A stretch of DNA of 45,750 bases from Caldisericota bacterium (GCA_034717215.1 JAYELD010000039.1:1-45750); one strand, 5' to 3'; shown: positions 1-45,750, numbered from the stretch's first letter. Notes: a model not told the origin generated them from the letters alone. A program made the numbers and translations.

Positions 1-874
1 ACGAAAGAGCGCATGCAATATTAAAAAATGTGTGAGCATTAGCAATTTGTCTCACAAGATCTCCCGATGTTTTTGAAACCAAATTTACATATGGCTTAAA
101 TATAATCAGGAAAATAAGCGCTCCAATAACATTAAATATGACATGTGAAACAGCAACTCTCCTCGCCTGAATATTTCCACCTATACTAGCAATTAATGCT
201 GTAACTGTTGTACCAATATTTGCCCCTATTACTAATGCAAAAGCAGCATTTAATGTCAAAAGTTGTTGAGCTCCCAGTGCCTGTACAATACCAATAGTAA
301 CCGATGAACTCTGTCCAATAGCAGTAAAACCAGCGGCAACTAAAACACCGAGAATCGGTTTTTCACTGAGACGAATAAAAAGATTAACAAAATACGGGGA
401 TTCTCTCATAAACGCTACGGAAGCCTCCATAAATTGCATTCCTACAAATATTAAACCAAAGCCCATTATGGCGGTACCAATTGCTTTAGTATACTCTTTT
501 TTAAAGGATAAAGTAATTAAAAACCCTATTGCAAAAATAAGCAGGCCGTACTTTGTGAGATGGAAAGCAATAATTTGGGCAGTTACTGTAGTACCAACAT
601 TTGCACCAAAAATGATTCCCAGCGTATTCTCAAATCTCAATATCCCGGAGTTTGCAAGGCTTATTACAGTAACCGTAGTGGCAGAACTTGATTGAACAAT
701 GGATGTAAAAAGGGCACCAAGACCCAGAGCATAAATTGGTCTTGCTATAATTTTATTAAGAAATCTTTTAAATTCAGTAAAAGCAAAACTTTCCATGCTT
801 TTACTGGTTAAGGTAATACCGTAAATAAACAGCGCCATGCCGCCAATAAATAAGAAAGTGTTTTGAATGTTCAT
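1..874 (-). CDS. Na+/phosphate cotransporter, NptA/PhoU-type family (3' end cut by window)
   Basis: The reading frame runs from an ATG at 874 to the window edge without a stop, so the C-terminus is missing. The roughly 290 visible residues contain the two inverted half-repeats of the Na/Pi cotransporter family: QSSSATT plus GANVGTTVTA in the first half, and QSSSVTI plus GANIGTTVTA in the second, set among hydrophobic membrane segments. The family imports or exports phosphate with sodium across the cytoplasmic membrane. The ATG has no obvious ribosome binding site of its own, but it overlaps the stop of a 28-codon upstream ORF (ATGA), which suggests translational coupling. Family assignment is firm; whether a PhoU domain follows is not visible. 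Confidence 0.9.
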   Translation of the reverse strand, partial: MNIQNTFLFIGGMALFIYGITLTSKSMESFAFTEFKRFLNKIIARPIYALGLGALFTSIVQSSSATTVTVISLANSGILRFENTLGIIFGANVGTTVTAQIIAFHLTKYGLLIFAIGFLITLSFKKEYTKAIGTAIMGFGLIFVGMQFMEASVAFMRESPYFVNLFIRLSEKPILGVLVAAGFTAIGQSSSVTIGIVQALGAQQLLTLNAAFALVIGANIGTTVTALIASIGGNIQARRVAVSHVIFNVIGALIFLIIFKPYVNLVSKTSGDLVRQIANAHTFFNIACALS

Positions 875-957
875 AATTCTATTTTTATAAATAATTTAGA
901 GATATTATTCACGCAACCCCTACCAAAATAAAAAACAGTAGCTAAACGTTTTGCCAT
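871..957 (-). CDS. 28-residue leader ORF coupled to the Na/Pi cotransporter
   Basis: A short ORF starts at ATG 957 with a good ribosome binding site (GAGGGG at 965-970, 7 bases upstream). It encodes MAKRLATVFYFGRGCV and twelve more residues, then stops with a TGA that overlaps the cotransporter ATG. The cotransporter lacks its own clear site, so this ORF probably brings ribosomes to it. Its peptide matches no family I recognise. It could be a regulatory leader peptide or simply a coupling device. Confidence 0.5.
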   Translation of the reverse strand: MAKRLATVFYFGRGCVNNISKLFIKIEL

Positions 958-1016
958 TTGGTTTCCCCTCAAAGCCTTCACTTTTTTTATAGGATCTCTC
1001 TTTGTAAACCTACTAC

Positions 1017-1044
1017 AATATAATAAATATACGCAAAATTTCAA
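1017..1044 (-). promoter_or_regulatory. Promoter for leader ORF and Na/Pi cotransporter
   Basis: On the minus strand, TTGAAA (1039-1044) and TATATT (1017-1022) are separated by 16 bases and lie about 60 bases upstream of the leader ORF start. This is a reasonable sigma-A-type promoter by eye. Confidence 0.45.
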
Positions 1045-1105
1045 TGCTTTTTAGAAAAACTTCTTTTATGAGCATCAACTAAAACATTCAAATTGTCTTT
1101 TCTAT

Positions 1106-1744
1106 TCACTTTTTTTGAATGACGACAAGCAATACTCCTTTTTTAACCTCTACCTGAATTTCGCCGGAAACAGCTATATTGCTTAATGTCAGTGTTTTCC
1201 CTTTAAAAAGTGTTTTCCCGTTCAGCTGATATTTAAGTCCTGAGGTTTTCACTCCCTGCACAATGTTTGTCATAGGATAAAGAGATACCGTGCTACTTTT
1301 CTTCGTTTTAATTTTCTTTTTGCCATTTACAATATATATCTCTTCTCTTTCTTCAAGAATGTATGTATCTTTACCTTTTTTAAGAAGCGGATAAAGAAGA
1401 GAAACATTAAAAAGCATGTGATCAATTCTTCCATAAAGCATCCCTGAAAGGATAAACGTATTAAAATGTTTTCCCAGCGCAACATTTATTGCAAGCTCTG
1501 TGTCTGAATAATTCTTATCTTCCGGGAATTGCAAGATGTTTACCCCTTTTTTCTTTAAAAGATTTAACTCGTCACACCCTATTGAATCAAAATCGCCTAC
1601 CGCAAGATCTGGTATTATGCCACATTTAATAAGTTTGCCTGCCCCCCCATCTACTCCAATAATAAAATCAACTTTTTTTGAAAGTTTTTGGTAGAACAAT
1701 TTTGAATTACTATTCCCGTTTGCTACAATAAGCACTATTTTCAT
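1106..1744 (-). CDS. thiN: Thiamine pyrophosphokinase
   Basis: This 212-residue protein transfers pyrophosphate from ATP to thiamine to make thiamine diphosphate, the cofactor of the transketolase and 2-oxoacid oxidoreductase also encoded in this window. Family motifs are present in order: DGGA (32-35), GDFDSI (50-55), KNYSDTE (77-83) and GRIDH (105-109), followed by the C-terminal beta-rich thiamine-binding region. Length is normal for the family. The start is supported by GGAGGG a few bases upstream of ATG 1744. It stands alone, with its own candidate promoter. Confidence 0.93.
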   Translation of the reverse strand: MKIVLIVANGNSNSKLFYQKLSKKVDFIIGVDGGAGKLIKCGIIPDLAVGDFDSIGCDELNLLKKKGVNILQFPEDKNYSDTELAINVALGKHFNTFILSGMLYGRIDHMLFNVSLLYPLLKKGKDTYILEEREEIYIVNGKKKIKTKKSSTVSLYPMTNIVQGVKTSGLKYQLNGKTLFKGKTLTLSNIAVSGEIQVEVKKGVLLVVIQKK

Positions 1745-1836
1745 TTTTTCCCTCCGAGAACGAACTGCATTAATATTAAAAAATCAAATTAAAGAAAGAA
1801 AATATGCTCAACAAACAATATTTTTCATTATATTTT

Positions 1837-1864
1837 ATTATATCGCAAATCAAATGAAATCCAA
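1837..1864 (-). promoter_or_regulatory. Candidate promoter of thiamine pyrophosphokinase
   Basis: On the minus strand, TTGGAT (1859-1864) and TATAAT (1837-1842) are 16 bases apart, about 95 bases before the gene. A second TATAAT (1827-1832) overlaps the same area. Assigned by eye. Confidence 0.4.
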
Positions 1865-2076
1865 CATTTAGCATCAATCACAATGAAATAAAAGATTTGC
1901 TTGCGAATACACCTTGATGCCTATATTTTGCCGTTTTCCTTTCATTAAAAACTTTTATTTCCTCTTTGCAGAAATTAGTTAAACAAAAAAATTACTTCTT
2001 TTTAGAAAATTCCTTCAACACGTTATGCAGTCTACTCTTTATGCACTGTATGATAAATTTATTCCGATACGCCTCT

Positions 2077-2104
2077 TTGATAAATAAACAAAACTTGCTA
2101 AAAT
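2077..2104 (+). promoter_or_regulatory. Promoter of the small membrane protein/aldolase operon
   Basis: TTGATA (2077-2082) and TAAAAT (2099-2104) are separated by 16 bases, just upstream of the AAAGGAGGT ribosome binding site of the next gene, which predicts a very short leader. The rest of the gap from 1745 to 2076 holds the divergent promoter of the pyrophosphokinase and nothing else I recognise. Confidence 0.5.
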
Positions 2105-2125
2105 TAGAAAAAAGGAGGTATTATA

Positions 2126-2374
2126 ATGTTTGGACAAAATTTTACGGAAATGCCCGATTTGGGATTGGCGATAGGTTGGTTAATAGGAATTTACGGAGCC
2201 TTACTTGCTTTTGGTCTTATAATCGCAATTATCACCGCAATCGTTGCTTCCAGAAAGGGAAGAAATGGATTTGGCTGGTTTTTCATGGGACTATTTTTAA
2301 ATTTTCTGGGTCTTGGTTTAATTCTTATTGCACTGCCAAAAAAATACTATGTAGACGAAGAAGATGAATTTTAA
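2126..2374 (+). CDS. Small two-helix membrane protein
   Basis: An 82-residue protein with two hydrophobic segments (about 14-42 and 50-70), a basic glycine-rich linker (SRKGRNGFGW) between them and an acidic C-terminal tail (DEEDEF). The start at 2126 follows a strong AAAGGAGGT site. It lies 9 bases before the aldolase gene and probably shares its transcript. No function can be assigned. The layout resembles small phage-immunity-like or phospholipase-D-leader membrane proteins, but similarity cannot be tested here. Confidence 0.75.
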   Translation: MFGQNFTEMPDLGLAIGWLIGIYGALLAFGLIIAIITAIVASRKGRNGFGWFFMGLFLNFLGLGLILIALPKKYYVDEEDEF

Positions 2375-2383
2375 AAACTAGAG

Positions 2384-3208
2384 ATGAAAATCTTTATCGA
2401 TACAGCAAACATAGACGAAATTAAAGAAGCATTTTCCTGGGGCTTTGTAGATGGAATTACTACAAACCCTTCCCTGATTAAAAAAGCAGTAAAATATTAC
2501 AAGAACAAAGGACAGAACATCACGCTAGAAAACTATGTAAAAAATATGCTTGTTACGGCAGGCAAAGGCCATCCGGTAAGCCTCGAAGTAATTGGGAATA
2601 CAGAAGATAAAATGTATAAGGAAGGTAAATTACTATTCAAAAAATTTAATGGTGCTGCACAGAATGTTGTAATAAAAATCCCAGTAAACCCCGAGATTTC
2701 AGAAAATGGCACCCACAACTTTGACGGGTTAAAAACAATAAAAAAACTTTCTGCCGATGGAATCCCTGTAAACTGCACACTCATTATGACGCCGTCACAA
2801 GCATTGCTTGCAGCAAAAGCAGGTGCGCGTTACGTGAGCCCTTTTGCTGGAAGAATTGACGATTATCTGAGATTTCAAAATGAAATCCCTTTTACAAAAC
2901 CAGACTATTATCCAAAAGATGGACTTGTTGTTAACAATAAAATTCTGCATGACAATACTATTGTAAGTGGAATTAACCTCGTCCGGAGCATTGTTAACAT
3001 ATTTGAAAACTATGATTTTGCTACAGAAATAATCGCAGCAAGCATAAGAAATGCGACTCAAGTACAAGAGCTTGCAGAAATAGGGGCAGATATCGCAACG
3101 ATTCCCTTTCCCGTATTAAAAAAAATGATTTTCCACCATAAAACAAAAGAGGGAATGGAAAAATTTACAAACGATACAGTAGAAGAGTACAAAAATATAT
3201 TTAAATAA
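2384..3208 (+). CDS. Transaldolase / fructose-6-phosphate aldolase family (TalC/FSA type)
   Basis: A 274-residue class I aldolase of the small transaldolase family. It carries the N-terminal strand motif FIDTAN, TTNPSL at 26-31, the Schiff-base lysine in VVIKIP (Lys98), NCTLIM and the phosphate-binding SPFAGRIDD. Members are usually about 215-220 residues. This one is some 50 longer, mainly from an insert at about 163-190 after the GRIDDY motif, so it may belong to a subfamily with altered specificity. The start has only a weak ribosome binding site 9 bases after the previous stop, suggesting coupling. A transketolase follows directly, consistent with a role in the non-oxidative pentose phosphate pathway. 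Confidence 0.88.
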   Translation: MKIFIDTANIDEIKEAFSWGFVDGITTNPSLIKKAVKYYKNKGQNITLENYVKNMLVTAGKGHPVSLEVIGNTEDKMYKEGKLLFKKFNGAAQNVVIKIPVNPEISENGTHNFDGLKTIKKLSADGIPVNCTLIMTPSQALLAAKAGARYVSPFAGRIDDYLRFQNEIPFTKPDYYPKDGLVVNNKILHDNTIVSGINLVRSIVNIFENYDFATEIIAASIRNATQVQELAEIGADIATIPFPVLKKMIFHHKTKEGMEKFTNDTVEEYKNIFK

Positions 3209-3226
3209 ACATTTTTATATACAATC

Positions 3227-3254
3227 TTGACAAGAATTTTTAGAGTACAATAAA
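3227..3254 (+). promoter_or_regulatory. Possible promoter of the transketolase gene
   Basis: A consensus TTGACA (3227-3232) lies upstream of the transketolase, with AATAAA 16 bases further on (3249-3254). A better -10 match, TACAAT, sits too close at 13 bases. The -35 is good and the -10 is poor. Confidence 0.35.
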
Positions 3255-3274
3255 CTTTAATAAAAGGAGATATT

Positions 3275-5590
3275 ATGAGAAACATTAGCGAAAAAGAATT
3301 TCAGTACTGGGAAAAAACCGGTGATGTAATAGACCAACTCATAGACATCTTGCTTAATTACAGACAAAGTGGCCATCCGGGTGGATCGCGTTCCAAAAGA
3401 CACATTTTAGTATCCCTTATGCTCTCGGGAATAATGAAATGGGATATAAGAAATCCTGAAAAACGCTTTTCGGATAGATTTATTCTTTCTGCAGGACACA
3501 CAATACCGTTAGTATATGCAACACTTGCGGCATTAAACGGCGCTATGGATAAAAAATATAAAGAAACAGGAGACGAAAAATTCAGACTCAGAAGAGATAT
3601 CACCCTTCTCCCGGAAGATTTATTGCAATTTAGAAGAAGGGGAGGATTATCAGGACACGCTGAATTCGGCGGCAAAACACTCTTCCTAAAATTCAACACA
3701 GGCCCATCCGGACACGGTCCCACTGGAGCAGTAGGAGAAGCTATTGCTCTAAAGCGAGCAGGTGCAGGCAATATAAAAGTAATTGCCCTTGAAGGAGATG
3801 CTGGACTCACGCCGGGCGGAACGCACGAAGCATTGAACTCAGCATGGGCATTAGGGTTGGACAATCTTTTCTTCCTTATCGACTGGAATAACTTTGGTAT
3901 CGATGATCATCCATTAAAAGAAACCGTCTATGGCGGCCCTAAAGAATGGTTTAGCCCACACGGCTGGCGCACAATGGGCACAGAAAAAGGTTCAAATTAT
4001 AAAGAAATAACACAGATTATGCTTAATCTATTTGATGATGAAAAAATAGAAAAAAACATACCAAATATATGCTGGTTCAAAACAAGGAAAGGTAGGGGAT
4101 ACTTAAAATACGATAATAAATCACATGGTTCGCCGCATAAAATGAATTCAGAAATATTCTGGGAAACAAAAAGGCCTTTCCAAGAAAAATACGGTGTTAA
4201 ATTTGTCGGTTATGGAAAAGGAGCGCCAAAAACAAAAGAAGAAATTCACCAGCAGTTCAAAGAAAATATTGATGTAGCAATGAGCGTTATACTCAATGAT
4301 AAAGAACTTGTAGATTATCTTTCAAACCGGCTTGTTGCAATCGGGGAATCAATCCCGGAAACAATCCCTACACTACAATTATCAGACGGAAGAGAAAATA
4401 ATCCGGTATATGATCCGGTGCTCACTGACTATAAAAATTATCCTGAAGAACTCTACGCAAAACCCGGTACAAAGGACGCAAATAGAAGCGCATTCAGTAA
4501 ATGGGGGGCCTGGGTCAATGCATACTGCGCAAAGAAATACAACAGGCCGCTATTTATAGCAATGTCAGCGGACCTTGCAGACTCCACAAAAATTTCAGGG
4601 TTTGCAAAACCATTTGGAGATTTTCCGGGATACGGCTGGTACGACAGAAACAAAAACCCTGACGGCACACTCCTCCCACAGGAAATTACAGAATTTGTTA
4701 ATGCTGGTATCTCGGCAGGAATAGAAACAACAAACTTAGCAAAAGATCCCTACAAAGATTTTTCAGGTTTTTACTCAACCAGTTCAACTTACGGTTCATT
4801 TGCATATCTCAAATACGGAATGATGAGAATATTTTCACAGCTGGCACAGGACTGTCCCCTGAAAATAGGAAAAACAATCTGGGTTGAAGGACATTCAGGC
4901 CCTGAAACAGCAGATGATTCAAGAACGCACTTCGGTATATATGCACCAGGCGTAAGGGATATGTTCCCTGAGGGACAGGTTATAGATCTTATCCCATGGG
5001 AACACAATGAAGTACCCGTACTTTTGGGAAAGGCATTGCAACTTGACGTACCAATTATTGCTCTTGTCCTAACACGACCAAGTATTACAATACCGGACAG
5101 AGAAACAAGAGGATTGGGATCATATTTTGAAGCAGCTCACGGTGCATACATTCTTAAAGATTTTGAAGAAGGCAAAGAAAAAATGGGCACAGTCATTGTA
5201 CAGGGCACGAGCTCAACACTCAGCGTCGTAAATATAATAGATGAATTAAGAAACGCAAATCTTAACGTGCGTATCGTTGCCGCCCCAAGCTATGAATTGT
5301 TCAGGAGAGAATCAGAGGAATACAAAAACAAGGTATTACCGTGGAAACAGTTTAATGATGCAATGGTTATTACAAATGAATCAATCAAACTGATGTATCA
5401 CTGGATTGGAAACCCCGTTGTAAAAGAATATTCGCTCTCATGCGACTGGGACAACAGATGGAGAACGGGCGGTACCCTTGCCGAAGTAACCGAAGAAGCA
5501 CACCTCGACGAAAAACATGTCTTTAGCGGGATAGAACGCTTCGTAAAAGACAGAGAAAAAAGAATCTCAAAACTAAAAGACATCATATAA
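3275..5590 (+). CDS. tkt: Transketolase, long form
   Basis: A 771-residue thiamine-diphosphate enzyme that transfers two-carbon ketol units between sugar phosphates. Visible motifs are SGHPGG (32-37), SAGH (72-75), GPSGHG, and the cofactor motif, here beginning GDA (174-176, the family usually has GDG) and ending NN (205-206). The pyrimidine and C-terminal domains follow, with EGHSGPE and IPWEHNE. Classical transketolases are about 620-670 residues, so this is a long form. TAAAAGGAGATATT provides the ribosome binding site. It sits immediately after a transaldolase-family gene and ends at a strong terminator, so the pair forms a pentose phosphate unit. Confidence 0.92.
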   Translation: MRNISEKEFQYWEKTGDVIDQLIDILLNYRQSGHPGGSRSKRHILVSLMLSGIMKWDIRNPEKRFSDRFILSAGHTIPLVYATLAALNGAMDKKYKETGDEKFRLRRDITLLPEDLLQFRRRGGLSGHAEFGGKTLFLKFNTGPSGHGPTGAVGEAIALKRAGAGNIKVIALEGDAGLTPGGTHEALNSAWALGLDNLFFLIDWNNFGIDDHPLKETVYGGPKEWFSPHGWRTMGTEKGSNYKEITQIMLNLFDDEKIEKNIPNICWFKTRKGRGYLKYDNKSHGSPHKMNSEIFWETKRPFQEKYGVKFVGYGKGAPKTKEEIHQQFKENIDVAMSVILNDKELVDYLSNRLVAIGESIPETIPTLQLSDGRENNPVYDPVLTDYKNYPEELYAKPGTKDANRSAFSKWGAWVNAYCAKKYNRPLFIAMSADLADSTKISGFAKPFGDFPGYGWYDRNKNPDGTLLPQEITEFVNAGISAGIETTNLAKDPYKDFSGFYSTSSTYGSFAYLKYGMMRIFSQLAQDCPLKIGKTIWVEGHSGPETADDSRTHFGIYAPGVRDMFPEGQVIDLIPWEHNEVPVLLGKALQLDVPIIALVLTRPSITIPDRETRGLGSYFEAAHGAYILKDFEEGKEKMGTVIVQGTSSTLSVVNIIDELRNANLNVRIVAAPSYELFRRESEEYKNKVLPWKQFNDAMVITNESIKLMYHWIGNPVVKEYSLSCDWDNRWRTGGTLAEVTEEAHLDEKHVFSGIERFVKDREKRISKLKDII

Positions 5591-5612
5591 AAAATAGATA
5601 ACAAATAGATCA

Positions 5613-5634
5613 GGGGGCAAAAGCCCCCTTTTTT
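5613..5634 (+). terminator. Rho-independent terminator after transketolase
   Basis: GGGGGC (5613-5618), loop AAAA and GCCCCC (5623-5628) are followed by six T (5629-5634), 22 bases after the transketolase stop. Confidence 0.95.
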
Positions 5635-5771
5635 ATTCCATAAAATCATTTTTCAAAATACCGTTCAATTGCATTCTTTTGCTTAAAAAGTCATTTAAAA
5701 CCTCCCAAAATAAATTTAGAGATATTTATTAAAGGAATAAAATATAAAAAGGGAAGGTGTAAAAAATAATA

Positions 5772-5800
5772 TTGCAAATATAATTTTTTAGTATTATAAT
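5772..5800 (+). promoter_or_regulatory. Promoter of the diguanylate cyclase gene
   Basis: TTGCAA (5772-5777) and a perfect TATAAT (5795-5800) are 17 bases apart, about 45 bases before the start codon. An AT-rich stretch at 5707-5757 resembles promoter-like stretches at 11243-11297 and 11697-11745. Confidence 0.65.
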
Positions 5801-5844
5801 GTTAACTAATATCTGTATAAAGTGCGCTAATCGCATAATTCTAT

Positions 5845-7287
5845 ATGGTAGGAAAAAGGAAAGTTAAAAAATATAAACCCCAAAAGGATAAAGCAAAATA
5901 TATGAAAGGCAAAGAAAAAACAAAAGAGCAGCTGCAAAATGAATTAGCAAAATTGCGTCAGAAGATTGTTGAATTAAAAGCACAGAAAAAATCAGTAAAA
6001 TCTGAAGAAATCTACCGTTTAATTGCTGAAAATACCAGTGATGTGGTTACTCTCCAAGATTTTAATTTACAAACAAAATACAGATATATCAGCCCTTCAA
6101 TTAAAGATGCTACGGGTTATAAGCCAGAAGAATTAGTCGGTAAATCTCCTTTTGATTTTATCCATCCTGACGATAAAAAGAAATTGTTACCAATATTAAC
6201 AAAATATGTTACTGCCAAGTTTAAAAAGCTTTTTGCCGGAAAAGAATCTAAGATTACTGAGAGAATAGAATTTCGTTTTAAAGAAAAGGGTGGAAATTGG
6301 CGCTATGTTCAAAGCACCGGAAATATTATAGGCAATCAGTTGCTTTTTGTCTCTAGAGACATCACTGAAATAAAGAAAGCTGAAGAAGCCCTACAACAAA
6401 GCCAGCAGAAATTTGCCAGTCTATTCAAAAATAGTCCCGAGGCTTTGGTCTATTTAGATAAAAACAGTAATATCGTAAATATAAACCCACGCTTTACCGA
6501 GCTTTTTGGCTATACTTTGGAAGAGGTTAAAGGCAAAAACATCAACGACGGGATGATTCATCCCCCGGACAAAATAGAAGAAGGAAAAAATTTGGATAAA
6601 ACAGCATTGTCTAAAGGTTATTTTAATTATGAAACGGTAAGAAAAAAGAAAGATGGTACTTGCTTCCCAGTATCTGTATCTGGCTCTGATATAGTAATCG
6701 GCAGGCAGATAAAAGGGATAATTGGCACTTATATTGATATCACTGAACGAAAAAAGATGGAAGAAGAACTGCAAAAATTAGCTCGCTATGACACTCTTAC
6801 CAATTGTTACAGCAGAGGATACGGGCTTGCTCTGTTAGAACAGCAGATTAAGATCGCCAATCGAAAGAAAAATCCTATTCTTTTATCCTACCTCGATGTA
6901 GATAACCTTAAAGATATCAATGATACCTTTGGTCATGGAGAAGGAGATGAAGCCTTAAAAGAAGTAGCTCAATTCTTTAAATCTATCTTAAGAGAAGCCG
7001 ACATTGTCTGCCGCATAGGAGGAGATGAATTTATGTTAATCCTTCCCGACAATTCCTTGGATGATGAACCTCTAATCAAAGAAAGAGTAAATAAAAAATT
7101 AAAAGAATTAAACAAAAATTTAAATAAGCCCTATAAGATAAGCTTTAGTATCGGTTTTTCTGTTTATGACCCAACTAATCCTGCCTCAATAGAAAAATTA
7201 ATTAAAACAGCTGATGAAAAGATGTATGAAGAGAAGAAAGAAATACGGGAAGATTATAAGTTAACTCAAAAGGAAAATTATAATTAG
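5845..7287 (+). CDS. PAS-PAS-GGDEF diguanylate cyclase
   Basis: A 480-residue cytoplasmic signalling protein that should make cyclic di-GMP from two GTP. Domains in order: a lysine-rich N-terminus, a short coiled coil (about 27-50), PAS 1 (about 55-175, with a following SRDITE linker), PAS 2 (about 185-305, ending IDITERKKMEEEL) and a GGDEF domain. The active-site GGDEF is intact (392-396). An RxxD product-inhibition site (READ, 383-386) lies five residues before it, so both catalysis and feedback inhibition are expected. No membrane segment is seen; the PAS domains probably sense a cytoplasmic signal. The start at 5845 has no good ribosome binding site; an in-frame ATG at 5902 is an alternative. 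Confidence 0.93.
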   Translation: MVGKRKVKKYKPQKDKAKYMKGKEKTKEQLQNELAKLRQKIVELKAQKKSVKSEEIYRLIAENTSDVVTLQDFNLQTKYRYISPSIKDATGYKPEELVGKSPFDFIHPDDKKKLLPILTKYVTAKFKKLFAGKESKITERIEFRFKEKGGNWRYVQSTGNIIGNQLLFVSRDITEIKKAEEALQQSQQKFASLFKNSPEALVYLDKNSNIVNINPRFTELFGYTLEEVKGKNINDGMIHPPDKIEEGKNLDKTALSKGYFNYETVRKKKDGTCFPVSVSGSDIVIGRQIKGIIGTYIDITERKKMEEELQKLARYDTLTNCYSRGYGLALLEQQIKIANRKKNPILLSYLDVDNLKDINDTFGHGEGDEALKEVAQFFKSILREADIVCRIGGDEFMLILPDNSLDDEPLIKERVNKKLKELNKNLNKPYKISFSIGFSVYDPTNPASIEKLIKTADEKMYEEKKEIREDYKLTQKENYN

Positions 7288-7329
7288 CAAATTAAATCAT
7301 ATAAACAAACCCTCATAAAAAACAGTTTC

Positions 7330-7336
7330 GCCTAAC
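7330..7336 (-). other. Core-site-like heptamer downstream of the TrmO gene
   Basis: On the minus strand this reads GTTAGGC, matching the integron core site GTTRRRY. It lies 28 bases past the TrmO stop. A matching inverse core at a suitable distance was not found, so it is at most half of a recombination site or the outer edge of the cassette-like block. Confidence 0.25.
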
Positions 7337-7364
7337 GTCCCGTTGTTATCAAAAGTCGCACAAA

Positions 7365-7850
7365 TCATTTTATAAATCTACCATCATCTTTTGATGTTGA
7401 AAGTTTATCTAAATTTTTCTCAAGCCATCCTCTTTTCTCCGTTTCTCTTATATCAAATTCTGGAACATAAGGTTTTATATCCAAAAGAGGAGTTCCTTCT
7501 ATAATATCTATATCTTGAATATGAAGTATATTCTCTTCAACTCTGACAAGCCGTACTATTGAGATACCAATAGAGTTTGGTCTACTTGGAGCTCGCGTCG
7601 CAAAAACTCCACGTACCTCATTGTCCATATATGGTTTCACCGTTAATGGTGAACCTTTGGATAAATGGAAATGGTATACTAAAATAATATGCGAGAAGCC
7701 CTCAATATCTTTTAGGCCTTCAGCATATTTTGTAAATAGCTCAACCGTTCCATTAACATTCTTAGCACCTGCAGGTTGTATGGGAGTTCCCTTAGGTTCT
7801 TTAAATGAAGAATGAATGACCCCAATTGGTTTGTACTTTATTTCATTCAT
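7365..7850 (-). CDS. trmO: tRNA (N6-threonylcarbamoyladenosine-37)-N6-methyltransferase, TrmO/YaeB family
   Basis: A 161-residue protein of the UPF0066/TrmO family, which methylates the t6A37 of some tRNAs using S-adenosylmethionine. The family's conserved blocks are clear: YKPIGVIHS at the N-terminus, the GFSHIILVYHF strand, and RGVFATRAP-SRPNSIG, the cofactor-binding signature. Start 7850 (MNEIKY) is preferred because AAGGAAGTGG lies upstream; a longer start at 7871 would put that site inside the gene. It is the last of a run of minus-strand genes with attC-like sequences between some of them. Confidence 0.88.
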   Translation of the reverse strand: MNEIKYKPIGVIHSSFKEPKGTPIQPAGAKNVNGTVELFTKYAEGLKDIEGFSHIILVYHFHLSKGSPLTVKPYMDNEVRGVFATRAPSRPNSIGISIVRLVRVEENILHIQDIDIIEGTPLLDIKPYVPEFDIRETEKRGWLEKNLDKLSTSKDDGRFIK

Positions 7851-7878
7851 AATTTCCACTTCCTTATACATACAATTT

Positions 7879-7998
7879 TAGTAACGTTTTACGGGCGAAA
7901 GAAGTTACCAAAAGCAATTTAGGTAAAGTAAAGAAAGCCTTTTATCCGTTATTCTATGTCCTTGAGGGCAAAGTTATAAGGCAGCCGCAAAGTTCTAA
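7879..7998 (-). other. Weak attC-like sequence downstream of the DUF3795 gene
   Basis: The stretch begins with an AAC triplet (7883-7885) followed by GTTTTACGG, and ends with CCGCAAAG next to a GTT triplet (7992-7994), so its ends can pair imperfectly. The outer heptamers do not match the RYYYAAC/GTTRRRY consensus. It resembles the site at 8826-8906 in both arms (AACGTTTT...CGG and CCGCAAAG). It could be a degraded recombination site or unrelated. Confidence 0.25.
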
Positions 7999-8014
7999 GC
8001 TCCGCCTATGATTT

Positions 8015-8485
8015 TTATTTGGGCTTTGCATACCAATATTTTTCCTTTTTAAGAAATTCTCCAATTCCTTGTTTACGGATTTTTCTTATATTTTTTATAT
8101 GAGCATCGCCATGGCCCAGCTTTAAAAAATCCAGTTTTTCGCACGTTTCAAATTCCTCACATTCCCAACAACCATCAATCCCTTTTTTCTGGCAGCATTT
8201 TCTAATTTTACAGAAAGGTGGGCCTCCGCCATCTTTGCAGATCTTTCTGCAGCGGAGTTTTACCATCGCTCCTAACACTTCATAGCATTGCTGATAGTTA
8301 TTGAATGTCTTAAAGAATGAGATTTCTGATAAAGCTTCTGCTGTTTTGTCAAATCTTACTCCTTTCAGTTCTTTTCTGAGATCTCTTGCCAAGTCAGCAA
8401 TCTTTCCTTTATAATTGGGACAATCCCCGCAGTAAAGACCACAGTATGCAATTAAGTTTTTATTTTCTTTATTACTATTCCCCAT
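8015..8485 (-). CDS. DUF3795-type cysteine-rich protein
   Basis: A 156-residue soluble protein matching the DUF3795 pattern: an N-terminal AYCGLYCGDCP block (Cys15, Cys19, Cys22) and a second cysteine cluster with CRKIC, GPPFC, KCCQKKG and CWECEEFETC. The cysteines suggest a metal or iron-sulfur site, common in anaerobes, but the function is unknown. The ribosome binding site GGGAGGTGA precedes ATG 8485. A 340-base untranslated region upstream contains a copy of the promoter/leader block also found before the flavin reductase gene. Confidence 0.8.
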   Translation of the reverse strand: MGNSNKENKNLIAYCGLYCGDCPNYKGKIADLARDLRKELKGVRFDKTAEALSEISFFKTFNNYQQCYEVLGAMVKLRCRKICKDGGGPPFCKIRKCCQKKGIDGCWECEEFETCEKLDFLKLGHGDAHIKNIRKIRKQGIGEFLKKEKYWYAKPK

Positions 8486-8643
8486 CTCTTCACCTCCCTG
8501 TTGAATTATTTCTGCACCTTTAAATCTTCTTGTTTTAAAAGCAGAGTCAGAATTTTATATACATCGTTTATATCCGAATGGTTCAGATATCATTCCAGTT
8601 TATCAACATATACGAGTAATTCACATATACATCCCTTCTAGAC

Positions 8644-8705
8644 TCTCCCTTTTACTCTCGTAAAACCCCTCATTATTTTATACTCCACAATTTTTTGTAG
8701 TCAAG
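8644..8705 (-). promoter_or_regulatory. Promoter/leader block, copy A (matches 11152-11213)
   Basis: On the minus strand this 62-base block holds TTGACT, a 16-base spacer and TATAAA, then GTTTTACGAGA and an AAAGGGAGA ribosome-binding-like end. It is 55 of 62 identical to the block before the flavin reductase gene. The nearest possible ATG is followed within two codons by a stop, so no gene starts at its end; it may drive the DUF3795 gene about 160 bases further on. I see nothing else in 8486-8820. Confidence 0.55.
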
Positions 8706-8825
8706 TATGTTTAGAGAAAATGACTTACCTGCTCGGGAGGAACACACTAAAATATCTTTTATATAATAATATGAATAAAGTTGCTAAAAAGAAGCTCCTA
8801 CATCTAAAAAACCATTCTTAATTTT

Positions 8826-8906
8826 ATACAACGTTTTCGGCTTTTGTCTAAATTTTGCAAAGCAAAATTTAGACAAACAAAGCGAACCGCAAAGACTGTG
8901 TTAGCT
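8826..8906 (-). other. attC-like palindromic site downstream of the ICMT-like gene
   Basis: A perfect 16-base inverted repeat (8843-8858 with 8862-8877, three-base loop) is flanked by TTTTCGG on one side and CCGCAAAG on the other, and by AAC (8830-8832) and GTT (8900-8902) triplets. The 81-base span and the paired AAC/GTT ends fit integron attC sites, but the outer heptamers ATACAAC and GTTAGCT each deviate from consensus. A plain hairpin or transcription terminator is the alternative. Confidence 0.4.
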
Positions 8907-8930
8907 ACAACACAAGTGAAATGCTTTTAC

Positions 8931-9470
8931 TCAATTCTTTTTCCGTAGGCGTGGTATCAGAAATGGAGTTTTCCTCTTGTACTCTAGGTATTCAAAACCA
9001 AATCTCTCCTCTAATTCTGTTTCATCAACCATTTTATTATATACCATGAGTAACATTGCAAAGATCAAAGCTAACCCAACCGTAGAAAGCGAACCACTCC
9101 AGATAGCAATTCCTAGATAGAATATAATAGTTCCCAAGGACATTGGGTTTCGGCAATAACTGTAAGGCCTTTGTACAACCAATTTCTGTGTAGGGATCAT
9201 CGGTACCGGTGTTCCACGACCGACGAAAAACTGGACTTGTATAGACCACACAGCAAATAACAACCCCATACTGATAAATAGCAAGCCAATAATATGGTTT
9301 ATTGCTCCATAAACAAATGTTTGGAAGTGAAACCACTTATCAATATGGGAAGATGCTGTGATAAGAAAAAACGGAATTGCAACTACAAAAAATATTCCTC
9401 CCAGAAACAGAACAATAACTCGTTGTTTCTTACTATATTCACGTTCAGCCCATTTTTTGAATCTACTCAT
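8931..9470 (-). CDS. Isoprenylcysteine carboxyl methyltransferase/phospholipid methyltransferase-like membrane protein
   Basis: A 179-residue membrane protein with four to five hydrophobic segments and the ICMT/PEMT signature near the C-terminus: RPYSYCRNPMSLG (cofactor and substrate region) and E-LEERFG-EYLEYKR. Bacterial members methylate lipids or other small membrane substrates; the substrate here is unknown. Start 9470 is chosen because AGAGGTGC lies just upstream. An extension to 9506 would run into the attC-like site. It is one of several single genes separated by palindromic sites. Confidence 0.82.
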   Translation of the reverse strand: MSRFKKWAEREYSKKQRVIVLFLGGIFFVVAIPFFLITASSHIDKWFHFQTFVYGAINHIIGLLFISMGLLFAVWSIQVQFFVGRGTPVPMIPTQKLVVQRPYSYCRNPMSLGTIIFYLGIAIWSGSLSTVGLALIFAMLLMVYNKMVDETELEERFGFEYLEYKRKTPFLIPRLRKKN

Positions 9471-9504
9471 ATGCACCTCTTCATGGCTCAAAACTAAGCA
9501 TGTC

Positions 9505-9597
9505 ACCTAACATCTCCATTATATACGGCTGCACCTAAAGGAAACAATGTCCCGAAGAGAAGGGACATTAACCTGCAGCGTATATACTAAGTTAAAC
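9505..9597 (-). other. Integron attC-like recombination site
   Basis: This 93-base palindromic element lies between two minus-strand genes, 34 bases past the upstream stop. Its ends are ACCTAAC (9505-9511) and GTTAAAC (9591-9597), exact matches to RYYYAAC and GTTRRRY. Inside, TATATACGGCTGCA (9520-9533) pairs with TGCAGCGTATATA (9574-9586) except for one extra G in the left arm, like the extrahelical base of attC sites. An 8-base central stem (9546-9553 with 9562-9569) closes an 8-base loop. No integrase gene is in the window. Confidence 0.65.
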
Positions 9598-9631
9598 GAT
9601 AGCACGAATGAGAATTTATTAAACTTCATTA

Positions 9632-10273
9632 TCATGACTTCCCTCCTATTTGCCAGCCATTTTCTTCCCATGTCCTTCTCATCACAAGATTGCGTTTGAG
9701 ATACTCATCAACGACATCTTTAGATACCTGATTCAAAGGACAAGAAAAATTGATGCATTCAGAACAAGTATATTTTCGTAAAGTCCAAACAAACATTATA
9801 CCTCCCCATACAGCAAGGAAAGTAAAAATGTATTGCTTTCCGATAATCAAAAATATAAATGGATAAATAAACAATATAATAAAACCAATTATAAGTTGAA
9901 CTTTTTCCGAGTTACTCATTGGCTCTGGATGATATTTCCAAACCTTGAGAAAACCATAATTGGCGATACAGTGTAATATTTTCCTTTTCTCAGCATAATA
10001 AGGGCAATGACTGCAAAGGATACGAATCTCCCAGAAATTAAAGAAGATAATCATAAAACCAACTTCTCCCAGAATATACCAACCATAGCCACCCACTATC
10101 ATCCCAATAAAAGCTGGAATGGCAAAGGTCCAGAAAAGACCCATAAAATGAAACAAATCTCCTGAATTGTAACGACACTTTAAACGACTAGCAAGAGGGC
10201 AATCTTTACATTCAGAAAGCGCTCTCCAGCAACATGTGTTGTAGGGATTATTCGTCTGTTCTTGTTTTGTCAT
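9632..10273 (-). CDS. Cysteine-rich four-helix membrane protein, unknown function
   Basis: A 213-residue protein. The N-terminus holds a cysteine set (CCW, CKDC, LKC; about 14-34), followed by two hydrophobic helices (about 43-82), a CSHCPYY motif, two more helices (about 128-165) and a C-terminal CSECINFSCP cluster near 170-180. The clusters suggest metal or Fe-S binding at the membrane surface. I do not recognise a named family. AGAGGATGA lies upstream of ATG 10273. The attC-like site immediately downstream makes it a candidate gene cassette. Confidence 0.75.
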   Translation of the reverse strand: MTKQEQTNNPYNTCCWRALSECKDCPLASRLKCRYNSGDLFHFMGLFWTFAIPAFIGMIVGGYGWYILGEVGFMIIFFNFWEIRILCSHCPYYAEKRKILHCIANYGFLKVWKYHPEPMSNSEKVQLIIGFIILFIYPFIFLIIGKQYIFTFLAVWGGIMFVWTLRKYTCSECINFSCPLNQVSKDVVDEYLKRNLVMRRTWEENGWQIGGKS

Positions 10274-10376
10274 AAGAAATCATCCTCTTTTTTTAGGCCT
10301 AAATAAATTTACATAGCCATTTATTTTACATTTTGAAGTTTGCTTTTAATCCAACTTACTATATCCGAATATTCCA

Positions 10377-10556
10377 TTATTTCTTTACATTTTTTTTAAT
10401 AAGATAAAAAACTCCTATCATCGATAAAAGAATTACCACTATCAGAAGACTGATGATTAAATCAAAATAATTCCCAACAATAAAATGATATATTTCTAAG
10501 CAAATAAATAGTACAATAATTATTAACCAAAGATATTGTGGAAGTTTTCTATTCAT
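10377..10556 (-). CDS. Small membrane protein with two hydrophobic helices
   Basis: A 59-residue protein starting MNRKLPQYLW at 10556, preceded by AAAGGAGAG. Two hydrophobic stretches cover most of it and the C-terminus is basic (KKNVKK). A longer start at 10580 would place the ribosome binding site inside the gene. No family recognised. Confidence 0.6.
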   Translation of the reverse strand: MNRKLPQYLWLIIIVLFICLEIYHFIVGNYFDLIISLLIVVILLSMIGVFYLIKKNVKK

Positions 10557-10623
10557 TTTCTCTCCTTTTTTTAAACACATCTTTGCTTTTTATGGCAGCA
10601 ATTTTGCGTGTTTTCGAAGTGAA

Positions 10624-11145
10624 TTACGGAGTTTTAAATCTTATAGCATATATTTTTCGCGGGAAATCGCCTTTTGCATACACGATCTTCTTTTTCCCTT
10701 TTGCAACATCTTCATCTGCATATGCCTCTACCACTTCGCCTATAAACAGACTTTTATCTCCCACTTCTATTTCTTGCTTAAGCTTGCATTCCATATGCGC
10801 TACACATTCATCAATAATGGGAACTCTTACTTGGCGTGCCGGTTGCGGCGTCAAACCAGTTTCTTTAAATTTATCCACGTGATACCCTGAATGGAAGCCG
10901 CAATAATATATCTCTGCCTTTAGGTTCTCCGAAGGAACATTTACAATAAATTCTTTAGCGCCTTCAATTAATTTATATGAATAAGTCCCTTTTCCTATGG
11001 CACAAGCTATAAATGGAGTCTCCTTTGACACAGGCATACAAAAGCTAACCGCTATGATATTTGATTCCCCGCTTATATCCCCACATGTTATTAAAAAATG
11101 TCTCATCGGCCACATAAACTCTAAATATTCAACATTAATTTTCAT
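10624..11145 (-). CDS. Flavin reductase-like FMN-binding protein
   Basis: A 173-residue protein of the flavin reductase/flavoredoxin family. Recognisable features are the NIIAVSF strand, the PFIACAIGKGTYSYKLI block that holds flavin phosphate, the EFIVNVP motif and a conserved C-terminal beta barrel. It probably binds FMN and acts in electron transfer in the cytoplasm. Start 11145 is set by AAAAGGAGAAGC just upstream; the frame is open to 11196 but that part overlaps the promoter. Its promoter/leader block is copied before the DUF3795 gene. Confidence 0.85.
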   Translation of the reverse strand: MKINVEYLEFMWPMRHFLITCGDISGESNIIAVSFCMPVSKETPFIACAIGKGTYSYKLIEGAKEFIVNVPSENLKAEIYYCGFHSGYHVDKFKETGLTPQPARQVRVPIIDECVAHMECKLKQEIEVGDKSLFIGEVVEAYADEDVAKGKKKIVYAKGDFPRKIYAIRFKTP

Positions 11146-11151
11146 TCCGCT

Positions 11152-11213
11152 TCTCCTTTTTATTCTCGTAAAACACCTTATTATTTTATATCCCACAATT
11201 TTTTATAGTCAAG
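11152..11213 (-). promoter_or_regulatory. Promoter/leader block, copy B (flavin reductase)
   Basis: On the minus strand: TTGACT, 16-base spacer, TATAAA, then GTTTTACGAGA and the gene's own AAAGGAG site. It matches 8644-8705 at 55 of 62 positions. Placement directly before a start codon indicates this is the functional parent. Confidence 0.6.
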
Positions 11214-11242
11214 GAAAGATATCCAACTAATTCTTAAAATCC

Positions 11243-11297
11243 CAAAACAAATTTGCAAATGTTAGTCAAGAAGGATAAAATATAAGAAAGGAGAGGA
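11243..11297 (+). promoter_or_regulatory. Candidate promoter for the tiny ORF pair
   Basis: TTGCAA and TAAAAT are 17 bases apart, followed by an AAAGGAGAGG ribosome binding site before the ORF at 11306. The stretch resembles AT-rich blocks at 5707-5757 and 11697-11745. Confidence 0.4.
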
Positions 11298-11305
11298 AAA
11301 TAAAA

Positions 11306-11434
11306 ATGATGAGCAGTGATTCTCGTTTTTTTACAAACAAAAAAGAAATAGAGTTTTTGTCAGATCTAAAATCTTATATTTCAAAACCTAACCTACTCAA
11401 CACCTCGATTTTAATCTTTAAAAGGGAGGTTTAA
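11306..11434 (+). CDS. 42-residue ORF, unknown
   Basis: Starts MMSSDSRFFTNKKEIEF, ends FKREV, with GGAGAGG upstream. The last codons contain the ribosome binding site of the next ORF, 3 bases away, so the two are probably translated together. No similarity recognised. Confidence 0.4.
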   Translation: MMSSDSRFFTNKKEIEFLSDLKSYISKPNLLNTSILIFKREV

Positions 11435-11437
11435 AAA

Positions 11438-11602
11438 ATGGGAAAAAGAATGAGCAAAAGAATGACACGAGATCAGGCAAGTTTTAAACGACTAAGAAGT
11501 TTAATATCCAGTAAGTATAGTCTATCTTACCGCAGGCATTTAAGCATTATGAGAAAGAAATGGATAAAAATTATGAAAAAAAATAAAAGGAAAAACAAGT
11601 AG
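11438..11602 (+). CDS. 54-residue very basic protein, unknown
   Basis: Starts MGKRMSKRMTRDQASF at 11438 behind AAAGGGAGG. About one third of the residues are lysine or arginine, spread along a likely helical chain, which suggests nucleic acid or ribosome binding. It has no cysteine or clear motif. It is too short for routine gene finders. It is the second member of a two-ORF unit. Confidence 0.5.
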   Translation: MGKRMSKRMTRDQASFKRLRSLISSKYSLSYRRHLSIMRKKWIKIMKKNKRKNK

Positions 11603-11740
11603 CAGGTCTTGAAATAACAATTTTCATTATAAGCATCATTTTAATTACTATAAAAAGTCTTTTGTAAATCAATAAGTAAAAAACTTTTATTAAACCATAA
11701 AAATAAACTTGAAGGTATTTATTAAGAAGACAAAATCAAA

Positions 11741-11830
11741 AAAGAATTTCCAGAGGATAAACAAATTACTTGCAATATCGTTGATCTGAACAACGACACA
11801 AGAACAATAACGATCACATATGGCAGGTAA
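11741..11830 (+). pseudogene. Gene-tail relic ending NDTRTITITYGR
   Basis: A 29-codon open stretch (KEFPEDKQITCNIV...) ends at TAA 11830 with protein-like composition but has no start codon or ribosome binding site. Its last 31 bases (11800-11830) match 13660-13690 at 23 positions, and every difference is a transition. It looks like the 3' end of a lost gene. Confidence 0.35.
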
Positions 11831-11953
11831 ACAAAAGGAAATACATCTTTAGAGGGTAGGGAAACAACCTGCTCTTTTTATAATTATCACTTCAAAAAAT
11901 ATCACAGATAGAAAGTAAAAACTTTAAAAATAACTAGAAAATGTATATAATTC

Positions 11954-12092
11954 ATATGAGATCTCTGAAAAACTCTGTTTGTCACTCTGAATTTATTTCA
12001 GGGTCTGGTAACTTGTCGGTTTTCTCTGATGCAGAAGCAAACTTATCATAACATTTTATTCTATTCCCATACTTTTTCAGAGATCTCCATAT
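11954..12092. repeat. 139-base element with 19-20-base terminal inverted repeats
   Basis: ATATGAGATCTCTGAAAAA (11954-11972) and its near-perfect inverse (12073-12092, one extra base) bound a non-coding stretch. An internal palindrome, CTGAATTTATTTCAG (11986-12000), is of the type found in dispersed bacterial intergenic repeats. It may be a non-autonomous mobile element or a structured repeat. The remainder of 11603-12202 holds the tail relic and the protease promoter region. Confidence 0.5.
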
Positions 12093-12144
12093 ATTGTATT
12101 GACACACCGTAAAATAATTGTAAGCTTAAAAAATAATAAAAAAA

Positions 12145-12178
12145 TTGAATTTTATTTTACTATGGAAATACAGTAAAA
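12145..12178 (+). promoter_or_regulatory. Promoter/operator candidate of the HtrA-like protease
   Basis: TTGAAT (12145-12150) precedes TACAGT by 18 bases. The inverted repeat TTTTACT (12155-12161) and AGTAAAA (12172-12178), 10 bases apart, overlaps it and could bind a repressor. A second TTGACA lies at about 12099-12104. Confidence 0.3.
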
Positions 12179-12202
12179 AATATATATTTAAAGGAGGCAA
12201 AA

Positions 12203-13507
12203 ATGGTACGAAAACAAGCATTGTGTGCACTCATTGTATTAATCATCATTGCATCTTTGCTTATTCCAGCTAACATTCCCCTTGCCGCAAACCCTACTGG
12301 TGTACTCACCCCTAAACAGATTATTGCGCTCACACAACCCGGAGTTACGTACATTCAGACAATTATTGAAGGTCACGTAATGGCCCCGAATGCTTTGTTT
12401 GATGAGAATTTCTCTTTCTGGGAAGACCCAGAAGGAGGGTTCTGGGAAGAATATGCACAAACTGGTGTTTCTGGTTCTGGGTTTATTGTTACACCTGAAG
12501 GTTATATTGTAACAAATGCACATGTTGTAAAATTTACAGAGGATTTTAAAAAATTTATGATTTTAAAAACAGTGGTGGAAAAAGAAATAGAATTACAGAC
12601 TGAAAATGGTTGGATAGCAGAATCAGAGGTATCAGCATTTTCGAATGGGTTTTTCCAGTTTTTATTTCAACATGCGCAGATAAAAAATGTACCAATAAAA
12701 GTTTATGCATCTTTGGGTAAGTCAATTCCCGGCATTGCAATTATACAAGAAGGTTTACAAGCAGAGATAAAAAAAGTTGGCGATCCATCCGGCACAGGTA
12801 CAGGCAAGGATATTGCAATCCTAAAAGTAGAATCAAGTGTTGCACTTCCCACCGTAAAATTAGGAGATTCATCCAAAATGGCAGCTGGCGAAAAAATTTA
12901 CTGTATAGGCTACCCTGGCGTTGCAACATTCCATCCATATTTAAAAGGGGAAAGTGCCACCGTCTCTACTGTAACAACAGGTATTATCAGCGCTGTAAAG
13001 CAAATGCCCGGCGGATGGTCTGTTCTCCAGACAGATGCTGCAATCTATCATGGAAATTCCGGAGGGCCAGCGTTCAATGAAGAAGGTGAAGCAATTGGAA
13101 TTTCTACGTTTGGCACAATAGATTACAATACAGGGCAAACAATCGAAGGTTTCAATTTTCTTGTACCAATAAATCTTGTTGAAGATTACTTAAATGAACT
13201 TGGCGCTACTCCACATCAAGGTCAACTTGATGAACGTTACGAAACCGCCTTAAACTATATGTGGAACAGCTATTATTCAAAAGCATTGGATGAATTTACT
13301 ATTGTAAATCAAATGTACCCCGCACATCCATATACATCAGAGTTTATACAACTCTGTCGCACAGAGATTGATGCAGGGCATGATAAAAAAGATGTCCCTG
13401 TGCTATGGATTATAATCGGACTAATTGTAGTATCCGCAGCATTAGTTACATTTATTTTAATGCGTCGCAAAAAAGGTAGTATTAAAAACGATGGCAAAAA
13501 AGCATAA
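12203..13507 (+). CDS. HtrA/Deg-like trypsin-family serine protease with C-terminal membrane anchor
   Basis: A 434-residue secreted protease. Residues 1-30 are a signal peptide or N-terminal anchor. The protease domain shows the full triad: His107 in TNAHVV, Asp203 in KDIAILKV and Ser286 in GNSGGP. There is a long insertion (about 112-195) between His and Asp. No PDZ domain follows; instead there is a short helical region (340-390, tetratricopeptide-like YETALNYMW) and a transmembrane helix at about 400-420 with a basic cytoplasmic tail. It likely degrades misfolded proteins outside the cytoplasm while membrane-tethered. AAAGGAGGCAAAA sets the start. Confidence 0.9.
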   Translation: MVRKQALCALIVLIIIASLLIPANIPLAANPTGVLTPKQIIALTQPGVTYIQTIIEGHVMAPNALFDENFSFWEDPEGGFWEEYAQTGVSGSGFIVTPEGYIVTNAHVVKFTEDFKKFMILKTVVEKEIELQTENGWIAESEVSAFSNGFFQFLFQHAQIKNVPIKVYASLGKSIPGIAIIQEGLQAEIKKVGDPSGTGTGKDIAILKVESSVALPTVKLGDSSKMAAGEKIYCIGYPGVATFHPYLKGESATVSTVTTGIISAVKQMPGGWSVLQTDAAIYHGNSGGPAFNEEGEAIGISTFGTIDYNTGQTIEGFNFLVPINLVEDYLNELGATPHQGQLDERYETALNYMWNSYYSKALDEFTIVNQMYPAHPYTSEFIQLCRTEIDAGHDKKDVPVLWIIIGLIVVSAALVTFILMRRKKGSIKNDGKKA

Positions 13508-13525
13508 AAAATAAAAAAGAGGAAG

Positions 13526-13564
13526 GCCGCCACAGCAATTTGTTGTCCTATGGCGGCTTTCGTT
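13526..13564 (+). terminator. Terminator after the protease gene
   Basis: GCCGCCA (13526-13532) pairs with TGGCGGC (13551-13557); ACAGCAA and TTGTTGT extend pairing inside the loop. TTTCGTT follows. It lies 18 bases after the stop. Confidence 0.75.
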
Positions 13565-13648
13565 GAGTCAGATATTAAAATGCCCTTTTCCTTTAGGCTA
13601 TGTAATAATAACTTTTTGCCACAACCTCTCCGCCGTAATATTGGTTGA

Positions 13649-13690
13649 GACAATGATGCAAGGACAACAGCAATTACATACGACAAGTAA
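13649..13690 (+). pseudogene. Second gene-tail relic ending NDARTTAITYDK
   Basis: A 13-codon stretch after a TGA ends at TAA 13690. It parallels the relic at 11741-11830 in both protein and DNA, with the protease gene between them. There is no start codon. It is interpreted as debris of a related or duplicated gene. Confidence 0.3.
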
Positions 13691-13718
13691 AAAGATAAAA
13701 AAGAAATAAATTATATTT

Positions 13719-14765
13719 TTATTCTTCTAAAATCTTTTCTGCTGCTTTGGATATCCACTTTTTATCAGCAAGCAATGCCCTTCCTATACCTACGGTATCC
13801 GCTTTACCGCTTTTAATGACATAATTTGCAAATTCCGGCGTTCTAATCCCGCCAGTTACATTAACCGGAATATTGATAATTTCTTTAAGAGCACTGCTAT
13901 AGGGAACATAATATCCTTCAATCTCCTTTAGCTCTTTTGGCCTGCTTCCCGAATAACCACCGGATATATCAATCATATCAACACCTTTAACTGAAATCTC
14001 TCTTGCTACTTTTAACCCGTCTTCAAGCTTAAGCCCGTTTGGGTAAAAAGTAAATTGCGGTGGATTATCAGACGCCGGGAATCTGATTATAATAGGTGTC
14101 TCGCCAATTTTATGTCTTACATCTTCAATTATTTCGATTAAAATTCTCATTCTATTTGTCAGGCTGCCACCATATTCATCGCTTCTTTTATTTATAAACG
14201 GCGAAAGAAATTGATTTATCAAAAATCCATGCGCCGCATGAATTTCTACCATATCATAACCTGCACCAATAGCTCTTTTTGCAGCATCACCAAAAGACTC
14301 GACTATGCCAGTTATATCTCTTTTAGAAAGGTCTTTCTCGTTTATAGAATTCAGCGTCTCCCTTACATCGCCCTCATTGTCTACAACAAAATCGCCTTCA
14401 TCTTTATTTGCAAGCATGGTCTTAAGTTCGGGGATATCAAAAAGGTTTGCCCCTGCATGATTAATTTCAACTGCAACTCTTGCCCCATTTTTATAAATAG
14501 CGTTAACCAATTTTTTATGTCCTTCAACAAACTTATCATGCGACAAAAGCAATTGATTTGGCATAACCTTCGATTCAGGAGATACAAAAACATTCTCAGT
14601 AATTACTAAACCCATTCCCAATCCTGACATTTTAGAATAGTAATCAACGACAATATCATTTACAAATCCGCTCTTTTCCGGGTTCTTCACAGCAAGCGGA
14701 GGCATTAATATCCTATTCTTTAAATCAATATTTCTTATTCTAATCTGAGAAAAAAGATTTGTCAT
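13719..14765 (-). CDS. Old yellow enzyme family NADH:flavin oxidoreductase
   Basis: A 348-residue TIM-barrel FMN enzyme. It has the N-terminal LKNRILMPP strand, the HAAHGFL substrate site (His176, His179), FINKRSDEYGGSLTNRMR and a C-terminal GGIRTP-GIGRALLADK phosphate-binding end. It lacks the iron-sulfur and second flavin domains of the large 2,4-dienoyl-CoA reductase type. It probably reduces activated double bonds using NAD(P)H. Its ATG directly follows the TAA of the upstream gene, and its AAAAAGGAGG site lies in that gene's last codons, so the two are co-translated. Confidence 0.9.
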   Translation of the reverse strand: MTNLFSQIRIRNIDLKNRILMPPLAVKNPEKSGFVNDIVVDYYSKMSGLGMGLVITENVFVSPESKVMPNQLLLSHDKFVEGHKKLVNAIYKNGARVAVEINHAGANLFDIPELKTMLANKDEGDFVVDNEGDVRETLNSINEKDLSKRDITGIVESFGDAAKRAIGAGYDMVEIHAAHGFLINQFLSPFINKRSDEYGGSLTNRMRILIEIIEDVRHKIGETPIIIRFPASDNPPQFTFYPNGLKLEDGLKVAREISVKGVDMIDISGGYSGSRPKELKEIEGYYVPYSSALKEIINIPVNVTGGIRTPEFANYVIKSGKADTVGIGRALLADKKWISKAAEKILEE

Positions 14766-15422
14766 TTATGCCTCCTTTTTTATGTTAAATGAATTTATCA
14801 TATTGTTAAAATCATCTTCATACATACGATAAAACTCATCTTGAGATGAATATTTGAAAACGTAAGCTATTCCATTTTCGAAAAATGCTACCTGCCTCAG
14901 TTTCCAATAAGGTGTTCCGGAGAGTATATCATACCCGCTTATATTATTTACCGAAATTACGACCTCATTTAAGATTGGTACACCACCCGACATCTCTAAT
15001 CCTTTCTTGAACTCCTCTTTAACTTCTTGTAAATCTGTGGCTGATTTTACTATTAATTCGATTTCCACTGGGAATTGTGGCCCGTCCTTAAGTATTTTCT
15101 TCTCGAAGGATACAACTTTTTTAATATTTTTATCTGGAAAATCTACACAATAACAATTTTTATAATCAAGTGATGGATCGCACTGTTCAACATCTTTATC
15201 TACATAAATAGAAAATTCCCAACCACCTGGATACTCAAAACAATAGCCGAGTTTATCGTCATAAACATACTCTTGGGTTGATAGCGATCCCAGTGCTGGT
15301 TCTGTTGGAAGTGGAGGTGTAAATGATGATTCCGCCGTTTGTCTTTCTGTATATAACCAAATAGAAGAGGCAAGTACTACTATTGCCAGAATCGCAATTC
15401 CTAGGATTAATTTTTTATTCAT
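14766..15422 (-). CDS. Membrane-anchored extracytoplasmic protein, PsbP-like
   Basis: A 218-residue protein with an N-terminal hydrophobic anchor (about 5-24), a proline-rich linker and a globular domain. The domain opens with a YCFEYPGGWEF block of the kind seen in PsbP-like stress proteins and has four cysteines clustered in 60-95. It ends with the DFNNMINSF helix typical of such domains. The function is unknown. AGAGAGAAAG lies upstream of ATG 15422. It is coupled to the flavin oxidoreductase gene downstream. Confidence 0.65.
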   Translation of the reverse strand: MNKKLILGIAILAIVVLASSIWLYTERQTAESSFTPPLPTEPALGSLSTQEYVYDDKLGYCFEYPGGWEFSIYVDKDVEQCDPSLDYKNCYCVDFPDKNIKKVVSFEKKILKDGPQFPVEIELIVKSATDLQEVKEEFKKGLEMSGGVPILNEVVISVNNISGYDILSGTPYWKLRQVAFFENGIAYVFKYSSQDEFYRMYEDDFNNMINSFNIKKEA

Positions 15423-15645
15423 AACTTTCTCTCTTTTTTAATCTAAATTGAGTAATTCCTTATCACTCTATGAGAATTTTAGCTAATTTTAGAATTTTAG
15501 CAAATTATAAGTCGCAAATCCCCTCCCGTAAAAACTAGCCTGTGCCCCACATTTTTATATCTAAATAAATTTTTTACAACAGAAAAGTAAATTGAAAAAG
15601 GGTTTCACGGTCTTCCATACACGGGAAGCTGGTATTCATAAAGTC

Positions 15646-15673
15646 AAGCGGGGTAATTCCCCGCTTTTTTTTT
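15646..15673 (+). terminator. Strong terminator with no obvious gene upstream
   Basis: AAGCGGGG (15646-15653) and CCCCGCTT (15659-15666) flank TAATT, followed by a run of T to 15673. The preceding stretch also folds (CTTCC/GGAAG around 15612-15629). It may end a small RNA starting near 15580. The surrounding 15600-15850 is richer in G+C than its neighbours and has no convincing gene on either strand. Confidence 0.8.
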
Positions 15674-16012
15674 GTTCGTTGTTTTCTTTTTGCGGACACT
15701 GTGCAGTCAACGGTAGTCATATAGTCCCACCCTCAGTTACCAGCCAGCCAAACAACACAGACAGCTCGCTCATAACAAACCTATTCCTTTCGCAGACTGC
15801 AAACAGCGGCTGGCAAGAAAGAATGTTCCCCACCCGGAAGAAAAAATACATTACCATTTATTCAATATAGATTTTTGATAATTCGATTTGACATTTTGAT
15901 TTTTAAAAAAAAGATCTAAAATAAAAATGAATATAATAAAATTATTCTTAGAAGCTGAAATGAATAATGTAAATATTAGAATTAAAAGATAAAAATTATA
16001 AAGGAGGCTAAA

Positions 16013-16072
16013 ATGTTCTGCCCAAACTGTGGTAAAGAGTTGTTGACTGGGATAATGACTCTTGTGCTATAA
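16013..16072 (+). pseudogene. Truncated zinc-ribbon protein gene
   Basis: Behind a strong AAAGGAGGC site, an ORF encodes MFCPNCGKELLTGIMTLVL and stops. MFCPNCGKEL is the usual opening of bacterial zinc-ribbon proteins, whose second CxxC pair is missing here. A terminator follows 50 bases later. It looks like an internal deletion that kept the promoter end and the terminator of a longer gene. Confidence 0.5.
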
Positions 16073-16122
16073 CAATGTATTACTGGCTGTAGAAGATACA
16101 TAAAAAGGAAAAAGTTTTTGAG

Positions 16123-16148
16123 GGCAGGCGCATACCTGCCATATTTTT
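16123..16148 (+). terminator. Terminator after the truncated zinc-ribbon gene
   Basis: GGCAGG (16123-16128) and CCTGCC (16135-16140) form a stem, followed by ATATTTTT. Confidence 0.7.
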
Positions 16149-16252
16149 ACCGTAAACACTCGACAACCTTAAAAGAAATTATTACAAACCTTCTAAGAAG
16201 TTTGAAAATATTTGTAAGAGTAAAATATAAGAAAAAAAGTAAATTGAAAAAT

Positions 16253-16903
16253 TTATTTTAAAAGTAGTTTTACTATCCTATACGCAACAAGTGCAACTTC
16301 TTCTCGTGTTATGCTTTCATCTGGGTTGAAGTATCCTTTGCCGTCACCTTTGATTATCCCTTTTTCTTTGAGGTATTTTATCTCTTTTATATATTTGTAA
16401 TCTTCTCCAATGTCAAAAAACGGTTCACCGTCACGGAGGGCATCAAGCAGTTCTAGATAGGGAAAGTTTTTACCGGGGCAGAGAGTAGAGTTTGAGTGAT
16501 GAGTGATATCAGAAATAACATCTTTATGCCTCAGGATGTTTTTAAGGGGGATATCGTATTGTTCCATTAAGCTTTTAACAAGTTTTACGCCGGTATTGAA
16601 CTGCTCTATTGGCATTGTTATTCTTTCAAAGTTTCCTAAGAAGCATATACCGATGCTTATGAGGTTTGCTTCGTAATTAGTGCAGTGCCAGGAAGAGTTT
16701 TCAATTGGTTGCCCTGTAAATACTTTACCCGTATGCCCTATGAGAAAGTGATAATCGCATCTGTAATTAAGGTATTTATCTTTCCAGCGTTCCTTTGCTC
16801 TTTCACATATTACTCTACCTACCTGTTTGCCATCTATATCTTCTTTGTTTGCTTGATAATCAGTGGCTGAGTGGTGCAGTATGATGTATCGTATGCCTCT
16901 CAC
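16253..16903 (-). CDS. N-acetylmuramoyl-L-alanine amidase (PGRP type) with C-terminal SLH domain
   Basis: A 216-residue peptidoglycan hydrolase. The amidase_2/PGRP domain (about 1-150) has zinc ligands in LHHSATD (near 11), RHKDV and LCPGKNFP, so it should cut the bond between muramic acid and L-alanine. Residues about 160-216 form one S-layer homology repeat, including KGIIKGDGKGYFNPDESITREE. The start is GTG 16903, which overlaps the stop of the YvrJ gene (GTGA). There is no signal peptide, as for phage-type lysins; the holin-like gene upstream could provide export. Last gene of the DUF1659-DUF2922-holin-YvrJ set. Confidence 0.9.
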   Translation of the reverse strand: MRGIRYIILHHSATDYQANKEDIDGKQVGRVICERAKERWKDKYLNYRCDYHFLIGHTGKVFTGQPIENSSWHCTNYEANLISIGICFLGNFERITMPIEQFNTGVKLVKSLMEQYDIPLKNILRHKDVISDITHHSNSTLCPGKNFPYLELLDALRDGEPFFDIGEDYKYIKEIKYLKEKGIIKGDGKGYFNPDESITREEVALVAYRIVKLLLK

Positions 16904-17064
16904 TTTCCCTGTGTCCTGAGCAGCGCGTCAATGTATTTGGAAAGGTTGTCTACCGCTCTTGAGAGTTTATCTATTTTATTCCCGAACACCATTAAAAGGT
17001 AAATAGACACGACAACGGGGAAACCAACATCAGCAACTGCTCTTAATATATCCGTGTAGCTCAT
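16900..17064 (-). CDS. YvrJ-family small membrane protein
   Basis: A 54-residue protein, MSYTDILRAVADVGFPV and so on, with one membrane helix (about 13-28) containing the family's GFPVVVSIYLL core. A C-terminal amphipathic helix follows (IDKLSRAVDNLSKYID). It starts at ATG 17064 after AAGGAT and overlaps the amidase start. YvrJ proteins usually sit beside DUF1659 and DUF2922 genes, as here. The function is unknown. Confidence 0.82.
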   Translation of the reverse strand: MSYTDILRAVADVGFPVVVSIYLLMVFGNKIDKLSRAVDNLSKYIDALLRTQGK

Positions 17065-17073
17065 CTTATATCC

Positions 17074-17361
17074 TTATTGTACAAAAGGTATATCTTGTTC
17101 TTCTTTTCTTTTAAAGATATCCTTGAATAGCTGGTCATAAACAATCTGGGAGATAGAAAAGCAAATAGCAATAGATTTAAGTACTGTGTTTGGGTCAAAC
17201 TGTCCGGAGAGAAAAGAAGAAGCAAATCCTATAACGGCAGATACAAGTATCGCAAAGATGCTTTTAGTTCTTCTTGAAAGGTTTGCTCCCGTAATCCACC
17301 GCACAATGAGAGGAGCAATCACTCCTATAAGTCCTGATAGCCATTCTGGTTGAATATTCAT
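17074..17361 (-). CDS. Holin-like membrane protein
   Basis: A 95-residue protein with two to three hydrophobic segments (about 8-25, 33-52, 60-80) and a charged tail (FKRKEEQD). Its size, layout and place before a peptidoglycan amidase suggest a holin-like role, forming membrane holes or aiding export of the amidase. Sequence-level family assignment is not certain. AAGGAGGTG precedes ATG 17361. A hairpin terminator lies just before this gene, so it and the genes after it may be expressed at reduced level from the upstream promoter. Confidence 0.6.
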   Translation of the reverse strand: MNIQPEWLSGLIGVIAPLIVRWITGANLSRRTKSIFAILVSAVIGFASSFLSGQFDPNTVLKSIAICFSISQIVYDQLFKDIFKRKEEQDIPFVQ

Positions 17362-17375
17362 TTAACACCTCCTTT

Positions 17376-17409
17376 AAGTAAAAGGTGCAGGTTGAAAAAC
17401 ACCTGCACC
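17376..17409 (-). terminator. Hairpin between DUF2922 and holin genes
   Basis: GGTGCAGGT (17384-17392) and ACCTGCACC (17401-17409) are exact inverses, followed on the minus strand by TTTTACTT. It would act as a terminator or attenuator inside the operon. Confidence 0.75.
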
Positions 17410-17425
17410 AAGAAAGAAAAAGAAT

Positions 17426-17659
17426 CTACGGAATGAGGTCAGTGTAAGTTCTGTCTACTACTCCGCCGTCTTTAATGCTCACAAGTGCTCCGTTCGTTGT
17501 CAGTATGATGTTCCTGTCGATAATCATCTGCATAACAGTCTGCACATCTGTTGTCGTGAGAGTAGCTTTGGGATTGTTAAATTCCATTCTGTACGTCTTG
17601 CCGTTCTCTGTCATAAATGACATCTGGATTGTCTTTTTAGTTGTGTTTTCTAATGCCAT
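17426..17659 (-). CDS. DUF2922 protein
   Basis: A 77-residue soluble protein of the DUF2922 type: MSFMTENGKTYRMEF strand pair, a central TTTDVQTVMQMIIDRNI helix and a C-terminal NGALVSIKDGGVVDRT. It lies 15 bases after DUF1659 with GGGGGTGAT as ribosome binding site. Its function is unknown; it always seems to travel with DUF1659 and YvrJ in clostridia-like genomes. Confidence 0.85.
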   Translation of the reverse strand: MALENTTKKTIQMSFMTENGKTYRMEFNNPKATLTTTDVQTVMQMIIDRNIILTTNGALVSIKDGGVVDRTYTDLIP

Positions 17660-17674
17660 TATCCATCACCCCCT

Positions 17675-17875
17675 TTATCCTTCGTAATCCTTGAGAAGAG
17701 AACGCCTGAGTCCTACTGTGGCGTCAACGATAAGCCCGGAAATAGCAACTCCGCAATCATAAACATCCTGGTCAAGCGCAGCTGGCTTTATCCCTCTTAT
17801 GCTCTCTTTTCTTGTCTCGCCAGTTCCATCGTCAAATGTGAACTGCAAACTACCTTCTTGTTCTACTACAATCAT
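17675..17875 (-). CDS. DUF1659 protein
   Basis: A 66-residue protein of the DUF1659 type, with LQFTFDDGTGETRKESI at the N-terminus and DVYDCGVAISGL before the RRSLLKDYEG end. ATG 17875 is chosen over an in-frame TTG at 17878 because it is better spaced from GGAGGTG (17881-17887). First gene of the five-gene unit. Confidence 0.82.
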   Translation of the reverse strand: MIVVEQEGSLQFTFDDGTGETRKESIRGIKPAALDQDVYDCGVAISGLIVDATVGLRRSLLKDYEG

Positions 17876-18151
17876 CAAAACACCTCCATTTTTTATTTTG
17901 CAGAAGAAGGACTGTCAGATTACTACGTTAACCTCCACCTACATATATAATTATGCAAGGGGGGGAGAAAAAAAGGTTTTTTTGATATTTTTGATGGTGT
18001 TGTTAGAAGTACAAGAACGTCTTTTGAATACAAGCTATCTTGGAGTATAGAAAAAATATTTATTTTTAATCAGTTGTGATTTTTACGCTTCTTAGTGGTT
18101 TTCTCTGGAACTTCTGAGAGATATGAGAAAAAACATAGGGAAGAACGACAA

Positions 18152-18190
18152 GAAAAGCAAATAGCCCTCGGTGGTAACTATTTGCTTTTC
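18152..18190 (-). terminator. Long hairpin downstream of the ankyrin gene
   Basis: GAAAAGCAAATAG (18152-18164) and CTATTTGCTTTTC (18178-18190) form a perfect 13-base stem with a 13-base loop. On the minus strand it follows the ankyrin gene by about 115 bases and is followed by TTGTCGTTCTT, a weak T tract. The rest of 17888-18306 holds a run of seven G (17960-17966) and nothing recognisable. Confidence 0.5.
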
Positions 18191-18306
18191 CCTTTCTGTG
18201 TTATACAACGCCCTTTACTATATAGGTCGTTTGTAAAAACTCTCGTGTAGATTGCCGCTTTCATTTTGCCATCGCCTATTTTTGTTATTATTATCATGAG
18301 TTAATA

Positions 18307-18837
18307 TTATTCTTTTGCGCCAGCGTTTTTTAGCAAAGATATTATTTCTATACACCTTTTTTGACAAGCGAACATTAAAGCAGTTTTACCATATTTATCT
18401 TTTGCATTAACATCCACCCCGCTTTCTATAAGTAGCTTAACTACATCCGCATACTTCCTGTAAGAAGCTGCCATTAATGCAGTTATACCATCATTGGCTT
18501 TTATATTAACATCTGCGCCGTTTTCTATCAGTAGCTTTACTACATCTATATATCCTTCAAAAGAAACCCGTATTAAAGCAGTCCAACCGTCATTGGATTT
18601 TTCATTAATATTTGCACCGTTTTCTATTAATAGCTTTACTGCCGCTGTCTGTCCATTTACAGAAGTATACATTAAGGGAGTCATACCCTTATTATCTTTC
18701 GTGTTAACATTTGCACCGTTTTCTAAAGCTTCTTTTACTCCTGCTATATTACCATTTTTTGCTGCATTCAATAAAGATTCGTTTAATTTTGCAGCTTGTT
18801 TCTTTGCTCCTGCTTTTTTAAAAAAATTTAAGCCCAT
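18307..18837 (-). CDS. Ankyrin-repeat protein
   Basis: A 176-residue protein with four ankyrin repeats (about 37-66, 70-99, 103-132, 136-165), each with the NGADVN-x-K-xNDG-TAL pattern. A short basic N-terminus precedes them, and no signal peptide or other domain is present. It should be a cytoplasmic protein-binding scaffold; the partner is unknown. GGGAGA lies upstream of ATG 18837. It sits 12 bases from a broken repressor gene in a phage-like region. Confidence 0.88.
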   Translation of the reverse strand: MGLNFFKKAGAKKQAAKLNESLLNAAKNGNIAGVKEALENGANVNTKDNKGMTPLMYTSVNGQTAAVKLLIENGANINEKSNDGWTALIRVSFEGYIDVVKLLIENGADVNIKANDGITALMAASYRKYADVVKLLIESGVDVNAKDKYGKTALMFACQKRCIEIISLLKNAGAKE

Positions 18838-18849
18838 AAGCTATCTCCC

Positions 18850-19023
18850 TTAAGTAAACTTTTTAACCATGTAGGTGATGACGCCTACAATTCTGAAGTT
18901 CTTTCCTTTGATTGCCCTGTAATGAGAGTTAGCGGGTTCAAACCAGATTTCTCCTTTTTCGTCCTTTTAATACTTACTCACGTATACTCTTAGCCAAGCA
19001 TTCTCCTTTAAGCTTTCACTCAT
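18850..19023 (-). pseudogene. Broken S24/LexA-type repressor remnant
   Basis: A strong GAGGAGGAACA site and ATG 19023 open a frame that reads 18 codons to an in-frame TAA (18967-18969). It then continues in the same frame for 38 codons to a second stop. The continuation contains EIWFEPANSHYRAIKG and FRIVGVITYMV, the C-terminal end of phage-type S24 repressors. The DNA-binding domain and most of the peptidase domain are missing. It supports a phage origin for the 16.2-19.0 kb genes. Confidence 0.6.
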
Positions 19024-19148
19024 TGTTCCTCCTCTAATTTTAATAGCTCCTATCTTTTATTATAGGCAAATTCCAAATTTTAAAAAGTAATAGTCCTCAA
19101 CAATTTGAGGGAGGATTAAATCTAAAAATGACAATTTTCTAGGCAAAA

Positions 19149-19362
19149 CAGGGATTGCTTCGTCGCTACGCTTACTTGACATAATGCATATCATGAGGAA
19201 AAGAGCGCAAGGATACATTTTAAAAGTACACAACGACTAAAAAGGGATTGTTTCACCGGCTTACGTAGGTTCGCAATGACAAAGAAAAAGAGAATAATGA
19301 CAGAAAAAAGTGTAAAAGTCTAGAGATTGCTTTTTTGCAGCAAATCCGTAAAATGACAGGGT
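19149..19362. repeat. Degenerate GATTGCTTCG...GCAATGACA palindromic repeats
   Basis: Three spaced stretches (about 19149-19190, 19242-19281, 19323-19362) begin GGGATTG or AGATTGC, and two of the three end in AATGACA. They resemble a palindromic intergenic repeat type seen in many bacterial genomes. They are non-coding and strongly diverged from each other. A short hairpin CCTCAA/TTGAGG precedes them near 19096-19112. The block separates the phage-like region from bioY. Confidence 0.45.
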
Positions 19363-19379
19363 AAAAAATAAGGAGAGAA

Positions 19380-19892
19380 ATGAAAACAAGAGATATAACA
19401 TACACTGCAATATTCACAGCTTTAACAATAGTCGGGGCACAGATAGCAATTCCTATCGGACAGATACCTATCACGCTTCAGATATTTTTTGTTCTGCTTA
19501 GCGGGTTGGTATTGGGAGCACGGTTTGGGTTCTTAAGCCAGGCACTTTACCTGTTCATGGGTTTTATGGGGCTTCCCGTTTTTGCGGGATTCACTGGAGG
19601 AGTTGCTTATATTTACGGTCCAACGGGAGGGTATTTAATTGCATTCCCCATAGCAGCATTTCTCGTAGGTTGGATAAGTAAAAAAAGGAGCAGCACTTTA
19701 TTTTATTCAGCAGCGTCACTTGCCGGAATAGCAGTAATATACATATTCGGATGGCTCAGGCTTGGTCTCTTTATAAATGATCTTAAAAAAGCATTTATTG
19801 TCGGCGTAGCTCCATTTGTGCTTATAGATTTAATAAAAACAGGAGTGGCTGTAGCCGCAGCAAACAAACTCAAAAAAACAATAAATTTTTAA
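19380..19892 (+). CDS. bioY: Biotin transporter substrate-binding subunit BioY
   Basis: A 170-residue membrane protein with about six helices, the S component of an ECF-type biotin importer. It shows the BioY hallmarks: ITLQIFFVLLSGLVLG, a GLPVFAGFTGG loop and GPTGGYLIAFP. AAGGAGAG precedes ATG 19380. No energy-coupling subunits or biotin synthesis genes are in the window, so it either works alone or with distant EcfAT. Confidence 0.92.
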   Translation: MKTRDITYTAIFTALTIVGAQIAIPIGQIPITLQIFFVLLSGLVLGARFGFLSQALYLFMGFMGLPVFAGFTGGVAYIYGPTGGYLIAFPIAAFLVGWISKKRSSTLFYSAASLAGIAVIYIFGWLRLGLFINDLKKAFIVGVAPFVLIDLIKTGVAVAAANKLKKTINF

Positions 19893-19908
19893 AAAATATT
19901 TAAACTAT

Positions 19909-21003
19909 CTACATATATTCTTCTTTTATGACCTGGCCAATGTGATTTAAGGCATGGAGTATATCTTCCTCGGTAACGCTCCCCATATGCCCCATCCTAA
20001 AACATTTTCCTTTTAATTCACCAATTGCTCCCGCAACTGTAACACCTTTTTCTTTAAGCAAAGATCTGAATCCTGCATCGTCAATGCCTGGCGGATAGAT
20101 AAATACTGAAAGAGTAGGCGCTGCAATGTCAGCAGCAGCCATGTTTTTAAATCCAAATGTCTTCATACCAGTTCTTACTAAGCTGGCAAGTATTCTATGT
20201 TTTTCATGATATTTGTCTAAACCTTGCCGCAAAATGTCATCAAGAGATTTTTCAAGAGCAAAAATCATATTTACTGCCGGCGTGGCAAAGTACTTATGCG
20301 GATTTTCCATAACCTGTACCCATCTAAGTATGTCGGCATAGTAGGTTCTCATTTTTTTCATTTCCTTTCGCGCTGAAATTGCCCGCGCTGAAAAAGCAAG
20401 CATGGTAAGCCCTGGGGGAACAGCAATTGCTTTTTGAGAACCGGTGAATAAAACATCAATCCCCCATTCGTCCATTTTTTCAGGAATGCCGCCGGTAGCG
20501 CACACCCCATCCAAAACAGTTAACGTATCGGGCGAGACTTCTTTGATAATCTTGCTCGTTTCTTTCATATTTGTCATCACGCCCGTTGAGGTATCAACAT
20601 GGGTAAACGTTACTGCCTTATATTTCTTTTTGGTAAGGTAATTAGCAAGAAAAGAAGAATTAATATGCATTCCGGCTTTGCTTTTTAATAAATCAACATT
20701 TAATCCTAATGTTTTCCCTATTTCAACGAAACGGTCTCCAAAATAACCGTGAGAAACAACAAGAATATTTTCATTTTCTTCCAAAATATTTGTGAGCGCT
20801 ATTTCCATCCCAAGCGTACCGGAACCCGCAATAATAAATATCTGCCCGTCTCGTGTCCCAAAAAGTGGTTTCATTTTGTTTAAGGCCTTTAAAAAAACTT
20901 CGACAAAACGCTCATCCGTGTGCGAAATCGTATTTTGGGATAGAGCTTTAAGTACATCTTTGCTTACCGGTGTAGGACCTGGGATAAGTAACAGTTCTTC
21001 CAT
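19909..21003 (-). CDS. Class V aminotransferase, serine-pyruvate / alanine-glyoxylate type
   Basis: A 364-residue pyridoxal-phosphate enzyme. It opens with LLIPGPTPVS and ISHTDERF, has SGTLGMEIAL in the cofactor cradle, LDGVCATGG with the ring-binding Asp, and the Schiff-base lysine in FTGSQKA (Lys191). This group moves amino groups between alanine or serine and glyoxylate or pyruvate. In anaerobes such enzymes can act in serine or glycine synthesis. AGGGGGT lies before ATG 21003, 2 bases after the DUF2148 gene stop, so they share an operon. Confidence 0.9.
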   Translation of the reverse strand: MEELLLIPGPTPVSKDVLKALSQNTISHTDERFVEVFLKALNKMKPLFGTRDGQIFIIAGSGTLGMEIALTNILEENENILVVSHGYFGDRFVEIGKTLGLNVDLLKSKAGMHINSSFLANYLTKKKYKAVTFTHVDTSTGVMTNMKETSKIIKEVSPDTLTVLDGVCATGGIPEKMDEWGIDVLFTGSQKAIAVPPGLTMLAFSARAISARKEMKKMRTYYADILRWVQVMENPHKYFATPAVNMIFALEKSLDDILRQGLDKYHEKHRILASLVRTGMKTFGFKNMAAADIAAPTLSVFIYPPGIDDAGFRSLLKEKGVTVAGAIGELKGKCFRMGHMGSVTEEDILHALNHIGQVIKEEYM

Positions 21004-21005
21004 TT

Positions 21006-21509
21006 TTACCCCCTATCAAAAAATGGATTTTTACCCGAAATGCTAATCGGAATACCGTATATCATCTTCACGTCTTCTTTAAGTAAATTAAGATTAAGTG
21101 CAGCAAGCCCGATGCTGAGCATTATTCTGTTGTCAACTTTAAGCTGCGTTGCAGTTGAAACGGCAGAACCTATTGCAATGCCCATATCAACAGCAGAGTC
21201 AATACATTTCCCCTCCTTTTCGTCACGGGAGATACAAAATAAAGATTGATTCTTTTTCAACCTGGTTCCTATCAAAACAACTACTTTGCCCTCAATGTTT
21301 CCTGCGTCTCTGATTAAAAAATTGAGATTTTTTTCTTTGCCTATTTTTATCATTTCTTCCCGTAGCTTTTTAAGCTCTTCCCCATATACTATTCCCGTAA
21401 CAATTGAATCTTTACCGTACGCCTTTGGTGCCGTCCTTGCAGCAACGCACAGCTGTTCTGCAGCATTCAACAAAATATGCTGTTCATCTTCAGGATTTAT
21501 TTTTATCAA
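21006..21509 (-). CDS. DUF2148 (ferredoxin-like) protein
   Basis: A 167-residue protein of the DUF2148 type, with the NAAEQLCVAARTAPKA opening, GKCIDSAVDMGIAIGSAVS, and the MYGIPISISGKNPFFDR-like ending that marks the family. Its function is unknown and has been linked to iron-sulfur proteins in anaerobes. The start appears to be TTG 21509, 5-6 bases after GGAGG; no ATG in frame fits. It is followed at once by the aminotransferase. Confidence 0.8.
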   Translation of the reverse strand: MIKINPEDEQHILLNAAEQLCVAARTAPKAYGKDSIVTGIVYGEELKKLREEMIKIGKEKNLNFLIRDAGNIEGKVVVLIGTRLKKNQSLFCISRDEKEGKCIDSAVDMGIAIGSAVSTATQLKVDNRIMLSIGLAALNLNLLKEDVKMIYGIPISISGKNPFFDRG

Positions 21510-21534
21510 TTGAAACCTCCATTAAATGTATCTG

Positions 21535-21858
21535 TTAATTTAAAGGCTCTTTCGGCACAATTAAGGTAAGAACAATGTAAATTAAAATGCCAGATCCATA
21601 AATTAAAGAAATTATAACCCACAGAACGCGGATAATGGTCGGATCAATTCCAATATATTCTGCCAGCCCGCCGCAAACACCAAAAAGCATTCGGTCTTTC
21701 CTTGATCGATACAATCTTTTTTGCCCGCCTATTTTTCCTGCACATTCCTTGCAATAAAGTTTCCCTTTAATTGTTACTGCTTCGTCCGGCCCAATTGCCT
21801 TCCCGCAACGTACACATACTCCGACTGCTTCTTTTTCGGGATTATTATAGCTTTTCAT
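21535..21858 (-). CDS. Zinc-ribbon/PspC domain membrane protein, copy 2
   Basis: A 107-residue protein with an N-terminal CxxC-CxxC finger (VCVRCGK, YCKECAGK) and a PspC domain (about 50-107: RMLFGVCGGLAEYIGIDPTIIRV then one membrane helix). PspC proteins take part in envelope stress signalling. ATG 21858 is preferred to an overlapping GTG at 21861 for spacing from GAGG. It is a paralogue of the preceding gene, so a tandem duplication. Confidence 0.88.
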   Translation of the reverse strand: MKSYNNPEKEAVGVCVRCGKAIGPDEAVTIKGKLYCKECAGKIGGQKRLYRSRKDRMLFGVCGGLAEYIGIDPTIIRVLWVIISLIYGSGILIYIVLTLIVPKEPLN

Positions 21859-21860
21859 CA

Positions 21861-22202
21861 CTATTCCTCAGGCATAATAATCCAGAGTAAGAGATAGATA
21901 AGCGGCATAAACCAGAACCGTAGATTCGGGATAAAAAGCAATACTACAAAAATAACCCTTATTATGGTCGGATCGATGTTAAAATATTCGCCAAGCCCAC
22001 CGCAAACACCCCCAAGCATCCTGTTTTTAGTTGATTTATGTAATTGTTTTGACCGCTCTTCTTCCATTTTTATCTTTTCCGCACACTCTTTACAGTAAAG
22101 TTTTTCATCAATGATAATTGCTTCGTCAAAATAAACTGTTTTGCCACAGCGCGCACATACGCCGACTGTTTCTTTTTTTGCTTTGCCGGTGTCTTTTTTC
22201 AT
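21861..22202 (-). CDS. Zinc-ribbon/PspC domain membrane protein, copy 1
   Basis: A 113-residue protein with the same finger (VCARCGK, YCKECAEK) and PspC domain (NRMLGGVCGGLGEYFNIDPTIIRV, then a hydrophobic helix). The start overlaps the stop of the LiaI-like gene (TAATG), and AAAGGAGG lies 11 bases upstream. It is about half identical to copy 2. Confidence 0.88.
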   Translation of the reverse strand: MKKDTGKAKKETVGVCARCGKTVYFDEAIIIDEKLYCKECAEKIKMEEERSKQLHKSTKNRMLGGVCGGLGEYFNIDPTIIRVIFVVLLFIPNLRFWFMPLIYLLLWIIMPEE

Positions 22203-22711
22203 TAGCCTTTGCCTCCTTTGTGTGGAATAAGCATAATGATACCAAGAATGATAATAAGTATCCAGATTCCATACTTATTCGCTGCCTTAAAAACTATTCC
22301 GGAAATATTTAATACAAAGGGAATAAATAAAAATAGTCCTATTGCAATAAGTATTAGCCCGGTGGTAATGTCTCTGCCATGCAATTTATAAAAAAACCCT
22401 TTAATAAGCAATGCAAGGCCTACAGAAATAAACCCCGCAGCAACAGCTGCCACAATTGAAAATTGCAATATAGAGAATGCAAAAAGAAGGACAAAAATTC
22501 CTATAAAAATCATAGATAGGTAACTTTCTATGCCGGATTTGTCTTCTCTTTGCAAATATTTAGTCGTGTAACGAACTCCGTCAAACAGCAAGAAAAACCC
22601 GACGAAAGCCCAGAAAATAGAGCTTACGGCACCTATATTTCCAAGGATAAAAGCACAGCCTAACGCGATAAGCAGGCTTCCAATATTAAATCTTGAATCA
22701 AGATCTCTCAT
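22202..22711 (-). CDS. LiaI/LiaF-like polytopic membrane protein
   Basis: A 169-residue protein with about six hydrophobic helices and repeated LL-ALG/GLILIAIGLFLF segments like the membrane domain found in LiaI-LiaF and DUF5668 proteins. It is first in an operon with two PspC proteins, the usual context of cell-envelope stress response genes. AGGGGTG precedes ATG 22711. No sensor kinase is nearby. Confidence 0.7.
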   Translation of the reverse strand: MRDLDSRFNIGSLLIALGCAFILGNIGAVSSIFWAFVGFFLLFDGVRYTTKYLQREDKSGIESYLSMIFIGIFVLLFAFSILQFSIVAAVAAGFISVGLALLIKGFFYKLHGRDITTGLILIAIGLFLFIPFVLNISGIVFKAANKYGIWILIIILGIIMLIPHKGGKG

Positions 22712-22908
22712 TTTTTCACCCCTTTATTTAATTTTTGTCCTATTTAAAAACAATTGTAATACTTTAATCTTTCTCTCGTTTTACGTATTGCATTCAATAT
22801 CACATACATATTATTGTACACTTTTTTCTTAAATCATTCAAGTTTATAATCGTTTGATCTTTATCTCTCCGTCCATATCCCATTAAAAATGAGAAAATAC
22901 TAATGCAA

Positions 22909-22948
22909 TTTTAAGAAATCAAAAAAAGTATTATAATACTTCAAAATA
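22909..22948 (+). promoter_or_regulatory. Promoter of the M50 protease-trpS-scpAB operon
   Basis: TATAAT (22932-22937) lies 15-17 bases after a T-rich -35. It is followed by ACTTCAAAATAG, identical to the same position before dcd (30841-30857). The repeated downstream sequence suggests a shared initially transcribed region or control site. Confidence 0.55.
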
Positions 22949-22964
22949 GAAAGGAGTAAAAAGA

Positions 22965-23591
22965 ATGTTTGAATTTAGTACAGATTATTGGATTAAGTTG
23001 TTACTTTTCACGCTGCCAGCTGTTTTAGTTGTTTTAACGCTGCACGAAATTGGCCACGCGTACTCAGCATATAAATTGGGTGACACAACAGCAAAGCGAA
23101 TGGGTAGGTTAAGCTTAAACCCCTTGCGTCATATAGACCCTATCGGCATGATTACCCTCATCCTATTTAGATTCGGCTGGGGGAAACCAGTCCCCGTGGA
23201 CTTTTTTGCGCTAAGAGAACTACGCTCAGGGATGGTAATTGTTTCGCTTGCAGGCCCGGTAATGAATTTTATTACGGCACTTATTCTTTCTCCCATATAT
23301 AAATGGGCAGTAAATTCTTCCATTATGCTTACAAGTTTTAGCTATATTGTTATCCTGCTACAGTACATCATCGTTTACAGTATATTCCTTGGCATGTTTA
23401 ATCTTATCCCCATCCCGCCACTGGATGGCTCAAAAGTATTATTTGCTTTTACTAAAAGACCTCAACGTTATCTTTTAGATGAATCAATAAACTTATACGG
23501 AATGTTTCTTCTTATTATTTTAATATTTTTGAGAATTCCTTTTAATCTTCTAAATAAGATTATTTTACCAGTGATAAATTTGCTGTTATAG
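22965..23591 (+). CDS. Site-2 protease-like M50 metalloprotease
   Basis: A 208-residue intramembrane protease with HEIGH (27-31) as zinc site, the NPLRHIDPIG loop and a distal IPIPPLDGSKV motif giving the third ligand. Five to six helices are present and no PDZ domain, so it is the compact type. The substrate is unknown. AAAGGAG precedes the start. trpS follows 10 bases later. Confidence 0.92.
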   Translation: MFEFSTDYWIKLLLFTLPAVLVVLTLHEIGHAYSAYKLGDTTAKRMGRLSLNPLRHIDPIGMITLILFRFGWGKPVPVDFFALRELRSGMVIVSLAGPVMNFITALILSPIYKWAVNSSIMLTSFSYIVILLQYIIVYSIFLGMFNLIPIPPLDGSKVLFAFTKRPQRYLLDESINLYGMFLLIILIFLRIPFNLLNKIILPVINLLL

Positions 23592-23601
23592 GAGGAAATA
23601 G

Positions 23602-24579
23602 ATGAAAAGAGTTTTAAGCGGTATGAGATCCACCGGGAAATTACATATAGGGCATCTTTTTGGCGCTCTTTCAAACTATGTCAAATTACAGGAGCAGTAT
23701 GATTCGTACTATTTTATTGCAGATCTTCATGCACTAACGACAGCATATGCCCATACCGAGGAAATAAAGAGAAACAGAATGGAGGCAATGCTTGACTGGC
23801 TAGCCTCAGGTATTGACCCCGAAAAAAGCACGCTGTTCATACAGTCAAAAGTTCCTGAACATGCATATCTCACTTTACTTCTCTCGATGATTGTCCCCAC
23901 TCCATGGGTCGAAAGAAACACGACGGTAAAAGAAATGATAAGAGATTTAAACCTTAAAGAGAATGTATCATATGGACTGCTCGGATATCCAATTCTTATG
24001 ACATCTGATATTATTATATACAAAGCAGATTATGTGCCAGTGGGAAAAGACCAGGTGCATCATCTTGAAATTGCAAGGGAAATTGCAAGAAGGTTTAACA
24101 GTTTATACGGGAATTTGTTTCCTGAGCCACAGGCACTGCTCACAGAATTTCCATCCATTCCGGGAATTGACGGAAGAAAGATGTCAAAGAGTTTAAACAA
24201 TGACATAAAAATTGCAGATACGGAAGAGGAAACAACAAAGAAAATTATGTCTGCTATTACAGACCCCGCAAAAATACGATTGCATGACAAAGGACATCCC
24301 GAAATATGCACCATTTTCAAATATCACGGAGTTTTTAACAAAGAAGAAGTACCCGCGATAAAACAAGATTGTAAGTCAGGGCAATTAGGATGCGTTACCT
24401 GCAAAAAACAGTGCGCAGCAAAATTAAATGAGCTTCTCAAAGAAATGCGCGAAAAAAGAAAATCGCTTGAAAACAATGAACAAAAAATTATAGAAATCTT
24501 CGAAGAGGGAAGCAGAAAAGCAAAAAAAGTTGCTTCGGAAACATTAAAAGAAACCCTCTCAATGATGAAGATTGATTAA
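23602..24579 (+). CDS. trpS: Tryptophanyl-tRNA synthetase
   Basis: A 325-residue class I synthetase with the HIGH-type motif GKLHIGH (12-18) and KMSKS at 193-197. An insert near the C-terminal anticodon region carries four cysteines (DCKSGQLGCVTCKKQC) that may bind metal. Length is normal. AGGAGG precedes ATG 23602, and its stop overlaps the scpA start (TAATG). Confidence 0.96.
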   Translation: MKRVLSGMRSTGKLHIGHLFGALSNYVKLQEQYDSYYFIADLHALTTAYAHTEEIKRNRMEAMLDWLASGIDPEKSTLFIQSKVPEHAYLTLLLSMIVPTPWVERNTTVKEMIRDLNLKENVSYGLLGYPILMTSDIIIYKADYVPVGKDQVHHLEIAREIARRFNSLYGNLFPEPQALLTEFPSIPGIDGRKMSKSLNNDIKIADTEEETTKKIMSAITDPAKIRLHDKGHPEICTIFKYHGVFNKEEVPAIKQDCKSGQLGCVTCKKQCAAKLNELLKEMREKRKSLENNEQKIIEIFEEGSRKAKKVASETLKETLSMMKID

Positions 24580-25244
24580 TGAACGCAACAACAGTACTTT
24601 CAGAAATAATAAAAAACGCAAAAGAAAGTAGAGAAAACCTGCTTACAATTAATTTAATCTCGACCGTAGAAAAAGAGCTTAAAGACATACGTAGCAGTGA
24701 AGATTTTCTGGAAGTAGGGAACACCATTCTGTATCTCAGCACCCTTATAGCGTTAAAATCAGAACTTTTGCTTTACCTCTTTTCTTTAGAAAGTAGTAAA
24801 AGAAAGAAGGAAATGTCCGAAGATACGGAGCTTATGGAAATTTTTTCTATCATACAAAGAAGCATGTCGAAAAAAAACACTTTTAAAAAGGCTCAGTACG
24901 TTGAAGTTGAGGAAGCAGACAGTGTCCCTCTTTCAAAGCTTTCAAAAATTGTGCAGAAACTTTTAGAAAGAGAAAGTTATCTTGACGAAAAAGAGATAAA
25001 GAAAAACGAAATTTCAATAAAAGAGACGATGAAAATGTTAAAAGAAGAAATAAAAAAGAAAAAGAAGATTGTTTTTCAAGAACTCTTCGCAGGCAAAAGA
25101 TCCCGCCTGGAAATTGTTTTGATGTTTCTGGCAATTCTCATACTGGCAAAGAGCAAATTTGCAAAAATAACACAAAAGGACACGTTTGCTCCAATCTACG
25201 TGGTTTACAGCAATGAAAAAAGAAGAATACCTCTTAGCAATTGA
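24579..25244 (+). CDS. scpA: Segregation and condensation protein A (kleisin)
   Basis: A 221-residue, rather diverged ScpA. The conserved FLEVGNTILYLSTLIALKSE segment matches the family's FL-VAATLL-IKS region, and the C-terminal winged helix contains RLEIVLMFLAILILAK. It bridges the SMC ATPase heads together with ScpB to condense chromosomes. The start overlaps trpS by one base, and the scpB start lies inside its 3' end. The highly charged middle (EIKKKKK) is a linker. Confidence 0.85.
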   Translation: MNATTVLSEIIKNAKESRENLLTINLISTVEKELKDIRSSEDFLEVGNTILYLSTLIALKSELLLYLFSLESSKRKKEMSEDTELMEIFSIIQRSMSKKNTFKKAQYVEVEEADSVPLSKLSKIVQKLLERESYLDEKEIKKNEISIKETMKMLKEEIKKKKKIVFQELFAGKRSRLEIVLMFLAILILAKSKFAKITQKDTFAPIYVVYSNEKRRIPLSN

Positions 25245-25719
25245 GTCGATTTTATTTGTTTCCGGGAAGCCCATTACCATAGGAAAATTAAGGGAAACAT
25301 TTGGAATCAGTGCAGACGCCATACTGGAAATCCTTCTTGATCTTGAAAAACAATATGAGAACAAGGGGATCAATGTAGTGTTAACCAAAAGGGGTTATAC
25401 GCTAATTCCAAATGAAAAATACAAACGGTTCTATTCAAAATTTATGAAAATAAAAAAATCTACCCTTTCAAAAGAAGCACTGGAGGTCATAGCAATTTTG
25501 ATTAACAGCGGAAAGGCAACAAAAGAGAAAATTGATAAATTAAGAGGCGTTAACAGCACAAGGATGGTAAATACGCTTCTGAAAAAAGGACTGATAAAGA
25601 AAGGGATTAACAACAATATCGTTTATTACAGCGTCACAGACTTTTTCATAAAAAATATAAATCCAGAAATGCGAGGAAAGCTATTTAACAAAAGCCTTTT
25701 TAAGAAAGAAGAAAAATAG
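25213..25719 (+). CDS. scpB: Segregation and condensation protein B
   Basis: A 168-residue protein with two winged-helix domains. The family opening AIESILFVSGKPIT and the second-domain KEALEVIAILINSGKATKEKIDKLRG are clear. ATG 25213 overlaps scpA by 32 bases and gives the usual N-terminus; a start at 25186 is possible. It ends the operon and borders the DnaA-box cluster. Confidence 0.88.
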   Translation: MKKEEYLLAIESILFVSGKPITIGKLRETFGISADAILEILLDLEKQYENKGINVVLTKRGYTLIPNEKYKRFYSKFMKIKKSTLSKEALEVIAILINSGKATKEKIDKLRGVNSTRMVNTLLKKGLIKKGINNNIVYYSVTDFFIKNINPEMRGKLFNKSLFKKEEK

Positions 25720-25787
25720 GCGCCTGTACACAAGGGGAATGTGAAAAAATAAAGAGCATCCTCGTCTAAATCTATTGTCCTTATATG

Positions 25788-25991
25788 GTTGGATAACATG
25801 GGGATAACTAAACCACTGATTGCTTCTAAGTTAAGACAATTTGAAAAAAATTTTACTCTTTGTCAGCATTGATTATAACATTATCCACAGCAAATTGTGG
25901 ACAATGTGCATAACTTTTTATGACACTGTTTTACCCCAAATAATGCTTACTTTTGAGCAAATATTTTAGAAAAAGATATAAATTATCCACA
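25788..25991. other. DnaA-box cluster, candidate replication origin
   Basis: The 380-base gap 25720-26102 carries no gene. It contains TTATCCACA at 25881-25889 and 25983-25991 (plus strand), TTGTCCACA at 25896-25904 and TTATGCACA at 25905-25913 (minus strand). Weaker forms lie at 25788-25796 and 25799-25807. The intervening and following sequence is very AT-rich, as an unwinding region would be. dnaA and dnaN are not in the window, so this may be oriC or another DnaA-binding locus. Confidence 0.5.
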
Positions 25992-26065
25992 ATTTTTGAA
26001 AATAAAAATGCCTCATATGAAAACCTATATATACAAAACACTTCTTTCGAACAATTAAGCACTCC

Positions 26066-26104
26066 TTGACATCCTTAAAAATTATATTATTGTATTAGTA
26101 CAAT
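26066..26104 (+). promoter_or_regulatory. Promoter and operator of the ytr-like operon
   Basis: TTGACA (26066-26071) and TATTGT (26088-26093), 16 bases apart, place transcription start within a few bases of the ATG at 26103, so the message would be leaderless. The perfect inverted repeat ATTGTA-TTAG-TACAAT (26089-26104) covers the -10 and the start codon, the expected place for autorepression by the GntR protein. Confidence 0.6.
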
Positions 26105-26342
26105 GATGAAGTTTTATATAAACCCGTATAAGGGTATGCCTATATATAGGCAGATAGTGGGTGAGGTAAAAATAGGTATTGCAAAAGGACTGCTTAAAAG
26201 AGGAGAAAGGCTTCCTCCAATAAGAGAAATGGCTATTAAGCTCTCAGTAAATCCGAATACTGTTGCAAAAGCATACAGGGAGCTTGAAAGAGAAAATATT
26301 GTAGAAACAATTGTAGGAAGAGGAACATTCATAAAAAAATGA
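26103..26342 (+). CDS. GntR family regulator, YtrA type, N-terminal part
   Basis: A 79-residue protein comprising only the winged-helix domain: GMPIYRQIVGEVK, GLLKRGERLPPIREMA, VNPNTVAKAYRELE and IVETIVGRGTFI. YtrA-type regulators normally run to about 120-130 residues with two C-terminal helices. These are encoded in the next ORF in the -1 frame, starting at the stop codon. An A7 run lies directly before TGA. It likely represses this operon, which encodes an ABC transporter, through the operator over its start. Confidence 0.85.
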   Translation: MMKFYINPYKGMPIYRQIVGEVKIGIAKGLLKRGERLPPIREMAIKLSVNPNTVAKAYRELERENIVETIVGRGTFIKK

Positions 26343-26464
26343 AAAGAGATTCTTCCGGAAAAGAAAAAATTGACAAACTTATAGATATGCTTGTCCTAGA
26401 AATATATAATGCAGGATATACAGAAGAAGAAATTATTAATAAAATTTACAAAAAGGAGGCATAA
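26339..26464 (+). CDS. YtrA-type regulator C-terminal helices, separate overlapping ORF
   Basis: A 41-codon ORF (MKRDSSGKEKIDKLIDML...) overlaps the regulator stop as ATGA. Its sequence, KLIDMLVLEIYNAGYTEEE and a terminal IYKK helix, is what normally follows the winged helix in YtrA-type proteins. It could be made by reinitiation, by -1 slippage on the A7 run to give a 120-residue fusion, or the split could be a mutation or a sequencing error in the run. The ribosome binding site of the next gene lies in its last codons. Confidence 0.65.
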   Translation: MKRDSSGKEKIDKLIDMLVLEIYNAGYTEEEIINKIYKKEA

Positions 26465-26465
26465 A

Positions 26466-26789
26466 ATGATTGTAGCAACAATGGATTATGTACCAGGAAA
26501 AAAAGTAAAAGAAATTTTAGGTATTGCAACAGGCAATGTAGTAAAAACGAAGAACATTGGGAGAGACATCATGGCAGGATTGAAAAATCTTGCAGGCGGA
26601 GAAATTGGTGAATATATAGAACTCTTAAAGGATTCAAGAGATGAAGCCATAGCAAAAATGATAAAAAACGCTGAAGAGCTCGGCGCAGATGCAATAATTA
26701 ACGTAAGGCTTGCCACATCTTCTGTAATGCAAGGAGCAGCAGAACTGCTTGCTTATGGAACAGCAGTAAAGCTTGAAAATGAAAAATGA
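26466..26789 (+). CDS. UPF0145/YbjQ family protein
   Basis: A 107-residue protein with the family pattern: VPGKKVKEILGIATGN, a GRDIMAGLKNLAGGEI loop, a central ARDEAI-like helix (SRDEAIAKMIKNAEELGADAI) and a terminal ELLAYGTAV strand. Members form small oligomers of unknown function and have been called heavy-metal-binding. AAAAGGAGGC sets start 26466. Its presence between regulator and transporter suggests a part in the same response. Confidence 0.88.
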   Translation: MIVATMDYVPGKKVKEILGIATGNVVKTKNIGRDIMAGLKNLAGGEIGEYIELLKDSRDEAIAKMIKNAEELGADAIINVRLATSSVMQGAAELLAYGTAVKLENEK

Positions 26790-27685
26790 ATGTAATTGAG
26801 CTGAACAATGTTAGTAAATCCTTTGGTACAGTTCAGGCACTTAATAACTTAACCCTCACTGTACCAGAGGGTAGTATTTTTGGATTTTTAGGCCCAAACG
26901 GAGCAGGGAAAACTACCACGATCAAGATTTTGCTCAGATTAATAAAAGAGGACAGTGGCACTATAAATCTTTTTGGAGAAAAAATTGACATAGAAAGCAC
27001 AATAAAACGAAAAAGAATAGGATTTGTCCCGGAAGAATTTTCATTGTATAACTATATGACCGGATGGGGAATACTACACTTTAATGCGGGGCTTTTCGGG
27101 AAAAAGAACCTTGTTAAAATAGACGAACTACAAGATACATTCCATTTGCCTTTGCAAGAAAAAATATCCACCTACTCTAGAGGAATGAAAAAAGCACTTT
27201 CTCTTTATATAGCATTGTCAACAGAGCCGGAACTTTTGATTCTGGACGAACCTACTGATGGCCTGGATCCTGTTGTAAGAAAACGTCTGTTAGATTTTTT
27301 GATAAAAGAAGTTGTTGAAAAAAATATTACAATTTTTTTCAGTTCCCACATCTTAAGCGAGATAGAAAAAATATGTGATACGGTAGCAATAATAAAAAGG
27401 GGTAAAATGATAGTGCAAGAAGAGCTGGACAAAATAAAAGAAAATGCCAATCTTATTACTGTGCGCTTTTCATCTCAAATAGATACCAATAAACTTGAAG
27501 GTAAAGGAATAACAAGTATAAGTAAGATTGATGAATCTACGTTTGATCTGAGGCTTTTTAAAGATTCTAGCGCAATAGTAAAAAAGATAGAGGATGCAGG
27601 AGGAGAAGTTATCCGTAAAATTCCGCTTTCTTTTGAAGATATCTTTATGCATTTTATGGAGGAAAAAAATGTGGCCACTCATTAA
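26786..27685 (+). CDS. ABC transporter ATP-binding protein
   Basis: A 299-residue ATPase with Walker A GPNGAGKTT (36-44), signature YSRGMKK (a relaxed form of LSGGQ), Walker B LLILDEPTDGLDP and a switch histidine in FFSSHIL. The C-terminal 80 residues are the regulatory extension found in export-type or YtrB-like ATPases. The start overlaps the UPF0145 stop (ATGA) and the end overlaps the permease start. With the YtrA-type regulator it suggests export or detoxification of a cell-wall-active compound. Confidence 0.93.
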   Translation: MNVIELNNVSKSFGTVQALNNLTLTVPEGSIFGFLGPNGAGKTTTIKILLRLIKEDSGTINLFGEKIDIESTIKRKRIGFVPEEFSLYNYMTGWGILHFNAGLFGKKNLVKIDELQDTFHLPLQEKISTYSRGMKKALSLYIALSTEPELLILDEPTDGLDPVVRKRLLDFLIKEVVEKNITIFFSSHILSEIEKICDTVAIIKRGKMIVQEELDKIKENANLITVRFSSQIDTNKLEGKGITSISKIDESTFDLRLFKDSSAIVKKIEDAGGEVIRKIPLSFEDIFMHFMEEKNVATH

Positions 27686-28445
27686 AAAAGAACTTAAAGA
27701 AAATCTAACAAAATTTATTATAATGTTCCTTGTTATGTTTGGAACAGCATTTTTTCTTATTCCATACGGCTATAACATGATTTCGCAGATCCCCAGTGAA
27801 TTATTCAATAATCCTGCTGTTCCAGGATGGTTAACAAACCAATTAAATACAATGCTGCCAAATCTTAAATACATAGACTTCTTCATCTTTTCCCAGTGGT
27901 TTGGTAAAAACTTATTGCAATTTGCTATATTTTTTGGCATCATTATGTCAATCGGAACTATCGCCGGCGAAACAGAACGAAAGAGCAGTGTTTTCCTGTT
28001 TTCGCGCCCTGTCACAAGAAAATCAATTTTACTATCAAAAGTTATTGTTGTATTTGCATTTTTAATAATAAGTATTGTTATTCCCACATATCTCCTCCCA
28101 ATTCTTTCAAATAACATTCCATTAAACGTTAATATGCGTCTTCTTAATATAGGACTTTTATATGCCGCGATAGGCACACTTGCCACGGCTGCCATTTCTA
28201 TTCTCTTTTCCACTCTTATCAACGACCGCTTAAAAGCAACATTTGCAGCATTTGCAGCTATTATTATAACCATACCCATCGCATCCATCAAAGGAATGCA
28301 TTGGATAAACATAGCAAACTTGTACGTTAGTACAAAATTTTTTCAAACGGGAACAATCTATTTTCCTCCACTTATTTGTGGAATTGGTATAATTATTGTT
28401 TCTCTTGCCGCATCTTACTCCATTTTAAAAAAGAAAGAATTTTAA
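27669..28445 (+). CDS. ABC-2 type transporter permease
   Basis: A 258-residue membrane protein with six predicted helices. It includes the GTIAGETERKSSVFLFSRPVTR block that marks ABC-2 permeases and contacts the ATPase. ATG 27669 follows GGAGGAAAAAA and overlaps the ATPase gene by 17 bases. It should dimerise and pair with the upstream ATPase. Confidence 0.92.
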   Translation: MWPLIKKELKENLTKFIIMFLVMFGTAFFLIPYGYNMISQIPSELFNNPAVPGWLTNQLNTMLPNLKYIDFFIFSQWFGKNLLQFAIFFGIIMSIGTIAGETERKSSVFLFSRPVTRKSILLSKVIVVFAFLIISIVIPTYLLPILSNNIPLNVNMRLLNIGLLYAAIGTLATAAISILFSTLINDRLKATFAAFAAIIITIPIASIKGMHWINIANLYVSTKFFQTGTIYFPPLICGIGIIIVSLAASYSILKKKEF

Positions 28446-28502
28446 AACAAATTTATTATTAGAAAAATATAACATTTAAGCAATTAGATTGAAGGATAAA
28501 AT

Positions 28503-29153
28503 ATGAATTTATTTCCTGGAAAGATAGGTATTATTGTATTTTTTTTGATCTATTCAGTTTTTATATTTTTCTTATTTAATTTCAGAAAACGTATAGACAG
28601 GCATTATTACAAGCCCTTTTTATTAGGTGGTGCTGCTTTCTTGTCTATATTTATTATACAAATACCACTGCAACGCCTTCTTGTAAATTCACTCTTCTGG
28701 AATGCATGGAGTGACACATTAAAAGTATTTTAGTATGCATCCATAGCAGGTTTTGTACAAGAATTTTTTAAGATGCTTGTCGTATTTTACCGTAAGGATA
28801 AAATTCTTTCAGGTGCATCTGCCGGTGCGGGATTTGGATTTATTGAAGCTACATTTTTACTGGGCTCTGTTGCCTCTTTTTCTATTATAGCAATAGTAGA
28901 AAGACTATTTGCCATTATATTTCACATATCTTCAACAAGTCTCATAATGTATGGAGCAACAAGGAAAAAGTTCTTTCTTTACTATCTTATTATCTCTCTT
29001 GTTCATACTGTGGGGGATACCATAGCTGTAATGTATCAGATGCATAGAATTTCTCTTGTTCCTACGGAGGTATTCGTTGCTATTGTTGCCTCTATACTAT
29101 TTATTATTTCTATCTACTTACACAAAAAGCGATTGCGGACAACAATTATTTAG
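28503..29153 (+). pseudogene. Polytopic membrane protein gene interrupted by one in-frame TAG
   Basis: From ATG 28503 (AAGGAT upstream) the frame runs 76 codons to TAG (28731-28733). It then continues in the same frame for 139 more codons to TAG 29153, with no frameshift. Together they would give about 216 residues with six to seven helices. The second part has FVQEFFKMLVVFY and GAGFGFIEATF. Glutamate-rich membrane motifs like these occur in PrsW/YhfC-type intramembrane proteases, so that family is a tentative guess. The part after TAG has coding-quality sequence, so the mutation is recent or the codon is read through. Confidence 0.7.
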
Positions 29154-29293
29154 ATACACAGTACTATTCAATTTAATAAAGTAAAAATTTTTCTATTATT
29201 ATGCTACAATCTGCTAATTCTCTAAAGAATTTGTTTTTTATATAGAAAGTGTTATAAATACTTCGCAGAATAAAAATTATGAATTAAGGAGTT

Positions 29294-29347
29294 ATGCTAG
29301 AAATGGAATATACTACCAATTTCCCCGTTATCGTGCATAAAAAATAA
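29294..29347 (+). CDS. Possible 17-residue leader ORF
   Basis: ATG 29294 lies 4 bases after AAGGAG and encodes MLEMEYTTNFPVIVHKK, stopping 5 bases before the lipoprotein ATG. The lipoprotein has no good site of its own, so coupling is possible. Evidence is limited to the ribosome binding site and position. Confidence 0.25.
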   Translation: MLEMEYTTNFPVIVHKK

Positions 29348-29352
29348 GATAT

Positions 29353-30036
29353 ATGAGAAGAACGATATTGCTGCTCGTTTTACTTCTGTTTGTTCTTCCT
29401 GGCTGTAAAAATAACACAGCAAATCTACCCCCTGCATGTTTTAACGAAAAAGAAGCAATGCCCGAAGGAAATTATATTTATGAAATTTACTCTATAGACA
29501 AAAATGAAAAGATAGGCGAAGCGACAATTATTATTGTAGTTGAAAGCGATCTTTTAAAAATAAGCGAAAGCATAAAAAACGCCATTTTGTGGCTAGACAA
29601 AACAACGCTTAAGCCCGTAAAATTTATTGGGAACTATAAAACAAATGATGTACTTACATTTTTAGAAGCAAATTTTTTTGAAAAAACAATACAAATTAGC
29701 ATTGAAGAAAGTGGAAAAACAAGACAGTATAATTTGAAAAGCAATGAAAACACATATCCTGACGAGTCATTGCCGTTTCTCTTCTCTGGGTTTAATTTTG
29801 AAGAAAAAGAGGCATACATATACGATTACCACCCATACACATCATTATTTGCATACTGCTCTGTTTACAATCTTGGTAAGGAACAGAAAACAATCAACAA
29901 TAAGAAAGTAGAGGTATTTCATATTGTCCTGGGTTTTAGCAAAAAGAAAAGAGATCTTTATTACACGACAGATGCTCCTCACATCCTTGTAGAAAGATGT
30001 GAGGAAAACATCTATTATATAATCAGACAGGATTAA
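29353..30036 (+). CDS. Lipoprotein of unknown function
   Basis: A 227-residue exported lipoprotein: hydrophobic signal with lipobox LPGC (Cys18). The remainder is beta-rich (YIYEIYSIDKNEKIGEATI, then alternating strands), similar in layout to DUF3108-type beta-sheet proteins. Signal cleavage before Cys18 would anchor it to the outer face of the membrane. No partner is evident. It converges on the class II aldolase gene, 8 bases away. Confidence 0.72.
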   Translation: MRRTILLLVLLLFVLPGCKNNTANLPPACFNEKEAMPEGNYIYEIYSIDKNEKIGEATIIIVVESDLLKISESIKNAILWLDKTTLKPVKFIGNYKTNDVLTFLEANFFEKTIQISIEESGKTRQYNLKSNENTYPDESLPFLFSGFNFEEKEAYIYDYHPYTSLFAYCSVYNLGKEQKTINNKKVEVFHIVLGFSKKKRDLYYTTDAPHILVERCEENIYYIIRQD

Positions 30037-30044
30037 ATAAGAAG

Positions 30045-30674
30045 CTATTTCTTCTTATAAAACATCGAAAATAGCGCTTTGAGTTTATCGGCAGGTATTT
30101 CTTTTACTCCACCAAAAGTATTGGCAACAAGAGTTGATATGCAAACATTCTCAAGCTCTTCGGCTCTCCTGAATGCCTTCTCGGGCGTATCACCAACAGT
30201 AATTACTCCATGGTTTGCGAGCATGACTGCATTATACTTTTTGAAGGCGTTTACTACACTTTTTGCAAGTTCTTTTGACCCGGTCATTTCATATGGAAGT
30301 ACTGGTACTTCGCCCAAGATAAGCGATACTTCTTCATGTATCGCTTTTTGCAATGGCATATTAGCAATTGCAAACCCGGTTGCAACCGGTGGATGGGTAT
30401 GCACAATAGCATTTATGTCTCTTCTTTCTTTGTAAATAGCAACATGAAATAATAATTCGGAAGAAGGTTTGCCCTCTCCCTCCAGCAAATTTCCTTTAAA
30501 ATCCACCACAATGATATCTGAATATAAAAGAATATCTTTCGGCACACCAGAAGGAGTAATGTAAATCACTCTCTCGTCTTTTATAGAAATATTTCCTCCA
30601 TATCCACCATTTAAACGCCTTTCATACAGCCTTTTCCCAATTGATACAATTGTTTCTTTTATCTCTCTTTTCAT
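30045..30674 (-). CDS. Class II aldolase/adducin family protein (fuculose-phosphate aldolase-like)
   Basis: A 209-residue zinc enzyme with GGNISI, ITPSGVPK, EGKPSSE, zinc ligands in HTHPP and ANHG, and a conserved acidic residue in HEEVSLI. It could cleave fuculose-1-phosphate or ribulose-type phosphates, or act in 5-deoxyribose salvage; specificity cannot be told. ATG 30674 is preferred to 30692 because AAGGAGC lies between them. Confidence 0.9.
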   Translation of the reverse strand: MKREIKETIVSIGKRLYERRLNGGYGGNISIKDERVIYITPSGVPKDILLYSDIIVVDFKGNLLEGEGKPSSELLFHVAIYKERRDINAIVHTHPPVATGFAIANMPLQKAIHEEVSLILGEVPVLPYEMTGSKELAKSVVNAFKKYNAVMLANHGVITVGDTPEKAFRRAEELENVCISTLVANTFGGVKEIPADKLKALFSMFYKKK

Positions 30675-30817
30675 TTGCAGCTCCTTATGCAAATCAATAT
30701 AATAAATATATGAAAAAATTCAACCTCGTTTAGACTAAACAGAAATACAGAATCAATTATGCAGAAACTATAAACCTATATTACATAAAAAATTATCGAA
30801 AATCTTAAATTAACATT

Positions 30818-30857
30818 TTTTGAAATCAAATAAAAAATGTTATAATACTTCAAAATA
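30818..30857 (+). promoter_or_regulatory. Promoter of dcd-thyX
   Basis: TATAAT (30841-30846) follows a T-rich -35 (TTTGAA/TTGAAA, 15-16 bases away) and is followed by ACTTCAAAATAG, the same 12 bases as at the M50 protease promoter. Confidence 0.55.
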
Positions 30858-30874
30858 GTACAAGAGGAGCGAAT

Positions 30875-31429
30875 ATGAGTGTAAAATCAGATGAATGGAT
30901 TGCTGAACAAGCAGAAAAAGGAATGATACAACCATTTGAAAAAGGGCAAATATCCAACGGCGTCATATCTTTTGGTGTGTCATCGTATGGGTATGATATG
31001 CGCCTCGCAGACGAATTTAAAATTTTCACTAATGTACATTCGGCAATTGTTGACCCCAAAAACTTCTCCCCAAAAAGTTTTGTAAACTATAAAGGCGATG
31101 TATGTATTATCCCGCCTAACTCATTTGCTCTTGGAAAAAGTGTAGAGTATTTTAAGATTCCAAGGGAAGTACTCTGTATTGTCCTTGGGAAAAGCACTTA
31201 TGCCAGGGCCGGCATCATTGTAAATGTCACACCTCTAGAGCCAGAATGGGAGGGCTATGTTACAATAGAAATCTCAAACACAACACCACTTCCCGTAAAA
31301 GTATATGCAAACGAGGGGATTGCACAGATCCTTTTTATTAGTGCCGATAAAATATGCAAAACTTCTTATAAGGATAAAAAAGGCAAGTACCAAAACCAAA
31401 CAGGGATATGGCTACCAAAAATAGATTAA
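30875..31429 (+). CDS. dcd: dCTP deaminase
   Basis: A 184-residue trimeric enzyme that deaminates dCTP to dUTP, feeding dTMP synthesis. Motifs: SSYGYDMR (36-43), [18 protein letters not shown] with the catalytic glutamate, and IAQILF near the end. It lacks clear evidence for the bifunctional dUTPase type. GAGGAG precedes the start. The thyX start lies inside its 3' end, tying the two steps together. Confidence 0.95.
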
Positions 31430-32043
31430 GAGAAGTACGGGTAAAGCTGCTGAACTATACCCCTCGGCCGGATTATACTGTCGCAGTTGCCATGCGGCAA
31501 AGCAGGTTTAAGGGAAGTGTAATGTCGTTAAATCTTAAAGAAAATGAAGTAGAACGCCTCGTTCATCTTGCCATAAAGCTAGGTCACTTTTCAGTATTTG
31601 AGCATATCTCTTTCACTTTTGCGGTAGAAGGAATTTCTCGTAGCTGCAGCCACCAATTTGTGCGGCATAGGTTCTTCGCGTTTACCCAACAAAGCCAGCG
31701 ATTTATTAAAGAATCAGATTTTCCCTACATCGTTCCCGAGTCAATTAAAAACAAAAAAGAACCCTACAAACTATATACAGAGACAATGGAATATCTTAAA
31801 GATATTTATAAAAAACTCTCAGACGAGGTAGCCATTGAAGATGCAAGATTTATACTGCCAAATGCAACTGAAACAAAACTTGTTGCAACAGCAAACGGAA
31901 GAGAGCTTATGCATTTTTTCCACGAAAGAATTTCAAAGTACGCTCAGTGGGAAATTCGTAAAGTGGCAGAGATTATGTTAAAGGAAGTAAAAAAAGTTGC
32001 TCCGGCAACATTTAATGAAAAAATGAAAGATTTTTATATTTAA
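31408..32043 (+). CDS. thyX: Flavin-dependent thymidylate synthase
   Basis: A 211-residue enzyme that methylates dUMP using methylenetetrahydrofolate, FAD and NADPH. The ThyX signature RHRx7S is intact (Arg86-His87-Arg88 to Ser96), preceded by SCSHQF. A C-terminal [15 protein letters not shown] matches the substrate-binding helix. It overlaps dcd by 22 bases. Confidence 0.95.
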
Positions 32044-32156
32044 AAACTTGTAAAATGATAATAATTATATATGATAGAAATAGTATAAAAATATGGAGGT
32101 ACATAGAGAGTGAGCCCTAATCTTTGGCTTTTATTGAATATTTTAGGAGATAAACA

Positions 32157-32714
32157 ATGAAAAAATACCGTTTTCTCACATTTGTTTTTGATGTGCCTGT
32201 TGTTGCGCTTTTTTCGCTGTATATAATTTACCAATTTAATAAAGGGGGGGCAAATAGCCTGAGGGGATTTACGATATCAGCAATATTCATAGGAATAATA
32301 CCCCTCCTGGCATGGACACACCTTTTAAAACATCCCGGAGATTACAATGGCGAAAGGAAAATTTCATTTATCCTTGATGCATTAAGCTATCCAATAGGAT
32401 TTACTCTTCTTGTCATAACTAAAAGCAATAAAATTTTTATTGCACTTGGATTATCATATTTATTGAATGTTATTTTTCTTTTTGCAGTTAATAAATTCGC
32501 ATACAAAGTATCCGGGCATTCATCTGGTATTGCAGGGCCAGCCACTGCTTTAACAATAATCACCGACAAAGGCATGCTTGCGTTTCTTTTGCTTATCCCG
32601 GTTTATATAAGCAAAAGAAAACTTGGCGACCACACATTTATGCAACTCGCAGTCGGAGGAATAACAAGTATCTTAATTACGTGCATATCCTTCGCTGTAG
32701 TAGGTGTACTGTAA
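32157..32714 (+). CDS. Polytopic membrane protein with PAP2-like motif
   Basis: A 185-residue protein with five to six helices. The segment KVSGHSSGIAGP resembles the SGH motif of PAP2 lipid phosphatases, and a later RKLGDHTFMQ is also PAP2-like, but the first phosphatase motif is not clear, so catalysis is uncertain. TTAGGAG lies 8 bases upstream. A 16-codon GTG ORF (32110-32160) overlaps the start; it may be chance. Confidence 0.65.
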   Translation: MKKYRFLTFVFDVPVVALFSLYIIYQFNKGGANSLRGFTISAIFIGIIPLLAWTHLLKHPGDYNGERKISFILDALSYPIGFTLLVITKSNKIFIALGLSYLLNVIFLFAVNKFAYKVSGHSSGIAGPATALTIITDKGMLAFLLLIPVYISKRKLGDHTFMQLAVGGITSILITCISFAVVGVL

Positions 32715-32774
32715 TTAATTAAGACAAATCAGGCCAGAATTTTTATGCCTAGATATAAAAAGGAGAAAAAATAA

Positions 32775-33620
32775 ATGAAAAAAGTAAAAATTGTAACTGA
32801 TTCCACATGTTATCTCCCCGAGGAAATTATTAAAAAATACGACATCAAAATTGCTCCACTGTATGTAAGATTTGGCGATAAAGTTTATGCAGAACATGTA
32901 GATATACAAGACAAAGAATATTACGAAAGAATGGGAAAAGGAGAACTCCCCGACACAACACAGCCCTCAACAGACGATTTTATAAAAATATATGAGCCAC
33001 TTCTTGATGAGGGATATTCAATTATTTCTCCGCTTATGTCTACAAACATGAGTGGAACGGTTAATGCAGCAAATGCAGCAAAAAAAGCTCTGGGCAATCC
33101 TGATATATATATTTTTGACTCTCAATTCACTTCACTAGGATTAGGATATCAAGTACTGGAAATAGCTAAAAAACTATATGAGGAAGGAATGAGTAAAGAA
33201 GATATGATTAAAGAGATGCCAGCAATGAGAGGTAAAATGAACATATTCTTTGTTTTAAAAGATTTATTTTATCTTGCGCGCCTCGGAAGAATTGGGCATG
33301 CTAAGGCACTGGTTGGCTCAATAGTAAAAATAAAACCAATTCTTTACTTCCACGAGGGATTTGTTGATACACTTGAGCAACCTCGTACCTTAAAAAAGGC
33401 AAAGCAAAGAGCGCTGGAATTAACAAAGGAGATTGTGGATAAAAGGGGGTTAAAATATATCTCAGTAATATGGGGAGATAACAGGGAAGAAGCAGAAGAA
33501 TACAGAGATCTATGTGAAAAAGAATTTGGCGTAAAAATCCCGCTTACACGGCTGGGCCCGGTTATTGTAACACACACTGGCCCAAAAGTATTGTCCATCC
33601 ACTTCTATACAGAGCGGTAA
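32775..33620 (+). CDS. DegV family fatty-acid-binding protein
   Basis: A 281-residue protein with the DegV opening KIVTDSTCYLP, TTQPSTDDF, the SPLMSTNMSGTVNAA loop and a C-terminal HTGPKVLSI. In characterised relatives this family binds fatty acids for a fatty-acid kinase (FakB). AAAAAGGAG precedes ATG 32775. No FakA is nearby. Confidence 0.93.
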   Translation: MKKVKIVTDSTCYLPEEIIKKYDIKIAPLYVRFGDKVYAEHVDIQDKEYYERMGKGELPDTTQPSTDDFIKIYEPLLDEGYSIISPLMSTNMSGTVNAANAAKKALGNPDIYIFDSQFTSLGLGYQVLEIAKKLYEEGMSKEDMIKEMPAMRGKMNIFFVLKDLFYLARLGRIGHAKALVGSIVKIKPILYFHEGFVDTLEQPRTLKKAKQRALELTKEIVDKRGLKYISVIWGDNREEAEEYRDLCEKEFGVKIPLTRLGPVIVTHTGPKVLSIHFYTER

Positions 33621-33651
33621 ATAATTCTTGCATAAAAAAATAAGAGCTTCG

Positions 33652-35514
33652 CTACTTCTTGCTGCTTTTGAAATATAGAAGGAGCATTTGAATGTCGGCA
33701 GGCCGCACACCTGACACGCGCATTGCTTGAGCCAGAGATTTAGGCTTTACCTGCGTAAGACGTTCTCTTCCTTCCTTTGAAAGTGAGTGAACAACTGAAT
33801 AATCAAAATTCTCTGGTATGATGAATTTCTCCCATCGTATGGATTCTTTTATCTTATTCTGTTCCCTTACAATATATCCGGCATACTTAATATCGCTCTC
33901 GATTTCTTCAAGCAATTCATCCGGGTAGCCTGCAAAAGAAGATTCAATTTTCCTTAAATCTTCTTTTGTAAAATCATGCCTCTTTAAAATATCCGCTAGC
34001 AGTATGGGCTTGTTAATTTCTTTTATACCAAAACTTTTTAGCCTGGATAAAGTCTCTTTATTGGGCTTTAAAACTATACTCTCGAGTTTCATTTTAATTT
34101 CATTGATCATTTTTTCTTTTTCTTCTAACTTTCTATATTTCCATTCTTCAACTACGCCAATTTGGTAACCTTTACGGGTTAGTCGTAAATCTGCATTATC
34201 CTGCCTGAGGAGTAATCGGTGTTCACAATGCGATGGTGTAATTCTATATGGCTCAAATAATTCTTTTGTAAGAATATCATCTGTCATCACGCCTAAATAA
34301 GCTTCGCTTCTACTCAGAATAAACGGTTCTTTTCCTTTTATTTTGAGTGCAGCATTAATCCCGGCAAGGATTCCCTGTCCTGCTGCTTCGTCGTACCCGG
34401 TAGTTCCATTTGGCTGTCCTGCTATAAACAAACCTTCGACAATCTTTGTTTCATAGTTTAAATTGAGTTGAGTAGGGACAACATAATCATAGTCTATCAC
34501 GTAAGCGGGCCGTATGATCTCTACATTTTCAAGCCCAGGTATCGTACGTAAAACTTCTAATTGATTTTCATACGGCATAGACATATACATTCCCTGCATA
34601 TACATTTCGTTTGTGCAAAAACCTTCCTGTTCTAAAAAAAATTGATGCCTTACCTTATCTGGAAACCAGCGTACTTTTTCCTCCATAGATGGACAAGTTC
34701 TCGGCCCTGTTTTTACCATAATGCCCATAACAGAAGGAGACATATCTAAATATTTTCTGGTTATTTCTATTGTTTTTTCATTTGTCCAACCAAGATATGA
34801 ATCAATTTGATTTTTATAGATTTTAGGCTCGTTCCAGGTTGAAAAGTGCAGTGGTATCACATCGCCCTTTTCAACAATAAGTTTAGAAAAATCAATGGAC
34901 CTTTTATCAACACGCGGCGTTGTGCCTGTGTTAAAACGCTTTATCTTAAAACCAAGCTCCTTCAAATTATCAGAAAGACTATTAGCAGGCGGTTCTGCCC
35001 ATCGCCCGGCAGGCTGCATCCATTTTGAAATGTAAATCCTACCGTTAAGATACGTTCCTGCAGTAATAACAACAGCATTTGAATAAAATTTCATACCGTC
35101 AGAGACCTCTACGCCTTTTACTCGATTCTTTTGAACGATAAGGCGCGTTACAATTCCCTGACGAAGGTGTAAATGCGGCTGGTTTTCCACTCTCTCTTTC
35201 ATTCCTAATGAGTATGCCCATTTATCACATTGCGCCCGCAAACTCCATACAGCGGGGCCTTTAGATATATTTAGCATTTTTAGCTGAGTAAGCGTTGCAT
35301 CTGTATTGAGAGCCATAACACCACCGAGAGCATCCACTTCGCGTACAATCTGTGCCTTGCCAGGCCCACCAATTGCCGGGTTACATGGCATCCAGCCAAT
35401 GCTGTCGCAATCAATTGTTATAAGGAGAGTTTCCACTCCCATTCGTGCTGAAGCAAGTGCCGCCTCAACTCCAGCATGCCCCGCCCCAACAACAATTAAA
35501 TCAAACGTTTTCAT
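33652..35514 (-). CDS. mnmG: tRNA uridine-5-carboxymethylaminomethyl modification enzyme MnmG (GidA)
   Basis: A 620-residue FAD protein that, with MnmE, modifies the wobble uridine of several tRNAs. It opens FDLIVVGAGHAGVEAA (nucleotide-binding motif at 10-15) and carries the family's GPGKAQIVREVDALGG, GRAEPPA-like WAEPPANSLS, GPRTCPS, QPNGTTGYDEAAGQG and C-terminal LTQVKPKSLAQAMRVSGVRPADI. MKTFD at 35514 gives the normal length. The open frame further upstream contains a TTGACA/TATAAT promoter whose start point falls about 3 bases before this ATG, so the message appears leaderless. Confidence 0.95.
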   Translation of the reverse strand: MKTFDLIVVGAGHAGVEAALASARMGVETLLITIDCDSIGWMPCNPAIGGPGKAQIVREVDALGGVMALNTDATLTQLKMLNISKGPAVWSLRAQCDKWAYSLGMKERVENQPHLHLRQGIVTRLIVQKNRVKGVEVSDGMKFYSNAVVITAGTYLNGRIYISKWMQPAGRWAEPPANSLSDNLKELGFKIKRFNTGTTPRVDKRSIDFSKLIVEKGDVIPLHFSTWNEPKIYKNQIDSYLGWTNEKTIEITRKYLDMSPSVMGIMVKTGPRTCPSMEEKVRWFPDKVRHQFFLEQEGFCTNEMYMQGMYMSMPYENQLEVLRTIPGLENVEIIRPAYVIDYDYVVPTQLNLNYETKIVEGLFIAGQPNGTTGYDEAAGQGILAGINAALKIKGKEPFILSRSEAYLGVMTDDILTKELFEPYRITPSHCEHRLLLRQDNADLRLTRKGYQIGVVEEWKYRKLEEKEKMINEIKMKLESIVLKPNKETLSRLKSFGIKEINKPILLADILKRHDFTKEDLRKIESSFAGYPDELLEEIESDIKYAGYIVREQNKIKESIRWEKFIIPENFDYSVVHSLSKEGRERLTQVKPKSLAQAMRVSGVRPADIQMLLLYFKSSKK

Positions 35515-35523
35515 AATACAATT

Positions 35524-35550
35524 ATTATACCCTTTTTTGGCAAATGTCAA
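35524..35550 (-). promoter_or_regulatory. Promoter of mnmG, leaderless layout
   Basis: On the minus strand, TTGACA (35545-35550) and TATAAT (35524-35529), both perfect, are 15 bases apart. The -10 ends only 9 bases before the ATG, and no ribosome binding site is present. Confidence 0.65.
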
Positions 35551-35582
35551 CCGCATGTTTTGAATAGCTAATTCACAAAAAT

Positions 35583-35610
35583 TTGCTATTATGTTTCTTA
35601 ACATTATACT
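35583..35610 (+). promoter_or_regulatory. Promoter of the 40-residue membrane protein
   Basis: TTGCTA (35583-35588) and TATACT (35605-35610), 16 bases apart, directly before AAAAGGAGAG. It is divergent from the mnmG promoter. Confidence 0.5.
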
Positions 35611-35630
35611 ATATTAAAAGGAGAGAAATT

Positions 35631-35753
35631 ATGAGCAATGGAAAAATTGCAACAGAGTGGTTTTTTATAGGATTAACAACAGCACTTGTAGGAATAGCTG
35701 TAGCGCTTATGCTTACTCCTCCCACCTATTACACAAAAAGATTCCCACGATAA
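35631..35753 (+). CDS. 40-residue single-helix membrane protein
   Basis: Starts MSNGKIATEWFF and has one membrane helix (about 10-29) and a short basic tail (YYTKRFPR). A strong AAAAGGAGAG site and its own promoter support it as real. The function is unknown; such proteins often act as small membrane adaptors. It lies 62 bases before the dehydrogenase gene. Confidence 0.65.
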   Translation: MSNGKIATEWFFIGLTTALVGIAVALMLTPPTYYTKRFPR

Positions 35754-35815
35754 GCAAACTGCTCTTTGAGTTGCTAGTATAATTTCACAAAAAATTATTT
35801 AAAATGGAGAAAAAA

Positions 35816-36802
35816 ATGATTCAAATCGGAATTTTTATGCCCTATATACAGAATATTGACACAATTTTTGATAAAATAAAAAAAGAAATAGGGTATAAAG
35901 GAAAAATTACATTAATCAAACCAAAAAATGAACTTGAAAAAGAAAAAGCAATTCCAGAAGTAGATATTGTCATTTCGGGTCCTCTCACAAATGAAGAAAT
36001 CATAAAAGCAAAAAAGCTTAAACTCATACAGGTACCGTATGCAGGGGTAGAAGAATTTAATCTAAATTTACTAAAGAACAGAAACATTATCCTCTCAAAT
36101 GTCCACGGCAACGCAACATCTGTTGCAGAGCATGCATTTAGTTTGCTTCTTGCACTGGCAAAAGGAATAGTAGTAAACAACGGGGATCTTAGAAGGGGTA
36201 TGTGGCATGGTTGGATGAGTAACGAACCAAACATAGAGATCAAGGGAAAAACGCTCTGTATTATAGGACTGGGGAGTATTGGTAAAAAAGCAGCACAGTT
36301 TGGAAAAGCATTTGGCATGAATGTAATAGGCGTGAAAAAAAATATAACCAATGTTTCAAATGTAGATAAAGTCTATGGAGCAAACAAAATAAAAGATGCA
36401 GTTTCAAAAGCAGATTTTATCCTCCTTGCAGTGCCTGCAACAAATGAAACAAAAGAGTTAATTAACAAGGAAATGTTTAACCTCATGAAAGGGAAATATC
36501 TTATTAACGTATCAAGAGGATCTGTAATAAACGAACAGGCCCTATTCGTTGCACTCAAAAACCATACATTAGAAGGAGCGGCAATCGACACCTGGTGGCT
36601 ATATCCAAAAAATAAGCATGAATTCCAATACCCGTCACGCTACCCGTTCTGGTTACTGGACAATATAATCATGTCGCCACATACAGCTGGATATTCCGAT
36701 AAAAGCATTGGTCAAAATTGGGAAGAAGCTATAACAAATATTATGCAATTTGCTTCTGGCAAAAAAATTAAAAATATTGTAAGTGTAGAGAAAGGTTATT
36801 AG
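35816..36802 (+). CDS. D-isomer-specific 2-hydroxyacid dehydrogenase family protein
   Basis: A 328-residue NAD(P)-dependent dehydrogenase. It has the cofactor motif GLGSIGK, VHGNATSVAEHA before the Rossmann fold, the active-site arginine in NVSRGSVINE, and the histidine in SPHTAG. Substrate is unknown; the tryptophan-rich loops suggest a hydroxypyruvate or phosphonate-like 2-hydroxyacid. ATG 35816 follows GGAGAAAAAA. A 32-base piece of this gene (36638-36669) recurs at 38641-38672 after accA. Confidence 0.9.
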   Translation: MIQIGIFMPYIQNIDTIFDKIKKEIGYKGKITLIKPKNELEKEKAIPEVDIVISGPLTNEEIIKAKKLKLIQVPYAGVEEFNLNLLKNRNIILSNVHGNATSVAEHAFSLLLALAKGIVVNNGDLRRGMWHGWMSNEPNIEIKGKTLCIIGLGSIGKKAAQFGKAFGMNVIGVKKNITNVSNVDKVYGANKIKDAVSKADFILLAVPATNETKELINKEMFNLMKGKYLINVSRGSVINEQALFVALKNHTLEGAAIDTWWLYPKNKHEFQYPSRYPFWLLDNIIMSPHTAGYSDKSIGQNWEEAITNIMQFASGKKIKNIVSVEKGY

Positions 36803-36826
36803 CTGTTGCAAAAAAAAGGAGGACAT

Positions 36827-37678
36827 ATGGATATAAATATTTTTAGAAGAAAAAAGAAAATTGTAGTACCAGTTCTTACAGAAAAAAAAGTAAAAGAAAC
36901 ACCAGTAAGATGCCAATCTTGCGGCAATCTTATTAAATACGAGGACCTAAAAGAAAATCTCAAGGTATGCCCATATTGTGGTTATCACTTCCGAATGACA
37001 ATAAGCGAACGAATAAATCTCATTGCAGATTCAGGCACATTCTCAGAGATGGATACAGAAATAAAAGCTGTTGATATGCTGAACTTTAAAAGTCTACTCG
37101 CCTACAAGGAGAGCATAAAACAGGCAAAAAAAGAAACAGGGCTTGATTGTGCTGTAATCACAGGAAAAGCTAAAATCAGTGGATTTAACGCAGCAGTTGG
37201 AGTTTTTGCGTTTGAATTTATCGGAGGAAGTTTAGGCTCGGCAACAGGAGAAAAGCTCACAAGGCTTACTGAGTATGCAAAAAAACACAAGTTACCATTA
37301 ATCATCGTCTTCTCCTCCGGCGGAGAGAGAATACAGGAAGGTATTTACTCCCTAATGCAAGTTGCAAAAATAATTCAGGCAGTAGATTCATTCAAAAAAA
37401 GCGGCGGATTATTCATACCGATTTTAACAAATCCTTCTTACTGTGGAGCAGCTGCTATTGCCATGACTGGAAGCATTATAATTGCAGAAAAAGGTTCTTC
37501 AATTAGTATTTCAGGCCCGCGCATTACAAAAGAGGTTGCAAAGAAAAATATCCCGGATAAATTAAAACAAGCAGAATCTTTACTTCAAAATGGATTTCTG
37601 GACATAGTTGTTGATAGATATTTGCTCAAAGCAACTATCACACAGTTTCTTAAACACTATAATAGGAGGACGATATGA
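36827..37678 (+). CDS. accD: Acetyl-CoA carboxylase carboxyltransferase subunit beta
   Basis: A 283-residue subunit with the N-terminal four-cysteine zinc ribbon (Cys29, Cys32, Cys48, Cys51). The crotonase-like carboxyltransferase domain contains FAFEFIGGSLGSATGEK, SSGGERIQEG and SISGPRI. It works with AccA in the first step of fatty acid synthesis. AAAGGAGG directly precedes ATG 36827. accA overlaps its stop by 4 bases. Biotin carrier and carboxylase genes are not here. Confidence 0.95.
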   Translation: MDINIFRRKKKIVVPVLTEKKVKETPVRCQSCGNLIKYEDLKENLKVCPYCGYHFRMTISERINLIADSGTFSEMDTEIKAVDMLNFKSLLAYKESIKQAKKETGLDCAVITGKAKISGFNAAVGVFAFEFIGGSLGSATGEKLTRLTEYAKKHKLPLIIVFSSGGERIQEGIYSLMQVAKIIQAVDSFKKSGGLFIPILTNPSYCGAAAIAMTGSIIIAEKGSSISISGPRITKEVAKKNIPDKLKQAESLLQNGFLDIVVDRYLLKATITQFLKHYNRRTI

Positions 37679-38607
37679 AATATTTACTTCCGTTTGAAAA
37701 ATCTCTTGAACCACTATATAAAGAATTGGAAGAAAGAAAGAAAAACTGGGAAGCAACAAACAATATAGAAGAAAAAATTCAACAAGAACTAAAAAAAATT
37801 TACGGCTCCCTCACCGCTTACCAGATTGCACAAATTGCCCGTCATCCCGATAGACCCAATGCAACAGACTATATTAACGCTTTATTTGAAGATTTTATTG
37901 AGCTGCACGGCGACAAGAAGAGCGGAGATGATCCTTCAATTATAGCAGGCATTGGAAGTTTTAAGGGCACAACGGTTACTGTAATAGGAAGCAGAAAAGG
38001 AAATACGCTAAAAGATGTGATTTTATGTAATTGTGGAATGATAAAACCAGAAGGATTCAGAAAAATTGCAAGAATTGTTAATCTTGCTTCAACAACGTTT
38101 AAAAGTCCTATTATTACATTTATTGATACACCTGGAGCATTTGTATCCAAAGAATCAGAGAAAAAAGGACAAATAGAAGCGGTTTCCGAATCCATACTTG
38201 CACTGTTTAAAGCAAAAGTGCCAATTATTGCTGTTATAATTGGTGAAGGAATAAGTCTCGGCGCACTCAGTATGAGCATTGCAGATAAAATCATTATGTT
38301 GCAATACTCGTTCTTCTCGGTAATCTCACCTGAAGGAGGTGCATCAATTCTATATAATAACAGGGAAAAAAGCGAAGAGTTAGCATCAAGCTTAAAATTC
38401 ACGGCAGCCGACCTATTAAATGCAGGTACTATTGACAAAGTAGTAAATGAACCAATAGGCGGAGCACATAGAAATAAAAAGGAAGTTGTAAAAGCAATAG
38501 GAGATGCAATTAACAATGAACTCAAAACACTACTAAAGGAAAATGAAAAACAGCTAAAAACAAATCGTATAGAAAAATATAGAAAAATTGGAATCTATGC
38601 GGATTAA
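37675..38607 (+). CDS. accA: Acetyl-CoA carboxylase carboxyltransferase subunit alpha
   Basis: A 310-residue partner of AccD. It has the N-terminal FEKSLEPLYKELEER helix, AYQIAQIARHPDRP, ELHGDKKSGDDP, FIDTPGAF and the GEGISLGALSMSIADK oxyanion region with SVISPEGGASILY. ATG 37675 overlaps the accD stop and has AGGAGGACG upstream. Confidence 0.95.
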   Translation: MKYLLPFEKSLEPLYKELEERKKNWEATNNIEEKIQQELKKIYGSLTAYQIAQIARHPDRPNATDYINALFEDFIELHGDKKSGDDPSIIAGIGSFKGTTVTVIGSRKGNTLKDVILCNCGMIKPEGFRKIARIVNLASTTFKSPIITFIDTPGAFVSKESEKKGQIEAVSESILALFKAKVPIIAVIIGEGISLGALSMSIADKIIMLQYSFFSVISPEGGASILYNNREKSEELASSLKFTAADLLNAGTIDKVVNEPIGGAHRNKKEVVKAIGDAINNELKTLLKENEKQLKTNRIEKYRKIGIYAD

Positions 38608-38640
38608 CTGAAAATTCACATATACCTTTTTCGCTATTTT

Positions 38641-38680
38641 CGCTATCCATTCTGGTTGCTGGACAATATAATACTAAAAA
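38641..38680 (+). pseudogene. Fragment of a second 2-hydroxyacid dehydrogenase gene
   Basis: Bases 38641-38672 match 36638-36669 of the dehydrogenase gene at 29 of 32 positions and encode the same residues RYPFWLLDNII before diverging. No more of the gene survives between accA and dinB. It indicates a duplicated copy largely deleted here, or a rearrangement endpoint. Confidence 0.6.
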
Positions 38681-39859
38681 TTATGGTTTTTTAATCACTC
38701 TTCCGCGGTTTACTGAATAGAAACCGAAACGCTTTCTTATAGAGTCCATTGTTTCTTCAATTCTTTGATCTTTTTCTTCTTCTTTATCTTTGAAAAGCAA
38801 AGAAGAATTGTCTTTAGAAAGTCCTGATGCAGAAATGCCGAGAAGACGTACTTTTCGCCCCTTCACATACAGTTCATCAAAAAGTAAAACCGCTGTTTTG
38901 TAGATCCTCTTGTCACTGTTAGTTTCTGTAATAGTTTTTCTATGCGTTTTTGTAGTAAAATCTGCATAACGTACGGTAAGTGTAATGACAGTCGAGAAAA
39001 GATGGTGCGCTCTTACCCTACTGCCAGCCTTTTCCGAAAGAAGCTCAAGCACGCTTTTTATATAATCTATTTTATCCGTATCTACCGGAAATGTAATCGA
39101 ATGTCCTATAGATTTTGACTCCTCTTCTTCCATCGGGGTAATAACAGGAGAATCATCAATGCCCCTTACTGCATTGTAAAGAAATTTCCCGTACGAATGA
39201 AATACCTGCATGAGTACTTTTATGGGAATTTCTTTAAGTTCCCCTAATGTTTTTACATTGAAAGAGCTTAAAAGTGCACTTTCCGTTTTTTTTCCAATTC
39301 CTGTAATTTTATTTACTGGCAAACCATTCAAAATTTTTGCTGTTTCTTCTTTTCTTATTACCATCAATCCGTTAGGTTTCGCAAGTTTTGAGCCAAGCTT
39401 TGCAAGAAGTTTATTATAACTTATGCCCACTGTACACGTAATATGAAACTTATCTTTTACTTCTTTTCTTATTTTGTTTCCCATTTCTATGGCTTCAGCA
39501 AAATCTTTTACTGTATATGTAAAATCCATAAAAACTTCATCGATTGAAGAATATTCAATAGCCGGGCAGAAATTATAGTAAAGCAAAACAATCTCTTTCG
39601 ATATACGCACATATTTTGCTATGTCTCCTTGAATTAATATAAGGTTTGGACAAAGCCTTTTAGCAAGTTTTAAAGGCATTGCAGAATGTACGCCATACCT
39701 CCTTGCTTCGTATGATGCAGCGGATATTACAGAACGACTTTCTACATTCCCCGAAATGGCAATGGGTTTGCCTTTAAGATCGCTATTTTCTGCCTGCTCT
39801 ACAGAAGCAAAAAAAGCATCCATATCAATGTGCATAATTATTCTCTTTTTCCTTTCCAT
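38681..39859 (-). CDS. dinB: DNA polymerase IV (Y family)
   Basis: A 392-residue translesion polymerase. The catalytic HIDMDAFFASVE is at 10-21, SAASYEARRYGV binds nucleotide, and YSSIDEVFMD supplies the other acidic residues. The helix-hairpin region INKITGIGKKTESAL and little-finger domain follow. No clear C-terminal beta-clamp motif is seen. ATG 39859 gives the usual short N-terminus, though in-frame ATGs lie further upstream (39874, 39922). Confidence 0.93.
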   Translation of the reverse strand: MERKKRIIMHIDMDAFFASVEQAENSDLKGKPIAISGNVESRSVISAASYEARRYGVHSAMPLKLAKRLCPNLILIQGDIAKYVRISKEIVLLYYNFCPAIEYSSIDEVFMDFTYTVKDFAEAIEMGNKIRKEVKDKFHITCTVGISYNKLLAKLGSKLAKPNGLMVIRKEETAKILNGLPVNKITGIGKKTESALLSSFNVKTLGELKEIPIKVLMQVFHSYGKFLYNAVRGIDDSPVITPMEEEESKSIGHSITFPVDTDKIDYIKSVLELLSEKAGSRVRAHHLFSTVITLTVRYADFTTKTHRKTITETNSDKRIYKTAVLLFDELYVKGRKVRLLGISASGLSKDNSSLLFKDKEEEKDQRIEETMDSIRKRFGFYSVNRGRVIKKP

Positions 39860-39905
39860 AATTTTATTATACATCCTTCCTTGAGAGTATAAAAATTTCA
39901 CATTG

Positions 39906-39933
39906 TTGACAAATAAATTCAAAACAATATATT
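39906..39933 (+). promoter_or_regulatory. Promoter of the OsmC-family gene
   Basis: Perfect TTGACA (39906-39911) and TATATT (39928-39933) are 16 bases apart, about 33 bases before the start. The divergent dinB start is close by. Confidence 0.6.
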
Positions 39934-39966
39934 ATGTTAAAAATAATAATTTATAAGGAGAGAGTA

Positions 39967-40398
39967 ATGGCAGAAAAAAACATTACCAAAGTAGAACTTA
40001 AACAAGCATACGGTCTTACAGTAATGGCAAGGGCAAACTCTAACCACTGGATCGTGATGGACGGCCCAGAAGATTTTAAAGGCCACGATGGTGCACCAAG
40101 ACCCATGGAACTATTTCTAATGGGAGCAGCAGGATGTACATCCCAGGATATAATATCAATTCTTGATAGAATGAAAGTTAAATACAATGATTATAAATTA
40201 AAGATAACTGCAGAAAAAGCACCTGATCATCCGCATGTATTCACAAAAATTAATCTTACCTACATGATCTGGGGAGATGTACCCGATGATAAATTTAAAA
40301 CCGCAATCGAACTCTCTGAAACAAAGTATTGCTCAGCATTGGCCATGCTGCGAAAAACTGCTGAAATACACTCAGAGTACAAAATTTTTAAAGAATAA
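39967..40398 (+). CDS. OsmC/Ohr family peroxide-reducing protein
   Basis: A 143-residue protein with the two redox cysteines of the family, Cys57 in MGAAGCTSQD and Cys123 in KYCSALAML. Gly/Pro-rich PRPMELFL precedes the first. It resembles the YhfA-like branch. It likely reduces organic peroxides, useful to an anaerobe meeting oxygen. ATG 39967 follows AAGGAGAG. It converges on the glycyl-radical ORF. Confidence 0.92.
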   Translation: MAEKNITKVELKQAYGLTVMARANSNHWIVMDGPEDFKGHDGAPRPMELFLMGAAGCTSQDIISILDRMKVKYNDYKLKITAEKAPDHPHVFTKINLTYMIWGDVPDDKFKTAIELSETKYCSALAMLRKTAEIHSEYKIFKE

Positions 40399-40402
40399 TA
40401 AA

Positions 40403-40594
40403 TTACTTCTCTTTGAAGAGATTGTACATTTTTCTTTTTTTAAACTCTTCCTGTTTTCCTTTATTATACTGGCTTACTGGCCTTAGATAGCCAACCACTC
40501 GTGAATACACTTCTACTTTTTGTCTTTTTTCTTCAGGGATAACCTCTCCATTCTCCAAAATAAGGTTACCTTTTTCGTCTTCTCTTGCGTTCAT
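40403..40594 (-). CDS. Separate glycyl-radical domain of class III ribonucleotide reductase
   Basis: A 63-residue protein containing EVYSRVVGYLRPVSQYN-type sequence followed by GKQEEFKKR. RVVGYL (Arg32-Leu37) is the glycyl-radical site that in ordinary NrdD proteins forms the extreme C-terminus; Gly35 would carry the radical. Here it is a free-standing protein 25 bases after the catalytic chain, with AAAGGAGGTG as ribosome binding site. It should dock onto the large subunit after activation by a radical-SAM activase (NrdG), not encoded in this window. Confidence 0.85.
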   Translation of the reverse strand: MNAREDEKGNLILENGEVIPEEKRQKVEVYSRVVGYLRPVSQYNKGKQEEFKKRKMYNLFKEK

Positions 40595-40619
40595 CGTTTA
40601 ACACCTCCTTTATCGATGA

Positions 40620-42683
40620 CTATTTGTCGATATTAAATGTAGGGATATCTTTGCTTTCAACGTTTTTAGTTTCTTTTCTTCCGGCAATACTAACAAGCTC
40701 TTCATCACAGTATGGGCAATATTTCCATTCACCTTTAATATATCCGTGTTTAGGACAAATGCTAAATGTCGGCGTAATTGTAATGTATGGAATCTTATAG
40801 TTTGTAAGTATTTTCTTAAAGAAAATTTTAGCTTCCTCCCCGTAATTCAGTGATTCGCCTAAAAAAAAGTGTACGACAGTTCCACCGGTATAGAGTAACT
40901 GTATTTCTTCTTGTTTTTCTGCTACTTCAAACGGATCGTCTGTATAATTCACAGGTAGTTGTGTTGAATTGGTATAAAATGGTTCTGCATTACCTTCTTG
41001 TACCTCTTTTTCATTTGCAACGATGATGTCGGGATATTTCTCCTTATCCTTTACCGCAAGGGAATACGAAGTTGACTCTGCTGGTGTTGCCTCAAGATTA
41101 TACATATGGCCTGTTTCATCCTGAAATTCTTCCAGCTTATTACGCATAAAATTCATTGTCTTAATTGTAAAAGCAATGCCTTCTTCGCTCCCTATGTCTT
41201 TTCCTATAAAATTAAGTAATGCCTCGTTCATTCCAATAAGCCCAATAGTGGAAAAATGATTATCCCAATAGTGTCCTGTAACTTTCTTTATAGATTCAAG
41301 ATATACGCGTGAGTACGGATAAAGTCCGTTTTCTGTAAATTCCTCAATTGTTTTTCTTTTTACTTCAAATCCATCTCTTGCGGCATCCATAATTTCAGCA
41401 AGAGATAAGAAAAATTCTTCCTCATTTCTTGATAAATAACCAATTCGTGCCATGTTAATTGTAATTACGCCAATACTTCCTGTAAGTGGATTTGCACCAA
41501 ACAATCCTCCGCCTTTTTTTCTCAACTGTTTTACATCAAGCTTAAGCCGACAACACATACTCCTTGCATCTTCTGGCTTTAAATCAGAATTAATAAAATT
41601 AGCACCATATGGTATACCATATTTAGCAGTTGCCTCCCACATTGGTGTAAGTTCGGGATTGTCCCAATCAAAATCATTTGTAAAATTAATTGTAGGTATC
41701 GGGAATGTAAAAACTCTATGATTCCCATCTCCTTCAATCATTGTCTCCCAGAAAGCTTTGTTAATCATATAAATTTCTTTTTGGAATTCTCCATATCTTT
41801 TATCCTGTTCTTTCCCGCCAATAACTACTTTTTTATTCACTAACAGAACGTGGGGGTGGATATCGAGAGTAATGTTAGAAAATGGTGATTGTCCTCCAGT
41901 CCTTGTTGTTTGAGACATATTAAAGACAAATTCCTGTATTTGCTGCTTCACTTCCTTTTGAGTGAGATGGTCATAATAAACAAATGGAGCAAGAAGTGTG
42001 TCAAAAGAGTTTAAGGCGACAGCTCCTGCAACCTCATTTTGAAGAGTGAAAAGAAAGTTTACAATCTGTCCGAGTATAGAAGAAAAATGTTTTGCTGGCT
42101 TTGAATATGGTTTCCCGGGAACACCCCCAAATCCTCTCTTTATTAAATCTTCAAGGTCCCAACCGACACAATAGCTTCCAAAGAAAGAGAGATTGTGTAT
42201 GTGCACTGCACCATTCCTGTGCAAGTTTGCAATTTTTTGCGGATAAACTTTACTAAGCCAGTATTCAGCTTCTGCTTTTCCAGCCAAAAATGATTTTAAT
42301 CCCTGTACAGAATAACCAATATTTGCGTTTTCATGAACTTCCCATGTGCCTTGCTGAAGATACTTTTCAACTGATGCAGGGGTGATATAATTTTTAATTG
42401 CACGCAGCTGCCTTCTATTTTCCCGATATAAAATATACGCCTTTGCAGTTTTGTAATACCCCCTTCTCATCAACACTTCTTCAACTTTATCCTGTATTTG
42501 TTCTATTCGGATTGGCTCTTCCCCACTCTCATAGATTATTTCAGTAATCACAATATGGGCAAGAAGTTTTACGTCATCTCCAGTTAACTCTCCTGTAGAT
42601 TGTCCAGCTCTTTGTATAGCATCGACAATTTTTTCCCTCTTAAAGCTAACTATTCTGCCGTCTCTTTTTAACACTTTATTCAT
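40620..42683 (-). CDS. nrdD: Anaerobic ribonucleoside-triphosphate reductase, catalytic chain without glycyl-radical end
   Basis: A 687-residue class III reductase making deoxynucleotides under anoxic conditions. An N-terminal ATP-cone (about 1-90, KRDGRIVSFKREKI) gives allosteric control. The barrel contains SMCCRLKLD and GANPLTGSIGVITINMARIG. The C-terminus has the CPKHG and CPYC zinc site, then ends after about 20 residues (FNIDK) with no glycyl-radical motif. That motif is in the next ORF. ATG 42683 is preferred for spacing from AAAGGAG; 42704 is an alternative. Confidence 0.93.
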   Translation of the reverse strand: MNKVLKRDGRIVSFKREKIVDAIQRAGQSTGELTGDDVKLLAHIVITEIIYESGEEPIRIEQIQDKVEEVLMRRGYYKTAKAYILYRENRRQLRAIKNYITPASVEKYLQQGTWEVHENANIGYSVQGLKSFLAGKAEAEYWLSKVYPQKIANLHRNGAVHIHNLSFFGSYCVGWDLEDLIKRGFGGVPGKPYSKPAKHFSSILGQIVNFLFTLQNEVAGAVALNSFDTLLAPFVYYDHLTQKEVKQQIQEFVFNMSQTTRTGGQSPFSNITLDIHPHVLLVNKKVVIGGKEQDKRYGEFQKEIYMINKAFWETMIEGDGNHRVFTFPIPTINFTNDFDWDNPELTPMWEATAKYGIPYGANFINSDLKPEDARSMCCRLKLDVKQLRKKGGGLFGANPLTGSIGVITINMARIGYLSRNEEEFFLSLAEIMDAARDGFEVKRKTIEEFTENGLYPYSRVYLESIKKVTGHYWDNHFSTIGLIGMNEALLNFIGKDIGSEEGIAFTIKTMNFMRNKLEEFQDETGHMYNLEATPAESTSYSLAVKDKEKYPDIIVANEKEVQEGNAEPFYTNSTQLPVNYTDDPFEVAEKQEEIQLLYTGGTVVHFFLGESLNYGEEAKIFFKKILTNYKIPYITITPTFSICPKHGYIKGEWKYCPYCDEELVSIAGRKETKNVESKDIPTFNIDK

Positions 42684-42726
42684 GAAATTTTTCTCCTTTC
42701 CCATGTGTATGTTACCTTGTAAAAAA

Positions 42727-42755
42727 AGTATAAATCAAATTTCAATATGTGTCAA
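42727..42755 (-). promoter_or_regulatory. Promoter of nrdD
   Basis: On the minus strand, TTGACA (42750-42755) and TATACT (42727-42732) are exactly 17 bases apart, 40-45 bases before the start codon. This is one of the best promoters in the window. Confidence 0.75.
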
Positions 42756-42805
42756 ACCCTACAACAATAAATTTAAAGCGCAACACCTATTTTAAAAATA
42801 CAAGC

Positions 42806-42823
42806 TGTGGATAATGTGTATAA
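42806..42823 (-). promoter_or_regulatory. Abutting DnaA-box pair upstream of nrdD
   Basis: On the minus strand, TTATACACA (42815-42823) and TTATCCACA (42806-42814) abut, about 50 bases upstream of the nrdD -35. The 25 bases 42806-42830 match 25896-25920 in the origin-like cluster at 22 positions. DnaA control of ribonucleotide reductase genes is known in other bacteria, so DnaA is the likely ligand. Confidence 0.55.
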
Positions 42824-42854
42824 CTTTTAATTATGAGGAGTAACAAGAACTGTT

Positions 42855-43697
42855 TCATATTTTTTCATAAAGCACCGTGCTTATATCAGGAATAGAACGA
42901 TTCTTTAAAAAATCTTCACTTCCACTTATAGCAGCTTCAAAGCTGGTACCTTTTTTTTCATAAAAGATACCAATTGGAATTTTATCACCGCATTCCAGTG
43001 ATTTACTCAGAGCTGTTGCAAAATTGTCTGGAACATAATTCGTTTCCTCCAACTTGTACACACGCTCTCTATAATACGCATAGGTATCATTAAATGTTGT
43101 GCAGGGCTGGATCACATCAACAATAGAAAATCCTTTGTGCATAATCGCCCTCTCAAAAAGATGTTCAAGGTGTCCCGGCTCTCCAGAAAACCCCCTTGCT
43201 ACAAATGTAGCTCGCGAGACAATCATAAGGCTTATCGGGTTAATTGGATTCTCTACATTGCCAAACGGCGTCGACCTCCCCTTAAATCCTCTTGGTGATG
43301 TCGGGGTAAATTGCCCTGTAGTAAGCCCATATACACTGTTATCATGCACAATCATAGTGATATCTGTATTTCTCCGCGCTGCATGTACAATATGATTCAT
43401 ACCTTCCGCATATACATCTCCGTCTCCCGCAAAACCTACTACTATTAAACTAGAGTTAGCAATTTTCATTCCTGTTGCAAGCGGAGGTACTCGCCCGTGC
43501 AACGGATGGAAAGAATTTAAATCATAGTAATTTGTAATGTACCCGTGACAACCTATGCCAGAAATTAGAACAATGTTTTCTTTTTGGAGTTTGCCCTTTT
43601 CAATATTTTTCTCAATAACTTTTTTGAACGCCGAATATATTGCATAGTTCCCACATCCTGGACACCATTGAATTTTTTTTGTTGTACCTATGTTCAT
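42855..43697 (-). CDS. korB: 2-oxoacid:ferredoxin oxidoreductase subunit beta
   Basis: A 280-residue thiamine-diphosphate subunit. Cysteines in WCPGCGNY (12, 15) and GIGCHG bind the iron-sulfur cluster, and GDGDVYAEGMNHIVHAARRN with the following HDNSVYGLTTGQ binds the cofactor. It is closer to the 2-oxoglutarate (KorB) than to the pyruvate type by eye. ATG 43697 overlaps the alpha subunit stop, with GAGGAGG upstream. Confidence 0.93.
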   Translation of the reverse strand: MNIGTTKKIQWCPGCGNYAIYSAFKKVIEKNIEKGKLQKENIVLISGIGCHGYITNYYDLNSFHPLHGRVPPLATGMKIANSSLIVVGFAGDGDVYAEGMNHIVHAARRNTDITMIVHDNSVYGLTTGQFTPTSPRGFKGRSTPFGNVENPINPISLMIVSRATFVARGFSGEPGHLEHLFERAIMHKGFSIVDVIQPCTTFNDTYAYYRERVYKLEETNYVPDNFATALSKSLECGDKIPIGIFYEKKGTSFEAAISGSEDFLKNRSIPDISTVLYEKI

Positions 43698-45346
43698 TTC
43701 AATACCTCCTCTATTTTCCTGCGGAGCTCAAATGAATCAAATGGTCTTCCATCATAACGAAGAATTTTATTTTTCATTTCAATGCCTGTTTTTTCTTTAA
43801 CAAGCCTTGCAAGCTGGGCGGTAGAGTTTTGCTCAACATCTATAATATTTGTTACTGTATCAAAAACATTTTTACACTTTTCAGATGAAAATGGGTCAGC
43901 TACGACGATCTGCATATATTTTACTGGCAAATCTTGAATTGCTTCAAGGATAGCTCCTTTTGGAGAGCCAAATGAGACAATAAGATTTTTTGCTTCAACG
44001 TTCCCATACATATTAATTGTATGTTCAGAAAGAAAATCACGGTTTATCGTATCCTGCTTTTTCATCCTCTTCTCCTTCATTTTTATCACATTATGGGGCA
44101 AGCCGGATGAATACCCTTCTTCAGTGTGTTCAGTAGAATTTGTATGGTTAACAACTCCTTTTGTGCCAGGGGTTGCAAAAGGGGAAATACCATCATCTGT
44201 ATCAAAATACCGTTTGTATTCAACGTCTCCTTGAAAATATTTTACAGGTAATTTAAACTGTTTATCAAAAGATATATTTACAGTTTTACTACTCTCTGAA
44301 ATATGTTTGTCAGAAAGAATAAAAACAGGCGTTTGATACCACCAAGCATACTGAAAAGCTTTTACTGAAAGTTCAAAACACTCATCAATGCTACCAGGAG
44401 CAAGTACAATACGGGGAAACTCTCCGTGTCCCGTATATAATACCTCGTTTAAGTCACTCTGCTCAGTATATGTAGGCACGCCTGTAGTAGGCCCTGCGCG
44501 CTGAGAATCAAGTATCACCACTGGAATTTCTGTCCCACCCGCAAGGCTTATCGCCTCGCTCATTAAATCAATGCCAGGTCCGGATGTTCCAACCATAGCA
44601 GGTACGCCGGCATAAGCTGCACCTATAGCCATCATAATTGCAGAAATTTCATCTTCAGTATGAACAGCAGCAATATGTAACCTTTTTGATTCTCTTGCAA
44701 GAAAATGTAAAACAGAGCTCGCAGGTGTAATTGGGTACGCCGCATAAATTTTCATGCCGCCATATACAGCTCCTAATGCAATTAGTTCGTTTCCTGAAAC
44801 AATCGGATAGGGAGACTTAACTCCGCATGATAAAGATATTTTAGGAAAATTTTTCTCTTTTGCTAAATTAAAACCGTATTGTGCAAGCTCGATATTTTTC
44901 TGTCCTTTTCCTTTAAATTCAGATTTAAGCACTTTTTCTACAAGCGAAAATGGAATATTTGTAATATAGCTAATTATGCCAAGCACTATTGATGGCTTCA
45001 TCACAGGAATACCTTTATGCCCTTTCAAGATTTTGTTGAACGGAACATTTAATCCGTCTTCTCCATCAAGAACAACAATTCCGTTTTCTTTTAATTTACC
45101 CTTATACCGTTCATAGACATCCTGGTGGAAAGAAAATATAATATCCTCGCTCCTAGATTGTGAGAAAACTTCCTGTTGAGAGGCATGCACTTCACTGTAA
45201 TCCTGCCCCCCTCGAATCGTCGAGACATAATCATCCATAATAAAAATATGGTATCCATATAGATTTAGTAGCTTTCCTATGGTAAGTGCGCCACGTTTGA
45301 TACCTTCACCAGCTTGTCCACCGAGAAAAATCGATATTTCTCCCAT
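43694..45346 (-). CDS. korA: 2-oxoacid:ferredoxin oxidoreductase subunit alpha, gamma-alpha fusion
   Basis: A 550-residue chain. The gamma domain comes first (GGQAGEGI, 9-16), then the alpha domain with YPITPASSVLHFLARE, AVHTEDEISAIMMAIGAAYAG and TSGPGIDLMSE. This gamma-alpha fusion is typical of KorA-type enzymes that decarboxylate 2-oxoglutarate or related acids and reduce ferredoxin. No ferredoxin-like delta subunit is encoded here. ATG 45346 is set by AAAGGAGGAG. Confidence 0.93.
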   Translation of the reverse strand: MGEISIFLGGQAGEGIKRGALTIGKLLNLYGYHIFIMDDYVSTIRGGQDYSEVHASQQEVFSQSRSEDIIFSFHQDVYERYKGKLKENGIVVLDGEDGLNVPFNKILKGHKGIPVMKPSIVLGIISYITNIPFSLVEKVLKSEFKGKGQKNIELAQYGFNLAKEKNFPKISLSCGVKSPYPIVSGNELIALGAVYGGMKIYAAYPITPASSVLHFLARESKRLHIAAVHTEDEISAIMMAIGAAYAGVPAMVGTSGPGIDLMSEAISLAGGTEIPVVILDSQRAGPTTGVPTYTEQSDLNEVLYTGHGEFPRIVLAPGSIDECFELSVKAFQYAWWYQTPVFILSDKHISESSKTVNISFDKQFKLPVKYFQGDVEYKRYFDTDDGISPFATPGTKGVVNHTNSTEHTEEGYSSGLPHNVIKMKEKRMKKQDTINRDFLSEHTINMYGNVEAKNLIVSFGSPKGAILEAIQDLPVKYMQIVVADPFSSEKCKNVFDTVTNIIDVEQNSTAQLARLVKEKTGIEMKNKILRYDGRPFDSFELRRKIEEVLK

Positions 45347-45421
45347 ATACTCCTCCTTTATCATCTTACATAGTATACTAAAAGAAAATTAACAGGCAAG
45401 AAAAAATTCTAAAAATTATAT

Positions 45422-45449
45422 TTGAATAACATAAAAATAATGTTATAAT
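45422..45449 (+). promoter_or_regulatory. Promoter of the secreted protein at the window end
   Basis: TTGAAT (45422-45427) and TATAAT (45444-45449) are 16 bases apart, about 47 bases before the start codon. Confidence 0.6.
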
Positions 45450-45495
45450 TTAGCATAATTTTTTTACAAGGGGAATTATAAAAAGGAGGGACATC

Positions 45496-45750
45496 ATGAA
45501 AAAATTTTTTGCAGTAATGCTTGCTATCTTGTTAATAACTTCATTTATTGGGGTAAAAACTTCATCGGCTATCTCGACTTCAATTCCTATACCAGCAAAC
45601 TTTGCCGCTTATTCATCCGGAACAAATATTTACCTAAGGTGGGACTATTCTTATTCGGGAATTTGGCCATTAAAATTTCTTATTGAGGAATACAACTATA
45701 GCACTCACGCATGGGATTATAAAGGATCCGTTACATATCCTACAAAAAAG
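45496..45750 (+). CDS. Secreted protein with fibronectin type III-like start (partial)
   Basis: The 85 visible codons begin with a classical signal peptide (MKKFFAVMLAILLITSF, likely cut after SSA near 24). They continue PIPANFAAYSSGTNIYLRW, the opening strands of a fibronectin type III-like domain. The gene runs off the window. AAAAGGAGGG lies 6 bases before ATG 45496. Confidence 0.75.
   Translation, partial: MKKFFAVMLAILLITSFIGVKTSSAISTSIPIPANFAAYSSGTNIYLRWDYSYSGIWPLKFLIEEYNYSTHAWDYKGSVTYPTKK

Follow-up and report, generated by a model that had tools for sequence, protein, structure and literature searches.

Gene block and attC-like sites in the window

The window (the whole stretch of DNA analysed, 45.75 kb) is contig C39 of a 1.49-Mb genome (G000, 184 contigs, 95.9% complete), and the comparison with relatives covered 54 genomes of the phylum. 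Four minus-strand genes stand in a row, from 10273 down to 7365, encoding a cysteine-rich (Cys-rich) membrane protein, an ICMT/PEMT-like protein, a DUF3795 protein and TrmO. The genes, the attC-like sites S1 to S4 and the cassettes predicted from them are as follows.

9632..10273, minus: putative cassette gene 1, cysteine-rich membrane protein, 213 aa, outside any Pfam/NCBIfam family
9505..9597, minus: S1, attC-like, 3' of gene 1; R'' GTTTAAC 9591-9597, R' GTTAGGT 9505-9511; R2 15.3 bits
8931..9470, minus: putative cassette gene 2, isoprenylcysteine/phospholipid methyltransferase-like (PEMT, PF04191), 179 aa from ATG at 9470
8826..8906, minus: S2, attC-like, 3' of gene 2; R'' AGCTAAC 8900-8906, R' GTTGTAT 8826-8832; R2 22.7 bits, E 0.0015
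8015..8485, minus: putative cassette gene 3, DUF3795 protein, 156 aa
7879..7956, minus: S3, attC-like, 3' of gene 3; R' GTTACTA 7879-7885, R'' decayed (GAATAAC); R2 43.5 bits, E 2.3e-9
7365..7871, minus: putative cassette gene 4, TrmO (tRNA-t6A37 methyltransferase), 168 aa; TIGR00104 137 bits, above cut-off
7330..7351, minus: S4, read as a collapsed site, TGATAAC AACGGGAC GTTAGGC, hairpin lost; R' box and flank match the family consensus
8832..9510, minus: predicted ICMT/PEMT cassette, 679 bp, inferred from R' of S1 and S2, each box being cut behind its G
7885..8831, minus: predicted DUF3795 cassette, 947 bp, inferred from R' of S2 and S3
7336..7884, minus: predicted TrmO cassette, 549 bp, inferred from R' of S3 and S4

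These genes meet the criterion for CALIN or integron cassettes (one or few unrelated genes in one orientation, each gene followed by an attC), and the first-pass annotation was right in describing them as short and functionally unrelated. The attC box criterion (RYYYAAC...GTTRRRY around complementary arms, one site per gene) is met by S1 to S3, with S4 collapsed. An Rfam search gave nothing. The Cys-rich gene was probably acquired from afar, since it is absent from the 53 further phylum genomes, yet homologs with 72% identity occur in one Kryptoniota and one Bathyarchaeota MAG. No site was found in the flanks of the TrmO homologs of G001, G012 and G037.

S1 has exact ends (ACCTAAC...GTTAAAC), arms of 8 and 5 bp with one unpaired base, and a central hairpin, and its DNA fold has a z of about -4.9 / -4.0. 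In a scan for palindromes bounded by RYYYAAC and GTTRRRY it scored 11, while shuffled windows yielded 0.005 such sites per window. In 510 kb of sequence from the own genome and its genus, with some from the family, a single further site reached a score of at least 11, G004:C12:7426-7508, which lies on the syntenic contig of another species in the genus; no site did so among about 5,100 found with nine control motif pairs. The attC-like palindrome first noted at 9505-9597 is thereby upheld. The unpaired G that had been counted among its attC features is indeed present, but with minus-strand genes the canonical extrahelical base would stand in the other arm and on the other strand, so that this G is by itself no evidence for attC.

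Two covariance models were used, R1, a classical model from 10 plasmid attCs, and R2, from ten sites of G003, G004, G007, G011 and G013, with none from the window. R1 matched none of S1 to S4; since it also fails to detect several known divergent attCs, this silence is weak evidence. R2, searched without filters, placed S3, S2 and S1 in that order as its top three matches in the 45.75 kb, all at full length, on the minus strand and in gene sense. The refuting condition of no covariance match at 9505-9597 thus holds only in part, with nothing from the classical plasmid model and a weak, third-ranked match from the model of relatives, and the earlier ranking, in which only this first site was convincing, was reversed, with S3 first at 43.5 bits. 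For S1 the E-value of R2 was 0.19 in the window, 0.013 in 3.2 kb and, extrapolated to the full genome, about 6. S1 alone is weak as a model match, and support for it comes from its position, strand and exact boxes and from the independent palindrome test.

S2, proposed earlier as a weaker candidate, forms a strong hairpin (z about -5), and that it belongs to the site family is well supported. S3, which is conserved in G004, is an established member of the family found in relatives. It had been placed at 7879-7998, where the site proved real and the right border wrong; it folds poorly now, and 7876-7999 folds no better than shuffles. S4 was not matched by R2. It is read as a site that lost its hairpin because its R' box and flank (CGTTAGGCGAAACTG, 7323-7337 on the minus strand) fit the consensus of the relatives' sites with 0 mismatches; the GTTAGGC at 7330-7336, previously reported as a lone motif, would be its R' box. 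The sites begin shortly after the stop codons of their genes, at 58 nt for S3 (DUF3795), 24 nt for S2 (ICMT) and 34 nt for S1 (Cys-rich gene), while only 2.9% of position/strand combinations fall within 60 nt after a same-strand stop. Complementarity between R'' and the preceding R' was considered as proof of cassette circles and rejected, as the result was mixed: it fits S1/S2 and S3/S4 and does not fit S2/S3.

The syntenic region of G004 offered a comparison of gene content. G004 keeps TrmO, DUF3795, S3 and S4 (the last with one change), while 1.8 kb carrying the ICMT and Cys-rich genes with S1 and S2 is missing. The junction lies at an 11-bp direct repeat, with TATATCCGAAT copies near 8571 and 10362, and not at a core box, and G004 was for this reason rejected as an empty/filled site test. 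The difference resembles a deletion in G004, or else an insertion that did not involve cassettes, and the gain or loss itself is no demonstration of cassette movement. The variable gene content expected among relatives was met in so far as G004 lacks these two genes, though within bounds set by a direct repeat. Such a junction is also what would be seen if the block were an ordinary minus-strand cluster in which short-repeat recombination brought in the ICMT and Cys-rich genes together on 1.8 kb, or removed them from G004, with S3 the only true site, and the weak model match of S1 agrees with this. We consider it improbable: S2 is significant alone, S1 passes the motif-palindrome test, both stand 24-34 nt after their genes, and a deletion by short repeats in G004 does not conflict with an older cassette array.

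A site family in related genera

Whether other attC-like sites exist beyond the window had been posed as a check on the first-pass annotation, and they do. In a filtered search, R2 found about 40 matches in 16 of the 54 phylum genomes, often paired on one contig. Homologs of the G004 site are present in G011:C5 (two), G011:C61 (two), G007:C5 (two), G003, G013:C28 (two) and G012, and a second one occurs in G004. In gene sense their consensus reads RYYYAAC-AG-CGGATAAAAG ... CTTTTATCCG-CAAAAC-GTTAKRY. The arms are 10 bp long without a bulge in the 10 relatives' sites, and the interior often forms two small hairpins. No extrahelical base of the kind found in the L'' arm of attC was present, as there is no gap in the 10-bp arms of these 10 sites, and the spacers are unequal, with 2 nt after R'' and 6 nt before R'.

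In the own genome, R2 with filters on recovered S3 and four weaker places, among which C115:26980-27059 (19.5 bits) is a possible further site. The filters used in the own-genome and phylum searches lose weak sites, S2 included, and further weak sites in the genome are not excluded.

The pairing of the family is supported by covariation, with 19 double-change cells in the R2 structure vs 7.1 in shuffled and 2-6 in slid controls. Moreover, 22 of the 30 sites examined follow a same-strand gene, and 6 of the 30 precede the end of an opposite-strand gene. Comparison of sequences thus demonstrates a family of sites, with covariation in its structure and a polarity between gene and site.

Sites that lie 3' of genes, fold as hairpins and have an inner part conserved in sequence, as these do, might also be dispersed palindromic elements of the REP or MITE kind, or transcription terminators, without any cassette function. 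We find this very unlikely. The RYYYAAC/GTTRRRY end boxes are kept, which palindromes with the nine control motif pairs do not show, and no terminator T-run is present at the sites. In addition, the arrays adjoin an integrase and an attI-like sequence whose similarity stops exactly at GTTAG, as described below.

Integrase and attI-like sequence beside the arrays of relatives

Directly upstream of the array, G011:C5 and G013:C28 each carry an integrase gene. The order in G011:C5 is integrase, gene, site, DNA methylase with SNase-like and MjaI-type endonuclease genes, site; that in G013:C28 is a frameshift-split integrase, small genes including TM2, site, HNH, site, gene, a weak third site and a McrB-like ATPase. 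In G007:C5 a C-terminal integrase remnant lies upstream of the array, and a second, broken copy is found on C13. Only the G011 integrase looks intact, since that of G013 is split by a frameshift and that of G007 is fragmentary. In all three genera looked at, this integrase gene or its remnant lies upstream of an array. The cassette genes in these relatives are short and unrelated (methylase, MjaI endonuclease, HNH, TM2, McrB-like ATPase, GNAT). No Xer gene of the phylum was seen adjoining an array, and no R2 site was found near the viral-contig relatives of the integrase (L238, 49%; L239).

Between integrase and array lies an attI-like sequence that is identical at 111 of 118 positions in G011 and G007 and diverges exactly after GTTAG. 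Between G011 and G013 it is identical at 60 of 81 positions, and G013 also carries GTTAGGCGA. Conserved up to GTTAG and divergent thereafter, it looks as an attI with the insertion point G/TTRRRY should.

The G011 integrase (353 aa, with Tyr325 as the predicted catalytic residue) matched the integron integrase model TIGR02249 with 221.8 bits (1.3e-65), below the cut-off of 265, and its best NCBIfam match over cut-off was NF040815 (XerA_Arch, 242.6 bits). TIGR02249 matched in two stretches, with model positions of about 178-233 skipped. The distance from KDR to HxLRH is 62 residues, the same as in Xer proteins, vs 103 in IntI1. By alignment, by the TIGR02249 gap and by motif spacing, the IntI-specific insert (I2 region) is absent from this integrase, which carries an N-terminal HARP-like extension. 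In the tree, which includes one IntI only and has long branches, the integrase clusters with IntI1 (100/99), and its placement among the phylum's XerA-like proteins is rejected (p-AU 0.0003). Judged from alignment and tree, the integrase is an IntI1-side tyrosine recombinase without the IntI-specific insert. The sequence data thereby also document an integrase beside the arrays, a breakpoint at attI, a missing insert and an IntI1-side phylogeny.

It is conceivable that these arrays were made by an integron of the classical type, whose IntI is complete with I2, and that the I2-less recombinase is an unrelated neighbour. The phylum search for IntI (limit 1e-15, stretches scored separately) detected a frame-broken piece in G052:C210 that matches TIGR02249 across the insert region (153-259), and true IntIs may therefore exist in the phylum. 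However, G052 belongs to another class and has no R2 site, no gene inside the family passes the IntI cut-off, and an I2-less gene or remnant is upstream of the arrays in each of the three genera examined, so we regard this possibility as unlikely.

The integrase search suggested earlier for the own genome (184 contigs, 95.9% complete) gave no recombinase over the IntI cut-off; the three found are all Xer-like. The window is therefore an array without an integrase. With three model-supported sites and one collapsed site, all in gene sense after same-strand genes, and with homologous arrays that have an integrase and attI in related genera, the original proposal of a cassette block lacking an integrase is borne out, on stronger grounds than first given.

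A probable remnant cassette array and its place among integrons

We interpret the block, with good confidence, as a remnant cassette array (CALIN) of an integron family from related genera, in which recombination is inferred and has not been shown. In those genera, an IntI-like tyrosine recombinase without I2 and with a HARP-like extension, encoded beside an attI-like site, would cut single-stranded attC, folded into a hairpin, at its GTTRRRY core box and join it to attI, so that genes would be added singly and all in one orientation. The unequal spacers (2 nt / 6 nt) may mark strand and direction, replacing the extrahelical bases docked by I2. Like recombination itself, the use of single strands and a polarity set by these spacers are inferences. 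On this reading the window's lineage has lost the integrase and its sites are decaying (S4 collapsed, S3 mispaired, S1 diverged), so that the four genes are now fixed.

A CALIN, as the term is used with IntegronFinder, is a cluster of attC sites lacking an integrase (PMC9668308). The window resembles one in its several attC-like sites, one per same-strand gene, and in that no integrase was found in its genome; it differs in that its sites are decayed and belong to a family undetected by the classical plasmid attC model. The relatives' systems share with integrons (bacterial and archaeal, for which PMC9668308 uses the term IntI-specific additional domain) an array of unrelated cassettes with palindromic GTTRRRY/RYYYAAC sites, an IntI1-side tyrosine recombinase and an adjoining attI-like site with a breakpoint inside GTTRRRY. 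They differ from integrons in an integrase without the IntI-specific insert, with an N-terminal HARP-like extension and read in the direction of the array, and in sites without extrahelical arm bases, with 2/6 nt spacers and a two-hairpin interior.

With XerA, XerC and XerD the relatives' integrase shares the KDR-HxLRH length and its best NCBIfam match over cut-off, NF040815, whereas the tree separates it from them (p-AU 0.0003) and no phylum Xer gene was seen beside an array. IMEX that exploit Xer (e.g. CTXphi, PMC7790495) likewise combine a folded single-stranded site with a recombinase lacking I2; in the relatives, however, the array has a recombinase gene beside it, and gene cassettes take the place of phage genomes.

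In classical integrons, I2 docks the extrahelical bases of attC, and the insert is regarded as what made Xer-like recombinases into integron integrases that use folded single strands (PMC7790495). The absence of I2 and the absence of an extrahelical arm base fit each other, a causal link between them being inferred. One tentative reading, which we think possible and rather doubtful, is that the relatives' integrons are run by a recombinase of the IntI lineage that never acquired I2, as opposed to having lost it, with direction given by the unequal spacers. They would then be a living stage of the step from double- to single-strand recombination, and the window its decaying array.

No description of an integron with an I2-less integrase was found in the open-licence literature searched, and a directed-evolution study names the want of natural intermediates as a limit (PMC7790495). 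If the reading as an integron family is true, IntegronFinder-type searches, which need the IntI-specific domain and a classical attC model, overlook a class of integrons. An IntI-side recombinase that naturally lacks I2 and stands beside attI and hairpin cassettes would make the I2 question directly testable.

Repeated elements in the window

The following elements were observed in the window:

8644-8705 and 11152-11213: two copies of a 62-nt direct repeat, 89% identical
15737-15830: 94-nt element beginning at a GTTACCA box
18363-18758: four tandem copies of a 99-nt unit encoding ankyrin-like repeats, inside the gene at 18307-18837

The DUF3795 gene and the flavin reductase gene each have a copy of the 62-nt repeat upstream, and, judged from sequence alone, the repeat on the minus strand reads like a sigma-70 promoter (TTGACT-17-TATAAA). 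Additional copies were found in G004, a species of the same genus, which also carries an 89% identical counterpart of the 94-nt element directly after an intact attC-like site. Two further copies of the 94-nt element were located on G002:C35 of another genome of the phylum; this element is possibly the head of a further cassette.

Outside the window, R2, the covariance model built from attC-like sites of relatives, gave a weak match (19.5 bits) in the organism's own genome at G000:C115:26980-27059.

Recombinases elsewhere

We identified a recombinase with a broken frame at G052:C210:53601-54205, whose match to the IntI family model TIGR02249 spans the IntI-specific region; it is likely a true IntI, in a different class of the phylum. 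Two viral, mobile-element contigs, L238 (6010-6798) and L239, encode recombinases 49% and 43% identical, respectively, to the G011 integrase and, like it, without the IntI insert, and no R2 sites were detected on either contig.

Distant loci with the Cys-rich membrane gene

In a Kryptoniota MAG (L063, 2568-5700), palindromes with GCCTAAC/GTTATCT boxes separate short genes in an array-like manner; none was matched by R2. There, a PEMT gene adjoins a Cys-rich gene 72% identical to that of the window; both gene types are common to the two loci, in a different order. In a Bathyarchaeota MAG (L067, 4213-5651), the Cys-rich membrane gene neighbours a flavin reductase gene, as it does in the window, and the two proteins may be functional partners.
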